In this document: positions 1 through 64,000 of the stretch, piece by piece
Numbering within the stretch: the first letter of the stretch is position 1
How the letters are laid out: each line of letters starts with the position of its first letter
Source: Hymenobacter sp. GOD-10R
GTDB lineage: Bacteria; Bacteroidota; Bacteroidia; Cytophagales; Hymenobacteraceae
Length of the DNA stretch: 64,000 nt
Direction of reading: 5' to 3'
NCBI RefSeq assembly: GCF_035609205.1
Contig: NZ_CP141184.1
Span: 2,570,501 to 2,634,500 of the forward strand
Notes under the pieces: model-generated
Databases searched by the model: none
Told to the model about the DNA's origin: nothing
The model's input: only the letters and a program-made list of their open reading frames with translations
Translations under genes and position numbers: made by a program

Positions 1-440
1 AGCAGCTCGCGCACCTCGTCCTCGGTTTGGGCGCGGCCCTCGTTGAGGAGCCCCTGGGCCGAGCACAGCTGGCCGGGCGTGCAGTAGCCGCACTGAAAGG
101 CATCGTGGTCGATGAAGGCCTGCTGCAAGGGCGACAGATTATCCTCGGTACCTAGGCCCTCAATCGTCTCTATTTTCCGGCCCTGGTACACGGTAGCCAG
201 CGCCAAGCAGGCGTTGATGCGCAGGCCATCGACAAGTACCGTGCAGGCCCCGCACTGGCCGTGGTCGCAGCCTTTTTTGGTGCCCGTCAGGCCCACGTAC
301 TCGCGCAGGGCATCGAGCAAGCTGGTCCAGGGCGCAATCTGAATGGTGCGGTCCTGGCCGTTCACGTGCAGCGTCACCGCCTGCGCTGGTACTACCTGCG
401 CCGCGGGCTGACTTAGTGGTTTTTGAACAAAGTGAGGCAT
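1..440 (-). CDS. (2Fe-2S)-binding subunit of a molybdopterin dehydrogenase, 3' end outside window
   Basis: Iron-sulfur subunit of a xanthine-dehydrogenase/aldehyde-oxidase family enzyme (YagT/PaoA or isoquinoline-oxidoreductase alpha type), which passes electrons from the molybdenum subunit. About 146 residues are visible. An N-terminal ferredoxin-like domain carries the first cluster motif GCDHGQCGACTV, and a second all-helical cluster domain begins with QCGYCTPGQ; both cysteine sets are intact. The start is the ATG at 440, preceded by AT-rich sequence. The N-terminus is short and shows no clear Tat signal, although YagT-like proteins often have one. The partner FAD and molybdopterin subunits would be expected beyond the left edge; they are not visible. 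Family assignment is secure, substrate unknown. Confidence 0.9.
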   Translation of the reverse strand, partial: MPHFVQKPLSQPAAQVVPAQAVTLHVNGQDRTIQIAPWTSLLDALREYVGLTGTKKGCDHGQCGACTVLVDGLRINACLALATVYQGRKIETIEGLGTEDNLSPLQQAFIDHDAFQCGYCTPGQLCSAQGLLNEGRAQTEDEVREL

Positions 441-593
441 AAAAACAGCGGTAAGTGAACAACCCAAAAAGACCTATCAAGCGCGTAACACGCTGAATTC
501 TAGAAGCAGGCTACAGCCAGGCCTAGCTCCGTAGCGGGTACCTAGGGCTAGCACCCGAGAGCTCGTTTTCTAACCCTAGGTACCCGCGGCCCA

Positions 594-1367
594 CTAGCGG
601 TTCGCCGGCACGGTGTCTTCCACCAGCACTTCTTGATTTACTAGCCACTCGGCTACGGCCAGCGAAAAATCGGCCACGTCGATGGGGTGGCGGCTGGTAA
701 TGAGGTTGCCATCGACCACCACCGGCTCATCGACCACCTGCCCGCCGGCGTTCACCAAATCGGTCTGGATGTTCCAGTAGCCCGTGAGCTTTTTACCCTT
801 CAAAATGTTGGCGGTAGCCAGCACCACCGGGGCGTGGCAGATGGCCGCCACGAGCTTGCCCGACTTGAAAAAATCTTGCACGTAGGTCACCACGTTTTTG
901 TCGTAGCGCAAGTTATCGGGGTTCCAGGCCCCTCCGGGAATGAACACGGCATCGTAGTCGTCGGCCTTCACTTGGTCGGCCCGGCGGTCTACTTTCACCC
1001 ACCCCACGGGGTTCAGGTATTGGATGGCCATGATGTGGTCCTTCGCCATTTCCGGGGTAGTCAGCCCAAAGCGGGCCGGCGCCGGGTTATCCGTGGGGCC
1101 CACCACTTCCACCTGCGCCCCTAGGGCTCGGAAGTACCACACGGGGCCGAGCATCTCGATTTCCTCGAAGCCATCGGCCGCCACGACGGCAATCTTTTTG
1201 CCCGCCAGCTTTTGCGGGTCGTCGATGGGGGTGAAAAAGAACTCCCGCATCTTTTCATTGCCGGGGGCCGTGAGCAGCTTGGCCACGGGTAGCCCCGCCA
1301 CCGATGCTTGACTGGTCAGTTGCTGTAGTATTTCTAGCTCGCGTTTGCTTTCATCTAGCGCACTCAT
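594..1367 (-). CDS. DJ-1/PfpI family protein (type 1 glutamine amidotransferase-like)
   Basis: 257 residues. Residues about 55-245 form a PfpI/DJ-1 domain: the acidic nucleophile-elbow partner lies in DGFEEIE (about 66-71) and the nucleophile Cys177 is followed by His in AAICHAP. Members include general stress protein 18, YhbO and deglycase/protease-like proteins; the exact reaction is not settled for the family. An N-terminal extension of about 50 residues (predicted helical, ELEILQQLTSQ) precedes the domain and is longer than in PfpI. It lies 80 bp downstream of the ABM-domain gene on the same strand, so the two may be co-transcribed as a stress module; this is inference. Confidence 0.88.
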   Translation of the reverse strand: MSALDESKRELEILQQLTSQASVAGLPVAKLLTAPGNEKMREFFFTPIDDPQKLAGKKIAVVAADGFEEIEMLGPVWYFRALGAQVEVVGPTDNPAPARFGLTTPEMAKDHIMAIQYLNPVGWVKVDRRADQVKADDYDAVFIPGGAWNPDNLRYDKNVVTYVQDFFKSGKLVAAICHAPVVLATANILKGKKLTGYWNIQTDLVNAGGQVVDEPVVVDGNLITSRHPIDVADFSLAVAEWLVNQEVLVEDTVPANR

Positions 1368-1447
1368 GGGTTTGGTTGGTTAAGGGTGACGGAAAAAGGG
1401 TCTTATTGCCACCGCAAGGGGGCAAACTCAGTTAGCTTGTGCAGTCC

Positions 1448-2116
1448 CTACTCGAAGGGCGGATTTGTAATCGAGGTGTGCAGAAAGTCGAGGATGGGCC
1501 CCACGAACGAAAATTTCAAGTGGTCCTGCAAGGCCTGCGCATTGCGAAATTTCTCATAGGTAATAAACTTGCCTTCAGAGCCTTGCACCTGCGTAAGCTG
1601 GTAGGTCACGATGCCAGCCTCTTGGCGGATTTGGGGCATCGCGGCATGGTAGCGCCGCCGGAACTCGGGGCCCGTGCCCGCCACGGCATCCACAAACAGC
1701 ATCACGGTCAGGGGCTGGTCGCTGGCCGCAGGCGCCCGTAGCCAGTCTTCTTTGGAGAGGGGCTCCAGGTCGTGCACCAGCAGTAGCTCGGCGGGTGCCG
1801 CCAGGGCTTCCTCGGCTAGCCTAGCCACGGCCGTGGCCGGGTAGCTTTTCTGGTAATCTTCCCGCTGCGCTTGGTCGCGCCACCGCTCAATCAGCCAAAA
1901 CACGTCGGGCTTATCCAACTCAGTGTAGGCTTCGGCCATGATATTGCCGGGCAAGTTGAGCGCACTCGTTACGTACTCGCTAAGCGCCTGGCGGAAGGCG
2001 GCCTGGTGCGTCGGTTTGACGCGGTAGCTGGTCAGCTGAGCCAGCGCACTCTCGCCGGCTGCCGGCTGCGCTTCCGTAGCCGCCGGTCCGGCAGAAGGAT
2101 GTTGCTTCGTTAGCAT
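1448..2116 (-). CDS. tandem antibiotic-biosynthesis-monooxygenase (ABM) domain protein
   Basis: 222 residues with two YgiN-like ABM domains: residues about 28-115 (PTHQAAFRQAL ... FWLIERWRD) and about 130-218 (GTGPEFRRRYHAAM ... FITYEKFRN). ABM ferredoxin-like domains usually dimerise; a fused pair would give a pseudo-dimer in one chain. Related proteins act as quinol monooxygenases or heme-degrading enzymes, but no catalytic set is diagnostic here. No signal peptide. It is followed 80 bp later by the DJ-1/PfpI gene. A 7-bp inverted repeat (TTTGTCT/AGACAAA, 2364-2383) lies about 250 bp upstream and could be regulatory. Confidence 0.75.
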   Translation of the reverse strand: MLTKQHPSAGPAATEAQPAAGESALAQLTSYRVKPTHQAAFRQALSEYVTSALNLPGNIMAEAYTELDKPDVFWLIERWRDQAQREDYQKSYPATAVARLAEEALAAPAELLLVHDLEPLSKEDWLRAPAASDQPLTVMLFVDAVAGTGPEFRRRYHAAMPQIRQEAGIVTYQLTQVQGSEGKFITYEKFRNAQALQDHLKFSFVGPILDFLHTSITNPPFE

Positions 2117-2443
2117 GGGGTCAGGGGTGTTGTGGTAAGAGAGACCTTCAGACGTTTTGCCTACCCCCCTCCGGGAGTGGCGCTAGTGACGGGCCGCCCC
2201 GCGAGCAGGGGTAGGAACACCTAGGTGCGGCGGGTGTTACAGGCTAGCCCCTAGGTGCCGCCAATCTGCTCTTGGGCAGGCAATGGCCGCTTCAGCTGCG
2301 CCGCTGCAAGGCGCCTTGGGGCCAGCCTGAACAGTGCAAAAGTCTGCGCAGCTAAGCGGCTGCTTTGTCTGATTTTAGACAAAACGTGTTCATTGCACGG
2401 TTTTTTTATTTTGTATTGACAATCAAATATTTGCGAACAAAAA
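2117..2443. other. intergenic region upstream of the ABM gene
   Basis: No open frame of quality. It holds a small inverted repeat, TTTGTCT-6 nt-AGACAAA at 2364-2383, in AT-rich sequence of the kind that carries promoters here, and several CTAG-containing octamers (for example CCTAGGTG). The downstream terminator of the hybrid sensor gene is annotated separately. Confidence 0.4.
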
Positions 2444-2471
2444 AAACCAAGCCTGCATAAGGCTCGGTTTC
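2444..2471 (-). terminator. intrinsic terminator of the hybrid two-component gene
   Basis: An approximately 11-bp stem (AACCAAGCCT pairing with AAGGCTCGGTT, one G-U pair, 4-nt loop) followed on the minus strand by a run of about eight T. It sits about 30 bp past the stop of the hybrid sensor gene. Confidence 0.85.
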
Positions 2472-2500
2472 AATTTTTAAACACCGCTGTTACAATAGTT

Positions 2501-5332
2501 TTAGTGGGGCGCGTGCTGCGCCCGGTACTCGGAGGGCGAGACTTGGTAGCGGGCCCGGAAGCTGCTGGAAAAGTAAGACGGCGTTGAAAAGCCTAGCTCG
2601 TAGGCCACGTCGGTGATGGTGCGTGACTCGTCGCGCAATAGCTCGCCGGCCTTGGTCAAGCGCAGTCCTTGAATGAACTCCGTGACGCCCATGCCTAATA
2701 CCGCTTTCACTTTGCGGTAGAGCTGCATGCGCGTTAGGTTCAGGTGACGGGCCACGTCCTCCACGCTCAGGTTGGTGTCGCTCAGGTGCGCCTCTACGGT
2801 GGCCGTGAGGTTGGCCACGAACTGCTGGTCGGGTGTAAGCGCGGCTTCGTCCAGGCGGAACTCGCGACGGAAATGCGCCCGCTGGCGGGCGCGGTTGGCC
2901 AGTAGGGTACGCACGCTTTCGAGTAGCAGCGCGGGGTTGAAGGGCTTGGTCAGGTAAAGGTCGGCGCCGGCTTGCACGCCTTCCACCTGCTGCTCGGCCG
3001 CCCCGCGGGCCGTGAGTAGCACCACCGGAATGTGCGAGGTGCGCCAGTCGGCCCGCAGCTTCGTTACGACTTCCAAGCCGCTGAGGCCCGGCATCATCAC
3101 ATCGCACACGATGAGGTCTGGCACCAAGTCGGTAGCCAAGCGGAAGCCCGTGTGGCCATCGGTAGCGCTTTGCACCTGAAAATCGGTGTTCAGCTTGCGC
3201 ATCAAGAAGCCATTAACTTCCGGGTTGTCTTCAATCACGAGCACCAACGTTTCGCTGTCGGCGTTGGCCGTTACCTCTGCTTCGGGCACTAAGTCGTGCA
3301 GCATGCCTTCCGGCTCCTCGAGCCAGCCCGCCGCCGGCTCCTCGCCAGTGTCCGTGGCCAGCAGCTCGGCCGGCAACTCGCGTGGTAGCGTCACGGTGAA
3401 TGTACTACCCCGTCCCGGCAAACTACTGAAGGTGAGTTCGCCCTGGTGCAGGCGCACCAGCCCACTAGCCAGCGCCAGGCCAATGCCGGAGCCTTTGGTT
3501 TCGGTTCCTAGCCCACTTTGGTCGCCTTGGTAAAACCACTCGAAAATGTGCGCCCGGTCCTGCTCCGAAATGCCGCGCCCGGTATCGGCGATGCTAACCT
3601 GCACGAACCGTCCCTCGTCGGCAGGTTGCAGGCTGATGGTAATCGTGCCCCGGTCGGGCGTAAACTTCACCGCGTTGGAAAGCAAGTTGAAGAACACCTT
3701 GTCGAGCAGATTAGAGTCGAAGGACGCCAGCAACTCGGACTCGGGGCTTAACAGTCGCAACTCGATGCCGCGCAACTGGGCCGGCTTCTCGAACACTTCC
3801 ACAATCTCGCGCACGAAGGCCACCAAATCGCCCTGGGTGGCTCGCACGGCCATCTTGCCCACTTCAATTTTCCGAAAATCCAGGAGCTGATTGACCAGTT
3901 GCAGCAGCCGGCGGGTGTTGCGGCGCATCAACGTCAAATCCTGCCGTTGGTCTTTGGTCAGCGTGGAGCCGCTGGTGAGCAGCTCTTCTACTGGCCCCAT
4001 CAGCAAGGTGAGCGGCGTGCGCAACTCGTGCGAGAGGTTAGTGAAAAACCGCAGCTTTGCTTCCATATCGGCGCGCGCTTGCTGAGCCAGCGCCTCCAAC
4101 TGGTTGCGCTGCACCATGATTTCCTCGTTCTGGCTGGCTAGTTCGCGGTTGATGCGGTCGTTCTCCTCGTTGCGGCTGGTTAGCTCCTTATTGATTTTAT
4201 CGTTTTCCGCATTTTGCAGGGCTAGCTGCCGGTTTATCAGCCGGTTCTTGCGGGCCGAATTCCATGCCAAGGCCCCTAACGCAAGCGCCACCACCAACGA
4301 AGCCAGCAACCCGAACACGGCCCGGTGCTGCGCGGTATAGGCATCCTGCAGCTGCTGCAGGATACCTTGCTGCCGCTCGATATCGCGCTGCTGTCTGGTC
4401 ATCTTATCCGTCTGCTGCCGTATCGTAGCCGCGTTGGTTGAGTCGACGACTAGCGTAGCCAGGATGTTTTCCCGCTTGAAGGGCTGCTTGGTCAGAATCT
4501 TAAACGCTAGCCGGATGGCGTCTTCGCCCGCGGTCGGGTAAAGCAGCGAAGCCGTAAGCTCGCCCCGCTGTATCAGTACCGGGTCTAGCCCGTCTACGCC
4601 GATGATGCGCACTTGCCGTGTGCGACCCATTTGCTGCAGCACGGCGGCGGCCCCTCGGCCCATAGCGTCATTGTGCGCAAAAATGAGCGACACCTCGGGA
4701 TGCGCTTTCAGGGCCGCCGTGAGGGGCGGTTGCACTCCTGTTCGGCTCCAGTTGCCATTCACTTTGGCTACCAGATGCAGGTTGGGAAACTCGGCCAAGC
4801 CTTGGCTGAAGCCTAGGTGCCGGTTTTTGGTTGCCGGCGACTCGGCAGTGCCTAGAATCTCCAGTAAGCTCCCACGCTCTTTGAGCAAACGAGCAGCGTA
4901 GCGGGCGGCGGTTTTGCCAGCCTCCAGGTTATCACCCCCCACAAAAGCGGTGTACTGGGCCGAAGCAATCCGCCGGTCGAGTAGCACCACCGGGATGCCC
5001 CGCTGGTAGGCCTCCGCTACAACCGGGGTCAGGGCCCCCGCTTCCTGCGGCGAAACAATCAGTAGGTCAATGCCCTCGCGCAACAACTCTCTAATTTGCT
5101 TCTGCTGCAACTGGCTGTTACTCTGTGCATCCGTCACCTGCAACTGCAGCTCGGGATGGAAGCTCAACTCTCGTTCCATGCCCGCTGTTACGGCTTGCCG
5201 CCAAGTGCCGGCTGTGCTGCACTGCGAGAACCCAATGCGGTACGTACGGGGTTTCGCTGGCCCATCACAGGCCCCTAGTAGTAGGAGCGGTGCCAAGCAC
5301 CATATCAACCGGTGTAGAATATTTTCAGTCAA
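2501..5332 (-). CDS. hybrid two-component system protein: periplasmic sugar-binding-like sensor, histidine kinase, receiver, AraC output
   Basis: 943 residues. Lipoprotein-like or signal-anchor start (LLLLGAC, Cys22); LacI/ribose-binding-type periplasmic domain about 30-300 with typical GVDGLD near 245-250; membrane helix about 338-357; coiled coil of repeated ENDKINKEL-type units 365-420; HisKA with phosphoacceptor His435 (LSHELRTP); HATPase with N-box near 553 and G-boxes near 583-620; receiver with phosphoacceptor Asp744 (CDVMMPG) and Lys797; AraC-type HTH about 850-935. All key residues are present. Such proteins usually sit beside SusC/SusD sugar-uptake genes; none lies next to it here, so its target is unknown. 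A -7 element TATCTTTG lies at 5378-5385. Confidence 0.95.
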   Translation of the reverse strand: MTENILHRLIWCLAPLLLLGACDGPAKPRTYRIGFSQCSTAGTWRQAVTAGMERELSFHPELQLQVTDAQSNSQLQQKQIRELLREGIDLLIVSPQEAGALTPVVAEAYQRGIPVVLLDRRIASAQYTAFVGGDNLEAGKTAARYAARLLKERGSLLEILGTAESPATKNRHLGFSQGLAEFPNLHLVAKVNGNWSRTGVQPPLTAALKAHPEVSLIFAHNDAMGRGAAAVLQQMGRTRQVRIIGVDGLDPVLIQRGELTASLLYPTAGEDAIRLAFKILTKQPFKRENILATLVVDSTNAATIRQQTDKMTRQQRDIERQQGILQQLQDAYTAQHRAVFGLLASLVVALALGALAWNSARKNRLINRQLALQNAENDKINKELTSRNEENDRINRELASQNEEIMVQRNQLEALAQQARADMEAKLRFFTNLSHELRTPLTLLMGPVEELLTSGSTLTKDQRQDLTLMRRNTRRLLQLVNQLLDFRKIEVGKMAVRATQGDLVAFVREIVEVFEKPAQLRGIELRLLSPESELLASFDSNLLDKVFFNLLSNAVKFTPDRGTITISLQPADEGRFVQVSIADTGRGISEQDRAHIFEWFYQGDQSGLGTETKGSGIGLALASGLVRLHQGELTFSSLPGRGSTFTVTLPRELPAELLATDTGEEPAAGWLEEPEGMLHDLVPEAEVTANADSETLVLVIEDNPEVNGFLMRKLNTDFQVQSATDGHTGFRLATDLVPDLIVCDVMMPGLSGLEVVTKLRADWRTSHIPVVLLTARGAAEQQVEGVQAGADLYLTKPFNPALLLESVRTLLANRARQRAHFRREFRLDEAALTPDQQFVANLTATVEAHLSDTNLSVEDVARHLNLTRMQLYRKVKAVLGMGVTEFIQGLRLTKAGELLRDESRTITDVAYELGFSTPSYFSSSFRARYQVSPSEYRAQHAPH

Positions 5333-5377
5333 GCTCTTGCATTACCCTCCTAAGCCTGAAACGATGACACTGTGTAT

Positions 5378-5385
5378 CAAAGATA
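5378..5385 (-). promoter_or_regulatory. -7 promoter element of the hybrid sensor gene
   Basis: TATCTTTG on the minus strand matches the Bacteroidota -7 consensus TAnnTTTG exactly and lies about 46 bp before the start codon at 5332. No convincing -33 element was seen at the usual spacing. Confidence 0.5.
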
Positions 5386-5410
5386 TGCAATGCAAAGCAG
5401 AGAAATATAC

Positions 5411-5456
5411 GCTCGCCTGCTACCCTGCAGCAGGGCCAGCAGGATAGCAGGCGAGC
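5411..5456 (-). terminator. strong hairpin, probable terminator of the STAS/SEC14-like gene
   Basis: Twelve-base-pair perfect arms GCTCGCCTGCTA (5411-5422) and TAGCAGGCGAGC (5445-5456), with a further inner CCCTGC/GCAGG pairing. It lies directly after the stop of the minus-strand gene ending at 5478. There is no clean T run, so it may serve as a stability hairpin. Confidence 0.55.
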
Positions 5457-5477
5457 GAGCACCTTGGTGCGGTCAGC

Positions 5478-5903
5478 CTAGGCCGTAGCGAGTAGCCAGT
5501 CGAGCGCTTGCTGCTCCTGTGCGAAGTTCTGGAAGACCATGGGGAAGCGTTGTTCGGCCTGCTGGTGCAGCGTGTACATCGTGAGGCGACGCTCCACTTC
5601 CTGTGCGGGCAACACGGCCACATACGACGGCCCATACTGCGTGGCGCGGGGCAACCATTCCAGCAGCAACCACAAGGTATCTTCTTCACTCAAGGGGGAC
5701 ATGCCGCGCTGATCCAAGAGTACTTTATGAGCGTATCCCTCGGCTAGGTACGACAACAAGCACTCTAACCCGGCGCGTAAGGCGAAGCGGCTACTGCAAG
5801 CCGGTAAACACACCAGCTGCAAATACCCACCGGAACGTATAGTCAGCCGAACAGCCGAATTTTCAAAGCAGACAACCGAAGAAACAGGGGAGACGAGGTG
5901 CAC
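5478..5903 (-). CDS. small cytoplasmic protein resembling STAS/SEC14-like stress proteins
   Basis: 141 residues, no signal peptide. The pattern is alternating strands in the first half (VRLTIRSGGYLQLVCLP), a helix, then LLEWLPRATQYGPSYVAVL and a C-terminal FAQEQQALDWL helix. The W-x-PRA-x4-G ... AL-WL layout is shared with the protein at 59240-59677, so the two are paralogues. Bacteroidota carry many such short proteins annotated STAS/SEC14-like; function is unknown. Expression as a single gene is likely because a hairpin follows and the next gene has its own promoter element. Confidence 0.6.
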   Translation of the reverse strand: MHLVSPVSSVVCFENSAVRLTIRSGGYLQLVCLPACSSRFALRAGLECLLSYLAEGYAHKVLLDQRGMSPLSEEDTLWLLLEWLPRATQYGPSYVAVLPAQEVERRLTMYTLHQQAEQRFPMVFQNFAQEQQALDWLLATA

Positions 5904-6538
5904 GGAGGCAAGTGTTGCTGATTATCAACCACTTTACAAGAACGTTGCCAGTCACACGCAAGTGTTAACCTACTCCTGCTTAAACCGCTGCTTGCTCGTT
6001 CAAGGTAGTTCTGCCATTACTGAACTGAGACCCGCCTTTGCTTCTCCGCTGCCACTAGTCGCACGATTTTCCTTCCCTTACCCTAGTGCACGCTTTGGCG
6101 CGCCTCTAATTAAGAGTTAAAGGCGTTCACAATAGTCTGGTATCAATGCCCGAAGTCCAATTCTACAACTGCCACTAGGGAAGGTAGTGTAACTGGGTCC
6201 CTCTTGCACGCGAAGAGTTGTTGCCCCAGACTCCCTGCCTTTTTCGTAACAAATAGCAGGGCTGCGCAGACCATATGCTATGCGCAGACTTCTAGCCAGC
6301 TCTACTGGTTGAGAATAGCAGTGAATAGGTCCTACCAATGGCCTCAGCGTCTTGTGTCAACGTCGCAGGGGCGCCTCGCTAAGCCAACGCAGAATAGCTG
6401 CGTTACTATTTTTCTGGGAAGACTGTACCTCACGGAAAAAATAGTAACTCTAGGTTGCCGAGCACTTAGTACTCTTACTGCACTCCAGCAACAGCGTGTG
6501 TCTTTGGCTGGAAGCTAGGTCAGTCGTTCTTATACGAA
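5904..6538. other. intergenic region with one long inverted repeat
   Basis: About 635 bp without a credible gene. It holds a 12-bp perfect inverted repeat, GTTACTATTTTT (6402-6413) and AAAAATAGTAAC (6437-6448), separated by 23 nt. Short frames across it lack the codon pattern of neighbouring genes. Confidence 0.4.
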
Positions 6539-6598
6539 GAAATAAAGCCACAGCGGCGCTACGTACATCCCTACGTAGCGCCGCTGTGGCTTTATTTC
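6539..6598. terminator. very long perfect hairpin, bidirectional terminator
   Basis: A 27-bp perfect stem (6539-6565 with 6572-6598) around the 6-nt loop CATCCC. The outer ends are A/T-rich on both sides (GAAATAAAG/CTTTATTTC), which gives U-rich tails in either direction. It lies about 75 bp after the stop of the CarboxypepD-reg-like gene at 6675. Confidence 0.75.
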
Positions 6599-6674
6599 CT
6601 TGCTGTATTTCGTTGGTTCTCGCTAGCTCCCGCTCTGGAGCTGAACGGAGCCCTAAATAGCCGCGGAGTTATTC

Positions 6675-7349
6675 TTAGAAGAAGAACCAGCGGTGTTTCT
6701 TCGCGCCTGGACGCGGGGCTAGGGTCATGTTGCCCACGGTGGTGCCTTTCACTTGCACTTCCTGCTCGGTGTAACCTCCGTAGCCGTATTGCAACGTTAC
6801 TGGCTGATTCGCGGGTACGCGCAGCAGGTATTCCCCTTTGGCATCGGTGCTCACCCCGTAGAAGCTGCCCTTTTGCAGCACCGTCGCGCCCACTAGCGGC
6901 TTGCCGTTCTCGTCCAAGATGCGCCCCCGTACCGTGGCCACGCGCAGTAGGTTCGCGGAGGCTTCCGTTTCAGCAGGAGACAGGGCTGAAGAAGCCATCG
7001 GCAAAGTTGCTTCGGTGGTGGTAGGGCGGCTCGAGCCGGCAAACACGGCACTACCGACCAGTGCGGCTCCCACAATCATCGTCGCGGCGCGCTGGCGGAA
7101 GCGCTGGGGCTCGGTGCGAATTAGGTCGAATTGACGCTGCACCCAGCCGACGGCTTTCACCTGGTGCCCCTGACCTTTGAGCTCGTGGAAGCGGCGTAGT
7201 GTCGCATCGGCTTGTTGACGGTTGGCATTGATGTACGCGTCGACGAGTTCGGTGTTTTGGCTGGAGAGGTCACCACGCAAGTACGCGTCGCGGTAAGCGG
7301 GAAGAAGTTGACCAGTTGTTGCGTGGAAGGGAGAAGTCTTGAGTTTCAT
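6675..7349 (-). CDS. membrane-anchored protein with carboxypeptidase-regulatory-like (beta-sandwich) domain
   Basis: 224 residues in three parts. The N-terminal helical segment (about 1-85) resembles cytoplasmic anti-sigma-like regions (DAYLRGDLSS, WVQRQFDLIR). A single membrane helix follows at about 90-106 (MIVGAALVGSAVFAG), then a Ser/Thr/Ala linker. The C-terminal CarboxypepD_reg-like domain (about 135-210) has VRGRILDENGKPLVGATVLQKG and STDAKGEYLLRVP. That domain is common at the front of TonB receptors; here it is alone, so a role in envelope signalling or surface assembly is possible but unproven. It ends with the unusual KKHRWFFF tail. Confidence 0.8.
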   Translation of the reverse strand: MKLKTSPFHATTGQLLPAYRDAYLRGDLSSQNTELVDAYINANRQQADATLRRFHELKGQGHQVKAVGWVQRQFDLIRTEPQRFRQRAATMIVGAALVGSAVFAGSSRPTTTEATLPMASSALSPAETEASANLLRVATVRGRILDENGKPLVGATVLQKGSFYGVSTDAKGEYLLRVPANQPVTLQYGYGGYTEQEVQVKGTTVGNMTLAPRPGAKKHRWFFF

Positions 7350-7441
7350 ATTGGGAAAAGTGCAAAAAGAGCGTGCGAGAAAAAGCGGGAGTATTAATAG
7401 GGAAGTGGCAAGAATAAAGTATCGTTGCCTTTATTGTGATT

Positions 7442-7449
7442 CAAAGATA
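7442..7449 (-). promoter_or_regulatory. -7 promoter element of the CarboxypepD-reg-like gene
   Basis: TATCTTTG on the minus strand, an exact TAnnTTTG match, 93 bp before the start at 7349. It is identical to the element before the hybrid sensor gene. Confidence 0.5.
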
Positions 7450-8133
7450 CTAGAAGGCCATTTAACGCTTAGTTTAGCTTCGATCAACGCCTGTCAATTC
7501 TAGGTGAGTAGGAGTAGAAACGAGATGAGAGTGGGAAAAAGAGCCTATATGAATTCCTAAAAGTAGACACTGGTTCTCCTCTTGGGAATTAAATGTACGC
7601 ACATGGTTTATAATCGGATTTAGTATAAAGCAAATAATCTTACTTATTATATGTATTGGTTATCACAACATCATTGCTTGGTGTGCTATACGCAGTGACC
7701 CTTGGGGAGCAGTGGTAATTATGATATCTACTCAGTTTGTCGTTACCGCATCTCTGCTGCCACGTTTTGGGTTGTATTTGGCTCCTCACATCTTGGGAAC
7801 CTGATTAGGAACCGGCGGCTCTCGCTGGTTCCTGGCGTAGTGGAAAGTAGCAGACAAGCCACAAGGCACAGCAGATGTATTGCCGAAATGGAAACGGCTG
7901 TAGAAAGCGACCGTTCGCACTTGTTACGGCCTTGATGCTCCTACTAGGTCTAACCTTACGGAACTGCTTGGTAGAATGTAGCCAAGCAGTACTCGCACAA
8001 GTGCCTTGCCTTTGTCAACAAATCGACGAAGTAGGAGCAATGAGAGGATCTAAACAAAACTAATTGTGCGCCACTACAGTCAGTCTGTCGGGGCGTAGTG
8101 CTCTGCAGACTATAGCGGCGCTTAATGCGAAGC
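7450..8133. other. intergenic region, no supported gene
   Basis: AT-rich near 7560-7680, more balanced afterwards. Two short plus-strand frames (7702-7935 and 7875-8063) overlap each other in different phases, show no recognisable domain and are not reported as genes. The second has a hydrophobic stretch (ALMLLLGL) but no convincing secretion signal. Confidence 0.35.
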
Positions 8134-9303
8134 TTATTTTATTAACTCGTCTAACACTGCCTCGCGCAGTTCGCCGGTTTTGCTCACCAGCTTGCCTTCG
8201 GTGAGAGTGCCCATGTTCACGCCGAGAAAGAAGTACAGCTGCTTATCAGGCAGGTAGTAGAGGGCGCAGCCGGCTCCAAGGCCTGCGCCGCCGTGCCCGT
8301 AGGCTACGTGGCCTTGGTGCTCAATGTGGTACAGCCCCATGCCGTACTTGGGCTTACCGGTTTCGGGGTCCTTCACCCAACTCATCATCAGCTGGCGAGT
8401 GGCGGGCTTAAGAAGGCGGTCTTCCATTAGGGCCCGCAGAAAGGCGACATAATCCAGGGGTGAGGCCACAAGGCCGTCGTCGCCATACAGTGACTCTACG
8501 TTGATCTGTTGCATCTGCGACACGTTTTCTACCTGGCCGTTGCCGTAGCGCTCAAAGTAGCTGTTCACTACGTCGGGCTGGCGAAGGTAGCTAGGGGTGT
8601 TGTGGTAAAAGGTACTTTGCAGGGCTAACGGAGCAAGGATGCGTTCCTGAATCAGGCGGGCATGGTCGCCGTGAATCGCATCGGTAATAAGGGCGACGAG
8701 CAGGTAGTTCGTATTAGAATAGTTGAACTTGCTGCCGGGCTCAAACTCCAGCTTGGTGCCGGTCAGGTAGTCGAGGTAGTCGGCGCTGCTGAAGCGGTGC
8801 CGCGGGTGTTGTAGCAGGTAGGCTATGTAGTCGGCATTGCTGGCGTAGTCGGATAAGCCAGAGGTGTGGTTGAGCAGCATGCGCACAGTTATCTTTTCCG
8901 GATCGGGCAGTTTGCGACTCAGATTGGCCGGCAGGTACTCCGTAATGGGTGCGTCGAGTTGCACCTTACCTTCCTCGTAGAGCATAAGCAGGGCCACGGC
9001 GGCGTAGGTTTTGGCCACGCTTTGCCCATACTGCAAGTGGCAGACCTGCATGGGCGTGCGAGTTTCGATTTGGGCAAAGCCGGCAGCATCGGCCCAGTAG
9101 CCCTCCGTGGGGCTGTACACGGCTACCGCGCAACCCGGCAAACCAGCGGCTGCGTAGCGTTGTAGCACCTGCCGAAGTGCGGTTGCCTTGGAAAAGCTAG
9201 GGTTGATGATAGCCGGGGCGGCGCAAGTCGTGGCCGGGGCAGTAAAATCGACGGGCGTACAGGCGCCCAAGGCCAACAGCAGGCCCAGACACAAGGTTTT
9301 CAT
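8134..9303 (-). CDS. serine hydrolase, class C beta-lactamase-like lipoprotein
   Basis: 389 residues with a lipoprotein signal (LLLALGAC, Cys15). The beta-lactamase/D-peptidase fold shows SxxK at Ser95-Lys98 (SVAK), Y-x-N at 195-197 (YSN), and a C-terminal HGG motif (YGHGGAG) in place of KTG. These are the features of the Beta-lactamase (PF00144) family of esterases and D-aminopeptidases, generally not resistance enzymes. The protein would face the periplasm or surface as a lipoprotein. It is 6 bp downstream of the outer-membrane-like gene at 9310-9918, so the two form an operon. Confidence 0.92.
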   Translation of the reverse strand: MKTLCLGLLLALGACTPVDFTAPATTCAAPAIINPSFSKATALRQVLQRYAAAGLPGCAVAVYSPTEGYWADAAGFAQIETRTPMQVCHLQYGQSVAKTYAAVALLMLYEEGKVQLDAPITEYLPANLSRKLPDPEKITVRMLLNHTSGLSDYASNADYIAYLLQHPRHRFSSADYLDYLTGTKLEFEPGSKFNYSNTNYLLVALITDAIHGDHARLIQERILAPLALQSTFYHNTPSYLRQPDVVNSYFERYGNGQVENVSQMQQINVESLYGDDGLVASPLDYVAFLRALMEDRLLKPATRQLMMSWVKDPETGKPKYGMGLYHIEHQGHVAYGHGGAGLGAGCALYYLPDKQLYFFLGVNMGTLTEGKLVSKTGELREAVLDELIK

Positions 9304-9309
9304 AACGGA

Positions 9310-9918
9310 TCAGTGGTGAAAGAGGTGGGCCCGGACGCCAACTTGCAGTAAGCGGTTGGGCACGATTGGGATACTGGGATTGTAGCCGTGCAGGACAAAC
9401 ACCTGGTAGCTGACGAAGGGCGAAATTCGGGGCGCGGCTTGCCGCCCGTTGTAGCCTATCGACAACCCCACCGGCAGCATCAGGGTGAGCTTGCCGCCGT
9501 GATTGTGCGTTTGCCAACTGTCGTCTTTCAGCTCGTAAGAACGGCTTGGCTGCATGGTGTACAGCGCCCCGACTCCGGCCCGCAGCTCGGCGTACAGCGG
9601 TCCGAGCTGCGGGCGGTACACTAGCTGCGGCGCTACGTACAGGCCATTGCCGGCGTAGCGGTTATGATAGTATCCTACCTGGGCGCTCTGCAACAGCGTG
9701 GCGCGGCGGTTGTAGCGAAACTCAGTACCTAGGCTCAACCCAGGATTGGAAAAGGACGTTGGCCAGTCGCCGAGCGGCGTGGAGAGGCTGTGAAACTGTA
9801 GGCTCACAACGACGGGCCAGTTGTGGTAAGTGGCCGCCGTATTGGGCGCTTGGGCGCGGACTCCCACGGTACTTAGCAGTAGCACCGTGGAAACCCACTG
9901 GAAAAGATTTGTTTTCAT
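9310..9918 (-). CDS. secreted protein of unknown function, probable outer-membrane beta-barrel
   Basis: 202 residues. I chose the start at 9918 because it gives a clean signal peptide (MKTNLFQWVSTVLLLSTVGVRAQ); a frame extends further upstream but lacks one. The mature part alternates hydrophobic and polar residues with many aromatics (SLGTEFRYNRRATLLQSAQVGYYHNRY) and ends in a short strand, RVRAHLFHH-like, as expected for a small barrel. No family recognised. It is co-transcribed with the serine hydrolase that follows after 6 bp. Confidence 0.75.
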   Translation of the reverse strand: MKTNLFQWVSTVLLLSTVGVRAQAPNTAATYHNWPVVVSLQFHSLSTPLGDWPTSFSNPGLSLGTEFRYNRRATLLQSAQVGYYHNRYAGNGLYVAPQLVYRPQLGPLYAELRAGVGALYTMQPSRSYELKDDSWQTHNHGGKLTLMLPVGLSIGYNGRQAAPRISPFVSYQVFVLHGYNPSIPIVPNRLLQVGVRAHLFHH

Positions 9919-10081
9919 AGCATATAGGAGAAGAGTGGAGGCACGGTTTTGCGCAGCGAAAAGGCGCTTGGTGCTGCACAACCTAGGTCTCGGTGAAAAG
10001 CGCGTAGGCATGCGCTACTTGTTGAGTTGCAGCCCCCGGCTTTTACTGGGCTGCATTCTTCGGGTATTCTGGACCTAGGCC

Positions 10082-10507
10082 TTATCTCAACAGGCCCGCT
10101 TGGTGCAGCGCGTCAAAAATGAGCTGGGCCACGGCCGATACGTTAGCCCGATCGGCGTAGGTAAGCCACGCCATTTCTTCAATCTCGGCGGCTGGGGCCA
10201 GCTCGCCGCAGTAATCGGCTGCGTAGCAGCGCATTCGTACCAGCGTACCGGCTGGTTTGTCGTGCGCCTGGGCTTCAAATTGCCCCACCAAGCGCACCGT
10301 TTCCGGAATCAGATCGACGCTTAGCTCCTCCTTTATTTCCCGCAGTAAAGCTTCCTGATCTAGTTCGCCGGGTTCTCTTTTCCCACCCGGAATGTAGTAG
10401 GCGTCGCGGTGGCGGCTGCGGGCCGTCAGGATGGCGCCGTCCTCCAGGCGGATCCAAGCTAGTTTATCAATCATGGCGCGGCTGATGAAGTGGTCGTAAG
10501 CTACCAA
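10082..10507 (-). CDS. Nudix hydrolase
   Basis: 141 residues. A complete Nudix box starts at about Gly42: GKREPGE ... REIKEEL, matching Gx5Ex7REUxEExGU with all acidic metal ligands. Nudix enzymes hydrolyse nucleoside diphosphates linked to another group; substrate cannot be told from the sequence. The first methionine at 10507 is used; an internal ATG at residue 12 (MIDKLAWIR) fits the family start better and may be the true one. Single gene on the minus strand with no obvious partners. Confidence 0.9.
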   Translation of the reverse strand: MVAYDHFISRAMIDKLAWIRLEDGAILTARSRHRDAYYIPGGKREPGELDQEALLREIKEELSVDLIPETVRLVGQFEAQAHDKPAGTLVRMRCYAADYCGELAPAAEIEEMAWLTYADRANVSAVAQLIFDALHQAGLLR

Positions 10508-10564
10508 TCTAGGTCAGTGAAGAGCTACTCAGGGGCAGAAGCCTAGAGGAGCGCTGCGTCAGCG

Positions 10565-12502
10565 CTAGTTGCTGGCGTAGTAGATGTTAGACCACGTTTG
10601 CCAGCCGCCGGAATACACGCCTTTCCAGTCGCCGGCCGTCGGAGCATTGGCACTGCCGTTGCCGTTGGAGTCGCCGCCGCGGGTGTCGTCTTTGTAAGAG
10701 GTGAAGGTCACGCCCGAGCCGTTAGCATTGACCAGTTGGGCGAGGGTGCTGCGCAGGATAACCTGCATAGTGGGCAAGAACTTCAGCGTGACGTTGTTGC
10801 CTAGGCGCAAAGATTTGTCAATAGCTAGGTCAATGTTCTCGGCGTTCACATAGGCCACTTCGGTTTCCTCCCAGCTCACGATTGCCTTGCTCAGGTTGTG
10901 GTTCCATACCGCCACGATGCCCTGGTACTGATTTTTCTCGCTGGCGTTGGCCGGATTGTGGAAGGTGTTGGAATCGTCGAGGTCGAAGCTGCTGGTGATG
11001 GAAAGCGGCCGCACGTTGTCATAAAAGACGTTGTGCTGGATAACGGTACCGGCATAAGCACGCGACGCGTCGAGGGCGGCCTCGGTCACGAGGTCGTCTT
11101 GCCCGTTGTGGGCGAAGGTGCAGTGTGTCACGCTGATGACGCTGGCAAACAGATCGAGGGTGTTGCCGCCGTTGCCGCCGTAGAAGAATTGGCAATAAGC
11201 AAGTTCGGACCCGCCGGTGCTGCCCACCACCAGGTTGCGCCAATCCTTTTTGGCCGCGGTGGTGTTGGTGCCGTCGTGGTTTGTGTCGCCGCCGTGCGCG
11301 TCGTCTTTATAAGAAGTGAAGACGACGGGCTGGGCGCTGGTGCCGCGTGCGAGCAGCTTACCGCCGCTGTTGAACTGCAGCAGCGCGTTGGGCAGCAGCT
11401 TGAGCGTGACGCCGGCACCTAGGGTAAGCGCCGACTCCCAATAGGTACTTTCCAGCACGTACGGCACTTCCGTTTCGCCCCAACTCAGAGCCTGCGACGG
11501 GTTGGAAGTGTCTTCCACCCAGATGCCCTGAAAGTCATTTTTCTGCGCCGCGCTCTGCGGGTTCTGAAACGAGTTGGAGTTGTCCAGGCTGAAGAGGTTG
11601 TTGACACGCAAGGGTAGCTCGTTGTCGTAGAAGGTGTTGCCTTCGATAACGGTGTTGGCCAAAGCTTCGCCAGCGTGCAACGCACCGGGCTGGTTGTTTC
11701 CGCCACCTGCGTTGTGAGCGAAGGTGCAGTTACGAACCGTGGCGCTGCCATTGAACAAAGCGAGGGTGTAGCTCAGGGTGCCGTTGCCCCCGCCATAAAG
11801 CAACTGGCAGTATTCTAGGCGCGAGCCACTCTTGCCGTTGAGGTTGATGTGGTTCCAATCTTTGCGGGCTGGGGTGGTGGTGCTGCCATCGGTGTTGGAG
11901 TCGCCGCCGTGGCTATCGTCCTTGCTGGAGGTGAAGAAAATGGGGGCGGCAGCCGTACCCGCAGCCTCGATTCGGCCGGCCCCTTGCAATTCTAACCCAC
12001 CGCCCGGCTTGAACTTCACCACCGTGCCTGGCTGCACGGTGAGTACGTTGCTGAGCCCCACGTTCCCATCCACCACGTACACATTGCACGATTCCCAGGT
12101 GGTGGCGGTCGTGATGTTGCCGCTAACCGGAATGATCTGGCGGGTGCAGCCCGAGCCTGTTCCGACCGTGATGCGCTGGCTTGTGGTGTCAGCGCCGCCT
12201 GCGCTAGTTGCTTTGAGCTTTACGCGGTACAGGCCGGCTCGGGCGTAGGCGTGCGAAAACTGAGCGTCGGTTTGACTGCCCGTGGTGTTGTCGCCAAAAT
12301 CCCAGGTGTAGGTAGTAGCGTTCTGCGAGGTATTCTGAAACGTCACCGGGCAGCCATCCTGGCAAGTGCCGCCGGTGTACGTAAACGCGGCTTTGGGCTT
12401 AGTGGAAGGCTCTGGAGAAGGATCTTTATCCTCACAGGCTGTGAGTGTCAAGGCAGAAAGGCCTACCACCAACGCTGTCAAACGATAGGGAAAGAATTGC
12501 AT
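10565..12502 (-). CDS. lipoprotein with PKD domain and three-repeat parallel beta-helix
   Basis: 645 residues from the start at 12502, chosen because it gives a lipoprotein signal (ALTLTAC, Cys23). A PKD domain follows at about 35-115 (WDFGDNTTG, then YRVKLKATSAGG). Three units of roughly 165 residues then repeat a strand block and the signature FTSxKDDxxGGDxNxDG (FTSSKDDSHGGD, FTSYKDDAHGGD, FTSYKDDTRGGD), an Asp-rich loop that could bind calcium. The pattern fits a right-handed beta-helix exposed at the cell surface; substrate or ligand is unknown. There is no T9SS sorting domain at its end (the chain ends NIYYASN), so surface export is likely by a lipoprotein route. Confidence 0.82.
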   Translation of the reverse strand: MQFFPYRLTALVVGLSALTLTACEDKDPSPEPSTKPKAAFTYTGGTCQDGCPVTFQNTSQNATTYTWDFGDNTTGSQTDAQFSHAYARAGLYRVKLKATSAGGADTTSQRITVGTGSGCTRQIIPVSGNITTATTWESCNVYVVDGNVGLSNVLTVQPGTVVKFKPGGGLELQGAGRIEAAGTAAAPIFFTSSKDDSHGGDSNTDGSTTTPARKDWNHINLNGKSGSRLEYCQLLYGGGNGTLSYTLALFNGSATVRNCTFAHNAGGGNNQPGALHAGEALANTVIEGNTFYDNELPLRVNNLFSLDNSNSFQNPQSAAQKNDFQGIWVEDTSNPSQALSWGETEVPYVLESTYWESALTLGAGVTLKLLPNALLQFNSGGKLLARGTSAQPVVFTSYKDDAHGGDTNHDGTNTTAAKKDWRNLVVGSTGGSELAYCQFFYGGNGGNTLDLFASVISVTHCTFAHNGQDDLVTEAALDASRAYAGTVIQHNVFYDNVRPLSITSSFDLDDSNTFHNPANASEKNQYQGIVAVWNHNLSKAIVSWEETEVAYVNAENIDLAIDKSLRLGNNVTLKFLPTMQVILRSTLAQLVNANGSGVTFTSYKDDTRGGDSNGNGSANAPTAGDWKGVYSGGWQTWSNIYYASN

Positions 12503-12685
12503 AAAAGAGTGTAATTGAAAGGAAGGAAGAACAAGGGAATGCGTGCGCGTGCCGGGCTGGCCAGTACCTAGCTTTGGCGTAATGATGAACCCCATAGGCA
12601 AGGGCTAGCCTAGGCAGTTGGCGGAGGCCACTGCTGCGCGATAAAGGATTGGTAGATTGATGCTTTGCCTGGAAAGGCGAAAGCG

Positions 12686-14083
12686 TTATTGCTTCACCAC
12701 CCGCTGCCGCACTACGTGCCCGTTGGCGAGCGTGAGCGTTGCCACGTACACACCGGCGGTCAGTTCACGCAGGTCGAGCGTAGGAGCAAGGGCGGTGGCG
12801 GAAGGCTCGAGGCGGCGCACTAGCCGGCCACCTAGGTCGGTGAGCGTGACGGCGCGAAGAGGTTGGTGCGTATTGTTGACAATGTGGACCAAGTCGGTCG
12901 CAGGATTGGGATACAGCTGCACTTGCGCTTGTTCCTGCTGGGGCCGATTGGCGGTAACTACGCTGGTAGCCCAGTACACAAGCGGGTCTAGATTTTGCAC
13001 CATGAAGAGCTTGCCGTCGGGCAGCTCAGCAAATTGCTGGGGTTCGTGCAGGCCGTAGATGCTTACCCCTAGCCCTGCATTCAGGAGGCCCCAAGTGTGT
13101 CCGCGGTCCTGCGACACCAAGGTGCCGCCGAAGCTAGGGGTACCGGTGCGCGAACTATACCACGTGCCATTAGCGGCAAAATACAAGTGGTTCAGAGGCG
13201 GGCGAAACCACCAGTTTTGGGCGCTGGTACCTCCACGCACAGTCCAGCCGATGCTAGGATCAGCGGCTTCGGCCACGCTCTTAGTGAAGTTGCCCATCAC
13301 GCCGATTGTGGCATAGCTTCCCGAGAAGCTGCATTGGAGCGAATCCTGCGGGCTCACGGCTAGTGCCGTAACTTCTAGCACGTTAACTGGATCCGTAAAA
13401 TCGGGGCTGCGGAGGCACAAGGGCAAATAACGCCAAAGCTGCCCATTGTCGCCCGACACATACAGCCCCGGTTGGTGGTCCGTATTTTGATCGGCCACGG
13501 CCGCGTACACCCGGCCTTGGCGGTCGACGGTGAGTTGATTGACGTAGCGGCCGGTGCCAAACCCGGTATTGCGGACCTGCCACGTAAATCCCTTGTCAGC
13601 GGAGAAATACACGCCGCTCCCGATGCTGCCCGTTGTGGTGTAAGCGCCCGTGCCGAGGAGGAGTTGTCCCTGCGGGGTTTCCGCAAAGGTCGTGATAGGG
13701 TAGGAGGTAGTTAGGCGAACCGAATCCCAGCTAGCTCCGGCATTGAAGCTCCGATACACTTTCCCCAGGCCGCCAGCTAACAATTCCCCGCTGCGCGTAG
13801 CATAAACTACCTCCACGAAATGCGCCCGCAAAGCTAGCTGCCAAGTGCGCCCTTGGTTGTTGGTGCACATAATTCCGGTCGCCACGGCTGTGATTAAGGT
13901 GGAGTCACCCGTAGCCGCTATGCCGGTCTTCGCGCCACCTGGAAATGAATACGTTGTTTGCCACGCTGCTTGTGCCTGCACTGCAAAGCTGCCCCCAAGC
14001 AGGAGCAGCCCCATCGCCGCGCGGCACAGCAAGCCACCTAGGTTTACCAATGAAAGCGCCAAGCGCCAGGCAGAAACATTCAT
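12686..14083 (-). CDS. secreted T9SS cargo protein with BNR/propeller-like repeats
   Basis: 465 residues from the start at 14083, which gives a signal peptide ending VQAQA. The middle has repeated units of the photosystem-stability/sialidase propeller type (GRTWQL, GASWDS, GFTWQV, GHTWGL), each with the Ser/Ala-x-Asp-x-Gly-x-x-Trp flavour of BNR repeats. The C-terminal about 80 residues form a T9SS type A sorting domain (LYPNPATD, then GVYVATLTLANG and VRQRVVKQ). The protein is therefore expected on the cell surface or released. It lacks catalytic residues of sialidases. Confidence 0.88.
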   Translation of the reverse strand: MNVSAWRLALSLVNLGGLLCRAAMGLLLLGGSFAVQAQAAWQTTYSFPGGAKTGIAATGDSTLITAVATGIMCTNNQGRTWQLALRAHFVEVVYATRSGELLAGGLGKVYRSFNAGASWDSVRLTTSYPITTFAETPQGQLLLGTGAYTTTGSIGSGVYFSADKGFTWQVRNTGFGTGRYVNQLTVDRQGRVYAAVADQNTDHQPGLYVSGDNGQLWRYLPLCLRSPDFTDPVNVLEVTALAVSPQDSLQCSFSGSYATIGVMGNFTKSVAEAADPSIGWTVRGGTSAQNWWFRPPLNHLYFAANGTWYSSRTGTPSFGGTLVSQDRGHTWGLLNAGLGVSIYGLHEPQQFAELPDGKLFMVQNLDPLVYWATSVVTANRPQQEQAQVQLYPNPATDLVHIVNNTHQPLRAVTLTDLGGRLVRRLEPSATALAPTLDLRELTAGVYVATLTLANGHVVRQRVVKQ

Positions 14084-15011
14084 GAGAGAAGGAGTAGGGC
14101 AGACGAACAAGCTATGGTCAGACACTTCGCACTAGCAGTTGCCAAGGCAAGCATAAGTGCTTCATTGCTTGACTGATACTTTCACTGCGACAAAGCTAGG
14201 GTGCCGCTTTCCGGCGGGCTTTCGTCAAACGGATTTCTACTTCTCGCTCGCGGATTACTGCCTTCTCTCTGGTTTTTGGATGGCTATCTGCTGATGCCTA
14301 GCGAGATTCCACAGCATCAACCCAAGGCGCGTTTTAATCAACTCATACACTTGAAGTAGGCTAGCTGGAACACGTAACCTAGCTGCCTGCCACAAACAGA
14401 TTAACTTGGGCTGCTTATGATAATAGCCGGTTTTAAGAAGAATCCGGCAGCCGCAAGTAGAACTCCGTTTGACAAAAGTCTGTCAGCAGGAGCCTTGCTA
14501 GCTTTGTCGTACGCTTGCAGCAGCTATCCTAGCGAAGCCTAAAACAAGCTGCCAGTGCTTTAATTGGCTTTAAGCTTTACCGCTACTTTTGCCTTCTGTT
14601 CCTTTGCTATGAAACTCCACGCTTTCTTCGTGGTCTGTGGCCGCTTGCTTATGGGAGCACCTTTGCACAAACGCCACCAAGCAACGAGACCGTACCTTAG
14701 GTGCTAGTGAGAAGGAACAGCCCACGCGCGACGGCCGCAGTATTCTCGTAGGTGCTTCGCAACCTGGTATTTCGGTTATAAACGCAAGCTAACCTAGGGG
14801 TGGAGGATATCTGGGTGGTAAACCTAGGTGCCTCAAGTACCAAGCAGTGGGATTGCACGCTGGAAGGCAGTAACTATGACGGGCCACCAGTATGCGGCAG
14901 ACAACCGACGACGGGTACCTGCTCAGCGGATAGTCCACCTCCGGCTTCTCACTCCTTCGTGCGCGACAAGTAATTACACGACGCTTTTCTTCACTTATCT
15001 ACCTTCTACTC
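14084..15011. other. 928-bp intergenic region with two -7-like elements
   Basis: No supported gene. Two exact TAnnTTTG elements on the plus strand occur at 14499-14506 (TAGCTTTG) and 14584-14591 (TACTTTTG). The second is followed at 14609 by an ATG that opens a frame of only 32 codons starting MKLHAFFVVCGRLL, which looks like the front of a decayed secreted-protein gene. The rest is featureless. Confidence 0.35.
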
Positions 15012-15596
15012 ATGTACATTCCCGAAGTCAATACCAAGGCTATTGAAGTGTTGTCCGACAACTGGTACACGCTTCGTAAGATTACCTTTGAACTCCGGCA
15101 GAAAGACGGCCGCTGGTCTACCCAAAGCCGGGAAGCCTACGACCGGGGCAATGGCGCAGCCATTCTGCTGTATAATCCCGGCAAGAAGACGGTGATTCTC
15201 ACCCGGCAGTTTCGCATGCCCACCTTCGTGAACGGCAACCCCACCGGCATGCTCATCGAAGCCTGCGCAGGCCTGCTTGACCAAGACGATGCGGAGGCCT
15301 GCATTCGGCGGGAGACGGAGGAGGAAACTGGCTACCGCGTGCAGAACGTGCAGAAAGTATTCGAAGCGTATATGTCGCCGGGCTCCGTGACGGAGATGCT
15401 GTACTTCTTCGTGGCCGAGTACGGGGAGGAGTTACGTGTGCACAGCGGCGGCGGGCTAGCCGAAGAACAGGAAGATATTGAAGTACTCGAACTGCCTTTC
15501 GCGCATGCCTTGCACCTGCTCAAAACCGGCGACATTCGAGATGCCAAAACCATCCTGCTACTCCAGTACGCGCAGTTGCATGGGCTGCTAGGGTAA
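15012..15596 (+). CDS. nudK: GDP-mannose pyrophosphatase-type Nudix hydrolase
   Basis: 194 residues, close to the length of E. coli NudK (191). The region [12 protein letters not shown] ... [11 protein letters not shown] aligns with the NudK Nudix box, with Asp where many members have the first Glu. Downstream conserved segments [18 protein letters not shown] and [17 protein letters not shown], then [14 protein letters not shown], match the family closely. It hydrolyses GDP-mannose and related sugar nucleotides to GMP and sugar phosphate. Start ATG at 15012 fits the conserved N-terminus. It is a single gene. Confidence 0.92.
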
Positions 15597-15869
15597 GCCG
15601 AAGGGCATACAGAAGATCAAAAGGCTAGAACATGACCCTGCTTGACCCTGGTAAAAGCGCAAGGAGTATTTTCAACAAGAGCCCTAACCCAAGCCGCGCA
15701 TTTAACTCTAGTACCGAACTTTCAACCTAGGTCTAGGGCGCCAATCGGCTTGGAATCCTTCCGTATAGGGCCTCAAACCAAACGTTCTTTGCTTGTTTGT
15801 TCGCAATACGTCCGTTAGCCTCAACAGAAATTCTTGCTTAACATACTTAAAGGATACGTAACAATGCCG
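15597..15869. other. intergenic spacer before the pyrB leader
   Basis: 273 bp between nudK and the -7 element of the RNA leader. No gene or strong hairpin seen. Confidence 0.35.
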
Positions 15870-15877
15870 TAGCTTTG
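15870..15877 (+). promoter_or_regulatory. -7 element of the pyrB leader RNA
   Basis: TAGCTTTG, an exact TAnnTTTG match, placed a few bases upstream of the first hairpin arm at 15881. A clear -33 element was not found at standard spacing. Confidence 0.5.
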
Positions 15878-15880
15878 CAG

Positions 15881-16056
15881 CATGCTTCAACCAAAAAACT
15901 TGTTGATGAAGCGTGGGACCCTGCTTGGCTGGGAACCGCGAGTGGACCGGAAGGTCTTCGCAACCATCGGTTCTCCTGATTTTGCCTCTGGTATTTCCGT
16001 TGTTTTTTTTGAGTGTTGCCCCGCCACCGTTTCGGATTCCGAAACGGTTTTTTTAT
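15881..16056 (+). ncRNA. structured RNA leader upstream of pyrB, candidate attenuator
   Basis: Three helices can be drawn. P1 pairs 15881-15889 (CATGCTTCA) with 15907-15915 (TGAAGCGTG). P2 is a long interrupted hairpin whose upper part reads GGGAACC / GCGA / GGACC, a GGAA tetraloop, then GGTCT / TCGC / GGTTCTCC, followed by eight T at 16003-16010. P3 is ACCGTTTCGGA/TCCGAAACGGT followed by seven T, a textbook terminator. A -7 element lies just upstream and pyrB starts 230 bp downstream. Termination control of pyrimidine genes by RNA hairpins is known in other phyla (PyrR-type attenuation). The loop resembles but does not match the PyrR site, so mechanism and identity are inference; a free-standing small RNA (6S-like) is the alternative. 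Confidence 0.55.
16026..16056 (+). terminator. intrinsic terminator in the pyrB leader
   Basis: Stem ACCGTTTCGGA with TCCGAAACGGT (at least 9 bp once a loop is allowed), followed directly by seven T on the plus strand. It lies 230 bp before pyrB and after no protein gene, so it terminates an untranslated transcript. Confidence 0.88.
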
Positions 16057-16285
16057 GTCCGTTGAGTTCGTCGGCTACCACCCCGCAGCCAATGCGTAGT
16101 GCATACCTCAAACGCTAAACCCAAACCCCTACCTCCCATGGACGCCAACACCCTCCCCCAGTCGTGGCTGCTGTTACCATCGCCTCGGCCCACACCGGTA
16201 GTCCATTTTTCTGTCATAGGTAGTGGCAGATAAGTATTCACATTGTCCGTTTTAGCTAGTCCACCTCATTTTCCTCCACTTCGGT

Positions 16286-17266
16286 ATGGCACGTAAAGAC
16301 CTGCTCGACATCGCCTCCCTCCACCGTGAGGAAATCGAGTTCCTGCTCGACCAATCCACGTCGTTTAAAAAATTGTTCACCCACTCGGTGAAGAAAATTC
16401 CTGCCCTTGAGGGCAAGTCCGTGCTCATGCTGTTCTACGAGGCTAGCACCCGGACGCACTCCTCCTTCGAGGTAGCGGCCAAACGCCTCTCGGCGGAGGT
16501 AACGAATTTCGATGTGGCCCACTCCTCCATCACCAAAGGCGAGTCGGTGCGCGAGACCATTGAGACGCTCCAGGCCATGCGCACCGACTACATCGTCGTG
16601 CGCCATAGCCACCCCGGCCTGCCCGGCATGATTGCCCGCCAAACCACAGCCTCGGTTATCAATGCCGGCGACGGAGCGCACGAGCACCCGACCCAGGCCC
16701 TGCTGGATGCCTTCACCATCCGGGAGAAATTTCCCGACCCTAGGGGCAAAAGAGTCCTCATCATTGGGGACATTCTCCACTCCCGCGTCGCGCGCTCTAC
16801 GAGCACGCTGCTGCAAAAGCTAGGTATCGAGGTTGCTTACCTCGGCCCAGGCTCGCTGGTACCCAAATACGTCCCGGAAAGCATTCCCCGCTTCACCGAC
16901 TACGAAGCGGCAATGGCTTGGGCGCCCGATGTGGTGTACCTACTTCGCGTGCAGATGGAGCGCCAGGACGTGCAGTTTTTCCCCAGCGTCCGCGAATACC
17001 ACCGGGTGTACGGCATCACCACTGCCCGGCTAGCGGAAATCCGCGACAAGGGCCTCTACATCATGCACCCCGGCCCCGTGAACCGGGGAGTCGAGCTGTG
17101 CGACGCCGTGATGGACTACGAGCGCAGCTTGATTACCAACCAAGTCGAAAACGGCATCTCCATCCGCATGGCCGTGCTCGACTGGCTCACGCCGGGCGGG
17201 GAGTTTCCGAAGCAGGAAGCGTATGCCGCGCGGCAGAAAGCTAGCTCGCCGGTGATTATGCCCTAA
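16286..17266 (+). CDS. pyrB: aspartate carbamoyltransferase catalytic subunit
   Basis: 326 residues. Second step of de novo pyrimidine synthesis: carbamoyl phosphate plus aspartate to carbamoyl aspartate. The carbamoyl-phosphate loop STRT is at 54-57 (YEASTRTHSSFE); HSHPG near 111 and the C-terminal MHPGPVNRG are family hallmarks. No regulatory PyrI gene is seen. The start at 16286 (MARKDLLDIASL) matches the conserved N-terminus. pyrC follows after 75 bp, and a structured terminator-bearing leader lies upstream, so both may be under transcriptional attenuation. Confidence 0.97.
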   Translation: MARKDLLDIASLHREEIEFLLDQSTSFKKLFTHSVKKIPALEGKSVLMLFYEASTRTHSSFEVAAKRLSAEVTNFDVAHSSITKGESVRETIETLQAMRTDYIVVRHSHPGLPGMIARQTTASVINAGDGAHEHPTQALLDAFTIREKFPDPRGKRVLIIGDILHSRVARSTSTLLQKLGIEVAYLGPGSLVPKYVPESIPRFTDYEAAMAWAPDVVYLLRVQMERQDVQFFPSVREYHRVYGITTARLAEIRDKGLYIMHPGPVNRGVELCDAVMDYERSLITNQVENGISIRMAVLDWLTPGGEFPKQEAYAARQKASSPVIMP

Positions 17267-17341
17267 CTGCCGGACGCGGCGGCCGACTCTTTACTTTTAC
17301 CTCTTCATAACCCCTTGCCGGGTCACAGCAATTACCACCCC

Positions 17342-18622
17342 ATGCTTCTCCTTCAAAACGCCCGCATTGCCTCCGAAAATTCACCTGTGCTGCTCGAGGG
17401 CGATGTCCTGATTGTCGAAGGAAAAATTCAGGAAATCGGCAGCAACCTAGCTGTTCCCAAAGAGGCCCGCGTTATCGACGCGCGTGGCCGTGTGCTTATG
17501 CCGGGCATGTTTGATGCGCACGTCCATTTCCGCGCCCCTGGGTTTGAAAATAAGGAAACCATTACGACGGGTAGCGAAGCGGCCATCAATGGCGGCATTA
17601 CCGGCGTGGTGATGATGCCGAATACTCGCCCGGCCATCGACTCGGCGGCAGTGGTAGCTACAGTGCTGGAAAATGCCAAACATCGGTCGCGCATTCCGGT
17701 ATACACCTCCGGCTGCGTCACCAAGAACCGCGAGGGCAAGGAGCTAGCGGAAATCGAGGGGATGCACCGCCTCGGCGTGACCATGCTCACCGACGACGGC
17801 GACACCACCAGCGACCCGGCGGTGCTGCTGCGGGCCATGCAGTACGCCACCGAGTTTGGGATGTTTTTCGCCAGCCACTGCGAGGTGCCGGAGCTAGCCG
17901 GGCCGCGCGCCCTCAACGAGGGCGTGATGAGTTATCGGCTTGGTATCAAGGGGTCACCATCCTGCGCGGAAGAAATCATCATTGACCGCGACATCCGTTT
18001 GGCCCGGGCGGCGGGTGCGCACGTGCACATCCAGCACGTGTCCAGCAAGCTAGGTATGGAGACCATCCGCTGGTGGAAATCTCGCGGCGATGTGAAGGTG
18101 ACGGCCGAAGTGGCCCCGCACCACCTGCTGTTCACCGACGAGCACATCGGCGACTATGACACGAACTACAAGATGAACCCGCCGTTGCGCACGCAAGACG
18201 ATTGCGATGCACTGCTTGAAGGGCTCATCGAAGGCGTCTTCGACCTGATTGCCACCGACCACGCGCCACACACGCCGTTCGAAAAAGCCCAGGATTTCAT
18301 CAGCGCGCCCAACGGCATCACCGGCTTGGATACGGCCCTGGTGTCGCTCTACCACTACTTCGTCGAGCCCCAAAAATTCGGGTGGGACCTAGTGGTGAAG
18401 CGCTATTCAGCCGAGCCTCGCCGCCTGATGGGCCTGCCAGTAGCCGCCATAGAAGTCGGCCAGCAAGCCGAGTGCGTTTTGTTCGATACCGAAGCGGAAA
18501 CGACCTTCACGCGAGACTTCATGAAGTCTAAATCCCAGAACACCCCATTCATCGACCAGACGTTGAAAGGCCGGGTGGATATGGTGATTCTAGGTACCGA
18601 AATCTTGCTGGAGCGAGAGTAG
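17342..18622 (+). CDS. pyrC: dihydroorotase
   Basis: 426 residues from the ATG at 17342; an upstream TTG in frame is not needed. Third step of pyrimidine synthesis, cyclising carbamoyl aspartate to dihydroorotate. Amidohydrolase metal motif DAHVHFR at 58-64 (His60, His62), MPNTRP near 99, and the catalytic ATDHAPHT near 304-311 are intact. This is the class I type found next to pyrB in Bacteroidota. It lies 75 bp after pyrB on the same strand, so co-transcription is likely. A REP-like inverted repeat follows the stop codon. Confidence 0.96.
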   Translation: MLLLQNARIASENSPVLLEGDVLIVEGKIQEIGSNLAVPKEARVIDARGRVLMPGMFDAHVHFRAPGFENKETITTGSEAAINGGITGVVMMPNTRPAIDSAAVVATVLENAKHRSRIPVYTSGCVTKNREGKELAEIEGMHRLGVTMLTDDGDTTSDPAVLLRAMQYATEFGMFFASHCEVPELAGPRALNEGVMSYRLGIKGSPSCAEEIIIDRDIRLARAAGAHVHIQHVSSKLGMETIRWWKSRGDVKVTAEVAPHHLLFTDEHIGDYDTNYKMNPPLRTQDDCDALLEGLIEGVFDLIATDHAPHTPFEKAQDFISAPNGITGLDTALVSLYHYFVEPQKFGWDLVVKRYSAEPRRLMGLPVAAIEVGQQAECVLFDTEAETTFTRDFMKSKSQNTPFIDQTLKGRVDMVILGTEILLERE

Positions 18623-18649
18623 CAGAGCTTACCTAGATAATAGTCGTCT

Positions 18650-18735
18650 GTCATGCTGCGCTGGTCGAAGCATCTCTACCGCCATAGTAATTAGTTGCTT
18701 GCGCAGTAGAGATGCTTCAACTAGCACAGCATGAC
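18650..18735. repeat. REP/BIME-like imperfect inverted repeat
   Basis: Arms of about 33 and 35 nt: the left begins GTCATGCTGCGCTGG and contains GAAGCATCTCTAC; the right contains GTAGAGATGCTTC and ends CAGCATGAC. Small intergenic elements of this look (CATGCTG ... GAAGCATCTCTAC) recur in Hymenobacter and relatives from my general knowledge, though only one copy is in this window. It separates pyrC from purE and may also act as a terminator or mRNA-stability element. Confidence 0.7.
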
Positions 18736-18757
18736 GTTCATTTTCAATTTGTTTCCC

Positions 18758-19285
18758 ATGAGTACCTTTCCCACATCCGATACCCCTAGCGCCGCCCCAA
18801 GCAAGCCCTTAATTGGCGTTGTTATGGGCTCCAGCAGCGACTGGGACACCATGCAGCATGCCGTGCAAATTCTCACGCAGTTTGGCGTGGCCCACGAAGC
18901 GCGCGTGGTATCGGCCCACCGCATGCCCGACGATTTGTTTGCCTACGCCGAACAAGCCGGTCCGCGTGGCTTGCAGGCTATCATTGCCGGCGCGGGTGGT
19001 GCCGCCCACCTGCCAGGCATGCTAGCTGCCAAAACCACAGTGCCCGTGCTAGGGGTGCCAGTAGCCAGCCGTCATTTACAAGGAGTGGATTCGCTGCACA
19101 GCATCGTGCAAATGCCCAAAGGGATACCCGTGGCCACGTTTGCTATTGGTACCGCCGGGGCTGCCAATGCGGCGCTATTCGCCGTCAGCCTGCTGGCCCT
19201 GCACGACCCGGACCTAGCCACTAAGCTACAGGCGTTTCGCGCCGCACAAACCGAGGCCGCCCGCGCCATGACCTTGCCCGTATGA
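18758..19285 (+). CDS. purE: N5-carboxyaminoimidazole ribonucleotide mutase
   Basis: 175 residues from the ATG at 18758; an in-frame ATG at 18731 falls inside the REP-like repeat and would add unconserved residues. Class I PurE of purine synthesis, converting N5-CAIR to CAIR. Signature segments: [12 protein letters not shown] near 24-35, SAHRMPDDL with the catalytic His, [13 protein letters not shown], and [28 protein letters not shown]. It overlaps purK by 4 bp (ATGA), indicating translational coupling. Confidence 0.97.
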
Positions 19286-20532
19286 GTGCCGATAACCACG
19301 TTGCAGCCCTGACCCCAATTTTTCCTGGCAGTGTGGACGCTGCGGGCCAGCGGGCCACCCTAGGTGTGCTGGGGGGCGGGCAGCTGGGTCGGATGTTTGT
19401 GCATGCCGCTCAGCGCCTGGGATACTTCACCGCCGTGCTGGAGCCCGACGCGCAAAGCCCGGCCGGACTGGTAAGTCACCACCACATCCAGACTGGCTAC
19501 GACGACCCGGCCGGGCTGGCTGAACTGGCTCAGCTGTGTCAGGCCATTACCACCGAGTTTGAAAACGTGCCGGCCCAAGCCCTGCAAACGCTGGCGCAGA
19601 CCCGACCCGTAGCGCCGGGCGCGGCCGTGGTGGGCATTGCCCAAAACCGCATCGAGGAAAAAGCTCACTTCACGGCCTGCGCCGACGTGTCGGGGGTGAC
19701 TTGCGCGCCTTATGCGGTGATTGAAACGCCGGCCCAATTACAGGCCGTGCAGAGCGACCAAGCGGATTTACTGCCCGGTATCCTGAAAACCGCGCGCATG
19801 GGCTACGACGGTAAGGGCCAGGTTCGCGTCAGGACCGCCGATGAGCTAGCTGTTGCCTGGAAGGAGTTGGGTGGCGTGGCCTGCGTGTTGGAAAAGATGC
19901 TGCCGCTCACCGCCGAGTGTTCGGTGCTGGTGGCACGTGGCTGGGACGGGCAAGTCGTCAGCTTCGCCCCGCAGCGCAACGTGCACGTCGATGGCATTTT
20001 GGCCGTGACCCACGCCTACGAAGGAAACATGCCGCCCGCCCTAGCCGATAAAGCTCGCGAAGCGGCCATTTCTATTGCGCAGCACCTAGGATATGTCGGA
20101 GTACTATGCGTAGAGTTTTTTGTGGTAGACGACGGCAGTGAGCACGGTGGTCTGGTGGTGAATGAAATGGCCCCGCGCCCACACAATAGTGGTCATTACA
20201 CCCTAGACGCCTGCGACGCGTCGCAGTTTGACCTCCAGGTTCATACTATGGCAGGCTTGCCCTTGCCGCAGCCACGCCAGCATTCCCCGGCCATCATGCT
20301 CAACCTGCTAGGTGACGTGTGGTTTGACGCCGACGATCAACCGCAGGAGCCAGACTGGTACTCCGTGCTGAGCCTGCCGGGAACGCACCTGCACCTGTAC
20401 GGCAAGTCGGACGCGCGCATCGGCCGCAAGATGGGCCATCTGACCATCACCGGTCCGGATGCGGCTAGTGTCAAAACCGTGGCGCAGCGCGCCGCTGGTC
20501 TGCTCGGCTTGCCGGGGCTGGACGCCATCTAG
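19282..20532 (+). CDS. purK: N5-carboxyaminoimidazole ribonucleotide synthase
   Basis: 416 residues, ATP-grasp enzyme that makes N5-CAIR from AIR, ATP and bicarbonate, the substrate of PurE. The N-terminal preATP-grasp motif [10 protein letters not shown], the DIEFENVP-equivalent [12 protein letters not shown], the glycine loop region [12 protein letters not shown], the FEKM-like [19 protein letters not shown], and [18 protein letters not shown] are all present. Leu codons here are often CTA before a G-initial codon (CTAG), as elsewhere in the window. Stop is followed by a 42-bp palindrome about 230 bp later. Confidence 0.97.
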
Positions 20533-20847
20533 CTAGGTACCATTGTCTGAACGTGGCCAATGGCGCATTCTAGCGTAGGCAGTTGGCCCAGCGTGAAGCC
20601 GTCGATAGGTGAGACGAAGTCCTATGAATTGTCAGACCCCTGCCAACGGCCTTTCATAGGGTGCAAGTAGCGGCCATTCTGGTCAAACAGTTCGGGCATT
20701 GCCTACTTGACGACGCTAAACAGACCACTGGATGCTACTTGCGTAGAAAAGAGACGCGAAAAAGCCCGTCGTTTAAGAGAGTGGGCCCACTCTCTTAAAC
20801 GACGGGGCTTCAGAAAAGACGGTGGGGTCGTTATCCTATTCAGCAAA
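20533..20847. other. spacer after purK carrying a perfect palindrome
   Basis: Apart from the palindrome at 20764-20810 nothing is seen. A 61-codon frame at 20707-20892 exists only because it runs through the palindrome. Confidence 0.4.
20764..20810. terminator. 42-bp perfect palindrome, convergent-gene terminator
   Basis: CCCGTCGTTTAAGAGAGTGGG (20765-20785, 21 bp) is followed directly by its exact reverse complement (20786-20806). Outer AAG/CTT pairing adds to it. It sits between convergent purK (+) and an SDR gene (-), as expected for a shared terminator, though the T run is weak and a spacer-less hairpin is unusual. Confidence 0.6.
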
Positions 20848-21846
20848 TTACTCTACCAACTCGAAGGCAACACTGGTCAGCTCTTCGGTTAAGGGCCACA
20901 ATCGTTTGGCGGCGGCAGCATCCAACGAATAGGGCTTTACTCCGGCTGACATTCCTTCTCCAAGCGCTAAGGCGGCAACATCCCCATCCTCACAGTACAC
21001 GCCTCCGATGTGGTTTAGCAACGGACTTGTCGCGCACCAAATCGTAGTCGCAGCTCCTTGAGGAATGGTTTTGAGCGAAGCAATTACTTCTGGCACTACC
21101 TTGCCTTGGGCGTCATAAAAGCCAAACTGCTGCTGCATTTCCATTGGCGCTTCCCGAACCAACTCGGTGCCCCAAATATTGCCAGGGTGTACCGCATACG
21201 CCCGTACACCAGCGTTTTTCGCCCGGTTATCTAATTCCAACGAAAACAGGTTCAGTGCCGTTTTGGATTGACCATATGCAGCCAAGGTTTCGTAGTTCCG
21301 GTGTTCAAAATTGGGGTCTTCAAAATCGAACGATGCAAACTGATGCCCGAGAGAGGATACGTTGACGACTCGGGCGCCATGTGCTCTTTTCAACGCCTCC
21401 CACAAGCGGGCCGTTAGCTGAAAAGGAGCTAGGTAATTCGTAGCTAGTTGCGACTCGATGCCCCGGCTGTTTCGACGCAGGGGCACGAACATGATGCCTG
21501 CATTGTGAATGAGCAAATGCAGCGGCCGGCTCGAAGCCAAAAACGTGGCTGCAAAGGCGTCTATAGAATCTGGATTCATTAAATCCAGTTCTGCTAGTTC
21601 CACGTTGGCCACGCCCGCCAAATTCTCCCTAGCTTTCTCCAAGCTCCGGGCGGGCACCACGACGGTGGCCCCAGCGGCAGCTAATGTTTTGGTGGTCTCT
21701 AAGCCAATGCCTGTGTACCCGCCCGTGACGATGGCCACCTTGCCGGCCAGACTTATTCCCTGGATAACCTCACTAGCCGTAGAGGTCGCAGTAAATCCCG
21801 AACCTAGCGGCTTTTGCAGGACACCGTTATTATTGTTCTGTTCCAT
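20848..21846 (-). CDS. SDR-family NAD(P)-dependent oxidoreductase (retinol-dehydrogenase-like)
   Basis: 332 residues. Rossmann motif TGGYTGIG at 41-48, HNAG at 114-117, Ser164/165, and the catalytic YGQSK (Tyr191, Lys195). The long C-terminus and the substrate-side sequence are of the WWOX/retinol-dehydrogenase-like SDR group common in soil Bacteroidota; substrate unknown. It starts 42 bp after the stop of the next SDR gene upstream (21889-22644), so both form an operon driven from the promoter at about 22710. Confidence 0.9.
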   Translation of the reverse strand: MEQNNNNGVLQKPLGSGFTATSTASEVIQGISLAGKVAIVTGGYTGIGLETTKTLAAAGATVVVPARSLEKARENLAGVANVELAELDLMNPDSIDAFAATFLASSRPLHLLIHNAGIMFVPLRRNSRGIESQLATNYLAPFQLTARLWEALKRAHGARVVNVSSLGHQFASFDFEDPNFEHRNYETLAAYGQSKTALNLFSLELDNRAKNAGVRAYAVHPGNIWGTELVREAPMEMQQQFGFYDAQGKVVPEVIASLKTIPQGAATTIWCATSPLLNHIGGVYCEDGDVAALALGEGMSAGVKPYSLDAAAAKRLWPLTEELTSVAFELVE

Positions 21847-21888
21847 GGAGCTTGAAGCTTAGCGTCCGTATTGTTGGGTTGAACTATT

Positions 21889-22644
21889 TTACAAACCATA
21901 GATGCCGCCGGATACCGATATTTTCTCCCCCGTAATCCAGGCGGCATCTTCCGACGCCAGGAAGACGGCTGCTTTGGCGATATCGGCGGGCTGACCCGTC
22001 CGACCAAGGGGAGTGGTTGCCACTAAGCGGGTTTCTGCCTCGCTGCCGATAAAGCCTCCACTGCGGGACCCTTCCGTGTCCACAATGCCGGGCAGAATCG
22101 AATTGCCGCGGATGTTGCGGCCGCTGAACTCCTTCGACAACGATGTCGTGAGGGCATCCAAGGCGGCTTTGGAGGCCGAATAGATGGAGCCAGTAGGGAG
22201 AGGGTTTCTGCCAGCTTCGGAGCTGATATTGATGATGTTGCCACCGGCCGCGCCAAAGAGTTTCAACGATTCCTGAATGGCGAGTACCGTGCCCCACACG
22301 TTGATATCGAACTGCCGCCGAAAGGACTCAGCTGACACCGCTTCAATGGGAGCATAGTCATAAATGCCGGCATTGTTGACCAGGATATCCAAGGTGCCGA
22401 ACGCCGCCTGGGTTTCGGCAAATAGTCGGCGCACATCGGCTTCGTTCGATACATCGGCCTGTACCGAAATAGCCGTGCCGCCAGAAGCCCTAATGGCCTG
22501 GACTACTTCATCAGCCCCGTCCTTGCTGGCGGCATAATTCACCACCACGCTAGCCCCTTCGGCGGCAAAAAAGGTGGCAATGGCCGCGCCGATGCCTTTG
22601 GAGGCCCCGGTAACTACCGCGACCTTGTTCTTGAGCTTGCTCAT
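21889..22644 (-). CDS. SDR-family oxidoreductase (FabG-like)
   Basis: 251 residues, classical SDR: TGASKGIG at 12-19, VNNAG at 89-93, Ser141/142, YSASK (Tyr155, Lys159) and the C-terminal WITGEKISVSGG dimer segment. Length and motifs match FabG/glucose-dehydrogenase-like members; substrate not predictable. First gene of a two-SDR operon. A palindrome like that at the pirin promoter lies about 104 bp upstream of the start (22741-22754), and a Crp/Fnr-type gene with a frameshift is transcribed divergently. Confidence 0.92.
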   Translation of the reverse strand: MSKLKNKVAVVTGASKGIGAAIATFFAAEGASVVVNYAASKDGADEVVQAIRASGGTAISVQADVSNEADVRRLFAETQAAFGTLDILVNNAGIYDYAPIEAVSAESFRRQFDINVWGTVLAIQESLKLFGAAGGNIINISSEAGRNPLPTGSIYSASKAALDALTTSLSKEFSGRNIRGNSILPGIVDTEGSRSGGFIGSEAETRLVATTPLGRTGQPADIAKAAVFLASEDAAWITGEKISVSGGIYGL

Positions 22645-22740
22645 TCTTTCAGTTTAGTTGAGAAGGCAAACGCCACTGCCGATTTCATAGGTAGGGCCGT
22701 TTGATAAGGCAAAATTGGGGGGAGTGCCGGGGGCAAAACG

Positions 22741-22754
22741 AGGACATTTGTCAC
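22741..22754 (-). promoter_or_regulatory. Crp/Fnr-type operator before the two-SDR operon
   Basis: AGGACATTTGTCAC on the plus strand: the core GACATTTGTC is the same as in the pirin operator, with 11 of 14 positions of TTGACATTTGTCAA. Its centre is 37.5 bp from the -7-like CAATTTTG on the minus strand at 22710-22717, against 36.5 bp at the two other sites. Confidence 0.6.
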
Positions 22755-23069
22755 TAAATCTTCCGGCTCTGCAGGCCTAGCAAGGATTGCCAAAGGCCGT
22801 AGGTCGCGCGACCATACAGCATATGAGCTAGCTCAAATAGCTAGGTTGCTAGTGCACTCGCCCGCAACAGCTGCCCGTACCTGCGGGTAATCGAAGACTT
22901 TAGATATTTAGACAAGCCCCGCGGTATTCTCATCCAGCCCTGCGGCCAAAGCCCGGCCCTGATGGTTTACTAAGTCAAATGCGGAATTAGCTTATTTGCG
23001 TAGCCCTTTTTTCATCCAACGCAGCTACATGGCCCGCGTAGCCTGCTGCGTTAAACGACGTGCGAAGCC
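22755..23069. other. divergent intergenic region
   Basis: 315 bp between the operator of the SDR operon and the Crp/Fnr-type gene. No gene, and no second copy of the operator was found near the Crp/Fnr start. Confidence 0.35.
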
Positions 23070-23647
23070 ATGATTGAACGGTTCCGAAAGTACCTGACTT
23101 CCAAAGCCGCTTTTACCGACGATGAGTTGGAGCAGATAGAGGCGGGGGCGGTAGTGAAAAGCTCAAGCGCCGAGAATATTTATTGCGGCAAGGTGACGTA
23201 TGCCGGGACATGGCCTTTGTCGTGAGCGGCTGCTTGCGCCTCTACCGCACCGATGAGCAAGCACAGGAACACATCATGCGCTTTGCGGTTGAGATCTGGT
23301 GGATTACCGACGCCGAAAGCTTCCGCACTGGGCTGCCGGCCAAAGGGGCTATCGATGCGCTGGAAGACACTCAGGTGCTGTTGTGGTCAAGGGAAAACTT
23401 CGAGCGGCTGAAAAAGGAAGCTCCGACCTTCAACGCCCTAGAAAATCAATTAGCCGGTCACTACTTGGATGCTCAGGTCAACCGGCTCTACACGGCCATC
23501 AGCCACAGCGCGGAAGAGCGCTACGAGGAGTTTGTAAAGGCCTTCCCCGATTTCTACCAGCGCATCCCGCTGCACATGATTGCCTCTTACCTAGGCCTCT
23601 CCCGCGAAACCCTCAGCCGCATCCGCAAGCATACCGGCTTTCATTGA
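23070..23647 (+). pseudogene. Crp/Fnr-family transcriptional regulator, frameshifted
   Basis: From the ATG at 23070 the frame reads MIERFRKYLTSKAAFTDDEL then loses register at an A4 run (23157-23160); adding one A restores KLKRREYLLRQGDVCRDMAF and the rest to the stop at 23647. Together they give about 192 residues: cyclic-nucleotide-binding-like beta-roll, a dimer helix, and a C-terminal HTH (HMIASYLGLSRETLSRIRK). It is closely related to the intact gene at 57791-58360. Without the shift only a truncated product from an internal TTG at 23183 would be possible. Genuine mutation and sequencing error cannot be separated here. Confidence 0.85.
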
Positions 23648-23707
23648 AGAGCCTGGCAATTGGGCGTCATTCTTAGTCAGCCGCTGCCGAAATCACTAGC
23701 AGGTAGT

Positions 23708-23739
23708 GGTTTTGGTTACAACAAACGCGGTTTTGGTTA
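23708..23739 (+). promoter_or_regulatory. 21-bp-spaced direct repeat, candidate AraC-type operator
   Basis: GGTTTTGGTTA occurs at 23708-23718 and again at 23729-23739, exactly 21 bp apart (two helical turns), just upstream of a -7-like GACCTTTG at 23762-23769. Tandem repeats with this spacing are the usual target of AraC-family activators, and such a gene starts at 23845. Confidence 0.6.
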
Positions 23740-23844
23740 ACCCAGCCGCTATTTGTTATCAGACCTTTGCATCACTCCACCACAGAGGGATAAGCAGCCG
23801 CTATGTAGCCTATCCTTATGGCTTGGAGCAACCTTGAAGGATCC

Positions 23845-24759
23845 ATGACGAAGCCGTACACCATTCATTCTATCTCTGAGCTGCACCGGCTGCTGGAAAT
23901 CGGCAAGCCTGAGCACCCCCTGGTGAGCGTCATCGACTTCGCCGAAATCACCTGCTTTTCCGATGAGAAGCTGCGGAGCGTGGTCTACAACTTTTACTGC
24001 ATTGCCCTGAAGAAGAATTTCCAAGGGAAAATGCAGTATGGGCAGAACTCCTATGATTTCGACGAAGGAATAATGACCTTTTTCGCCCCCGGCCAAGTGG
24101 TGACCACCGACATCGTGGATGGCTTGCACCTGACGGGGTGGTGGCTGGTCGTGCACCCGGACTTCATCGCCAGCTCGCCCCTGGCCAAGAAGATGAAGGA
24201 GTACGACTTTTTCTCCTACGCCGTCAACGAAGCGCTGCACCTCTCGGAGAAAGAAGAAGCCGTTGTGGACTTCCTTATTCAGACGCTGCAGCAGGAGTAC
24301 CGCGCCGGCATCGACTCCTTGAGCCACACCATCATTCTCTCGCACATCCAGCTGCTACTGGATTACTGCCAGCGGTTTTACAACCGGCAGTTTCTGACGC
24401 GTCAAGTGGTGCACCATACGTTGCTGGAAAAGCTAGAAACCCTGCTGACAGCTTACCTCGGCAGCGAGCAGCTAACCGAAGCTGGCCCGCCCACGGTGCA
24501 GTACCTAGCCGAGCAGCTGGCCATGTCGCCCAACTATTTGAGCAGCATGCTCAAGAGCCTAACGGGCCAGAACGCGCAGCAGCACATTCATCAGCATTTG
24601 CTGGAAAAGGCAAAAACGGTGCTAACGACCAGCGAGTTGAGCGTGAGTGAAATTGCTTTTTTGCTGGGCTTCAACCACCCACAGTCTTTCACCCGCCTGT
24701 TCAAAGCCAAAACCAGCCTCTCCCCGCTGGATTACCGCAAAGCCTTTCGCCTCAACTAA
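23845..24759 (+). CDS. AraC-family transcriptional regulator
   Basis: 304 residues from the ATG at 23845; an upstream in-frame ATG at 23818 is less likely because it would add MAWSNLEGS of no clear homology. The N-terminal half is a cupin-like sensor region (about 20-150). The C-terminal double HTH covers about 205-300: TVQYLAEQLAMSPNYLSSMLKSLTG, then LSVSEIAFLLGFNHPQSFTRLFKAKTSLSPLDYRK, the standard AraC signature. It precedes an SDR gene by 21 bp on the same strand, so it probably controls that gene and itself through the direct repeat at 23708-23739. Confidence 0.93.
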   Translation: MTKPYTIHSISELHRLLEIGKPEHPLVSVIDFAEITCFSDEKLRSVVYNFYCIALKKNFQGKMQYGQNSYDFDEGIMTFFAPGQVVTTDIVDGLHLTGWWLVVHPDFIASSPLAKKMKEYDFFSYAVNEALHLSEKEEAVVDFLIQTLQQEYRAGIDSLSHTIILSHIQLLLDYCQRFYNRQFLTRQVVHHTLLEKLETLLTAYLGSEQLTEAGPPTVQYLAEQLAMSPNYLSSMLKSLTGQNAQQHIHQHLLEKAKTVLTTSELSVSEIAFLLGFNHPQSFTRLFKAKTSLSPLDYRKAFRLN

Positions 24760-24780
24760 GTTTTCATAATCAACTATCTC

Positions 24781-25560
24781 ATGTCAACCTCCCCACAGAA
24801 AGTAGCCATTGTTACGGGCGGCGCCACAGGCATTGGCCGGGCCATTGCTCAGGCCCTAGTCGCCAACGGTACTGCCGTCCTCATTGCCGGCCGCGACCAG
24901 CAGCGTGGCGAAGCCGCTGCTGCAGAACTGGGCGGCAACACCTTGTTTGTGCCTGCCGACGTCAGCCAAGAAAGCGACGTGCAGCGGTTGGTAGCCACTG
25001 CCGTGGACCGCTACGGCCGCCTAGACTACCTCATCAATAATGCGGGCGTGGAAGGTGGCATGGGTGGGTTCGAAGGTACCGAAGCCGCCCTAATTGATAG
25101 CGTACTGTCCGTTAATGTGAAAGGTGTGTTCCTCGCCATCAAGCACGCCGCGCCGGTGATGGTGCGTCAGCAAAACGGAGTAATTATTAACATCGGCTCT
25201 TTTGTCGGTACCACCAACCCCATTCCGCAGGCTGCCATCTACGGGGCTAGCAAGGCGGCCGTGCTCAGCCTCACGCGGGCCGCGGCGGCAGGCTACGCCG
25301 ACCAGCACCTGCGCGTGTACGCTGTCTGCCCCTGGATGACTGACACCCCCATGGCCGACCGCCAGACCGACAGCGACGCAACTGCCAAAGCCGGCTACGC
25401 AGCGGCCATCAACCCAAGCAAGCAACTGGTTACGCCCGAAGACCTAGCCCAAGCCACAGTTGACCTTCTGGAAGGCCACACCCAGCTGCCCAATGGTGAG
25501 GCCATCCTGGTAGACCACGCCAGTGCGCTGAGCCAGATTGTGCCGATGACAGTCGCATAA
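24781..25560 (+). CDS. SDR-family oxidoreductase
   Basis: 259 residues, classical SDR: TGGATGIG at 12-19, NNAG at 86-89, Ser140, YGASK (Tyr154, Lys158). The C-terminus LPNGEAILVDHASALSQ replaces the usual TGxxxxVDGG. It lies 21 bp behind an AraC-family regulator, forming a regulator-enzyme pair; substrate unknown. Confidence 0.92.
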   Translation: MSTSPQKVAIVTGGATGIGRAIAQALVANGTAVLIAGRDQQRGEAAAAELGGNTLFVPADVSQESDVQRLVATAVDRYGRLDYLINNAGVEGGMGGFEGTEAALIDSVLSVNVKGVFLAIKHAAPVMVRQQNGVIINIGSFVGTTNPIPQAAIYGASKAAVLSLTRAAAAGYADQHLRVYAVCPWMTDTPMADRQTDSDATAKAGYAAAINPSKQLVTPEDLAQATVDLLEGHTQLPNGEAILVDHASALSQIVPMTVA

Positions 25561-25939
25561 ACCCTGAAGCGGCTACTGGGTACTTTGTGGTAGTATCCTT
25601 GCGTTTCGTCACTTGGTGTAGGAAACGCATCCGTTTGCATTTCTATGCCCAATAGCCTGTTGCGCGAATGGCTAGGTAGCGTCTTAGCATTCAATGCTTT
25701 ACTAGGTAAAGTAGAAATCCGTGCGACGCCTCTTCTAGTTCAAGAATAGGGTAGGTTTTCTGAAAGATATACTTAGGAAACAGCGCTAGTTACCCTAGCC
25801 GGTTAGTTAGTAATGCTCTTACCCTAGACCTGCTTATGCAACTGCTGAGCCTTTGTATCATGTAGCTTCAACCTTCTGCTGGCTGCGCAACGGGTAATAA
25901 CCTCTCTGTGCGCTGTTGACTTGGTGAGCTGGTAGCTAG
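25561..25939. other. convergent intergenic region
   Basis: 379 bp between the SDR gene (+) and the quinone-reductase-like gene (-). No gene and no strong terminator hairpin was identified. Confidence 0.35.
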
Positions 25940-26947
25940 TTAGCGGGCACTCCCTAGATCCAGCACGAGTTTCCCAATCATTTCGCCTTTTTCCAGGACT
26001 TCATGGGCTGTGCGGATGTTCTCGCTGGTTAAGCCGGACAAGGTTTTCTGCAGGGTAGAGGTAACCTTGCCCGCTTCTACCAGCTTCGTGAGTTCACGCA
26101 AGATTAGACCTTGCTGCTCAGGGTGCTGGTTGGTGATTACTCGGGTAAATACATTTTCTAGATGCACGGAAATAGAATGGTGTGTCAAACCGCTGACATC
26201 CAAGCTTTGGTGAACATCCAGCAAGGAGAGGTGTCCGTAGGCCTTTAGCAACTGCGGAATGACGGCCAAATGGCTGGCAGAGGAGCGGGTTGCCAATACC
26301 ATATCTACCCGCTCGATTCCGTGCTGCGCCAATTGCGCGGCGAGGTCCTGGCTGTGGTCTAGCACCATATCGGCGCCCATGGCCGCTACCCACTGTTTGG
26401 AGGCCGGGCGCGAAGCCGTAGCAATGACCATCGCGTTGGTGTGGGTTTTCAGCAGCTGGATAGCGATGGACCCAATGCCGCCGGCTCCGCCCAGCACCAG
26501 GACGGTGCCTACGCCCGCGGGCAACTGATTGTCGTTGCGTAGTAAGGCGCCCCAGGCCGTCTGGAAGCTCATGGGCAGGGCGGCAGCTTCTGGGAACGAT
26601 AGGTTAGCGGGTTTGCGGGCTACCACCCGATAATCGACCGCCACGTAGTCGGCGTAGTTGCCGTCTCGTGACAAGTCGCCGGCGCCATATACCGCATCGC
26701 CCGGTTGAAACCCCGTGGTGTGCGGGCCTACCTGCTCGACGATGCCAGCGAACTCCCAACCTAGTATCACTGCCTGGCCCGGAGCCGCCGACTGAAACCG
26801 GCGGATAACCGTATCACCGGGGTTTACGGCAAAGGCTTGGACGCGAATCAGCAAATCGGAATCTCGTAGCGTGGGCAGCGGCACCTCTTGTAGGTGAAGG
26901 TCGAACTCAGCTAGTTCGTGGGCGTGCTGATACGTAAGCGCATTCAT
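25940..26947 (-). CDS. zinc-independent MDR-family alcohol dehydrogenase / quinone oxidoreductase
   Basis: 335 residues. GroES-like N-terminus (NPGDTVIRRFQSAAPGQAVILGWEFAGIV) and Rossmann domain with VLVLGGAGGIGSIAIQLLK near 155-175. Structural-zinc cysteines are absent, as in zeta-crystallin/ZADH-like quinone reductases that reduce alpha,beta-unsaturated carbonyls and quinones with NADPH. Last gene of a three-gene operon (NmrA-like, F420-reductase-like, this one), 10 bp behind the second gene. An HxlR-type regulator is encoded divergently upstream of the operon. Confidence 0.9.
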   Translation of the reverse strand: MNALTYQHAHELAEFDLHLQEVPLPTLRDSDLLIRVQAFAVNPGDTVIRRFQSAAPGQAVILGWEFAGIVEQVGPHTTGFQPGDAVYGAGDLSRDGNYADYVAVDYRVVARKPANLSFPEAAALPMSFQTAWGALLRNDNQLPAGVGTVLVLGGAGGIGSIAIQLLKTHTNAMVIATASRPASKQWVAAMGADMVLDHSQDLAAQLAQHGIERVDMVLATRSSASHLAVIPQLLKAYGHLSLLDVHQSLDVSGLTHHSISVHLENVFTRVITNQHPEQQGLILRELTKLVEAGKVTSTLQKTLSGLTSENIRTAHEVLEKGEMIGKLVLDLGSAR

Positions 26948-26957
26948 GGCTAGGTAG

Positions 26958-27560
26958 TTAATTAGTGAGTAGTAAGTTGAGAGCGGCTAGGGGCTTGCCG
27001 GCTTGTTGAAGCCGGCCGCCCTCCACTAGCCCACCTAGGTCGATGGGGGCAAAGCCCATAGCAGCAATCAGTTCCTTAGCCGTGTTTTTCGCTTCTGCCT
27101 CATCGCCGCTCACGAACACGACCCGCTTCCCCGCTGGCTGCACGGGTTCATCTTCCATCCAGGCGGCAAACAAGCTGTTGAAGGCCTTGACCACCCGGGC
27201 GCCCAGCAGCTGAGCCGCCACCAACTCGCTCGACGTCCGCTCGCCTAGGTCCACGAAGGTGCCATCAGCCAGGATAGGGTTAGTCGTGTCGACCACGATG
27301 CGGCCTTCCCAGTTGGGAAGGCCTTGTAGGGCCTGGCTGATGTCGGCCCAGCGCACGGACAGGAACACTACCTCGGCCTGGGCCGCCTCGGCGACGGTGC
27401 CCGCCGAAGCCAACGGGCCTAGCTCGGCCACGTAGCTGGTCAGCGAGGCGGGCCCTCGACTATTGCTAAGAAGGACGCGGTTGCCCGCTCGCATACTCTT
27501 CTCGGCCAGCGCCTTGCCGACGCGGCCCAGTCCGATAAAGCCAATGGTTATAGGAGACAT
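26958..27560 (-). CDS. NADPH-dependent F420-reductase-like NAD(P)-binding protein
   Basis: 200 residues from the ATG at 27560; a longer frame upstream lacks conserved sequence. N-terminal Rossmann motif IGFIGLGRVGKALAE, VVFLSVRWADI, VVDTTNPI and the C-terminal KAFNSLFAAWM and VSGDEAEAK segments match the F420_oxidored (NADP oxidoreductase, coenzyme F420-dependent-like) family. Bacteroidota do not make F420, so the true substrate is unknown. Middle gene of the operon shared with the NmrA-like and quinone-reductase-like genes. Confidence 0.88.
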   Translation of the reverse strand: MSPITIGFIGLGRVGKALAEKSMRAGNRVLLSNSRGPASLTSYVAELGPLASAGTVAEAAQAEVVFLSVRWADISQALQGLPNWEGRIVVDTTNPILADGTFVDLGERTSSELVAAQLLGARVVKAFNSLFAAWMEDEPVQPAGKRVVFVSGDEAEAKNTAKELIAAMGFAPIDLGGLVEGGRLQQAGKPLAALNLLLTN

Positions 27561-27714
27561 AGTAGTAGGTTTGAAGGAATACTGAACGTGCGGGCCAGCA
27601 AGCAGAAAAAGGCGGATAGGGCGCGGCTGGAAGCAAGCACGGGCATTCCGAGATAATTTACTGGGCTGACTCGGTTGGCTGGCAAGCCCAGATAGCGGCC
27701 GCCACAACGAGCAG

Positions 27715-28578
27715 TTAGCTACCCGAGAAATACGTCGTTTTCAAGTACTCCCGCAGCGAAGTGGGCTTGCGACCTAGCAGCCGCTCCACGGTATCATCCG
27801 TGCCGGCCAGCATGCCGTGCTGGGCGGCAGCACCCCACTGGGCGAAGAAGTTGGCGACGGGTTCGGGGAAGCCAGCGGCTACTGTCTGCGCGATGTAGGG
27901 GGCTAGCTCGCTGCTGTGGTAGGTGATGGGCCGACCCGCTAACTCGGACAATTCCTGAGCGATGTCGTGAAACGAATAGGCTTCGCTCCCGGTCAGAGTA
28001 TACTCTTGGTTGTCATGGCCTTCACTGGTCAGCAGGGTCGCCGTGGCGGCAGCCAGTTCGGTCCGCTTAACGAAGGCTATTTTGCCTTCTCCCGCCGGGA
28101 AGCGTACCTCTGCCTCCGGCACCTCACTCCCAATTAGGTACCTTAAGCCTTCGAAGTAGTAGCCGTTTCGGAGGATAGTGTAGACCAGCCCGGACGCTTT
28201 GAGATAGGCTTCCGTGGCCAGGTCGCTTTCCGTAACCTCTTGCATTATAAAATCGGTGCTGCGCTGGATGCTGGTGTAGAACAGGTGCTTTACCCCAGCT
28301 TCCTTCGCTGCATCGATAACGTTGCGGTGCTGGTGCACTCGGTCGGTAAAGGCCACGGCGGAAACTAGCAGCACCTTATCGACGCCCCGGAAGGCCTGTA
28401 CCAGCGCGGGGTGGTCAAAGTAGTCGGCTTGCCGCACGTCGACGCCCCGCTCTGCGAGGTCCGTGGCTTTGTTGACGTCGCGCACCAGAGCGGCGATTTC
28501 TGTGGCAGGTGTAGTCGTGAGCAAGCAGTCGATGGTTTCGTGGCCCAAGCCACCGGTGGCTCCAGTTACTAAAATCAT
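27715..28578 (-). CDS. NmrA/QorB-like NAD(P)H:quinone oxidoreductase
   Basis: 287 residues, atypical SDR. MILVTGATGGLGHETIDCLL start, ALVRDVNKA, then YTSIQRS and YTILRNGYYFE are typical of the NmrA/QorB (YtfG) group of NAD(P)H quinone reductases. No classical YxxxK is needed in this group. First gene of the three-gene operon. A 6-bp inverted repeat (GACCAC/GTGGTC, 28596-28613) sits just before the start and could be an operator or part of the leader. Confidence 0.88.
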   Translation of the reverse strand: MILVTGATGGLGHETIDCLLTTTPATEIAALVRDVNKATDLAERGVDVRQADYFDHPALVQAFRGVDKVLLVSAVAFTDRVHQHRNVIDAAKEAGVKHLFYTSIQRSTDFIMQEVTESDLATEAYLKASGLVYTILRNGYYFEGLRYLIGSEVPEAEVRFPAGEGKIAFVKRTELAAATATLLTSEGHDNQEYTLTGSEAYSFHDIAQELSELAGRPITYHSSELAPYIAQTVAAGFPEPVANFFAQWGAAAQHGMLAGTDDTVERLLGRKPTSLREYLKTTYFSGS

Positions 28579-29049
28579 GGTTAGAGAGAAATAAAGACCA
28601 CTCCTGTGTGGTCGGCAAAAAGTAATGTGGTGAGAAGAACAAAATGGGGCTCACCGCCTAAAAGAAGGGGGTTGGGTAAGCCGTAAAAGGCAGTAAGTAC
28701 TTGTGTTGCAAGCGCTGGAGTATCTCAGCATTGAAGAGGTCTCTACCTAGTATGGCTTTTGGGGCTCGCGGGACATCTACTAGGCGCGGCCGATACTGCG
28801 TCTCCGCGGCCGGTAGAACGCCTAGCCGCCTTTCCTACCTAGGCGAGGGCAATCGGCTCGATGGCGGTGAATCACTTATCTAGCGTTAACAGTAGCTCGT
28901 GGCCGGCGCAGGGTACGGAACTGTTTCTGAAACTGCTGTCGGGATTGAAGGGGCGGTTGCTGGCATGGGGCTGTTAAGTGGGGTGTTGAACAAAAAGGAG
29001 AAAACCTAAGTCAGACAGGCTCCCTATAGTGGCAGGATCAAAACATCTG
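28579..29049. other. divergent intergenic region before the quinone-reductase operon
   Basis: About 470 bp without a supported gene. It holds GACCAC-6 nt-GTGGTC at 28596-28613. If the minus-strand -7 element at 29075-29082 is used, the operon would have a leader of about 490 nt. Confidence 0.35.
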
Positions 29050-29108
29050 TATATTTGCTTGCGAATTGCAAGTGCAAATGTAAAATAAATAACTTGCAAA
29101 AAGCAAGT
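29050..29108. promoter_or_regulatory. HxlR-type divergent promoter with two palindromic operators
   Basis: Two palindromes with the same half-site: CTTGCGAATTGCAAG (29058-29072) and ACTTGCAAAAAGCAAGT (29092-29108). A plus-strand -7 TATATTTG (29050-29057) and a minus-strand -7 TACATTTG (29075-29082) both fit TAnnTTTG and abut or lie between the palindromes. The HxlR-type gene starts at 29126, so autoregulation with repression in both directions is the simple reading. Confidence 0.7.
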
Positions 29109-29125
29109 AAAAATAAATTATTGGT

Positions 29126-29542
29126 ATGAAAGAGTTCAAACAGCGTTCGACCTGCCCCGTAAGCACGTCGCTCGACGTACTCGGGGACAAGTGGACCCTG
29201 CTGATTCTGCGAGACATGGTGTTCGCCGGTAAGACGACCTATGGGCAGTTTCTGCAATCGGAAGAGAAAATAGCGACCAACATTCTGGCCGACCGCCTAG
29301 CCGTCTTAGAGGCACAAGGCCTCTTAACCAAAGCCGTGGCCGCTGATAAGAAATCGAAGTTCACCTACCGCCTGACGGAAAAAGGCGTAGATATCGTCCC
29401 GATTATTGTCGAGCTTGTGCTGTGGGGAGCTAAGCATTGCCCTGCTATTGTGGACCCTAGCTTAATGGCAGAACTTCAGACGGACAAAGACGCGGCTGTG
29501 GAGAAGTACAAGCAACTTGCCCGCGAAAAGGCGCTGGTCTAA
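29126..29542 (+). CDS. HxlR-family transcriptional regulator
   Basis: 138 residues, winged helix. CPVSTSLDVLGDKWTLLILRDM (9-30) with the conserved Cys near the N-terminus, FLQSEEKIATNILADRLAVLEAQGLL recognition region and TYRLTEKGVDIVPIIVEL are all HxlR hallmarks. HxlR proteins often sense electrophiles or thiol state through that Cys and control nearby reductases. It is divergent from the NmrA/F420-like/quinone-reductase operon, and paired palindromes lie between them. Confidence 0.93.
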   Translation: MKEFKQRSTCPVSTSLDVLGDKWTLLILRDMVFAGKTTYGQFLQSEEKIATNILADRLAVLEAQGLLTKAVAADKKSKFTYRLTEKGVDIVPIIVELVLWGAKHCPAIVDPSLMAELQTDKDAAVEKYKQLAREKALV

Positions 29543-29636
29543 ACCAACAGCGGGGATGATACTGTCTACTTCCCCGGTCATGAGCTATTATCCCGCCTCC
29601 ACGATCTAAGCCCCGGCGGGTGGTCGAAGCCGCTAG

Positions 29637-30050
29637 TTGCAGTTTGAGGCACCCAGCTTTACGATAGTAGTGCACGAATACTTTTCGCAGGGCCACGAGT
29701 TGCACAGCCTTATGCGGGGGTATGGGTACTTTGAGTACGAAACGCGCTACGCCTATTTTCTGAGGAAGAGCAGGTTATCATTGGCCTCTACGCCAACATT
29801 ACAGGCGAGTACGCTAGTAACGAGGACCCTTGCAGCCGGAAGCTGATTTTGAGGTACTTGTCGACTATTTTGCTTTGTGTCCAGCGCTGCTACGTTCGGT
29901 AGGTTTGGAACTGGTTCGTAGCTGCGGGCAAAATGCTGACCCGCTCCCGCAAGGCATTGGCGGCCTATTATCAGACCCTCCCGTCGTCCAAGGCCAGCTT
30001 GCCTCGGTGACCACCATTCTAGGCTCATGGTGTTGAGCGCTGTGTTCACC
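29637..30050 (+). pseudogene. AraC-family regulator remnant with frameshift and stops
   Basis: Pieces in two frames line up with the middle of AraC-family proteins like that at 23845. First frame: HEYFSQGHELHSLMRGYGYF, FEYETRYAYF; after a shift near 29760: SEEEQVIIGLYANITGEYAS, NEDPCSRKLILRYLSTILL, QRCYVR; then a TAG, then MLTRSRKALAAYYQTLPSSK and a TGA. The C-terminal HTH is missing. It is a decayed regulator lying behind the HxlR gene. The identification rests on pattern recognition against family members, so exact limits are approximate. Confidence 0.7.
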
Positions 30051-30134
30051 AAACGCAGCAAATCGTTTTGGAAGGCGAAGTAGGTAGTGGCCTCACTGCC
30101 CAGATGTGCGGAGTGCCACGGCCCAGACGCACCG
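30051..30134. other. short spacer
   Basis: Sequence between the AraC remnant and the terminator of the large T9SS protein gene; nothing seen. Confidence 0.3.
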
Positions 30135-30171
30135 CGGCCCGGCAAACGACGAGAAGTCCTTTGCCGGGCCG
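30135..30171 (-). terminator. hairpin terminator of the large T9SS protein gene
   Basis: Twelve-base-pair arms CGGCCCGGCAAA (30135-30146) and TTTGCCGGGCCG (30160-30171), located 50 bp after the stop codon of the minus-strand gene. There is no long T run. Confidence 0.6.
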
Positions 30172-30220
30172 GGTAGTGGTCGGCACCACACTAGGTGGGT
30201 GCCGTAGCGCGCTCCGTCGT

Positions 30221-33200
30221 TTATTGTTTGACTAGGCGCACCTGCTGGGTGCCGGAGGCCGTGGTCAGGCGCACTAGGTACACGCCCACCGGGTAGGCCC
30301 CCAACGATAGACGCACTTGCTGGCGTTCGCCCGCAGCTACCGGCTGGCCGCCCTGCTGGCTCAGCGTGCGCCCCGTCAGATCATACACCGCCAGCGTGTA
30401 GGCTTCCGCACTCGGAAGCTGGAAGCTGACGCGGACTAGGTCGGCGGAGGGGTTCGGTGCTGCTTCTAGCCGCGCGGCGAGCCGGCTCGAGGCGGTGGTG
30501 GCCAGCACTGCGTTACTGGCTAGGCTTGTGCTAGCACGGCTGCTCGGCGCGAGTACTTCCAGGGCCGAGAGCTTGGCCGCATCCCGGCCCCCGTCGCTCT
30601 CGAGAGCCGACAAGTCCAGGTTGAGTACCCCATCGGTCACGACCACCGAGAAGGTCTCAGTCGTAGCGGTGAACGGAGCCACTTTCTTTAGAATGTCGTA
30701 GTTGTCGAGCACCAGCTGGTTCTCGGCCCGTACGTCGAAGATACGCTGGCCGGGCTGAGTCCAGTAGAGCTCAGCGAAGTGCACCACCACTTGGTAGGTG
30801 CCGTTGGGTACGCGCAGGCTGTAGCCAAACGCGCCCTCAAACCGCTCGGTCTGATACAAGGCATCATCCGTGGTGCCGGCAATCGGCCCGCTGTTCGCGC
30901 CCGTACGGCTGGGCGAGAAGTACTGATCAGCGGTGAACGAACCGAGGCTGGTGTTCACGGCCGGGCCACCGGCGTGCAGGCGATAGAGCACCTGCATGCC
31001 CGGCGTCACGTTCACGGTGACCGTGGCCGTGGCACTCAGCGCGGGCTGCCCGTCATCGGTGACGCGCACCGAGAGGGTGAAGGGCGAGGTGGCCGAGCGC
31101 ACAGCTGCCGCATTGGCCACTTGCAGCTGATTGCCCACGAAGGTGAAGGCCCCGTCCGTGTTGCCCGCCGTCAGGCTGTAGGTGAGGCGTTGCCCGGCAT
31201 CCGGGTCGGAAGCCACCACGGTGCCCACCAGCGTACCCGCGGCGCTGCCCTCGACCACCGAGAAGCTTTGGTTGGCAAGAACAGGCGGTTGATTGGGGCC
31301 GCTGCTGCGGGAAAGCACTTCCAGGGCCGAGAGCTTGGCCGCATCCCGGCCCCCGTCGCTCTGCAGGGCCGACAAGTCTAGGTTGAGCACCCCATCGGTC
31401 ACCACGACCGAGAAGGTCTCAGTAGTAGCCGTGAACGGGGCGACCTTCTTGAGGATGTCGTAGTTGTCCAAGACGAGCTGGTTTTCGGCCCGTACGTCGA
31501 AGAGGCGCTGGCCGGGCTGAGTCCAGTAGAGCTCAGCGAAGTGCAGCACGACTTGGTAGGTGCCGTTGGGCACCCGTAAGCTGTAGCCGAAGGCGCCCTC
31601 AAACCGCTCGGTCTGGTACAAGGCATCGTCCGTAGTGCCGGCAATTGGACCGCTGTTTGCGCCTGTGCGGCTGGGGCTGAAGTACTGGTCGGCCGCAAAT
31701 TGACCCAGGCTCGTATTCAAGGCCCCGCCCCCGGCGTGCAAGCGATAGAGGGATGTTGTCGTGGGTGCTACGTCTACGGTGAAGGTAATAGTAGCGCTGT
31801 TGTTACTCACCACTAAGCCACTGAGTTGGGCGGTGGCGTACACGCTGTGCAGACCTCCGCTAAGCTCGGTGGGTTGGAGTAGGCTGAAGCTACCACCCGT
31901 GGCCGTGGTGGTACCGATGTTGGTATTGTCCACGTACACCGTCACGAGGCTGCCGGCGGGGGCAGTGCCTTGGTAGGTAGGCGTGCGCGTGCTAACCGTG
32001 CTGTTGTTGGCTGGGGTTGTAATCACCGGAGCTGCCGTGAGGGGTTGGGCGTAGGTGATGCTAAAAGGGGCGGCGGCCACGTTGCCATTGCCGGCCGCAT
32101 CCTGGGCCCCGTTGGCGGGCACGTTCACTGTCACGAGCCCGCTGGCGGTGGGCGTCACGCTGAAGGTATACGTAGTGCCACTGCCGCTGACGGCGTTGCT
32201 GGTTACTGCGCCGTTCGTTACCGTGATGTCGGTGGCCGTGAAGCCCGTTACGCTTTCTGAAAACGTCACCGCGAAAGGAATAGGCACGGTACCCGTACTG
32301 CTGCCCGACGGCCCCGCCGTACTGCTGATAGCCGTCGTGGGTCCGTCGCGGTCGATGCTGTAAGCTAGGCTGGTGAGGCCCGGGTTGGTTACCACAGGCG
32401 AGATGCCGGTGCTATTCTGGAATTGCAGCTGCACACTGCCCGTGGTGCCGGGACTCAAGATGCCCGTCGTAACCGTTACAGTATAGCTAGCACCTGAGCC
32501 AGCAACAGACGCTACGGCGGTACCCGTCAGGTTGGTGCTGCTCGCCAGGAAATTGCTTGTACTCACCCCCGTTACCGTGCTAGCAAAGGTGACGGTATAA
32601 GCAACCGTGCTGGCGTTGGTCGGGGAAGCGCCGGCTCGCTCGATGGAAACTACCGTTGTGGTGGCGGCAAACGTGATGTTTTTCGTAGCAGCCGTACTAG
32701 TGAGGGCCCCGTCATTCACCACAAACGACACCGTGCGGGTAGCCGTATTCGGCGCAGCCGACGAATTTCTGTAGGTTGCACTGCGCAGAATGGCCTGGTA
32801 CTGGGCCACCGTAGCAGTGCCCGTCAACGCTAGTATACCCGTGGCGAAGGTATAGGTGCCAGCTACACCATTGCTTGGGGTAACACTCAGCACATCCTGG
32901 CTACTCACGAAGCCGCTGCTGATGCTTACCGTGGCTGAGCTCAGCGTGGTGTTATCCACGTCCGCTACCGTGAGGCCGTTGTCGATGACCACGCCACCCG
33001 CGCCCGGCGTAAAGGCGGTGCTACCGGCGGTGGTCGTCACCACGGGTGCATCGTTCACGGGCGTTACCGTCACGGTTACGGTTGCGGTGGCCGTGCCGCC
33101 GTTGCCGTCTGAAATAGTATAGTCAAACGTCGTCGTGCCGGTGAAGTTGGCGCTCGGGGTAAAGCTTACTATGCCGCTGGTCAGGGTGGCGGTGCCATTA

Positions 33201-35824
33201 GCGGGCTGGGTGACGGTCGTTACGGTCAGCGTTTCGTTGAGGTCGGGCGCGCTCGTGTCATTCAATAGCACATTGACCACCGTGGGGCCACTGTCCTCGC
33301 TCACGGTCACCGCGTCGGGATTGGCCGTGGGCGGGTTGTTGAGGGTGGTGAAGGTTTGGCTGGCCCCGTAGGCCGTGCCGGCGCTATTGGTAGCGTAGGC
33401 GCGCACGGTGTAGGTTGTGTTGCCGGGCAGGCCCGTTATTGCCTGCGAAAAGGAGCCCGTACCTGCGTTCGTGCCAATCGTTACCTTCGTATTGCTGATC
33501 GTTGGGGTGGCCGCGCCCTGTACATAAACCACGCCGCGGTCGGTGATGCTAGCTCCGCCCGTGGCTGTTACGTTGCCCCCCAACACAGCGCTGGTCCCTG
33601 TGATACTGGCGGGAGTATCCGTCGTGACGGCCGGCACGGTAGCCGCCGTCGAAAAGCTCACGACCGTGCCATAACTCGTGCCGATGCTGTTGGTGGCATA
33701 GGCCCGCACGTAGTAGATGGTACCGGGAGCTAGGTTCGTAACGGGTTGGTTATAAGTGCCCGTGGCGAAAGGAGCCGCACCAATGGTGATTTTCGTATCG
33801 GCAATAGTGGGCGTAGTATTAGTGCTGCTGTACACCACGCCCCGGTCGGTCAGGGCCGTGTTACCGTCGCTGGTTACGTTGCCGCCCAGCGTGGCACTGG
33901 TGCTAGTGATAAGGGCCGCGGTAGCGGTCATGACTGATGGAGCTACTACCTGCGTGCCCGTTACCCGGATATTATCGAAGGCAAAGTCGTTGGTAATGTC
34001 GCCGCTGTTGAGCACCATTTGAAATTCTAGGATCTGCCCGTTCAGACTGCTGGGCAACGTAAACTCAAAATCGGTCATTGCGGGGCTGAGGGCCGTGCCG
34101 GTCGGTACGCCGGTGCTCGCATTAGGGTCTGTGTCTTGGCGTAGCACGCCGGGGCTAACCCCTAATGAGCCCGTCGAAGTGCCCCGGAACGAGCCAAATG
34201 GCGTCCAGGTGCTGCTGCCTGCCGTGCGGTAATACAGCTTAAAGTATTCGCTCGTTATCCAGGTTGCGTTTCGTGCGTTGCCGGCAGCCGCGCCACCGGT
34301 GTTGGTAGCTCCTAGCCGGACGGTAAACTTCAAATTAACGTAGCCGCTCGTGTTCACCTGCTTGGTCGTGAACACACCTAGCCTCGGGGTACTTGGGTTG
34401 AGGCTGTTGTTGGTGACGGTGCCGTACCAATAGTAGCTGCCGCTGATGTTGCTGAAGGTCGTGGCCGTTACGGGTTCCGAGTAGGGGTTGACGTTGGTGC
34501 GCAGCCAGGCGCTGCCGTTGGCGGCCACGTAGGTGTTAGAGGCGTAGCGTGTGCCTTCACCGTTGGTTTCGAGGTCGTCGGTGTAGGGCAAGTTGCTGGC
34601 CGCATCAAGCGCGGTCGTCACCGCAATGGTGCGCGTAACGGGTGAGGAAGTCAGGTTGGTCGGGTCCGTTACTGAGATGCTGACGACGCGGTTGCCAGCC
34701 GAGGCGCTGATGGCATCAACGTTCTGGTACCGCACCGAGCGGAGCGCCGCTTGGTAGGTAGCCAGAGGGGCCGTGCCCAACAGCGTCAGCACACCTGTGC
34801 CGGTGTTATAAGAACCCGTAATGCCGTCTTGGGTAATAAAGATCAGCCGGTCTTCCGACGAGTCGAAACCGCTCGCAAATTCCACTTTAGCGCTGCTCAG
34901 CGTAGGGCTGTCGTTGTCCGATACGGTGATGGTGTTGGTAATTGCCGTAGCTGGTGCGCCCTCGCTGTACGCCAGCGGTGTTGATTCAATGTTGGCCACT
35001 ACCGGCGGCGTGCCACTGGCCGCCGTGCCGTAGACCCGGATGTTGTCGAAAGCTACTTCGCGGCTGGTGCCGCTGGTCGACACAACCACCCGCGTATCCA
35101 TTGTGTTGGCCGACGACCCCACGTCGAAGGTGAAGTCTCTCATCACATCCGTGATGTATTGTGGGTTGCTGCTGTTGCCGATGGTGCGTCGCAGGTTGCC
35201 GGTAGAGCCCCCCGTAGCTAGGTCAGTAAAAAAGCGCCCAATGGTGCGCCACGCGCCTGCCCCGTTCAGACGCACCTGTACCTGCACAGTGTCGGTGGTC
35301 CGGTATGCGCCATTATTGCCGCCCGCATCGTAGCGCGGCGCCATCAGCGCCACCACCACTTGTAGGTTAGCCTGGCCGGCTACGTTCAGGGTGTTGAGCC
35401 GCACGGAGCCAGGAGCGCGGTAGGTGTTGTTGCCGCCCTGGGTGCCCTCGGCCGCCCAGAAGTAGGCGCCATCGAGGTTGAGACCAATGCCGGAGCCAGC
35501 CACCAACGGCTTGCTAGGCCACACGTCACTCATAATGCCCGAGGCCTGGGTGGTGGGCAGCGTGTTGGGCGGACTGGTCGTGCCCGGCTCCGTTACCCGC
35601 TGAAAGTACTGGTTATACTTCTGAATGGTACCGGTGCTGGTGGTGCAATACGCGTTGCCGGGGCAGTTCACGTTGTTGTCTTGCAGGAGAACGTTGGCGG
35701 TATAGTTTACCGCTTCACCGTTCTCAAACGACTGCTTTTGCAGCAGCGTTTGAGCGCGGGTCCCCCAGGCCGCCAGCAAAAGCGGCAGCAGCAAGAGTGG
35801 TTTCAAAAAGGAAAAGTGCTTCAT
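30221..35824 (-). CDS. giant T9SS-secreted multidomain adhesin-like protein with two malectin domains
   Basis: 1,867 residues. Signal peptide (MKHFSFLKPLLLLPLLLAAW, cut after GTRA). Two jelly-roll-like regions occupy about 25-270 and 415-635; two Fn3-like repeats of the ATGGASITDRGVVY kind about 640-830; a tandem-95/cadherin-like block about 835-930 (VSEDSGPTVVNVLLNDTS); Ig-like repeats to about 1350. Two malectin domains (about 1358-1505 and 1612-1758) flank a cadherin-like repeat; a T9SS sorting domain (NPSADLVRVSF, GVYLVRLTTASG) ends it. Expected at the cell surface; malectin and cadherin-like modules suggest carbohydrate binding or cell contact, which is inference. Single gene between a hairpin terminator and a 270-bp spacer. 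Confidence 0.9.
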   Translation of the reverse strand: MKHFSFLKPLLLLPLLLAAWGTRAQTLLQKQSFENGEAVNYTANVLLQDNNVNCPGNAYCTTSTGTIQKYNQYFQRVTEPGTTSPPNTLPTTQASGIMSDVWPSKPLVAGSGIGLNLDGAYFWAAEGTQGGNNTYRAPGSVRLNTLNVAGQANLQVVVALMAPRYDAGGNNGAYRTTDTVQVQVRLNGAGAWRTIGRFFTDLATGGSTGNLRRTIGNSSNPQYITDVMRDFTFDVGSSANTMDTRVVVSTSGTSREVAFDNIRVYGTAASGTPPVVANIESTPLAYSEGAPATAITNTITVSDNDSPTLSSAKVEFASGFDSSEDRLIFITQDGITGSYNTGTGVLTLLGTAPLATYQAALRSVRYQNVDAISASAGNRVVSISVTDPTNLTSSPVTRTIAVTTALDAASNLPYTDDLETNGEGTRYASNTYVAANGSAWLRTNVNPYSEPVTATTFSNISGSYYWYGTVTNNSLNPSTPRLGVFTTKQVNTSGYVNLKFTVRLGATNTGGAAAGNARNATWITSEYFKLYYRTAGSSTWTPFGSFRGTSTGSLGVSPGVLRQDTDPNASTGVPTGTALSPAMTDFEFTLPSSLNGQILEFQMVLNSGDITNDFAFDNIRVTGTQVVAPSVMTATAALITSTSATLGGNVTSDGNTALTDRGVVYSSTNTTPTIADTKITIGAAPFATGTYNQPVTNLAPGTIYYVRAYATNSIGTSYGTVVSFSTAATVPAVTTDTPASITGTSAVLGGNVTATGGASITDRGVVYVQGAATPTISNTKVTIGTNAGTGSFSQAITGLPGNTTYTVRAYATNSAGTAYGASQTFTTLNNPPTANPDAVTVSEDSGPTVVNVLLNDTSAPDLNETLTVTTVTQPANGTATLTSGIVSFTPSANFTGTTTFDYTISDGNGGTATATVTVTVTPVNDAPVVTTTAGSTAFTPGAGGVVIDNGLTVADVDNTTLSSATVSISSGFVSSQDVLSVTPSNGVAGTYTFATGILALTGTATVAQYQAILRSATYRNSSAAPNTATRTVSFVVNDGALTSTAATKNITFAATTTVVSIERAGASPTNASTVAYTVTFASTVTGVSTSNFLASSTNLTGTAVASVAGSGASYTVTVTTGILSPGTTGSVQLQFQNSTGISPVVTNPGLTSLAYSIDRDGPTTAISSTAGPSGSSTGTVPIPFAVTFSESVTGFTATDITVTNGAVTSNAVSGSGTTYTFSVTPTASGLVTVNVPANGAQDAAGNGNVAAAPFSITYAQPLTAAPVITTPANNSTVSTRTPTYQGTAPAGSLVTVYVDNTNIGTTTATGGSFSLLQPTELSGGLHSVYATAQLSGLVVSNNSATITFTVDVAPTTTSLYRLHAGGGALNTSLGQFAADQYFSPSRTGANSGPIAGTTDDALYQTERFEGAFGYSLRVPNGTYQVVLHFAELYWTQPGQRLFDVRAENQLVLDNYDILKKVAPFTATTETFSVVVTDGVLNLDLSALQSDGGRDAAKLSALEVLSRSSGPNQPPVLANQSFSVVEGSAAGTLVGTVVASDPDAGQRLTYSLTAGNTDGAFTFVGNQLQVANAAAVRSATSPFTLSVRVTDDGQPALSATATVTVNVTPGMQVLYRLHAGGPAVNTSLGSFTADQYFSPSRTGANSGPIAGTTDDALYQTERFEGAFGYSLRVPNGTYQVVVHFAELYWTQPGQRIFDVRAENQLVLDNYDILKKVAPFTATTETFSVVVTDGVLNLDLSALESDGGRDAAKLSALEVLAPSSRASTSLASNAVLATTASSRLAARLEAAPNPSADLVRVSFQLPSAEAYTLAVYDLTGRTLSQQGGQPVAAGERQQVRLSLGAYPVGVYLVRLTTASGTQQVRLVKQ
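30552..30988. repeat. direct repeat copy A (malectin domain)
   Basis: About 437 bp nearly identical to 31314-31750, offset 762 bp (254 codons). It encodes the second malectin domain of the 1,867-residue protein. The protein copies differ at only about ten positions, mostly in the first 20 residues. Confidence 0.9.
31314..31750. repeat. direct repeat copy B (malectin domain)
   Basis: Second copy of the repeat, encoding the first malectin domain. Nucleotide identity includes many synonymous positions, so duplication or gene conversion was recent. Confidence 0.9.
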
Positions 35825-35952
35825 ACGAAAGAGAATGGGGATAGAAAGAAGAGCGAGAATCTAGGTCGGGAAGGTGCCAAGGCATTGCCAACCGACCTAG
35901 ACGGCTGCGTGGCGAATGGGGTGCGTAGCGCGCGGTTGCCGCGGATTAAAGC

Positions 35953-35981
35953 AGCCTGACGCAGTATAATTGGGTCAGGCT
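35953..35981 (-). terminator. hairpin after the formyltransferase gene
   Basis: AGCCTGAC (35953-35960) and GTCAGGCT (35974-35981) form an 8-bp stem about 115 bp past the stop of the minus-strand formyltransferase gene. No clear T run, so the call is tentative. Confidence 0.4.
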
Positions 35982-36095
35982 AGCTTGCGCAGAAGTCTGC
36001 GGTAGGGATGGAGTGGGTAATTGAAAAACTGTAAGGTGTTGTTAGCTAGGTTGTAGAGCGCAGCTAGTTGGCGTAGCTCCCGGTAGCAACTGCCA

Positions 36096-37037
36096 TCAGC
36101 CCGAAGGCGTGGTCGGCGGCGTACCTAGCACTTCGCCCGGCTGCACTCCTAGCCCTGCTAGCTGCCCGCCGCTGAAATAGCCTTCGTCCAAGGCTACCAC
36201 GTCTAGTTGCAGCACCTGCCCGTCGCCGCAGGCTACCAGCAGGGCCTGGCCGGGCGCGGCCAGCACCACGGTGCCGGGCGGGGCGGCTACGGTTTCGGGG
36301 CGGGGGGTGGCGCTCAGCACGCGCAGCAGTTGTCCGCGCAGGGTAGCTAGCGCGCCCCGGTTCCAGGGGTTAGCGGCCCGTGCTAGGCGGGCAATGGCTT
36401 CGGCTGGTTCAGCCCAGCGTACGCACAGGTCGGCTAAAGTAGGGCGGGGCCAGTAGCGAGCTACTGCCTCGTCCTGGGGCTGTTCTGGCAGGGTCGCCGT
36501 GCCGCGCAAGCCGGCCAGCAACTGGCGGCCAGCTTGCACGCCCGCCAAAGCTAGCTGCCCCCGGTGCAGCCCGTGGGTGTCGTGGGGACGGATGGGCACC
36601 GGCAGCGCTACCAGCACCGGCCCCGTATCAAAGTCGGCGGCCATGCGGTGCACGGTCACGGCTCCGGCTGGCTCGCCGTTGCGCAGTTGCCAGAACGTAG
36701 GCTCCGGCCCCCGGTAGCCCGGCAGGGCTGCAAAGTGGAAGTTAAGAAAGCCCTGGGGCGGCAACGCCAGCACTGCCGCCGGCACCCGCCACGGAAAGGT
36801 GAGCACCAGCACCGCCGTGGGCTGCGTGGTGGTTATCCATTCAGTCAGCTCGGTGGTCAGCCCCGCCCGCGTCAGGGGGTGCGCGGTTAGCCCCTGCTGC
36901 GTCAGCAGCTCGCGCACCTGCTCCGAGCCCTCTCGGCCGGTAACTGGCACGGCCACGCTGGCTACTACATCCTGCGCTAGCAAGTCTTGTAGCAGGGGCC
37001 AGCCTAGTAGGCTGCTAATGATAACGGCCACGCGCAT
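36096..37037 (-). CDS. formyltransferase-family protein linked to tail-collar genes
   Basis: 313 residues from the ATG at 37037 (MRVAVIISS); a frame extends upstream without conserved sequence. Formyl_trans_N domain: catalytic Asn99-x-His101 (LNFHFAALPGYRGP) and Asp137 (ADFDTGPVL) form the triad of 10-formyl-THF-dependent enzymes. The C-terminus (about 205-300) resembles the Fmt-like C-terminal domain with LARAANPW. It is shorter and more divergent than methionyl-tRNA formyltransferase, so it more likely formylates another amine. It is last in a same-strand row behind three tail-collar proteins (gap 123 bp), which suggests a shared function. Confidence 0.85.
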   Translation of the reverse strand: MRVAVIISSLLGWPLLQDLLAQDVVASVAVPVTGREGSEQVRELLTQQGLTAHPLTRAGLTTELTEWITTTQPTAVLVLTFPWRVPAAVLALPPQGFLNFHFAALPGYRGPEPTFWQLRNGEPAGAVTVHRMAADFDTGPVLVALPVPIRPHDTHGLHRGQLALAGVQAGRQLLAGLRGTATLPEQPQDEAVARYWPRPTLADLCVRWAEPAEAIARLARAANPWNRGALATLRGQLLRVLSATPRPETVAAPPGTVVLAAPGQALLVACGDGQVLQLDVVALDEGYFSGGQLAGLGVQPGEVLGTPPTTPSG

Positions 37038-37160
37038 AGAATAGCTCCGTAACGTAAATAGGATAGTAAACAGCACCGCCCAGCTAAAGCTAGGCTGACT
37101 CGTGCACCGGGCTCCAGCCGGAGCATGGCTAGCAGGAAGCAGATAACAAAAAGCCCCGCG

Positions 37161-37694
37161 CTACTGGAACGAGGGGAAAACACCGGTGAGGGCAATAACG
37201 TAGTTGAGCGCGACGTAGGGCTGGCGGTTTTCGTGCCCTAGGCTTCCTCCCGCGTTGCTGGTGGCAGGCGGCAAGGCGGTGCCCATGGGGGCATTGGCTG
37301 GGCCATCGGTGTAGAGCGCCGCTACGCCTGGCCCTGGTAGCCCCGCACTGGCAGTCGGCCGTTCAGCTTCTGTGGCCGTTTGCAGCGTGGCCGAGAAGTT
37401 GTGGTTGTGGGCGGGTAGCTGGCCCCTGGTCAAGCTCACCTGTTCCGCACCGCCAAGCTGCCCCTGGAGGTAGTTGCTGCCACTAGCAAGTTGGCCGGCT
37501 CCCACCACGACGCGGCCACGCAAATCGGGCAGGGCGAAGGTGGTGGTGCCGTTGCCGCCATAGGTAGTGCCTATCAGCGTAAACAGCGCCGCGTTCTGGT
37601 TGATGGATAGTAGCTGACCAGCGCAAAAGGCCCAGCCTTTAGGCTCGTAATTGATAGCAATGGGGCGAATTTCGCCGAGATACGGGTCGTCCAT
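37161..37694 (-). CDS. phage tail-collar domain protein (MdpB/microcystin-dependent-protein-like)
   Basis: 177 residues. The N-terminal tail-collar domain (PF07484) is typical: GEIRPIAINYEPKGWAFCAG, QLLSINQNAALFTLIGTTYG, TFALPDLRGRVVVGAG. The C-terminal half is variable, ending ENRQPYVALNYVIALTGVFP. No signal peptide. Third of three such genes in a row, not surrounded by phage genes. MdpB-like proteins occur in free-living bacteria in such triplets; their role is not established. Confidence 0.92.
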   Translation of the reverse strand: MDDPYLGEIRPIAINYEPKGWAFCAGQLLSINQNAALFTLIGTTYGGNGTTTFALPDLRGRVVVGAGQLASGSNYLQGQLGGAEQVSLTRGQLPAHNHNFSATLQTATEAERPTASAGLPGPGVAALYTDGPANAPMGTALPPATSNAGGSLGHENRQPYVALNYVIALTGVFPSFQ

Positions 37695-37743
37695 GAGATG
37701 ACAGTGTAAAAGAATAAAAAGCTAGGAAGGCGGCTGGGTGGGG

Positions 37744-38283
37744 TTAGTTATGCGGCGGAAATAGACCATCCACCGCAATGATGTAGTTGAGCGCCAGCGA
37801 GGGCTGGAGGTTAGGGTGCGCTTGGCCGCTCCCGGCCACCGTTGTAGTACCGGTCAGGGCCGCTACATTCAGGGTAGCGCTTGGCGACGATGACGGGTTG
37901 TAGGAGCCGGCCAATTGGCCGGGCAGGTGGCCCACTGGGTCGTCGGTAGGGGTGCCGCCCGTGCTACCCGCCAACGACCCCGAAATAGAATGGCCGTGTG
38001 TGGCTAGCTGATTGGTGGTGAGCGTGACGGTGGCCGTACCGCCCCGCTGGCCCAACGGGTAGTTGCTGAGCCCACCGCCCGCCCCCGCCCCGACGATCAC
38101 CGTCCCGTTCAGGTTTGGCAAGTTGAAGGTGTTGACGCCGTCGCCCCCGTAGGTGGTGCCCAACAGCTGGAACAGGGTGCTGTTATCATTAATGGACAGC
38201 TGCTGCCCGTTGCATGTGGCCCAGCCTCGGGGCGCAAAATCGAAACCAACCGCGCGAACTTCACCCAGATAAGGAGTAGACAT
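37744..38283 (-). CDS. phage tail-collar domain protein (MdpB-like)
   Basis: 179 residues with the same plan as its neighbours: GEVRAVGFDFAPRGWATCNG, QQLSINDNSTLFQLLGTTYG, TFNLPNLNGTVIVGAG in the collar domain, then a Thr/Ser/Gly-rich variable part and LQPSLALNYIIAVDGLFP. The conserved core of the variable part carries a TNQLATHGHSISGSLAG segment that aligns with the QLPAHNHNFSATLQT and QLPPHTHQIGGPV segments of the other two, with two His each. It lies 32 bp downstream of the first gene and 49 bp upstream of the third. Confidence 0.92.
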   Translation of the reverse strand: MSTPYLGEVRAVGFDFAPRGWATCNGQQLSINDNSTLFQLLGTTYGGDGVNTFNLPNLNGTVIVGAGAGGGLSNYPLGQRGGTATVTLTTNQLATHGHSISGSLAGSTGGTPTDDPVGHLPGQLAGSYNPSSSPSATLNVAALTGTTTVAGSGQAHPNLQPSLALNYIIAVDGLFPPHN

Positions 38284-38315
38284 AGTAATACTGGCGATAA
38301 GGATGAGAAAAACGA

Positions 38316-38837
38316 CTATGGACGCGGCGGAAAAACTCCCTGTAGGGAAATGTAGTAGCCTAGGGCTAGGTAAGGCATCCGGTTTTCGTGGGTTTCGTTG
38401 CCGCCACTGATGCCCGTTGTGCCGGTGGCCATCGGGGCCATCTGGCTGCCGCTGGGGGCTAGGCCATAGGCTTCGTCCTGGGTGCTAGCAAAGTAAGCAC
38501 CCGCCGGTGAGCCCGTTGAGCCGCCAGCGGTCGACACTGGCACAGGACCCCCAATTTGGTGCGTGTGTGGCGGCAGCTGGGGTTCGGTCAGCAGCACGTT
38601 CTCGGTCCCTATCACCGACCCCTGCGGGTAGGAGCCGTCGACCCCCATAATAACGCGGCCATTCAGGTTCGGTAGGGCAAAAGTAGTGGAGCCGTTGCCG
38701 CCATAGCGGGTGCCTAGCAGCGCAAACAGGGCCGTATTCTGTTGCAGCGGCAGTAGCTGACCATCGCAAGGCAACCAGCCGAGTGGGTTGCGACGCATAT
38801 ACGGCATGATGCGAATTTCTCCCACAAATGGGTCCAT
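38316..38837 (-). CDS. phage tail-collar domain protein (MdpB-like)
   Basis: 173 residues: GEIRIMPYMRRNPLGWLPCDG, QLLPLQQNTALFALLGTRYG, TFALPNLNGRVIMGVD collar segments, variable half with TEPQLPPHTHQIGG, end ENRMPYLALGYYISLQGVFP. First gene of the row of three plus formyltransferase. The three are clearly paralogues but differ enough (variable halves) to suggest distinct binding targets. Confidence 0.92.
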   Translation of the reverse strand: MDPFVGEIRIMPYMRRNPLGWLPCDGQLLPLQQNTALFALLGTRYGGNGSTTFALPNLNGRVIMGVDGSYPQGSVIGTENVLLTEPQLPPHTHQIGGPVPVSTAGGSTGSPAGAYFASTQDEAYGLAPSGSQMAPMATGTTGISGGNETHENRMPYLALGYYISLQGVFPPRP

Positions 38838-39395
38838 AGGGTAAGGAAGTTGGGATGAGGAAAGAAAGACTGGAAATAGGACTAGCTCGGCGCAGGATCG
38901 AAGAAGCGACGGTCACTGAGCTGCCTAGGTCGTCGCGGGCACTGGTCAACTACTGGCTGCGTACGGGCCTTGCTTAGGTGGTAAGCTGACACTCGCTGCT
39001 AGCAGGCACAAAAGGAGGCGGGAGCGGGTGAGGAAGAGGCCAGAGTGGTGGGTAAGTAAAAGTGGTTATCTCTTTAGCTTACAGCAACAAAAGTCCGTGA
39101 ACACCCGAATTTGGATAGTAAACGACACCGATTGGGGTGTGAGCAGATGGCGCACTTGGTTCGTATCTTCTCGCTGCTCCCGTGGTAGGAATGCTGACCT
39201 TTGGTGCCGCGCTCAAAAGAGGGGAGAGGCTAGCTTCTTTTAAGCGGAGTAGCTGCCGCTACTCTGGCTAACGTAGCTCGGCACCTCGTGCTGACGCCCG
39301 CCGATTAGGCCATTTTCACCGCTTTCTTAGTACCGGCTCAGCTGCCTCGGTTTGCCTATTTACTCCGAGTTGGTGGACATCGTCGATACGAGCTG
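38838..39395. other. long intergenic region, left part
   Basis: No supported gene. A 71-codon plus-strand frame at 39028-39243 has no recognisable features. Confidence 0.35.
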
Positions 39396-39515
39396 CTAGG
39401 CTAGGCTCCCATTGGTGGACCTAGGGGCTACGTTGGTGTTACGCTGCTGACTGGGGTTAACCACCTGCCCTTGGGCCGGGGCAGTGAAGGCGAGGGACAG
39501 CAAACCAATCAGTAG
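39396..39515 (-). pseudogene. fragment of a small secreted-protein gene
   Basis: On the minus strand the frame reads LLIGLLSLAFTAPAQGQVVN then PSQQRNTNVAPRSTNGSLA before a stop: a signal-peptide core with an APAQG cleavage site followed by a short mature part. There is no start codon, and a TAG precedes it. It looks like a decayed small secreted protein; low confidence. Confidence 0.35.
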
Positions 39516-40091
39516 CTACAAGTGGTTCAGCCGGGGCAAGCACCTAAGTAAGCGAATACGGATAGTAGCATGGTCATAAAGGAGATGAGGTGAACTGTTA
39601 GAGAAAAGTAAAAAGCTAACGTGAGGGTGAGGTAGCGGGCCGTGTCCGCCATCTTACTGCACGGCGGCACTATTTGCTTGAACTTTTCAAAGGTTTCATT
39701 TCTGCTAGCCTCAATGCAAGCAAAGCAATACCCCTAAACAGGGGGGATACTTTAGCTTTCTGTACCTAGCGTTTCACGGGAGTGACGCTTACCCACCATG
39801 TACCTGTGTAGGAGCGTCCTGTGGCTACTCTACGCGTACTTTATACCCTAGCACTGGTTAGCTGGCCCGCCGACAGAGGCGGATGCTTACTTCGTAGCTG
39901 CTTACCACTGATCAAGACCTGAGTTAGCCACTCAGGTACGGTTTGTTTTGGTTCGTTATAGCGCTGGTCTCCTTCCTGCGACCCTAGGCCCGCCGCGCTT
40001 TAGCCTCCAATAGCGTAGCGAAACGGTTACTTGACCTTTTCAGCATACAAACTTGGACTTTTCAACAAAACAGCGCCGGCAGACCTGACGG
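39516..40091. other. long intergenic region, right part, upstream of the AT-rich pair
   Basis: No supported gene. Base composition changes toward AT near 40020. The -7 element and inverted repeat of the following gene are listed separately. Confidence 0.35.
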
Positions 40092-40117
40092 TACCTTTGC
40101 TATGTAGATTTTACATA
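40092..40117 (+). promoter_or_regulatory. -7 element with adjoining inverted repeat before the SDR-AraC pair
   Basis: TACCTTTG at 40092-40099 fits TAnnTTTG. Directly downstream TATGTA-5 nt-TACATA (40101-40117) forms an inverted repeat that would overlap the transcription start and could be an operator. The SDR gene starts at 40135. Confidence 0.5.
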
Positions 40118-40134
40118 ACAAAACTCCTAAACAC

Positions 40135-40950
40135 ATGAAAAAGACAGCCTTAGTAACGGGAGCTTCTGCCGGAATTGGCAAGGCGACTGCCATTTATCTC
40201 GCGCAACATGGCTATACGGTTTATGGTGGAGCGCGCAGAACAGACCAAATGCTTGCTTTAACAAGCTACGGCATCACACCGATTGCGCTTGATGTAACAA
40301 AAGACGAAAGCGTGGTGGCGTGCGTAAATCAAATTCTCGAAGAAGAAGGAAGCATTGATATTTTGGTAAACAATGCAGGTTTCGGTCTGGAAGGAGCAAT
40401 TGAAGATCTTCCGATGCAAGACGCACGCTATCAATTGGAAGTAAATGTATTTGGTGCGATGCGTTTGGCCCAACTGGTTTTGCCGAAAATGCGGGAAAAT
40501 AGATACGGTAAGATTGTGAATATTTCGTCTGTTGGCGGTAAGATTGCCTTTCCACTAGGTGGTTGGTATCACGCAAGCAAATTTGCTTTGGAAGCGTTGA
40601 GCGATAGTCTGCGCAATGAAGTAAAGGAATTTGGTATCGACGTGATAGTGGTTGAGCCAGGTGCCACCCGGTCGGAATGGGGAAATGTGGCCACGGATAT
40701 TCTACTTAAAGTATCGGGACACACCGCTTACAAAGAATTGGCGACCAAAACACATCGTTTATTTACCCGATTGTCGAAGGATGTAGCAGAACCAATCGTG
40801 ATAGCTGAACTTGTCAAGAAGGGAATTGAAGCGAAAGCTCCAAAAACAAGGTATACAACTTCACAAATGGCCTCTTTGCTTTTGTTGTTTTTAAAGAGAA
40901 TTCTATCCGATAAGCAAATGGATAAATTAATTATGAGCCAAATAAGATAA
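40135..40950 (+). CDS. SDR-family oxidoreductase, AT-rich
   Basis: 271 residues, classical SDR: TGASAGIG at 8-15, VNNAG at 78-82, Ser131/132, YHASK (Tyr145, Lys149); the C-terminus is a longer helical tail. Codons end mostly in A or T, unlike neighbouring genes, and CTAG occurs once. That points to recent transfer from a lower-GC relative. It is followed after 6 bp by an AraC-family gene of the same composition, so the pair arrived and probably acts together. Confidence 0.93.
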   Translation: MKKTALVTGASAGIGKATAIYLAQHGYTVYGGARRTDQMLALTSYGITPIALDVTKDESVVACVNQILEEEGSIDILVNNAGFGLEGAIEDLPMQDARYQLEVNVFGAMRLAQLVLPKMRENRYGKIVNISSVGGKIAFPLGGWYHASKFALEALSDSLRNEVKEFGIDVIVVEPGATRSEWGNVATDILLKVSGHTAYKELATKTHRLFTRLSKDVAEPIVIAELVKKGIEAKAPKTRYTTSQMASLLLLFLKRILSDKQMDKLIMSQIR

Positions 40951-40956
40951 TGTGCT

Positions 40957-41811
40957 ATGGATAATGTCTTTCTGCAACATAATTTTCTGTACGCACATGG
41001 TCATCAAAAAATGCAAAGCAGTGAACACTACTTCCCCGACCACGCGCTAGGAATAATGCTGTCCGGCGAGTCGCATTATTTTTCAAACGAGGGATCTTTC
41101 GTCATGAAAGAAGGTACAATATGCTTAATGCGCCGGAACGAGTTGTTCAAAAAGCTGAAAAAGGTTGGGCCAAATGGTGAGCCACCATCGTTGATCAGCC
41201 TATTTCTTGATCAAAAAACGTTACATCAATACGCATCCGAAAATAGTGTTCCCAAGCAAAGTACTTACAAGGGTGAAGCAATGATTGACTTAACCAGTAA
41301 TTTGTTCTTGAAAGGATTTTTTGATTCATTATTGCCTTATATCGATAACCCAAAAAGACTTAACGCGAAAATTGCGGAACTCAAAACTTATGAAGCAATT
41401 GAGCTATTGCTTCAAACGGGTGATATCTACCGAAAATTCTTATTTGATTTTCAGGAACCTCACAAGATAGATTTAGAAACGTACATGAACCATAATTTTA
41501 AGTATAATATACCATTAGTATCATTTGCTAAATTGACGGGACGCAGCCTTTCTACCTTTAAAAGAGATTTTACAAAAATATTTGAGACGACGCCGGAAAA
41601 GTGGTTGCAACAAAAGCGTTTGGAACAGGCGCACTATCTCCTTTCAAAGAGGGAAATGCGGCCCTCGGATGTCTATTTAGAAGTTGGTTTTGAAAATCTG
41701 TCGCACTTCTCCTTCGCTTTCAAAAAAACGTTCGGCCTAACGCCAACCGAGTTGACTGAACAAAACGGAGTATCAGCCGCTAACAAGGACGAGGCATTCT
41801 ATGGCATTTAA
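40957..41811 (+). CDS. AraC-family transcriptional regulator, AT-rich
   Basis: 284 residues. N-terminal cupin-like region of the ExsA type (HYFPDHALGIMLSGESHYFS, MKEGTICLMRRNE), C-terminal double HTH about 170-275 (VSFAKLTGRSLSTFKRDFTK, then PSDVYLEVGFENLSHFSFAF, LTPTEL). It forms an operon with the preceding SDR gene (6-bp gap) and shares its AT-rich codon use and scarcity of CTAG. A combined regulator plus reductase transferred as one unit is the simplest reading. Confidence 0.92.
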   Translation: MDNVFLQHNFLYAHGHQKMQSSEHYFPDHALGIMLSGESHYFSNEGSFVMKEGTICLMRRNELFKKLKKVGPNGEPPSLISLFLDQKTLHQYASENSVPKQSTYKGEAMIDLTSNLFLKGFFDSLLPYIDNPKRLNAKIAELKTYEAIELLLQTGDIYRKFLFDFQEPHKIDLETYMNHNFKYNIPLVSFAKLTGRSLSTFKRDFTKIFETTPEKWLQQKRLEQAHYLLSKREMRPSDVYLEVGFENLSHFSFAFKKTFGLTPTELTEQNGVSAANKDEAFYGI

Positions 41812-42033
41812 TCTCGAAAGCAAAACCTTATCTATTCTAAGCGCAAAGCCGATTGAAAGCTTGCTATTTATCCGGATCGAATAATAAAAATCCACGATTT
41901 AGCTAGGTGCACAAATCGTCGTTTTTGAGCTTGTACTATCAAATGGACACGTACATTTTTGCTCCATGTCAGGAGCACCTTCCTTCCCTTCCTGCAGACC
42001 GCTGCCAGTGCGCAGTGGCTATCGTCCTCGTGC

Positions 42034-43119
42034 ATGTCCTCTTCTAGTAAGGTTTCTGCGGCTCGTGCTGCCCGGTTCTGGGCCGCTCGCCGTCATGTGC
42101 TGCAAACCATTGGCAGCATTGGGGGCGCGTTCGTAGGGGTCCTGTTAGCTCTGGCACTGCTGCTGTGGGTACCGACGCGCGCCCTGTTGCCACTCGCCCT
42201 TGTAGGACTACCGATCGGCTGGGCGCTGGGCGTGCTCGAGGTACTTGTGTTTCCCGCGCTAGTGCAACGCATGTCCTTGCGTTTGGCCACGGCGCTCCAA
42301 GGCGTGGGGCATGGCTTCGTACTGCTGCTGCTCTACGGCGGCTTTCGCCTGATTGCGCACCGCTTAGGACTGCCACAACTCTGGACGGAGCCGGCTAACG
42401 CCACCGCCGAACCGTTGCGGCGGGTGTTGCTGGTGCCCATTGTCTATGCCCTAGCAGTATTGGTTACTACCCTGCTGAGGCAATTACTGCAAGGTATGAG
42501 CCGCCGTCGCTTGCAAGAGCTGCTACGAGGCCGTTATCAGCAGCCAGAAACCGAAGAGCGCATTTTTCTCTTCGTCGATCTGAAGGACTCGACGCACCTA
42601 GCCGAGGCCCTCGGGAATGACCGCTACAGCCGCCTCGTATGCGACTTTTTTCGTGACGTGAGCCCGGCCATTGCGGCCGCCCGTGGGGAGGTGTACCAGT
42701 ACGTGGGCGATGAAGTGGTGGTCACCTGGCCCGCCGCAACGGGGCGGCAGTATGCGAACTGCCTACATTGCTTTTTTGAGATGCAGCGGACTATTACTGA
42801 GCGGCACCAGGCGTACCAAGACGCGTACGGAGTGGTGCCCTCATTCAAGGCCGGAGCGCACGGCGGCATGGTCACGACCGTGCTGGTGGGCACGTTACAT
42901 CGGGAGGTAGTTTACCACGGCGACGTGCTCAACACCACGGCGCGCATTCAGGCCCAGTGCAATAGCCTAGGTAGCCGTTTTCTGATTTCGGCTGCATTGC
43001 GCCAACAGCTAGGTGAACAGCCAGAATTCCAGTTTACGGCTCTAGGCGGACAAGCGCTACGCGGCAAAGCTAGCACAACGGAGCTGTTCGACGTGCAAGT
43101 CTACTTGCCCCGTCTTTGA
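42034..43119 (+). CDS. membrane-anchored class III adenylate/guanylate cyclase
   Basis: 361 residues from the ATG at 42034; the frame is open further upstream from a TTG but the ATG start leaves a tidy N-terminus. Four predicted membrane helices lie at about 29-48, 50-75, 86-108 and 131-148, then a cyclase catalytic domain about 175-355. Metal ligands Asp182 (FVDLKDST) and Asp226 (YVGDEVVV) are present, as is the N-x-x-x-R pair (GDVLNTTARI). The helix count matches a group of bacterial cyclases with few-helix anchors. Product (cAMP or cGMP) cannot be decided. Crp/Fnr-type receptors are also encoded in the window, but they need not bind its product. Confidence 0.9.
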   Translation: MSSSSKVSAARAARFWAARRHVLQTIGSIGGAFVGVLLALALLLWVPTRALLPLALVGLPIGWALGVLEVLVFPALVQRMSLRLATALQGVGHGFVLLLLYGGFRLIAHRLGLPQLWTEPANATAEPLRRVLLVPIVYALAVLVTTLLRQLLQGMSRRRLQELLRGRYQQPETEERIFLFVDLKDSTHLAEALGNDRYSRLVCDFFRDVSPAIAAARGEVYQYVGDEVVVTWPAATGRQYANCLHCFFEMQRTITERHQAYQDAYGVVPSFKAGAHGGMVTTVLVGTLHREVVYHGDVLNTTARIQAQCNSLGSRFLISAALRQQLGEQPEFQFTALGGQALRGKASTTELFDVQVYLPRL

Positions 43120-43353
43120 GAGAGTCTTGCCACGGACCCGCTTTCAAAAGTAGGTGGATACCAAAAGGTAGCGTAAACTTTACCCGCTTCAGCCTAGGCC
43201 TGCGTTAGCTAGTACCTGCGGCGCTGGGTAAGAACTCCTGGCTCGCCTTCTCGTCGCCTCCAGCGCGCCTATCTCACGCCGAACGAAGTAGTTGTTACTT
43301 AGTTTTGTTTCTTGCTGCTTCTGTTCCCACCGCTTTCGCTTCTGCCTTTGCTC

Positions 43354-44034
43354 ATGGAAACGTACGTTATCGGCGACCTGCACGGCGCAGCTCGCGCGCT
43401 CGAACAAGTGCTGGCGCGCAGCCCCTTCCGCCCCGGTATTGACCGCCTCATCCAACTTGGGGATGTGGCCGATGGCTGGCCCGAGACCCCAGCCTGCGTG
43501 GAACGCTTACTAAGCCTATCCAACAGCATCTGGCTACAAGGCAACCATGATTGGTGGGCCGCCGAATGGCTCAGCACGCAAGTGCCCCCGCCCCAGGTGA
43601 ACCAGCAATGGTACACGCAAGGGGGCCAGGCCACCTACGAGGCGTATGAGCAGCTGCCACCAGCCGAGCGCACCCGCCACTTTCGCCAGTTCTTCGGCGA
43701 ACAGCTCCCTTACTTTGAGGATGAAGCCGGCAACCTCTACGTACACGGCGGCTATGATTCCCGCCGGCCCATTGCCGAGCAGGACCCGTACGATTTGATT
43801 TGGGACCGTGACTTGTGGGAGGGCAACCAAGTGGCCAAGGGGTACCGGGAATGCTTCATTGGTCACACCTCCACCTGGAATTACAAGAAAGTGCCATGCG
43901 CCACCCACAACGTCTGGAACGTGGATCAAGGCGCCGGCTACCGAGGTTGCGTGAGCATGCTGAATGTGCGCACCAAGGAGTTTGTGCAAAGTGACCCGGT
44001 GCCGAGTCTCTACCCCGACGTGCAGGGGCGCTAG
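43354..44034 (+). CDS. PPP-family metallophosphoesterase (Ser/Thr phosphatase-like)
   Basis: 226 residues from the ATG at 43354. Motifs in order: GDLHG (7-11), GDVADG (about 37-42), GNHDWW (about 65-70), a downstream HGGYD and GHTSTW supply the remaining metal-binding His residues. These are the PPP/ApaH-like phosphatases, which act on phosphoproteins or dinucleoside tetraphosphates. It is cytoplasmic and lies 234 bp after the cyclase, so a signalling link is possible but unproven. Confidence 0.93.
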   Translation: METYVIGDLHGAARALEQVLARSPFRPGIDRLIQLGDVADGWPETPACVERLLSLSNSIWLQGNHDWWAAEWLSTQVPPPQVNQQWYTQGGQATYEAYEQLPPAERTRHFRQFFGEQLPYFEDEAGNLYVHGGYDSRRPIAEQDPYDLIWDRDLWEGNQVAKGYRECFIGHTSTWNYKKVPCATHNVWNVDQGAGYRGCVSMLNVRTKEFVQSDPVPSLYPDVQGR

Positions 44035-44416
44035 CCCATCCGCCGACCGTCCCATTCGACAGAGGCTTGCTTACGCGAGATAGCCGCCTGCGAAACCAAT
44101 GTAAGGCTGAGTCGGCGGCTTTCCCTGTTAGCTCAACACCCCCTGAAGTAAGCGGAATCCTTGATTCGAGGTCTGTTCCACAATGGGTACCTGATTGAAC
44201 TAGCGCGTCTTCAAACAGAAGCCTATGGCCTAGCCGTATTGGAGCCGTTAGCCTAGAGGGGGCCTGAAGCAACGGCGTAAGACCGCATGTGCAGTGCTCA
44301 GGAAGGTTTGCTCACCCGGCATTATCCTAGCCAGAGCTTCCGGCAAAAACTTGACTCTTCACCATTTTGCCGGAATCCAATGGTCGACCTTTGCTATCGT
44401 ACTACAGCAAAGCAGC
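44035..44416. other. intergenic region before the AraC-type gene
   Basis: 382 bp without a clear gene. The frame of the following AraC-type gene is open back to a GTG at 44294, but that extension matches no family, so it is treated as untranslated. Confidence 0.35.
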
Positions 44417-44812
44417 ATGCTTCCTCTTCCACTGGATTACCTGTCCCGCCAAGCAGAAATACTTACCCGGTTTGAGCAGGTGCTGGAGCAACATCTGGAT
44501 GATTTGTTGGCTGGGCGGGTCGAAAAAATGCATGAACTACAGGACTTCGCAGCGGCGCTCTGCCTGCACCCTGGTCATTTAAGTCAGGTGATCAAGCTAG
44601 CCAGCGGCCAGCACGCCTGCCAATTCTACCAACAAAAAATAGTACGAGTAACTAAAAATCTATTGACTAACAGTGATTTATCTATCGGAGATATTGCTCA
44701 CCGCCTAGATTATGATGTATCCAATTTCACGAAGTTCTTCAAGCGCTTCACGGGATTTACCCCTTCTGCTTATCGCAAAGCGCACGGCTCGTCGCCGATT
44801 TCCAGCCACTAA
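44417..44812 (+). CDS. AraC-type HTH regulator lacking a sensor domain
   Basis: 131 residues from the ATG at 44417. A short helical N-terminus (LSRQAEILTRFEQVLEQHL) precedes a C-terminal double HTH: LQDFAAALCLHPGHLSQVIK and LSIGDIAHRLDYDVSNFTKF, FTGFTPSAYRK. The usual cupin sensor is missing, which makes it either a truncated activator or a one-domain type such as SoxS. It is followed 13 bp later by an aldo/keto reductase gene, an apparent regulator-target pair. Confidence 0.82.
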   Translation: MLPLPLDYLSRQAEILTRFEQVLEQHLDDLLAGRVEKMHELQDFAAALCLHPGHLSQVIKLASGQHACQFYQQKIVRVTKNLLTNSDLSIGDIAHRLDYDVSNFTKFFKRFTGFTPSAYRKAHGSSPISSH

Positions 44813-44825
44813 GTAATTCGTAATA

Positions 44826-45698
44826 ATGAACAGAGTAGTCACGATTGGGGCAGATACAGCTAGCCCCTTGCTGGCGCGTACCCCTGGGTATGGTACCATG
44901 CGCCTGACGGGGGAAGACTTCTGGGGCGAGCCCCGCGACCGGGCAGAGGCACTGGCCCTCTTGCGCCAAGCCGTTGACCTAGGTGTTAACTTCTTTGATA
45001 CCGCTGATTTTTATGGGCCGGGGGTCACGAACCGATTGCTGGCGGAAGCGCTTTATCCGTACTCGGCCGACCTCATCTTGGCGACTAAGGTGGGCGGAAC
45101 CCGCGGCGCCGACAAGAGCTGGCAGCCCTACGCGCAGCCGGCCGAAGTGCGGCGCAGTGTCGAGAACAACCTCAAGGAGTTGCGGCTGGAGCAATTGCCG
45201 CTGGTTCATTTTGGCAAAGCGGCGGATAGTCCGGGTAGTTACGAAGCTGCCTTTACGACCCTGTTGGAAATGCAGCAGGAAGGCAAGATTCTGCATCTCG
45301 GGCTAAGTAATGCGACCCTTGCGCAGTTTCAGGTTGCGCGCGCCCTAGGGCCCGTGGCGAGCGTCGAAAACTTGTACAGCTATGCGCAGCGGGTTACCGA
45401 CCCAAGCAGCTCGTATGGCTTTCAGGGTGGCGAGTTGCTGCCTGTCTGCGAGCAACATCGTATTGTTTTTATTCCTTTTTTCTCGCTGCAAACGTCCTTG
45501 CCCACCGCCCAGCAGAAACTACAGGGAGTTGCTGCCGCGAAAGGCATCACGGTGGCCCAACTGAACCTAGCCTGGCTGCTGCATCAGTCCGAATGGATAT
45601 TTCCGATTCCAGGCACTACCTCTTTGCAGCATCTACAAGAAAACATCCAGGCGGCGGCCATTTCGCTTTCCCCAGAAGAATTGGCGTTCCTAGGTTGA
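44826..45698 (+). CDS. aldo/keto reductase
   Basis: 290 residues, TIM-barrel AKR. Catalytic tetrad Asp58, Tyr63 (NFFDTADFYG), Lys88 (LATKVG) and His128 (LVHFG) is intact; the AKR2/AKR11-type segment KILHLGLSNATLAQFQ and the NADPH-binding IPGTTSLQHLQEN near the end are present. It reduces aldehydes or ketones with NADPH; substrate unknown. It lies 13 bp behind a small AraC-type regulator. Confidence 0.94.
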   Translation: MNRVVTIGADTASPLLARTPGYGTMRLTGEDFWGEPRDRAEALALLRQAVDLGVNFFDTADFYGPGVTNRLLAEALYPYSADLILATKVGGTRGADKSWQPYAQPAEVRRSVENNLKELRLEQLPLVHFGKAADSPGSYEAAFTTLLEMQQEGKILHLGLSNATLAQFQVARALGPVASVENLYSYAQRVTDPSSSYGFQGGELLPVCEQHRIVFIPFFSLQTSLPTAQQKLQGVAAAKGITVAQLNLAWLLHQSEWIFPIPGTTSLQHLQENIQAAAISLSPEELAFLG

Positions 45699-45802
45699 TC
45701 CGATGGCGCTTAGGAAGCTATCCAGCAGCGCTACAATTAGGACTGCCTTCGTCACAGCTTAGTGCAGGTAGTCTAGCCTACCTGGTGCGCGTAAGCGGCG
45801 TG

Positions 45803-46864
45803 TTATTGACCAACGGTAGGTGAAGTGGTTGTTGGCGAATGTAATGCCATGCGCCGAAAGGCTTTAGCCGTCCAGACCGACACTTGGCCTGCTTGCGTCA
45901 TCCAGACCCGTTGTTGCTCATCTACCTGCGTCAAACGTGGACCATGGGTCTTCGCAGCAGTACTAGCGGGCAACGAAAGTGGCACCAGTAACTGCTTTGG
46001 TATTATCTGGTCTGTGGCAGATTCAACCTTTTCAAGCCGGCTACTAGATTCAGCGGGCAGTAGCAGCAGGCCCATGGCGGTGGCAAATACGTGTCCTACG
46101 CCGTTTAGGTACGCCACGCTATAGACCTCATTACCAGGTTGGCCGATGAACGTGACAGTGAGTAGGTGCTCCGTGTCAGCAGTTCGTTGAGCATCCCCGG
46201 AAAACACGCTGATACCAGCCGACATGAGCACCCACATGGTTCCGCCGTTGTCGCGTAAGAGCTTCTCTACAATGTTATCGGGAATTTCGTGATTCGCTAC
46301 GCCTTCTTCGTTGTAGCGCGTCCATTGGTGCCGATGCCAGCGGTATAGACCAATATTTGTTCCGATCCATACAGAGCTATCTGCCGTGGTAAGGCCAGTG
46401 TTTACCGACGGAATACTAAGCTCCCGTTGCAGGTCACCCTGTGCATAGCGAAACATCCCCTCACCAGCAGCGCCCAACCACACGGCACCCGTGGCATCTT
46501 GGAAGAGCGTGGTGATGTTTGGTTCGGCCTCAGTTGTGGGCAAGTGTTGCGCGTGGGCGCTAAACTGCCGCGTATTCAGGCGAATGGCCCCCTGCCGAGT
46601 GCCGAGCCAGAGCACCGTGTCGGTGTTCACGGCACACTGAATGGGTGCAGCGCTTTGATACTTGCGAACAAACTGCTTGTGCTCCAGCCGGAAAACACTC
46701 TGCTGTGTTACCAAATACGTGTCCTTCTTACGCTGGAGCAGGGCTACCGGCTGTTCGTTTCCTGCTACGGGATAATAGGTTTGGGCGTGCAGCGAAAAGC
46801 TCCCCACCAGTAGCAGCAGTCCTATCCACAAGACCCGAAGTGGTTGACGTAATGGTGTTATCAT
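45803..46864 (-). CDS. secreted two-component-regulator-propeller-like protein
   Basis: 353 residues with a signal peptide (VLWIGLLLLVGSFSLHAQ). Propeller-type repeats follow: VLWLGTRQGAIRLN, AVWLGAAGEGMFRYAQG, SVWIGTNIGLYRWHRH, TMWVLMSAGISVFS, i.e. the VWxGTxxGLxR pattern of Reg_prop repeats. In full-length hybrid sensors such blades bind oligosaccharides; here no kinase follows, so this is a stand-alone secreted propeller. It is divergent from the alkaline phosphatase gene. Confidence 0.82.
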   Translation of the reverse strand: MITPLRQPLRVLWIGLLLLVGSFSLHAQTYYPVAGNEQPVALLQRKKDTYLVTQQSVFRLEHKQFVRKYQSAAPIQCAVNTDTVLWLGTRQGAIRLNTRQFSAHAQHLPTTEAEPNITTLFQDATGAVWLGAAGEGMFRYAQGDLQRELSIPSVNTGLTTADSSVWIGTNIGLYRWHRHQWTRYNEEGVANHEIPDNIVEKLLRDNGGTMWVLMSAGISVFSGDAQRTADTEHLLTVTFIGQPGNEVYSVAYLNGVGHVFATAMGLLLLPAESSSRLEKVESATDQIIPKQLLVPLSLPASTAAKTHGPRLTQVDEQQRVWMTQAGQVSVWTAKAFRRMALHSPTTTSPTVGQ

Positions 46865-47064
46865 GCAGCGTACGAACAGGCTTTACACTCGTTTGCGCAA
46901 AGGTAGGCACCTAGCTTCCTCGCCAGTTGTCATGTTTTTGTTAACAAAATAGACTGTATAATGCCAATCGTTAACAAATGCGTAACTGCTTCATAATGCT
47001 CTAGTTATAGTAGCCAGTCAACTTTGGTAGGTAAATATTACCCCTCACTACACTACCAAACCGC

Positions 47065-49122
47065 ATGAAAATCAAACCTTTACTCGTCAATGGATTACTG
47101 TTCTTTGCTGGGTGCTCTCCGGCTATTGCGCAGTCTTCTACGGCCAACAACGTCATTCTCTATATTGGTGACGGCTTTGGCCTAGCTCCCAAAACAGCGA
47201 CCCGCATGGCTATGGGGCAAGGTAAAGATGGCAAGCGCTTCACCTCCGATCCAGGCTTTCAGGTGCTCGCCCTCGACAAGCTCAAGTACAACGCTACGGT
47301 GACGACTCACTCGCTGAACTCCTGGATTACGGACTCGGCGCCCGGTGCTTCGGTATACGCCTGCGGCAAAAACGGCAAGCAAGACAACGAGGTGATTGCC
47401 CTGAACCCTGCTAATGGGCAGGCCATCGAAACGATTCTGGAAGCCGCTAAAAAACAAGGATACGCGGTAGGGATAGTGTCGACTGCCCGCATTACGCACG
47501 CCACGCCTGCCGCTTTTGCTAGCCACATCTGGTTCCGCGACTTAGAAGACTACATTGCCGCGCAATACATTGCTTCGACACAGAGCCAGTACGAAGCCAT
47601 CTTCAACGCTAGCCCAACGGCTAGCTACCACTACAATGCCGCTCGCGACTGGCAACTACCCACTCCGAAAGTTGGCGTGGAGCTAGATGTGGTGCTGGGG
47701 GGCGGGGCGCGCCACTTCTTGCCCCGCACTGCCGCTAGCCCTTACAAAGCAGTGGTAGATGCTGCGGGCAATCCTATTACGAACGGTGGCACGGCGGTTA
47801 CGCTCAGTGGCACCCGCGCCGACAACGTCGACTTAGTGGATTATGCCGTGCAGCAGCGCAACTATAAGTACGTCAACAGCCGCGATGCGCTCAACAACCT
47901 AGATCTGTCGCAGTTTGGCCCTGGGGGCAAAAAGCTGCTCGGCCTGTTCAATGCCTCGCACGCTAGTTATGAGCAAGACCGCCAGACCAGCGCCGCCTGG
48001 GAACCCTCACTAGCTGAAATGACGAAAATGGCCATTCAGGTATTGCAGGCAAAAAGCAATGGCAAAGGCTTTTTTCTCATGGTGGAAGCCGGCCGCATTG
48101 ACCACTTGGAGCATTCCAACACGGGCGGCATTTCGGTAGTAGCCGGCACTGGTGCTGCTAACCAGTTTGTGGTGGATGCTGACCGGCCAACCTACGTGGG
48201 TACCGGCGACGCGGGTGTAGCGGCTACGCCCGCATCGCCGCGCACCTCTAACGTATACGGCTCTGACTACATGATTAAAGAAGTGTTGGCCTTCGATTAC
48301 GCCGTGGCCGAAGGGCGCGCCTTAGTAGCTACTCCTGCCAACGGCCGCACGCTGCTGCTCTCAACTTCTGACCACGAATGTGGCGGCTTTGCCGTAACGG
48401 GCTTGCACGACGAAGCCAACGCAAGCGGCAACGGCACCAAAATCCGCACCTACGCGGGCCAGATTACCAAGTCGGTAGTGGCCGAAGCCGGGTACGCGAC
48501 ACCCACCAATCTGGTGCGGGGTGATGGTGGAGCCAACGGCTGGTTTCCCGAATATGTAATGACCAGTTTTCAGGGCAAAGACTATCCAACCCCCGCTTCT
48601 CCTACCGGCAAGCGCATAGTTGTGTCTTATGGGTCTAACCCCCTCACTAACGGCAACGGCACGACGCAGTCAGGCACCGCCGGCAATCACACGCCGCAGG
48701 ACATTTGGGTTGGTGCCGATGATAACACGGGCACCCACGCGCAACAGCTGGTTGGTCGTGGCTTGCTCGACAACACGGCCCTAACGCCCCTAATGGCTGA
48801 CTTCCTGAAGCTGGCAGACTTCGGTATTACCCTAGGCGTGCGGGCGGGTGCTCAACTGAAGGCCGACACCAACCTGACGCTGTACCCAGTACCCTTCAGC
48901 GATAAGTTCAATATTTCGTTTGACGTAGAACAGGCTTCACCCGTGAGCGTGGAGCTCTTCACGGAAACGGGCCAGAAAGTGCAGACGATCGTCGGACAGC
49001 GAATCTACCAGAAGGGTACTCACTCCGTTGCTATCGACGGTGCCCACCTAAAAGCGGGCCTGTACATTGCCACAGTAACCATTAATAACCAAATAGTTTC
49101 TAAAAGAACGATCAAGTTCTAA
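47065..49122 (+). CDS. T9SS-secreted alkaline phosphatase
   Basis: 685 residues: signal peptide (to about AIAQS), alkaline phosphatase domain about 28-590 and T9SS sorting domain about 610-685 (LTLYPVPFSDKFNISF, GLYIATVTINNQ). Metal ligand Asp36 (YIGDGFG), nucleophile Ser91 (TDSAPGAS), EAGRIDHLEH and STSDHECGGF match the PhoA family. It releases inorganic phosphate from organic phosphate outside the cell; surface retention comes from the sorting domain. A strong terminator follows 27 bp after the stop. No Pho-box could be recognised. Confidence 0.95.
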   Translation: MKIKPLLVNGLLFFAGCSPAIAQSSTANNVILYIGDGFGLAPKTATRMAMGQGKDGKRFTSDPGFQVLALDKLKYNATVTTHSLNSWITDSAPGASVYACGKNGKQDNEVIALNPANGQAIETILEAAKKQGYAVGIVSTARITHATPAAFASHIWFRDLEDYIAAQYIASTQSQYEAIFNASPTASYHYNAARDWQLPTPKVGVELDVVLGGGARHFLPRTAASPYKAVVDAAGNPITNGGTAVTLSGTRADNVDLVDYAVQQRNYKYVNSRDALNNLDLSQFGPGGKKLLGLFNASHASYEQDRQTSAAWEPSLAEMTKMAIQVLQAKSNGKGFFLMVEAGRIDHLEHSNTGGISVVAGTGAANQFVVDADRPTYVGTGDAGVAATPASPRTSNVYGSDYMIKEVLAFDYAVAEGRALVATPANGRTLLLSTSDHECGGFAVTGLHDEANASGNGTKIRTYAGQITKSVVAEAGYATPTNLVRGDGGANGWFPEYVMTSFQGKDYPTPASPTGKRIVVSYGSNPLTNGNGTTQSGTAGNHTPQDIWVGADDNTGTHAQQLVGRGLLDNTALTPLMADFLKLADFGITLGVRAGAQLKADTNLTLYPVPFSDKFNISFDVEQASPVSVELFTETGQKVQTIVGQRIYQKGTHSVAIDGAHLKAGLYIATVTINNQIVSKRTIKF

Positions 49123-49149
49123 TAACGACCAAGCAGTAAACGGTATATT

Positions 49150-49182
49150 AAAAGCCCCAGCTGCTCGACAGCTGGGGCTTTT
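49150..49182 (+). terminator. intrinsic terminator of the alkaline phosphatase gene
   Basis: Fourteen-base-pair perfect stem AAAAGCCCCAGCTG (49150-49163) with CAGCTGGGGCTTTT (49169-49182), 5-nt loop, TATCTTT tail. It lies 27 bp after the stop codon. Confidence 0.9.
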
Positions 49183-49286
49183 ATCTTTCAACATAGCCAC
49201 GAACAAGGTGGGAGGGAACTGCTTGCTAAGGCATATTGGTTGCCTCCAATGCATCAGTTATTTGCGTTGCGTGAGATATTAACTAA

Positions 49287-49589
49287 TTAGCTCTCTGAGC
49301 ATAAGCGAGTAAATATCCTGTCGGATAGACACAAAAGCGAGGCACTCATAGATGCAGCTTTTTCTTGCGCTTTCGACTTCTTGAGGTCGATTTCTACCAA
49401 ATCCACGCCCTTCTCAATGGCTAGCAAGGAGTTTTTCGGAGCATTGCGCCAGTCACCCCGGTGCGCCACTAACACCTGCTTGCAGCTTGGGTCGCGCAAC
49501 GTACGAATGATGCTATCTACAGGACGCTGCTGAGCCTGTCCCGTTCTGAAGAGGAAAACACCGAGTAGAAGGAGGAGAAGACGGTTCAT
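49287..49589 (-). pseudogene. N-terminal fragment of glycerophosphodiester phosphodiesterase
   Basis: About 100 residues. Signal peptide (MNRLLLLLLGVFLF, then QAQQRP) is followed by the start of a GDPD catalytic domain: VLVAHRGDWRNAPKNSLLAIEKG with the His-Arg motif, then GVDLVEIDLKK with the metal-binding Glu-x-Asp. Normal secreted GDPDs continue for about 200 residues with a second histidine and active-site loop; here the chain runs into unrelated sequence (SMSASLLCLSD) and stops. It is therefore a truncated remnant, unlikely to be active. Confidence 0.8.
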
Positions 49590-49738
49590 GGAAGGCAAGA
49601 AGTAGCGAAAAGCAGTAGGGCTAGGCTAGGTTGTGCTAAGCCCAGAAGGATAGCGCGTAAGTTTGACAACGGGCTTGCCACTTGACGTGCTCAGGTAAGG
49701 GGAGAAGCGAGTCAAATGGGGTAGGCGTATTCCGTTTT

Positions 49739-51007
49739 CTAGGGATCCAACGGATCAAACGGGTCGGGTTGGCGAGCCTCCGGCACGGGCTGACACGCGT
49801 TTTCGGTTTCAGATACCCGCTGCGGGTTGCCGTAGGGCACGTATCCTAGCTCCCGCTGACAGCGCGCCGCCATATTGAGGATGCCGCGGCTTTGGCTGAT
49901 ATCGGTCACTGTCAGCAGGGGTTTATCGGTCGGGAAGCCGAAGGCATACAGCATGCGCACCGTGTTGCGCAGGTTGGTAGTGGTGTGGCGGGCATGTGGG
50001 TCGATGAGCACGGCTGCATCCGGCAAGCCTAGGGTTTCAACCATGTATTTCTTCATCTCCACCGCTTCGCAGTAAGGCGTCTTGTTCGGATGCACGTACC
50101 CGCCCGATACCACCACGAAGGGTGCCTGCCCGGCACGGTAGCGTTCGGCGGCGAGTCGACAACGGTACGCGCCCATCGAGTCGAGCGCCACGCCGAGCTT
50201 GCTAGGGCCACTGCCCGGCACCAGAATGACGCTGTAGGCGTAGCGCGCCCACTCCGTGCGAGCCACCGCGGCCTGGGGGCCGGCGTTGGGGCCAGCGGTG
50301 AGGGGTTCGTAGCGCGCCGCTTCGTCCCGACCGTTCAGGCGCAGAGCTGCTAATGCGGCTTGCAGCGGCAAGGTGTAAAAGGTAGCTGGACGCCGCCGCG
50401 CGGTAGCGGTGAGTGGCCGGAGCTGCTGCCGAACCTGCTGGGCCAAGCCAGCATCCCGACGGGCGAAGCTGCTGGAATCGATAACCGGGTAGCGCGGCTT
50501 CGCATTAGCTAGGTACACCCGCAAGATGCGGTTCAGGCCTTGGGCTGCATCCTGCCAGGCGAGCCGCAATGCTGCCGTATCAGGGCGGGAGGCATACAGC
50601 GGGTAGCGGCCGGTGCGCGTCAGCAGCGGGGCAACCGCCGCCCGGAAGCCAGTATTTGTGGCGTAAAGCTGCTGCAACTGTTGCCCCGCCGCGCGAATTT
50701 CTTGCGGCTGCCACACCAGCGAATCGACAAAACGCGCCACGAGCACCGGCTGTTTGCGCAACGTTCCGTAGCTGCGCTGGGCTTGGCGGCGGGCGAGCGT
50801 TTGTAGGCCGGTTGACTCTTGCAGCGCTTGTCGCAGGGCGGGTTGAGCTTCAAAGAGCGCTAGCAACGGAAACGCCTTGGCCACAATGATGGAGTCGATG
50901 CGGGCATAGCTAGGGGAAGCAGGCAAAGCTTGGCCGAATCCAGAGTGGGTGCACAGGAGCAGCAAGCCCAATAGGTAAGAGAACAGGCGCTGAGGTGAGT
51001 ATTCCAT
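49739..51007 (-). CDS. YdcF/DUF218-family envelope protein
   Basis: About 422 residues from the ATG at 51007 (MEYSPQRLFSYLLG), which gives a signal peptide ending SGFGQA. The N-terminal 200 residues are helical and unrecognised. The DUF218 (ElyC/SanA/YdcF) domain covers about 235-410: VILVPGSGPSKLG, ALDSMGAYRCRLAAERYRAG, FVVVSGGYV, ARHTTTNLRNTVRML, TVTDISQSRGILNMAARC. Family members act in envelope or peptidoglycan homeostasis; the reaction is not known. The N-terminal extension is unusual for the family. Confidence 0.85.
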   Translation of the reverse strand: MEYSPQRLFSYLLGLLLLCTHSGFGQALPASPSYARIDSIIVAKAFPLLALFEAQPALRQALQESTGLQTLARRQAQRSYGTLRKQPVLVARFVDSLVWQPQEIRAAGQQLQQLYATNTGFRAAVAPLLTRTGRYPLYASRPDTAALRLAWQDAAQGLNRILRVYLANAKPRYPVIDSSSFARRDAGLAQQVRQQLRPLTATARRRPATFYTLPLQAALAALRLNGRDEAARYEPLTAGPNAGPQAAVARTEWARYAYSVILVPGSGPSKLGVALDSMGAYRCRLAAERYRAGQAPFVVVSGGYVHPNKTPYCEAVEMKKYMVETLGLPDAAVLIDPHARHTTTNLRNTVRMLYAFGFPTDKPLLTVTDISQSRGILNMAARCQRELGYVPYGNPQRVSETENACQPVPEARQPDPFDPLDP

Positions 51008-51230
51008 GAGCATCAGGGGCAATGCGCCAGCAGGGCGTCAGAATGTATGGCCGGCAACCTACGTTAGTCCGCCGGAATATTCAGCTCACTCAGCACCACC
51101 TAGGCCAAACATAATAGCATGGCAACCCTAGTGCAACTGTTAGATAATGGTGGAGTCGGTCCTTGGCAGCCGCTAACCACCACCTAGCACGCTACCAGCT
51201 AGGTTGCTGCAAGCTACTGACCTTCAGTAA

Positions 51231-51570
51231 TATTTAGGTAATGTAGCCGCCGCAACCGGTTTCCTCGACCAAGTACGCGACCGGGCTAGGTTGCCGCTCT
51301 ACGCGGCGTCCAGCGCCAAATATCCCACGCTCAAGCTCGCCATCCTGCATGAGCGGCGCGTAGAGCTAGCCTTTGATAAACCAGCGCTGGTTTGACTTGC
51401 TGCGCTTCTTCACGCCCAAGGAACTCGTTGCCTACTTCCGCACTAAGAGCCAGGCTGATTTTAGTGCCGCTCAGCTCTCAAATTTTGGCGCCAAGGATTA
51501 TTACTATCCCATTTCGTTCAACGAAGTCAAACTGAACCCAACGGGCATGTACCAGAATCCAGGCTACTAA
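51231..51570 (+). pseudogene. SusD/RagB C-terminal remnant, frameshifted
   Basis: Two frames join to give the end of a SusD-family outer-membrane nutrient-binding lipoprotein: FLDQVRDRARLPLYAASSAK, HERRVELAFD, then after an extra base near 51371 NQRWFDLLRFFTPKELVAYF and ISFNEVKLNPTGMYQNPGY. This matches the conserved RxELAFE-x-x-RWFDLxR tail of SusD proteins. No SusC and no SusD front half remain nearby, so a polysaccharide-uptake locus was largely deleted. Upstream of 51231 a stop breaks the frame. Confidence 0.8.
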
Positions 51571-51705
51571 GCCGCTAGTTCTACAGGTAGGTGTACCTTG
51601 TGTTCAGCATGGTCCTACTAGCCACCTTGTCGTACTAGCTAATTCATCGCTGTAGATTTACTTTTGATAGCAGCAGTTGGCCTAGGCTTGCTACCTACCA
51701 TCTTA

Positions 51706-51737
51706 CAAAAGCCGCAGCCACTTGGCCGCGGCTTTTG
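51706..51737 (+). terminator. terminator-like hairpin after the SusD remnant
   Basis: CAAAAGCCGC (51706-51715) and GCGGCTTTTG (51728-51737), 10-bp perfect stem with a T-rich tail. It stands before the MBL hydrolase gene, perhaps the old terminator of the lost locus. Confidence 0.65.
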
Positions 51738-51810
51738 CGTTTCATACTCCTAAAGAGTTATGCTCCTGAGAAACTTTGATCACACCTTCCATTTAACAAG
51801 CAGAAACCGC

Positions 51811-52596
51811 ATGAAATTTATCCTTCTTCTCACGGCCGCGCTGGCTACATTGGCTGTTCAAGCGCCCGCGCAAACCGCCACCACGGGGACTACCTCACGC
51901 GTAGCCGCCGATCAGATTACGACCCAAACAGGTCCGCTCACGGTGCAACCCATCACGCACGGAAGCGTGGTATTTACCTGGAACAGCAAGACCATTTACG
52001 TAGATCCTTACGGCGGGGCACAGGCCTATGCCGGGCTAGCCGCGCCGGATGTGATTCTGATCACTGATATTCATGGCGACCACCTAGATCCGAACACGCT
52101 AGCGGGCCTTTCTGTAGGCAAGGCCCTGCTAGTGGTGCCGCCAGCCGTGGCGGAGAAGTTGCCGGCCGAATACCACGCGCACGTACGCATTCTGCATAAC
52201 GGTCAGCGGCTCGACACGCTTGGGATGAGCATATCGGCCATTCCCATGTACAACCTGCCCGAAACTGCCGACGCGCGGCACCCCAAAGGCCGGGGGAATG
52301 GCTATGTGCTGAAGCTAGGGGGCAAAAACGTGTACCTATCCGGTGACACGGAAGACATTGCCGAAATGCGCGCCCTCAAAGGCATCGATGTAGCGTTCGT
52401 GTGCATGAACATACCCTATACCATGGACGTGCAACAAGCCGCGCAGGCCGTAGTTGCCTTCAAGCCACGCATCGTGTACCCCTACCACTACCGGGGCCAG
52501 AACGGACTGAGCGACGTGGAGAGCTTCAAGAAAAGCGTGAACGCAGCCAATAAGAACATTGACGTGCGGCTGCGCAACTGGTATCCAGCACCCTAG
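51811..52596 (+). CDS. secreted metallo-beta-lactamase-fold hydrolase (UlaG-like)
   Basis: 261 residues from the ATG at 51811, giving signal peptide MKFILLLTAALATLAVQAPA. MBL fold: DPYGG, the metal motif TDIHGDHLD (HxxDH-type), GNGYVLKLGGKNVYLSGDTED, and the C-terminal PYHYRGQNG. This belongs to the UlaG/L-ascorbate-6-P lactonase-like and YycJ-type group of periplasmic MBL hydrolases; a substrate is not evident. Other starts exist upstream (51760) but lack a leader peptide. Confidence 0.88.
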   Translation: MKFILLLTAALATLAVQAPAQTATTGTTSRVAADQITTQTGPLTVQPITHGSVVFTWNSKTIYVDPYGGAQAYAGLAAPDVILITDIHGDHLDPNTLAGLSVGKALLVVPPAVAEKLPAEYHAHVRILHNGQRLDTLGMSISAIPMYNLPETADARHPKGRGNGYVLKLGGKNVYLSGDTEDIAEMRALKGIDVAFVCMNIPYTMDVQQAAQAVVAFKPRIVYPYHYRGQNGLSDVESFKKSVNAANKNIDVRLRNWYPAP

Positions 52597-53141
52597 TAAG
52601 GTTACGCAACCCTGAAGAACGTCTTGAAAGAGCATCTAGCTAGCCAGGACGCTCTTCAGGCTTAATGCCCAGGAAGACTGGTGCAACCTTCTTGGGTAAA
52701 TAGATATCAACAAGCCTGTTCGTGATACTAGCTGTTGACCACCATGCCGCAGATACAGCCACACTGACTTCACGCCACGAGGTACAAGTGCTGTTTAGTA
52801 AGAACAACTGGCCTAGCTTCCGGCTGAGCCAAAGGGTAGGGGCGGGCAGCCTAGTTGGTGGTAGCCGGCAGAATGCCCAGCCAGCGCAACCAAACCTTCT
52901 GACCTAGCTAGGAAAAAGCGCAGCCCGCCGCCCGTGGCATAGCACGCGGAGGTCAACCAGGTTATTTCGACCTAGGTGTATGGCACGTTCAGTCGTTAGC
53001 TAAGCGAAAGTACCTGACTGCGTGCGGCCGAACTCTTGTACCCGATTTAAGGACGCTTCGTAGCACTTCGCAGAAATTGGTATGGTAGGCGCAAAACGTC
53101 GAGATTAAGTGCTGAGCATCGGTTGCGCAACCGTGAAGAAG
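52597..53141. other. convergent intergenic region
   Basis: 545 bp between the MBL gene (+) and MarR gene (-). No gene; a weak AAGAGC/GCTCTT hairpin near 52627-52655 could end transcription of the MBL gene. CTAG-containing words are again common. Confidence 0.35.
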
Positions 53142-53588
53142 TTATTCAGCCAGTTGCTGCATGAGGCGGTTAAAAACCGTCGCCTCCGCCTGAACAGGGC
53201 CGAAAAAGGTGGTATCTACCTCCTGCACCAGCGTGTAAGCGTGGCGCAACAGCGTTTCACCGGCGGGCAACAAGTGGAGCTGCTTAGCGCGGCCATCCTG
53301 CGCGTTGGTACCTCTTTCCAACAGCCCTTTTTTCTCCAAGGTCTGCAACACTTTAGACGTCATCATTCTATCGACGTGGGCATAATCAGCCAGTCGTTGT
53401 TGCGTGACGACTTCCCCTTGCCGGCTGAGCCAGTACAGGCCGGCCAGCAACGAAAACTGGGTGAGCGTAAGGCCAACAACTCGCAAGCGCTGATTCATTT
53501 GTAGCTGCCAGCGCATACTCACCTGCCACAGCAAATAGCCGTTGTTCTCCTCCGGCTGCGAGTACGTAAAAATTGGTTCAGTCATCAT
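53142..53588 (-). CDS. MarR-family transcriptional regulator
   Basis: 148 residues. Winged-helix core: LTQFSLLAGLYWLSRQGEVVTQQRLADYAHVDRMMTSKVLQTLEKKGLLERG ordering is typical, then wing residues DGRAKQLHLLPAGETLL. The start overlaps the EVE-domain gene by 11 bp, so it is translationally coupled to it. It is the last gene of a VOC-EVE-MarR operon whose promoter lies inside a 34-bp palindrome, the likely target of this protein (autorepression). Confidence 0.93.
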   Translation of the reverse strand: MMTEPIFTYSQPEENNGYLLWQVSMRWQLQMNQRLRVVGLTLTQFSLLAGLYWLSRQGEVVTQQRLADYAHVDRMMTSKVLQTLEKKGLLERGTNAQDGRAKQLHLLPAGETLLRHAYTLVQEVDTTFFGPVQAEATVFNRLMQQLAE

Positions 53589-54013
53589 GAGCCGGCGTTA
53601 GCATATGCCGGCGAATTAGGTCGAAGTTCGACTGCGAAATCTCTACGCAACCGAAGCGAAACGGGTACCCCCATTGCGCTTTGTTGGTAATAAAGCCGAG
53701 TGAGGCGAGCAGCGGCTGAATGGAAGTTTCGATGACGGCTTCGTACCTAGCTTTTCGCCGGAAGGGGTGAAAGTCTTCCCCTACGGTGGCTTGATAGATT
53801 GGTTCATCGGTCACCACACCTAGGGCCACAAAGCGCTGACAAAGCGTGGGCTCCCCATAGACGAGCTTAGGCGCGTACACGACTATCCCGTCGCCGGGCT
53901 GCATTCGGCGCAACGGAGCTGCCTTGCCGTGGTTGGCCTGCACTATGCCCTGCTGCACCCCGGAAAGGGCGTGGTCGCGCGGCGACCACTACCCAATAGC
54001 GCGGTGTACTCAT
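53578..54013 (-). pseudogene. EVE-domain (UPF0310) protein, frameshifted near its start
   Basis: The ATG at 54013 overlaps the VOC stop (ATGA) and reads MSTPRYWVVVAAR before an extra base at about 53977 breaks the frame; the remaining frame continues DHALSGVQQGIVQANHGKAA, RMQPGDGIVVYAPKLVYGEP and WGYPFRFGCVEISQSNFDLI to 53578. Together they match the full UPF0310/EVE family, about 145 residues. EVE domains bind modified bases. As it stands translation of the full domain would need a frameshift; downstream initiation at the GTG at 53958 could still give a truncated protein. Confidence 0.85.
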
Positions 54014-54375
54014 TGCGCTGGTACTTCTAGCAAGGTGAGCGTGTACCCGTCTGGGTCGGCTATCACCGCCGTGTTGCCAAACGGAGTGGCCTGAATGCCC
54101 CGCACTAGTGTGGCCTGGCCGTGAATGCGGTGCAAAAACTCATCTAAGTGCGTCACATTGAACCACAAGCCTACTCCCCAGCCTAGTCGGTCAGCAGCCT
54201 GCAAATCCACCAACGGCTTGCGGATAGCAAACACGGCCCCCGACTGCGTAGCAAAGACGCAAGCGTCGGGTTGTCCGGTGGCGAGAGGCTCGAAGCCCAG
54301 CACTTCCGTGTAAAATTGGCGGGAAGCGTCCAGGTTGCTGACTTGGAGCGAAACGAATCCGAGTTGAGTGGTCAT
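54010..54375 (-). CDS. VOC-family protein (glyoxalase/bleomycin-resistance-like)
   Basis: 121 residues from the ATG at 54375 (MTTQLGFVSLQV); a frame extends upstream through the operator and is rejected as start. Paired beta-alpha-beta-beta-beta units: SNLDASRQFYTEVLGFEPL, then LWFNVTHLDEFLHRI, ATPFGNTAVIADPDGYTLTLLE with the metal-ligand Glu near the end. VOC enzymes act on electrophiles such as methylglyoxal; substrate unknown. First gene of the VOC-EVE-MarR operon; stop overlaps the next start by 4 bp. Confidence 0.92.
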   Translation of the reverse strand: MTTQLGFVSLQVSNLDASRQFYTEVLGFEPLATGQPDACVFATQSGAVFAIRKPLVDLQAADRLGWGVGLWFNVTHLDEFLHRIHGQATLVRGIQATPFGNTAVIADPDGYTLTLLEVPAQ

Positions 54376-54384
54376 AAGCGAAAT

Positions 54385-54418
54385 GGTTAAATTTGTAGTC
54401 ACGACTACAAATTTAACC
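54385..54418 (-). promoter_or_regulatory. 34-bp palindromic operator and -7 element of the VOC-EVE-MarR operon
   Basis: Perfect arms GGTTAAATTTGTAGTC (54385-54400) and GACTACAAATTTAACC (54403-54418) around 2 nt. The -7 element TAAATTTG on the minus strand lies at 54408-54415, inside the palindrome, 33 bp before the VOC start. Binding of a MarR-type dimer here would block RNA polymerase. Confidence 0.8.
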
Positions 54419-55039
54419 AAAGATTCGGAATTGCAGCTTAGTCAACCTACCTAGCTTTCGTCGGTGAGCAATTTTCTTGTAGTTTCCTACCAGAGCGCAA
54501 TTGATGGAATAGTCCTATGATTACTTTCGGAACTGTTCTCGTGTCAAGAGCAAAAGCTGGCTGTCACGCTTTCCCAGCAGCTTTTGCCACCCCGTTAGCG
54601 TATCCCGTTTCGGCAGGCCATTGTGGCCTACTTTCTCAGTCCCATGAGTTTAGGTAGCGAAAGGGGCTGCTCACGGCCAGCTAGTCAAACGGCTGGGTCT
54701 CTTCTGTTGTCGTAAGCGGCCTGGAAAGTTGCTGCGCGCAGCCTCCCACGTTAGTGTTCACGTTTTCACTAACACATCCCAGTTTTCAGAACGGACGGTG
54801 CCTACAAGGAAAAGCGCCGACGGACTCTTCTGTTTTTCAAGCTGCTGCTAGCGTCAAGCCGGCATTAGAAATGGCTTTGCACAACGATTGTTTTGTCCTA
54901 TCGAGGAAACAAAACGACCAGGCGACTTCTACCTCCCGTTAGTACTAACGATTCGCCTTTTGGTACTTTTCGTATGCGGGGGCTACTAAGTGGCGGGCCC
55001 TAGCTTCCGGAATGACTAAGCAGTCAAAAACAAAAGCAG
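54419..55039. other. intergenic region upstream of the MarR operon
   Basis: About 620 bp. A 62-codon plus-strand frame at 54754-54942 has no recognisable features and is not reported. Nothing else seen. Confidence 0.35.
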
Positions 55040-55798
55040 CTACACCTGCGCAGCTCCCCCGTCTACAAACAGCTCAGTGCCCGTCACGAAGCTGCTATCA
55101 TCGGAAGCCAGGAACACGAGGGCCTTGCCGATTTCATCGGGGGTACCCAAGCGACCCAGCGGCACGGTGCTGGCCAAGTAGTTTTTGATTTGCTCAGCCT
55201 GAGTGACGTCGGCGGCGAGGCCGCTGAGGCCCGGGGTGTCGATGGGGCCGGGACTGATGGCATTCACCCGGATTTTACGGTCCTTCAGGTCGGCCGTCCA
55301 GGTGCGGGCAAATGAGCGTACGGCGGCCTTCGAGGCGCTATACACGCTAAAGTTGGCCCCACCCTGCGAGCCGGCCGTGGATGACATCAGGATAATGGAG
55401 GCGCCATCGCGCAACAGGGGTAGGGCTTTCTGCACCGTGAAGAGTGTGGCTTTCACGTTCAGGTTGAAGGTGTTGTCAAAGTGCGCTTCCGTGATGCCGC
55501 CTAGGGCGCTAAACTCGCCGCCCCCCGCGTTGGTGAACAGGATATCTAGCTGGCCTTTCTCTGCCTGGATGGTGGCAAACAGCTGGTCAAGGTCGGCTTG
55601 ACTGGTCACGTCGCTGCGGATGCCTTGGGCGTTGGCGCCGAGCTGTTGCACGGCCGCGTCTAGCTCGGCTTGCCGGCGACCCGTAATAAAGACGTAGGCA
55701 CCCTCGCCGACGAAGCGCTGGGCAGCGCCCAGCCCAATGCCTGTGGTACCGCCCGTAATGAGGGCCACTTTACCAGCTAGTTTCAAGTTGTTGCTCAT
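55040..55798 (-). CDS. SDR-family oxidoreductase
   Basis: 252 residues, classical [11 protein letters not shown] at 15-22, TNAGG at 89-93, Ser140, YSASK (Tyr153, Lys157) and the C-terminal [12 protein letters not shown] dimerisation segment. It is a monocistronic gene whose promoter carries a Crp/Fnr-type palindrome (55932-55945) at the same distance from the -7 element as in the pirin promoter, so it should be in the same regulon. Substrate unknown. Confidence 0.94.
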
Positions 55799-56554
55799 AA
55801 TAAGAAACGAAAAAACAGTGTGAAGTTGTGAGTCAGTGCGGCAATTTTTGCCGGCTGTAGGAGAGCAGCAGCAGCCTTTTGGCTAGCTTCAGCTAACGGT
55901 ACAAAGGTGTCACCCTGCTCCCCTAGCTCCATTGATATTTGTCAAAAAAGCAAGCTGACAATCAGGTGTCAGGTAGATAAAAGCACCTAGGTCATTGCTC
56001 ACTTAATTGTTGCTTAGTCTGGTGGGTGAACCTCAGCTCTGACGCGCGAACACGCAGCATGCAGTGCAGGAAGCTGTCTTTCTTCCCCTTATCCGAAGTA
56101 AGTGAGGCATTCAGTCTCACCCGGCTTAGCGCTTAACCTTTGGCGCTAGGCCGGCTGCCAGTTCAAAGGTGAACCAGGCGCGACTGGTAGTGCGGTCCGT
56201 TGGCACTCAGTTGCCAGGAAATCAACTGTATGCTAACTTCTTCACTGGCAGAATATACCTCTCCATTCTATTTAGAATCAGTGTATTAATGTTGAAGTGA
56301 ATCCGCCAGATTCCCTAACGCACCTAATTGGGCGTATATTAATCGTGGCGGCGGTGTAGCAGTGGAAGGAGGTAACCTCACCGAAAGGCGTCACAGCAAG
56401 GGGCATGCATCTCCTTGCCAGTAGCGAGTATAGTACCCGTCAATGCTAGGTGCCTCTGGTGCGTGATGCTCAGCGGTAGCTCCACTACTGCTACATTACC
56501 AGCTACGTACAGATCAAGATTAGCCGCGCAAACCAGGCCTAGATAGCCAATCAT
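55799..56554. other. intergenic region with the SDR promoter
   Basis: 756 bp. The -7-like CACCTTTG on the minus strand (55902-55909) and the operator 55932-55945 belong to the SDR gene. The rest shows no gene. Confidence 0.4.
55932..55945 (-). promoter_or_regulatory. Crp/Fnr-type operator before an SDR gene
   Basis: TTGATATTTGTCAA, 13 of 14 positions shared with the pirin site, both followed by a run of A. Half-sites are 5 bp with 4-bp spacing, the Crp/Fnr geometry. Its centre is 36.5 bp from the last base of the -7-like element at 55902-55909, near -41.5 relative to a predicted start. Confidence 0.7.
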
Positions 56555-57265
56555 CTAAGCCTTCATAGGAACATCTAGCAGCAATACTTCCGCGGGGCTG
56601 CTGGCTTTTAAGTGCAGCACTTCGGTATTCCAGATACCTAGCCCGTCGTAGGGGCCTAGGAGTTGGCCGTCGATAGCTACCTCGCCCCGTAGCACGAAGG
56701 CGTATACCCCGTTACCCGTCTTTTTTACTTGATAGTCCAAAGAAACCTCGGAGTCGAGCGTGCCCAGGTGCAGCCAGGCTTGTTGCCGGAGGCTCACCCC
56801 TGCCTCATGGGCGTGAGGCGACGCCACTTGAACAAAGTGGTTAGGAACGGCCAAAAAGGCTTGTTGATCGTAGCGCGGCGCAGCGTTGGGTTGATCGGTA
56901 GTGAGCCAGATCTGCAGAAAATGCACGGGCTGCTGATTACTGTTGTTCCTTTCGCTGTGAGCAATACCCGAGCCGGCACTCATCACCTGCACTTCTCCCG
57001 CCTGAATGACCGCCTGGTGGCCTAAGGAGTCTTCGTGCGCCAGCGCGCCGGCTAGGGGGAAGGTAATAATTTCCATATTTTGGTGGGCGTGCATGCCAAA
57101 GCCGCGACCCCCTTCTACGGTGTCGTCATTGAGGATTTGCAGTGCCCCGAACGCCTGGCGGTTAGGGTCATAGATTCCGCCCGCATTGAAGCTGCGATAG
57201 GCATCAAGCCAGCCTAGGTTCGCATGGATGCGCGTAGTGGCCGGGTGAAAAATGGTAGAAGTCAT
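56555..57265 (-). CDS. pirin-family protein (quercetin dioxygenase-like)
   Basis: 236 residues from the ATG at 57265; a longer frame is non-conserved. Bicupin with the pirin metal motif near 55-66 (FGMHAHQNMEIITF) and HSERN near 105-110; the C-terminal cupin is degenerate, as usual. Pirins bind Fe or Ni, and some cleave quercetin or act as redox-responsive co-regulators. It is a single gene with a near-perfect Crp/Fnr-type operator 130 bp upstream, next to an intact Crp/Fnr gene. Confidence 0.95.
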   Translation of the reverse strand: MTSTIFHPATTRIHANLGWLDAYRSFNAGGIYDPNRQAFGALQILNDDTVEGGRGFGMHAHQNMEIITFPLAGALAHEDSLGHQAVIQAGEVQVMSAGSGIAHSERNNSNQQPVHFLQIWLTTDQPNAAPRYDQQAFLAVPNHFVQVASPHAHEAGVSLRQQAWLHLGTLDSEVSLDYQVKKTGNGVYAFVLRGEVAIDGQLLGPYDGLGIWNTEVLHLKASSPAEVLLLDVPMKA

Positions 57266-57387
57266 AAGAGAAGAAGGGAAGTGAGGAGGAGCTATCGGCC
57301 CTGCCAGCGAAACCTTTGTTGCGGACAGATTCAGGCTACAGAAGTTGCCCGATAACACAAAGGTCTAGCCCAGCGCTGGCTGCACCT

Positions 57388-57401
57388 TTGACATTTGTCA
57401 A
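57388..57401 (-). promoter_or_regulatory. Crp/Fnr-type operator before pirin
   Basis: TTGACATTTGTCAA, a perfect palindrome (TTGAC-ATTT-GTCAA). Its centre is 36.5 bp from the last base of the minus-strand -7-like GACCTTTG at 57358-57365, so about -41.5, the class II activator position. Confidence 0.75.
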
Positions 57402-57790
57402 AAAATGGAAAGCCCTACTTACTCACTACCTCCTAGGCGCCAGCTGCCTTATAATCACAACAAGACGCTAGCATGACTGGGCTCTTCTTGATACCTATCA
57501 ATGGCCCTGCTCTTGCCGTAGCTAGGACCTGTGCTGCATACTTATTCGCTCTGCGGTATGGAAGGTGATACCCCCTTGCTGCCCTACCTTGCCAACCAAG
57601 TCTGCTTCTTAGCCTCTACTCAATCCACAACTAAGACTGAATAATCCCCAGCAAAGGTATCGTTCACGTAGCCGTAATTAGTCCACCATTTAAGGTTGCC
57701 CAGAAGCTGAACTTTAACGGTGTCAGTCACTTTACACAGCCATTTTGCAGCCGCGCTATCGGAGAATCACAAACTTCATAGCTGACCAGG
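57402..57790. other. intergenic region between pirin operator and Crp/Fnr gene
   Basis: 389 bp with no supported gene. Confidence 0.35.
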
Positions 57791-58360
57791 TTACACCTTC
57801 CGCCGGATGCGGCTCAAGGTTTCGGTTGTCATGCCCAGGTAAGAGGCCACCATATGCTGTGGAATGCGCAAGGCGAAAGCGGGGTATTTCTGGAGGAAGT
57901 CGCGGTACTTTTCCTCGGCTGAGTAGCTAATAGACGCGTGAATCCGACTTTGGGACGCTAGAAAGCTGTTATGCAGAATATGGTTGACTAGCTCATTTAG
58001 TACCGGTATTTCGCTTCGCAGCCGGTCAAAGTCTTCGCGCTTAATCAACAAGACAGTTGAGTCCTCTACGGCGTCGATGTTGTAAGCCGAAGGCAGGCCG
58101 GAGGTCAGGCTCTGGCGGTCACCGGTCCACCAGTTTTCCACGGCAAAGTTGATAATGTGCTCCGCCCCTTTAGCGTCGATAGTGTAGGTACGGAGGCATC
58201 CACTAGTCACGAAGGCATTATAAGTCCAGACGTCTCCCGCTCGTAGCAGTAAATGGCGTTTAGGCAAGTTTAAGAGAGTACTCACGGCCTGGATCTGCTG
58301 GATTTCGGCGGAAGTAAAAGCGGCCTTGCTCATCAAATACTCTTCAAATGCAGCAAACAT
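57791..58360 (-). CDS. Crp/Fnr-family transcriptional regulator, intact
   Basis: 189 residues. N-terminal beta-roll sensor about 20-115 (LLLRAGDVWTYNAFVTSGCL, HIINFAVENWWTGD, TVLLIKREDF), dimer helix and HTH at about 160-186 (RIPQHMVASYLGMTTETLSR). The sensor lacks the cAMP-binding RXAS signature of CRP, so the ligand is not cAMP in the standard way. Closest relative in the window is the frameshifted gene at 23070-23647. It lies next to pirin and is the best candidate to bind the TTGACATTTGTCAA-type sites. Its own promoter does not carry the site. Confidence 0.94.
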   Translation of the reverse strand: MFAAFEEYLMSKAAFTSAEIQQIQAVSTLLNLPKRHLLLRAGDVWTYNAFVTSGCLRTYTIDAKGAEHIINFAVENWWTGDRQSLTSGLPSAYNIDAVEDSTVLLIKREDFDRLRSEIPVLNELVNHILHNSFLASQSRIHASISYSAEEKYRDFLQKYPAFALRIPQHMVASYLGMTTETLSRIRRKV

Positions 58361-59239
58361 AGACGCGGAATAAGATCGGTATGGATCACAAAGAAAAGCC
58401 TCGGCAAGTAGTTGCCAGCATATTGTACAAATCTTACTGTGGAATTCTCTGCGGAACGCTGCATCCGACGGGAAGTAGCGATAACTATCTTTTAGCTGAA
58501 AGGATGCCGCTACGTTTTTTACATAGCGGTTTTTCGTACCAGACGGCCGAGCACCGCGAAGGTTTTATGTAGGTTATTGATCGGAATACTACATGGTATT
58601 ATCCAGCACATATAAGCTTCTACTAAGTGCATAACTTGCAGATGCTCTTCAATATCAAGGTGATATGAAAACGAATTAAGAGCGTATAAGTCTTGGTTCG
58701 TTTTGCCATCAGCGGTAGCTTGCTGCGTGAAAGACTTTGGAAGAACAAGGTGTCAACATTCTTCTCCTCACGCTGCAGACGCTGATATAGTACATAGCCA
58801 ATAGCGGTGAAGAAGCGCGTAAAGTACCACTGGTGGGTTCCAGTTATGCTAGAGCGCGGTACGGCTGCCGAACGCCTCAAGCTGCGATATACAGGAGCTG
58901 AGTAGAAGGCAACCTGTCGCTGCAGGCTAGGTTAAGGTCGAACTTCGCCTTGGTTCTTCTGCTACTAGAGTTGGAGGATAAACCACACATTAGCTAACTA
59001 TTACGCCGCTCAGCTGCAACCGTAGCGGACCAGTCTCGCTGGGCGAGTTGAAAATCGATAGGATTGCGTTGAACTTCTTCTTCGGTAAGTTCATGCTCTA
59101 CTGCGACCTAGATTCAACGACTTGGCCCGCAGAAGCGTCATTACTCGAACATCCTACTATTGGCGCTCTGTTAGGCACCGATTTCTCTTCCCTCCAATAG
59201 CTCGGTTACTTCAACTAACACACCGCAGCTAGAAGACGC
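58361..59239. other. 879-bp region with a possible gene remnant
   Basis: No intact gene. On the minus strand 58994-59106 the frame reads VAVEHELTEEEVQRNPIDFQ then LAQRDWSATVAAERRNS before a stop, hydrophilic and protein-like but cut off by stops upstream. Frames at 58381-58572 and 58623-58880 lack features. Confidence 0.35.
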
Positions 59240-59677
59240 TTATGGTTTTCTTTGCGCCTGCGCGGTAAGCCTCTGTTCCTCGCGTAACCAGGCTTGTGCG
59301 TCGGTGATGCTACCGAACATGCGCATTTGAAACCGGTCGCTGATGCCGATATACATGGCCTCGGCAGATTGGGCTGCAAACGACTCCGGGCTGACCACTT
59401 GAGCAAAGTGGGTTAAACCCTGAGCCATGGCCCGTGGCGCCCACTGGGTGACGAGCCACTCCACGGCATGATTCCAGGGACCTAGCACCTGGCGATTATC
59501 ATTCAGTAGGTAGGCGCAATTGTTCTCCTGCAATGGATACAGGCACTCGTCAGCCCCTTTGATAATACCTACGTAGGTTTGGTAGCCAATCCAGTTGTTA
59601 TATACCCAGTGATTAACAGAATCGTATTCGATGGTGAGGTAGACTTTGCCGAACCCGTTGATTAATTCTGTAGGCAT
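59240..59677 (-). CDS. small protein resembling STAS/SEC14-like stress proteins
   Basis: 145 residues from the ATG at 59677 (MPTELINGFGKVYLTIEYD); upstream codons encode a hydrophobic stretch that is untypical and probably not translated. Strand-rich first half, then VEWLVTQWAPRAMAQGLTHF, FAAQSAEAMYIGISDRFQMR and a final helix DAQAWLREEQR. It shares the W-x-PRA-x4-G and AxxWL layout with the protein at 5478-5903, so both are paralogues. Function unknown. Confidence 0.6.
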   Translation of the reverse strand: MPTELINGFGKVYLTIEYDSVNHWVYNNWIGYQTYVGIIKGADECLYPLQENNCAYLLNDNRQVLGPWNHAVEWLVTQWAPRAMAQGLTHFAQVVSPESFAAQSAEAMYIGISDRFQMRMFGSITDAQAWLREEQRLTAQAQRKP

Positions 59678-60381
59678 GGAGAAAAAGAGAAGAAAATAGA
59701 ATGTGAAGGCTACGTGCAGTAGGCAAATGCCAGCAGTAGGGGCATACGCTCCCGGGTACAACACTCAAAGATAATTCTGTGGCTATAAAGAAGGATAGAA
59801 CTACCGCTCGCAGACACATGGCTCAGTTATCGTGCCGGGTAATAGTTGAGGAATGAGCAGCAAGACGGAAACAGCTGATCGTAAGCGCAAAATTCACCAA
59901 GTGATGAAGTAGACGGAAGACCCTAGCTCTCAACGTGACGAAGGATGTAACGATGTGGTAGTTACTTCCAAGCGTGTAGAGCAGGAACAGCACCTTGCCT
60001 CGTACTTGGCTAGTGCAGATCAGGTAATTCGTGCCGAGTACCAGGACAAACGTAAAAGCTAGCTGTCCATAGCCCGTCTGTTGGAGTGACTAGGTGATAG
60101 TTGGCTCAGCGGTATACACGGCTTCAAGCGGGGATGCGCATGCTAGTGACAACCTTCGATTAGAAGGGAGCAGCCCGAGAAAGTAGTTATCATAAGCACT
60201 CCTTGTTCGAGTTCAGAAAGGCAGATCAGGGAAGCAGCAGTGCGTTTTAGACGAATTAGCATGACCGCGCATCTTCGTTGCCGAGGTGCTAGCATATAGC
60301 AGCGTCGGGCAACTTCACGCGGAAGAAGATGAGAACGATTAAGAAAGTACCGTCTCCAAGGAGGAACACTACAGAGGCTTT
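59678..60381. other. intergenic region
   Basis: 704 bp with no recognised gene or strong hairpin. Confidence 0.3.
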
Positions 60382-60663
60382 CTACCTCCCAAACGTCTGT
60401 TCGAATAAGGCGCGCGTATCACGGGCAATTTCCTCGGGCAGGTGCGGGTGCAGGCTTAAGCGCATGAGTTGCTGCTGGCATTGCAGCACTAGGTTTTCAG
60501 CTAAAGTAGAGGGTTGCGGTTCGTGCCACGCACTCCGCCGGGAAGGCGTGCTAGCAAAGTAGCCGTGGTGCTTGTGCTCGAGCGTCGCCACCCCGGCCCA
60601 GAAAGCGGTGAGTTGAGCGGTTACATCGAGCGAATAATGGGGAGGGGAGGACCGTTTGCGCAT
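60382..60663 (-). CDS. small protein of unknown function
   Basis: 93 residues, no signal peptide, mixed charge, with WAGVATLEHKHHGY, QCQQQLMRLSLHPHLPEE and a helical end FEQTFGR. The start ATG at 60663 gives a plausible small cytoplasmic protein. No family recognised; it stands alone between two spacers. Confidence 0.45.
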   Translation of the reverse strand: MRKRSSPPHYSLDVTAQLTAFWAGVATLEHKHHGYFASTPSRRSAWHEPQPSTLAENLVLQCQQQLMRLSLHPHLPEEIARDTRALFEQTFGR

Positions 60664-60949
60664 GCGGACAGAGGAGACAGGACGTATTAGCCAAATACCG
60701 CCATGGCATCGACTTCGATAGTACTTATCTGCTTGCTAAAACGTTACAGCCGAGTTGCTTGTAAAATAAGGGCATATCTTCTAAAAACACATTCGCCCAC
60801 CACTCTCGACCCGGCCAAAAGAGAAGCTAGGGTTGAGTAGGAAGGATTGTTGCCGTCTACTAAGGCCTAGGTAGTGACGACTAGCTGTGTACCTAAACTC
60901 CTCGACTACTTGCAATTCAGTTCAAGGGCACTTAGTAGTTAACAGCGCG
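60664..60949. other. intergenic region
   Basis: 286 bp; no gene or strong structure seen. Confidence 0.3.
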
Positions 60950-61306
60950 TTACTGTGCTACCTGGGTCAAGGGGAGCACGGACAAGCGTATAACAGGCCC
61001 ATGCGCCTCGGGACCATAGTCTATGACATTACGGTCAACGAGGGCATACCGAATCGTGGCGGGGAGCTGTACGCCTTGCTGATCAGTGACAATGGCTTGC
61101 AGCCAATGCGGCTCACTGGCAGTATTGCGGTAAGAAAAAGAGGATGCTAACTGCGTACTATTGCCGGCAAAGAAGTAAGTAGCTAGGTCGATCTTCGACG
61201 CGGCACTCGTGCAGGTAAAGATGACCTGCACCGGCACTTGACCGGTAAAGTCAATCATAATCAGGACACCTTTTCCAGGCGGTAGGCACAGGGGAGAGTC
61301 AGTCAT
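60950..61306 (-). CDS. small beta-rich protein of unknown function
   Basis: 118 residues without a signal peptide. Strand-dominated sequence (VLIMIDFTGQVPVQVIFTCT, IRYALVDRNVIDY) with no metal or nucleotide motif. I do not recognise a family; codon use is like the neighbours, which supports coding. The start at 61306 is followed by MTDSPLCLPPGKG. Confidence 0.5.
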   Translation of the reverse strand: MTDSPLCLPPGKGVLIMIDFTGQVPVQVIFTCTSAASKIDLATYFFAGNSTQLASSFSYRNTASEPHWLQAIVTDQQGVQLPATIRYALVDRNVIDYGPEAHGPVIRLSVLPLTQVAQ

Positions 61307-61451
61307 GCCGTATTGTACAACCTTTTCGGCAGAGCCCCTACTATTGACTGGTGGATAATACTAGTAGTTGTATCTCCTAGACACTACTTGCAATCTGTCA
61401 CTTGTGATAACGACTAGCTAGGTTGGTTCAGCCTCCCTGTATGTAGGGCAA

Positions 61452-62066
61452 TTAGCGTTGGAGTGTTACTGAAGGTGACCCTAGGGTAGTGGTGCTACGC
61501 ATGGCTTGTTTGAGGGAAGCTGCTAGCTGGTTGGCGCACGCTTGCACGTGCTGCTGGAACTGGGCTACCATCTGCTCTTCGTTGCTGCGAGGAATGAAAA
61601 TAGCTTCCAGATACTTTTCCAAGGGGAAAAAAGCTGGTTTGGGATGATCAGGATCTGGATGGAGCTCTACCGTGAAGTTGCTGATGGTGTAGCGATAACG
61701 CCCTGCGTCGGTGCGCAGGGTAACCAAGTAGTGAAGAGTATAGGGAATGGCTAGGCCTTGCGCTTGCAGTTGATATACTTGCTCACCTGGGCTACTCATC
61801 GCCTCTTGTTGCTCCGACGTTTTTCCCTGGCTGGGGCGTTGGAGATAGGTGCAAAGCCAACGCTTGCCGCGCCCGCTAAGCACCGTCTGAGATTGGCCTT
61901 TTACTAGAATTTGCTCACTGTAGAGCACTTGGTGTGTGTCAGGGGTGAGCGGTAGATGTACCTCTTCGTTGGACACAGCCCTAGATGGGAGAGCAGAGGC
62001 GGGCAGTTGGGCGTAGCTGCTAAGAGAATATAACAGAAGTGCTAGGAAGGCTACTAGCGGACGCAT
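61452..62066 (-). CDS. secreted DUF4468-like protein
   Basis: 204 residues from the ATG at 62066 (signal peptide MRPLVAFLALLLYSLSSYAQ); an ATG at 62075 in frame would add three residues. The mature N-terminus has the VLYSEQILVKGQSQTVLSGR and RYRYTISNFTVELHP segments that resemble the DUF4468 (TBP-like fold) domain found in secreted Bacteroidota proteins. C-terminus is helical and Gln/Ala-rich. Role unknown; divergent from the secreted protein at 62404. Confidence 0.62.
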   Translation of the reverse strand: MRPLVAFLALLLYSLSSYAQLPASALPSRAVSNEEVHLPLTPDTHQVLYSEQILVKGQSQTVLSGRGKRWLCTYLQRPSQGKTSEQQEAMSSPGEQVYQLQAQGLAIPYTLHYLVTLRTDAGRYRYTISNFTVELHPDPDHPKPAFFPLEKYLEAIFIPRSNEEQMVAQFQQHVQACANQLAASLKQAMRSTTTLGSPSVTLQR

Positions 62067-62403
62067 AATGAGCATAGTCAAGTAGAAGGAACACTCGCCT
62101 CTATGCAATTTCAAGTCCTTTTTTCTGCTGGAACAAAGTAGCCGTGCTTCGAGCTTGGTGTATCTAGCCATACAGCACGCTAAAATGATGAGCGCCATAT
62201 TTCTTGCGGACGCCTATAACATCTGCTTCAGCGCACGTAGCAAAGTTCTCTGTTGGGTACGCTGTCGAGGAAAACTTAGCACAAAAGGCCTTTCCTGGAG
62301 CTGTTGGTCACATGCTTATAAAAAGTGGCACAGAATTGCTTGTAGGAGAAGCGTCTCTTATCGCGCGGCTGCCTTGGTGGAAGCGCTTTTATCTCCTTAT
62401 TTT

Positions 62404-62955
62404 ATGCTACTTGTTCTTGTTCGTTCGCTCTTTACCCTAGTGCTCCTGCTTCTACTGAACGGCGCACTCTACGCACAAGGCTCTTTGGCCAAATTAGATG
62501 AACAAAATGGCTGGCAGGATGCCCCTTTCGAGCAGAGTGATACGGCATTTGAAAATCTGGTTAGCACAAATTGTAGTGCGGCCGAAAGCACAGGGGTAAG
62601 CTGTTATACTCGCCGCACCGACAGCTTGAAGCTAGGCACAGCTACCTTAGATACGGTTCAGTATACGTTTTACAACCATTCGCTGGCCGCTGTTACGGTG
62701 ACGCTCAAAGGAACGCAGAACATTGCCGCCTTTTGTAAGGTCCTACAGGAAGCTTATGGAGCTGGAAATCCCTCAGACGAAGGACCAGGCGCCGTAGAAT
62801 GGGACGGGGAACGTGTCCATATGGGGTATACTGTCGTATCAGGTAGCAGCAAGTACGAGCCGGTTCTGCGGCTGGTACTGCGTAGTAAGATGCAAATGGC
62901 CCGGTACCAAGCCGACCAATTGGTCGCGCGGCGGAGCATTACGCAAGGCCTCTAA
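62404..62955 (+). CDS. secreted protein of unknown function
   Basis: 183 residues from the ATG at 62404, giving signal peptide MLLVLVRSLFTLVLLLLLNG with cleavage near ALYAQ; the frame is open upstream without one. Mature part has TVQYTFYNHSLAAVTVTLKG, KVLQEAYGAGNPSDEGPGAV and VEWDGERVHMGYTVV, a beta-rich plan like the bacterial proteins that compare two molecules of substrate volume, but I cannot name a family. Two cysteines in CSAAESTGVSC could form a disulfide. Confidence 0.7.
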   Translation: MLLVLVRSLFTLVLLLLLNGALYAQGSLAKLDEQNGWQDAPFEQSDTAFENLVSTNCSAAESTGVSCYTRRTDSLKLGTATLDTVQYTFYNHSLAAVTVTLKGTQNIAAFCKVLQEAYGAGNPSDEGPGAVEWDGERVHMGYTVVSGSSKYEPVLRLVLRSKMQMARYQADQLVARRSITQGL

Positions 62956-63055
62956 GCGAGAGTTACCTAGGTCCTGTTGAATAGGCTGTGTGTACCCCTT
63001 GCTACCCAGCAAGCTCTCATCTTGTTTGATTAATTAGGGGCATCCGATGGGCCCT

Positions 63056-63280
63056 TCAGAAACGGAAGGCCGCGTGCTCCAGCACCTGCTCTTGGAAGGA
63101 GTGGTCGAGCTGAGAATACCAGGCTACCACGCCGCGGGCTCGACGGAAATCAGTATAGAGGCTCTCGCCTACTGGTTTGCCCCATACTCTCACAAAGGCA
63201 TGGTGAATATCCTCAAAGTCGCCAAAGGAACGCAGCCGCTCTAGCTGGAGCAGGCGCTGCAACACCTCGGAAGTGGTCAT
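63056..63280 (-). CDS. small protein of unknown function
   Basis: 74 residues from the ATG at 63280 (MTTSEVLQRLLQLERLRSFG); an upstream ATG at 63346 in frame would add an unlikely 22 residues. Helical front, then FEDIHHAFVRVWGKPVGESL and QEQVLEHAAFRF. No family recognised. Confidence 0.45.
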   Translation of the reverse strand: MTTSEVLQRLLQLERLRSFGDFEDIHHAFVRVWGKPVGESLYTDFRRARGVVAWYSQLDHSFQEQVLEHAAFRF

Positions 63281-63666
63281 GCGTAGAAAGAAAAAACGTG
63301 TAGAAGCGCCGCTGTAGGTGGTGTACGCATGCAGGGCCGGCGTCATGTGACTACCAACTTATTGAAATACAGGTAAGAAGGCAAATATGCGTACGTACAT
63401 CTTTTTGGCACAGCTAGACTTGCTGAATCTTAGCTTCGTGGGCTACCGCACCCCTAGGCTAGGTAGGAGTCTTCACAAACACCTGTCTTGTTGCTGCCTA
63501 AACACCTTGACAGCATGATTTTCATCAGAGGTGCTATTCAAATAGTTGACTGAAGCCAAAAGCTATAGAACTCACGCGCATCGCTGCCACTGCATTGCGC
63601 GCCAGCGCAATGCTAACGGTAACGGGTGCTTGGGCGCGAGCACTATTTTCAAGTAGTTACAAACAG
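63281..63666. other. intergenic region
   Basis: 386 bp without a supported gene. A terminator follows at 63667-63694. Confidence 0.3.
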
Positions 63667-63694
63667 AAAGCCCCCTTGTGAAAGGAGGGCTTTT
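63667..63694 (-). terminator. intrinsic terminator of the partial VOC gene
   Basis: AAAGCCC/GGGCTTT with inner CCTT/AAGG pairing and A/T-rich ends on both sides, 80 bp past the stop of the minus-strand gene ending at 63774. Confidence 0.7.
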
Positions 63695-63773
63695 GCTTGT
63701 AGCAGCGGTGAGGAATTAACCTGCGCGAAGCCTTCCAACAATCCTGCAAGGCAATCAGTGGGCGTTCTACCGC

Positions 63774-64000
63774 TTACCCCTCAAACTTCCGCAAGGCTTC
63801 GGGGGTGACTGGAGTAAAGAAGTTGACCAAATTACCATCTGGGTCTCGTAGCAGCAGCGAGCGGTTGCCCCAAGGCATAGTGGTTGGCACTTGCACGATG
63901 GCGTCGCCTAGCACGCCAGCCAGCCGTTGGTAGTCAACGTCTACATCCTGTACCCTGAATTCAAGGATGGCGGAATGGTTGTTGGCGGCCGTTGCTACCT
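63774..64000 (-). CDS. VOC-family protein, 5' end outside window
   Basis: The visible 75 codons give the C-terminal half of a VOC protein: NHSAILEFRVQDVDVDYQRL, VQVPTTMPWGNRSLLLRDPD, GNLVNFFTPV. The closing RDPDGNLVNFF is the typical glyoxalase/bleomycin-resistance end. In-frame stop TAA at 63774-63776. The start lies beyond the window edge. Confidence 0.9.
   Translation of the reverse strand, partial: VATAANNHSAILEFRVQDVDVDYQRLAGVLGDAIVQVPTTMPWGNRSLLLRDPDGNLVNFFTPVTPEALRKFEG

Follow-up and report, generated by a model that had tools for sequence, protein, structure and literature searches.

Crp/Fnr proteins placed at -41.5 generally activate transcription, and the E-xx-SR signature in the recognition helix is the motif of FNR/FixK-type DNA recognition. 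Another member of the superfamily, CRP, carries the recognition helix SRETVGR, in which an arginine precedes the glutamate, and reads TGTGA-N6-TCACA. In the available portions of the two sources, the operator consensus of FixK and FnrN is TTGANCNNGATCAANG and FixK is described without Fe-S cysteines (PMC4999443), and the FNR site of Neisseria, TTGATTTGAATCAA, lies at 41.5 (PMC1802743). Among solved structures, the closest sequence to the regulator described here is 3dn7, a cyclic-nucleotide-binding-type regulator (E 1.1e-33, residues 16-188), which differs in presenting the helix TPEYLSEIRK in the alignment. No paper giving operators for the local Crp/Fnr regulators of Bacteroidota was found in the open-access library searched.

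The locus considered here lies in Hymenobacter sp. GOD-10R, in a window of 64,000 nucleotides that comprises the whole stretch of DNA analyzed (bases 2570501-2634500 of contig C1; genome size 7.5 Mb). The regulator, termed CrpA, and its predicted operators and targets are as follows.

55040..55798, minus strand: SDR family oxidoreductase, 252 aa, predicted target (PF13561, 1.5e-62)
55902..55909, minus strand: -7 box CACCTTTG of the SDR promoter, last base 36.5 bp from the operator centre
55932..55945, minus strand: predicted Crp/Fnr operator of the SDR promoter, TTGATATTTGTCAA on the plus and TTGACAAATATCAA on the minus strand, conserved in relatives
56555..57265, minus strand: predicted target, a pirin family protein of 236 aa when started at the ATG at 57265 (PF02678, PF17954)
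57358..57365, minus strand: -7 box GACCTTTG of the pirin promoter, 36.5 bp to the operator centre
57388..57401, minus strand: predicted Crp/Fnr operator of the pirin promoter, TTGACATTTGTCAA on the plus and TTGACAAATGTCAA on the minus strand, also at the pirin promoter of the relative G014
57488..57501, no strand assigned: a further exact match to TTGAY-N4-RTCAA, TTGATACCTATCAA, located in the crpA-pirin interval and absent from the sequence-only reading
57791..58360, minus strand: CrpA, a 189-aa regulator of Crp/Fnr type with a single Cys and the recognition helix TTETLSRIRRK (PF00027; aligned to 3dn7 and FNR)

The two promoter palindromes are quite probably operators from which a Crp/Fnr-type dimer activates in class II fashion, with CrpA as the main binder. 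Site, spacing, conservation, co-occurrence with a regulator clade and the link between operator and helix were computed, and from these we infer binding, activation over repression, the signal and the place of CrpA as main binder. The operator kind, that of FNR and FixK, is already known; the regulon and the helix rule developed below are new.

CrpA has an N-terminal cNMP-binding-type sensor domain (PF00027, 1.5e-11). A Pfam scan at 1e-3 returned no HTH domain, and at the C-terminus the alignments with 3dn7 and FNR extend across the HTH of each, ending at residue 188 or 185. Within the FNR HTH (YLGLTVETISRL), TTETLSRI of CrpA aligns with TVETISRL, so that E-xx-SR is present, and ETLSR is kept in 25/25 members of the CrpA clade. 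The locus shares with FNR, FnrN and FixK the 14-bp TTGA..TCAA palindrome and the E-xx-SR helix and, with FixK as described in the available text, the absence of Fe-S cysteines. CrpA is without the four-Cys 4Fe-4S set of FNR, and the 25 clade members carry one or two Cys each, with a single column invariant in all 25; a Cys at a like motif occurs in 58 of 108 proteins of a wider Crp/Fnr set. Unlike FNR, FnrN and FixK, regulators of the CrpA type are ~190 aa long with no four-Cys cluster, their sites have C or T as the fifth base, an AT-rich spacer and a Bacteroidota -7 box instead of a -10, and their targets are neighbouring oxidoreductase- and pirin-type genes, not respiration. In comparison with CRP, the operators of CrpA and of a second regulator, CrpB, have N4 rather than N6 geometry, whereas the RETLSR class to which CrpB belongs resembles CRP in its Arg before Glu and has G-richer half-sites.

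The sequence-only reading had described two near-identical palindromes, each followed by an A run and equally spaced from the ACCTTTG of separate genes. All three observations held when the sequence was re-read: the palindromes match at 13/14 positions with coordinates exact, AAAA follows each on the plus strand (a T-tract upstream on the transcribed strand), and the distance from the centre to the last base of ACCTTTG, read as CAAAGGT on the plus strand at 55902-55908 and 57358-57364, is 36.5 bp twice, as counted and by script. Searched with TTGAYATTTGTCAA at up to 2 mismatches, the window yielded 3 matches where 0.41 would be expected, located at two places of which one matched on both strands, and at least 3 matches arose in 1 of 100 shuffled windows; the crpA promoter showed no match to this pattern at the same threshold. 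A stronger argument for real sites than the shuffle statistics is conservation across relatives. In an alignment of 8 promoters from this genome and 6 relatives (mean column identity 70%), the two densest invariant runs lie in the T-tract plus palindrome and in ACCTTTGT. The extra palindrome at 57488-57501 has no TTTG at 36.5-37.5 bp, and its interpretation as a relic of a decayed divergent SnoaL promoter is unsupported (best E 0.089, located elsewhere).

A search for CrpA homologues covered 39 relatives, of which 34 had a match at 1e-3, as well as 120 genomes of the same genus, of which 65 had one at 1e-35, and stretches fetched around the stronger homologues provided 108 Crp/Fnr proteins. 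TTGAY-N4-RTCAA occurs within 2.5 kb of 25/25 homologues scoring above 250 bits to CrpA (56 distinct sites) and of 24/83 weaker ones, against 0-1/25 and 0-2/83 for eight control palindromes, made with different spacers or by scrambling the halves. On a tree of the 108 proteins, the site label requires 4 changes compared with ~36 when shuffled, a form of clustering that near-copies inflate. A de novo palindrome search ranked TTGAC-N4 first, barely (9 loci; next unrelated palindrome, 8). The association extends to new taxa: among 33 of 47 loci, those not used before, 31 are from outside Hymenobacter (Flavobacterium, Pedobacter, Mucilaginibacter, Niastella and others), and 26/33 have a site within 2.5 kb, with six controls at 0-3/33. 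By helix, the site lies beside 26/28 xE-T regulators and 0/5 others, or 25/26 and 0/5 for the non-Hymenobacter loci alone. L268, a TTETLSR relative, lacks a site within 2.5 kb, and so does L274, where the stretch ends shortly past the regulator gene.

A second regulator and its surroundings in the same window bear on how operator and helix are related.

21889..22644, minus strand: second SDR, 251 aa, putative (sequence read by eye), predicted target of the CrpB-type operator
22741..22754, minus strand: operator of a different class, AGGACATTTGTCAC (GTGACAAATGTCCT on the minus strand), 37.5 bp from where a TTTG of the second SDR ends
23183..23647, plus strand: CrpB, Crp/Fnr regulator of the RETLSR class, 154 aa (relatives ~192 aa)

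CrpB is possibly broken at its 5' end in this strain; the ATG further upstream, at 23070, does not share the CrpB reading frame, which starts at 23183. The sequence-only reading had offered 22741-22754 as a third seed site. The palindrome exists, but it matches TTGACATTTGTCAA at 11/14 positions and was rejected as a third copy of the operator, being of a separate class that recurs beside genes of the CrpB clade. Beside regulators of this clade, which is mostly RETLSR, the site recurs as a GACATTTGTC core with G-richer ends in 8/14 upstream regions; five of the eight sites have a TTTG, and two more a TTG, ending 36.5-37.5 bp away.

Across the first set of 108 proteins, where the helix rule was both noticed and counted, TTGAY sites accompany 48/49 xE-T regulators, 1/14 RE-T, 0/32 ESLSR, 0/8 xE-F or other and 0/5 unclassified ones; only the scan of the 33 new loci is independent. 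The G-rich and TTATC patterns were written after the data had been seen, so that their counts are descriptive: the G-rich operator is found with 8/14 RE-T, 1/8 xE-F or other and 3/5 unclassified proteins, and TTATC-N4-GATAA beside 10/15 ESLSR-VRR regulators, 10/10 of these sites having a TTTG at 36.5-37.5 bp. In the 120 genomes, the TTATC composite has 19 matches against 3 for its reversed control; for 14 of these, a CrpA homologue from the searches above lies no more than 4.5 kb away. The 17 ESLSR-IRx proteins score 0/17 for TTGAY, G-rich and TTATC patterns, and a fixed-distance palindrome search found none for this clade. In a small RETLSR clade (L072, L197), GYGTC-N4-GACGC lies 37.5 bp from TTTG in 2/3, too few to interpret. 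Judged from sequence comparison, operator type appears to follow the recognition helix, with xETLSR pairing with TTGAY, RETLSR with a GGAC type and ESLSR-VRR with TTATC.

A genome-wide motif search, which the sequence-only reading had put forward as its check, revealed enrichment: the site and -7 box at fixed distance occur 212 times in the 120 same-genus genomes against 17 for the reversed control, with a match in 83/120 genomes. In this genome there are 7 composite occurrences (reversed control, 1), namely the SDR and pirin promoters, four in an island spanning C1:3390-3405 kb and one on C4, and none is more than ~2.1 kb from the nearest Crp/Fnr match. The one at G000:C4:68035-68078, TTGATTGTAATCAA, lies beside another Crp/Fnr match. 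A phylum sample gave composite matches in 176/296 genomes, a count of pattern matches alone. The palindrome without the -7 box is a weak genome-wide signal, with 81 one-mismatch matches against 50 for the reversed control, and exact TTGAC-N4-GTCAA is present at 11 places where ~7 were estimated. Local Crp/Fnr regulators are numerous in these bacteria, CrpA itself having 19 matches in this genome. Five Crp/Fnr matches fall within ~20 kb in an island (L055/L056; G000:C1:3384000-3418000) that also holds oxidoreductases, histidine kinases, a sigma-54 activator and a fusion of a response regulator with a pyridine-nucleotide oxidoreductase. Sets of Crp/Fnr, pirin and SDR genes resembling that of the window are present in L065, L066 and L067.

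Whether the sites persist in relatives without the regulator was answered, within limits, in favour of the sequence-only reading. Among the matches listed, an exact site lies within 300 bp upstream in 4/30 SDR loci (G000, which is this genome, G048, G019 and G014). These four SDRs are the ones of 87-100% identity, each has a TTTG at the right distance, and in all four genomes a CrpA is present with identity of 77% or higher. No exact site lies upstream of the remaining 26 of the 30 listed SDR loci, which include second copies in G014 and G048; two of them have a one-mismatch site with no fitting -7. For pirin, the site lies upstream in 2/30 of the matches listed (G000 and G014), and the pirin gene of G072, outside those 30, also has it. 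Pirin homologues in L113, L115, L117, L124 and L131 have a different palindrome, TGTATGTACATA, upstream. The SDR site of G048 is ~12 kb from crpA, so the site tracks its target and not just the gene of the regulator. As a limit on the link to CrpA, distant xETLSR paralogues use the same operator elsewhere, at genes other than these, where the genome has no close CrpA. Of the composite-match loci listed, 21/30 hold a Crp/Fnr protein within 1.5 kb, 21/21 with the ETLSR helix, and 19 of these proteins score only 34-59 bits to CrpA and lie beside other genes, which include what we take, from their sequences, to be sterol-desaturase-like and DinB-like proteins.

The proposal that one regulator, CrpA, drives both SDR and pirin is supported by the enrichment and by the co-occurrence of site and regulator. 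Four other Crp/Fnr genes seen in this genome have an xETLSR helix and adjoin the same type of operator, and paralogues with the helices TAETLSR, SAETLSR, SPETLSR and LPETLSR lie beside such sites, so CrpA may not be the only binder. It is unlikely that CrpA is a minor player and that one or more paralogues with the same helix, such as the 65%-identical one at C1:3404375, regulate SDR and pirin, since the SDR sites accompany a close CrpA in G014, G019 and G048 and the spacer differs by clade: AAAT is found in 18/22 sites nearest TTETLSR regulators, including both window sites, AAAA in 7/9 beside tandem pairs, and AATT or AAAA in 12/16 beside TAETLSR.

Promoter geometry informs the direction of control. 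In 50 of 72 distinct sites, a TTTG ends 36.5 bp (11) or 37.5 bp (39) from the centre, the next best offset having 6, and the SDR and pirin promoters of the window are of the shorter, 36.5-bp kind. ACC precedes 45 of the 50 boxes; two of the boxes, L164 3417 and L185 6530, face away from a gene and are probably chance. Of the remaining 22 sites, 13 are tandem partners located 22-23 bp from a site with a fitting TTTG. The -7 box of Flavobacterium psychrophilum spans -12 to -5 in the available text (PMC9723704), which would place operator centres at -41.5 or -42.5; by analogy with this other genus, the window operators would be centred near -41.5. A T precedes the A of the box in 1/50 promoters compared with 53/158 background ANNTTTG sequences. 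No TTG was found 26-35 bp from the box end in the 50 promoters, which tells little because background TANNTTTG likewise has no -33 peak. Outside Hymenobacter, the -7 offset has no clear peak (4 at 36.5 and 2 at 37.5, one of them from a Hymenobacter locus, against 6 at 14.5), which restricts the demonstration of the exact geometry to Hymenobacter.

The operator borders directly on the -33 region, as it would if CrpA were a repressor blocking RNA polymerase there. Such a role seems improbable, given that the fixed spacing to a T-less -7 and the tandem upstream sites at 22-23 bp fit activation, as does the usual behaviour of Crp/Fnr proteins at -41.5. MarR or TetR dimers, too, can suit six-base palindromes with a gap of 2 bp, and the sites might belong to a different family of regulators, such as that of the MarR-type protein at 53142-53588; this is very unlikely, as the site tracks Crp/Fnr clades over 108 proteins and changes with the Crp/Fnr helix, and no MarR match exists among ORFs of at least 80 aa in the site-bearing L062 and L063. 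Half-sites alone are common in the genome, but a chance likeness of two AT-rich palindromes is barely conceivable beside the composite enrichment, the 25/25 co-occurrence and the conserved promoter columns.

It is most likely that CrpA, perhaps with paralogues of the same helix, activates SDR and pirin from a class II position. The CrpA dimer would read TTGAY/RTCAA half-sites across the 4-bp AT-rich spacer and, centred at about -41.5, would sit just upstream of the would-be -33 element. From there it may recruit the Bacteroidota primary sigma factor to the -7 box ACCTTTG, which is without the usual T of TAnnTTTG. SDR and pirin expression would rise together in response to a signal, perhaps redox or electrophile stress sensed by the one invariant Cys. 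The ATG is 104 bases from the -7 box end at SDR and 93 at pirin. Downstream ORFs were named by script for 47/50 of the site-plus-TTTG promoters, a few of them doubtful because of long leaders or odd starts. Pfam families among the targets searched are SDR, pirin, luciferase-like monooxygenase, ferritin (presumably Dps-like), isochorismatase, flavodoxin-fold reductase, YceI, SnoaL, an alginate-export-type protein and a HATPase protein; one searched target had no Pfam match. These families suggest redox or electrophile stress, and nothing beyond.

For Bacteroidota as a whole, the balance tips slightly towards a broader picture in which many Crp/Fnr paralogues each mainly drive the gene next door from a fixed geometry (-41.5/-42.5 before ACCTTTG). 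The helix would predict the operator (xETLSR, TTGAY-N4-RTCAA; RETLSR, [AG]GGAC-N4-GTC[AC]C; ESLSR-VRR, TTATC-N4-GATAA), and spacer and flanks would separate paralogues of the same helix. The analysis raises the question of how same-helix regulators in one cell avoid each other's promoters. It yields operators that can be tested, a promoter geometry for the unusual sigma factor of Bacteroidota and a rule leading from helix to operator, the main part of which held on taxa outside Hymenobacter.
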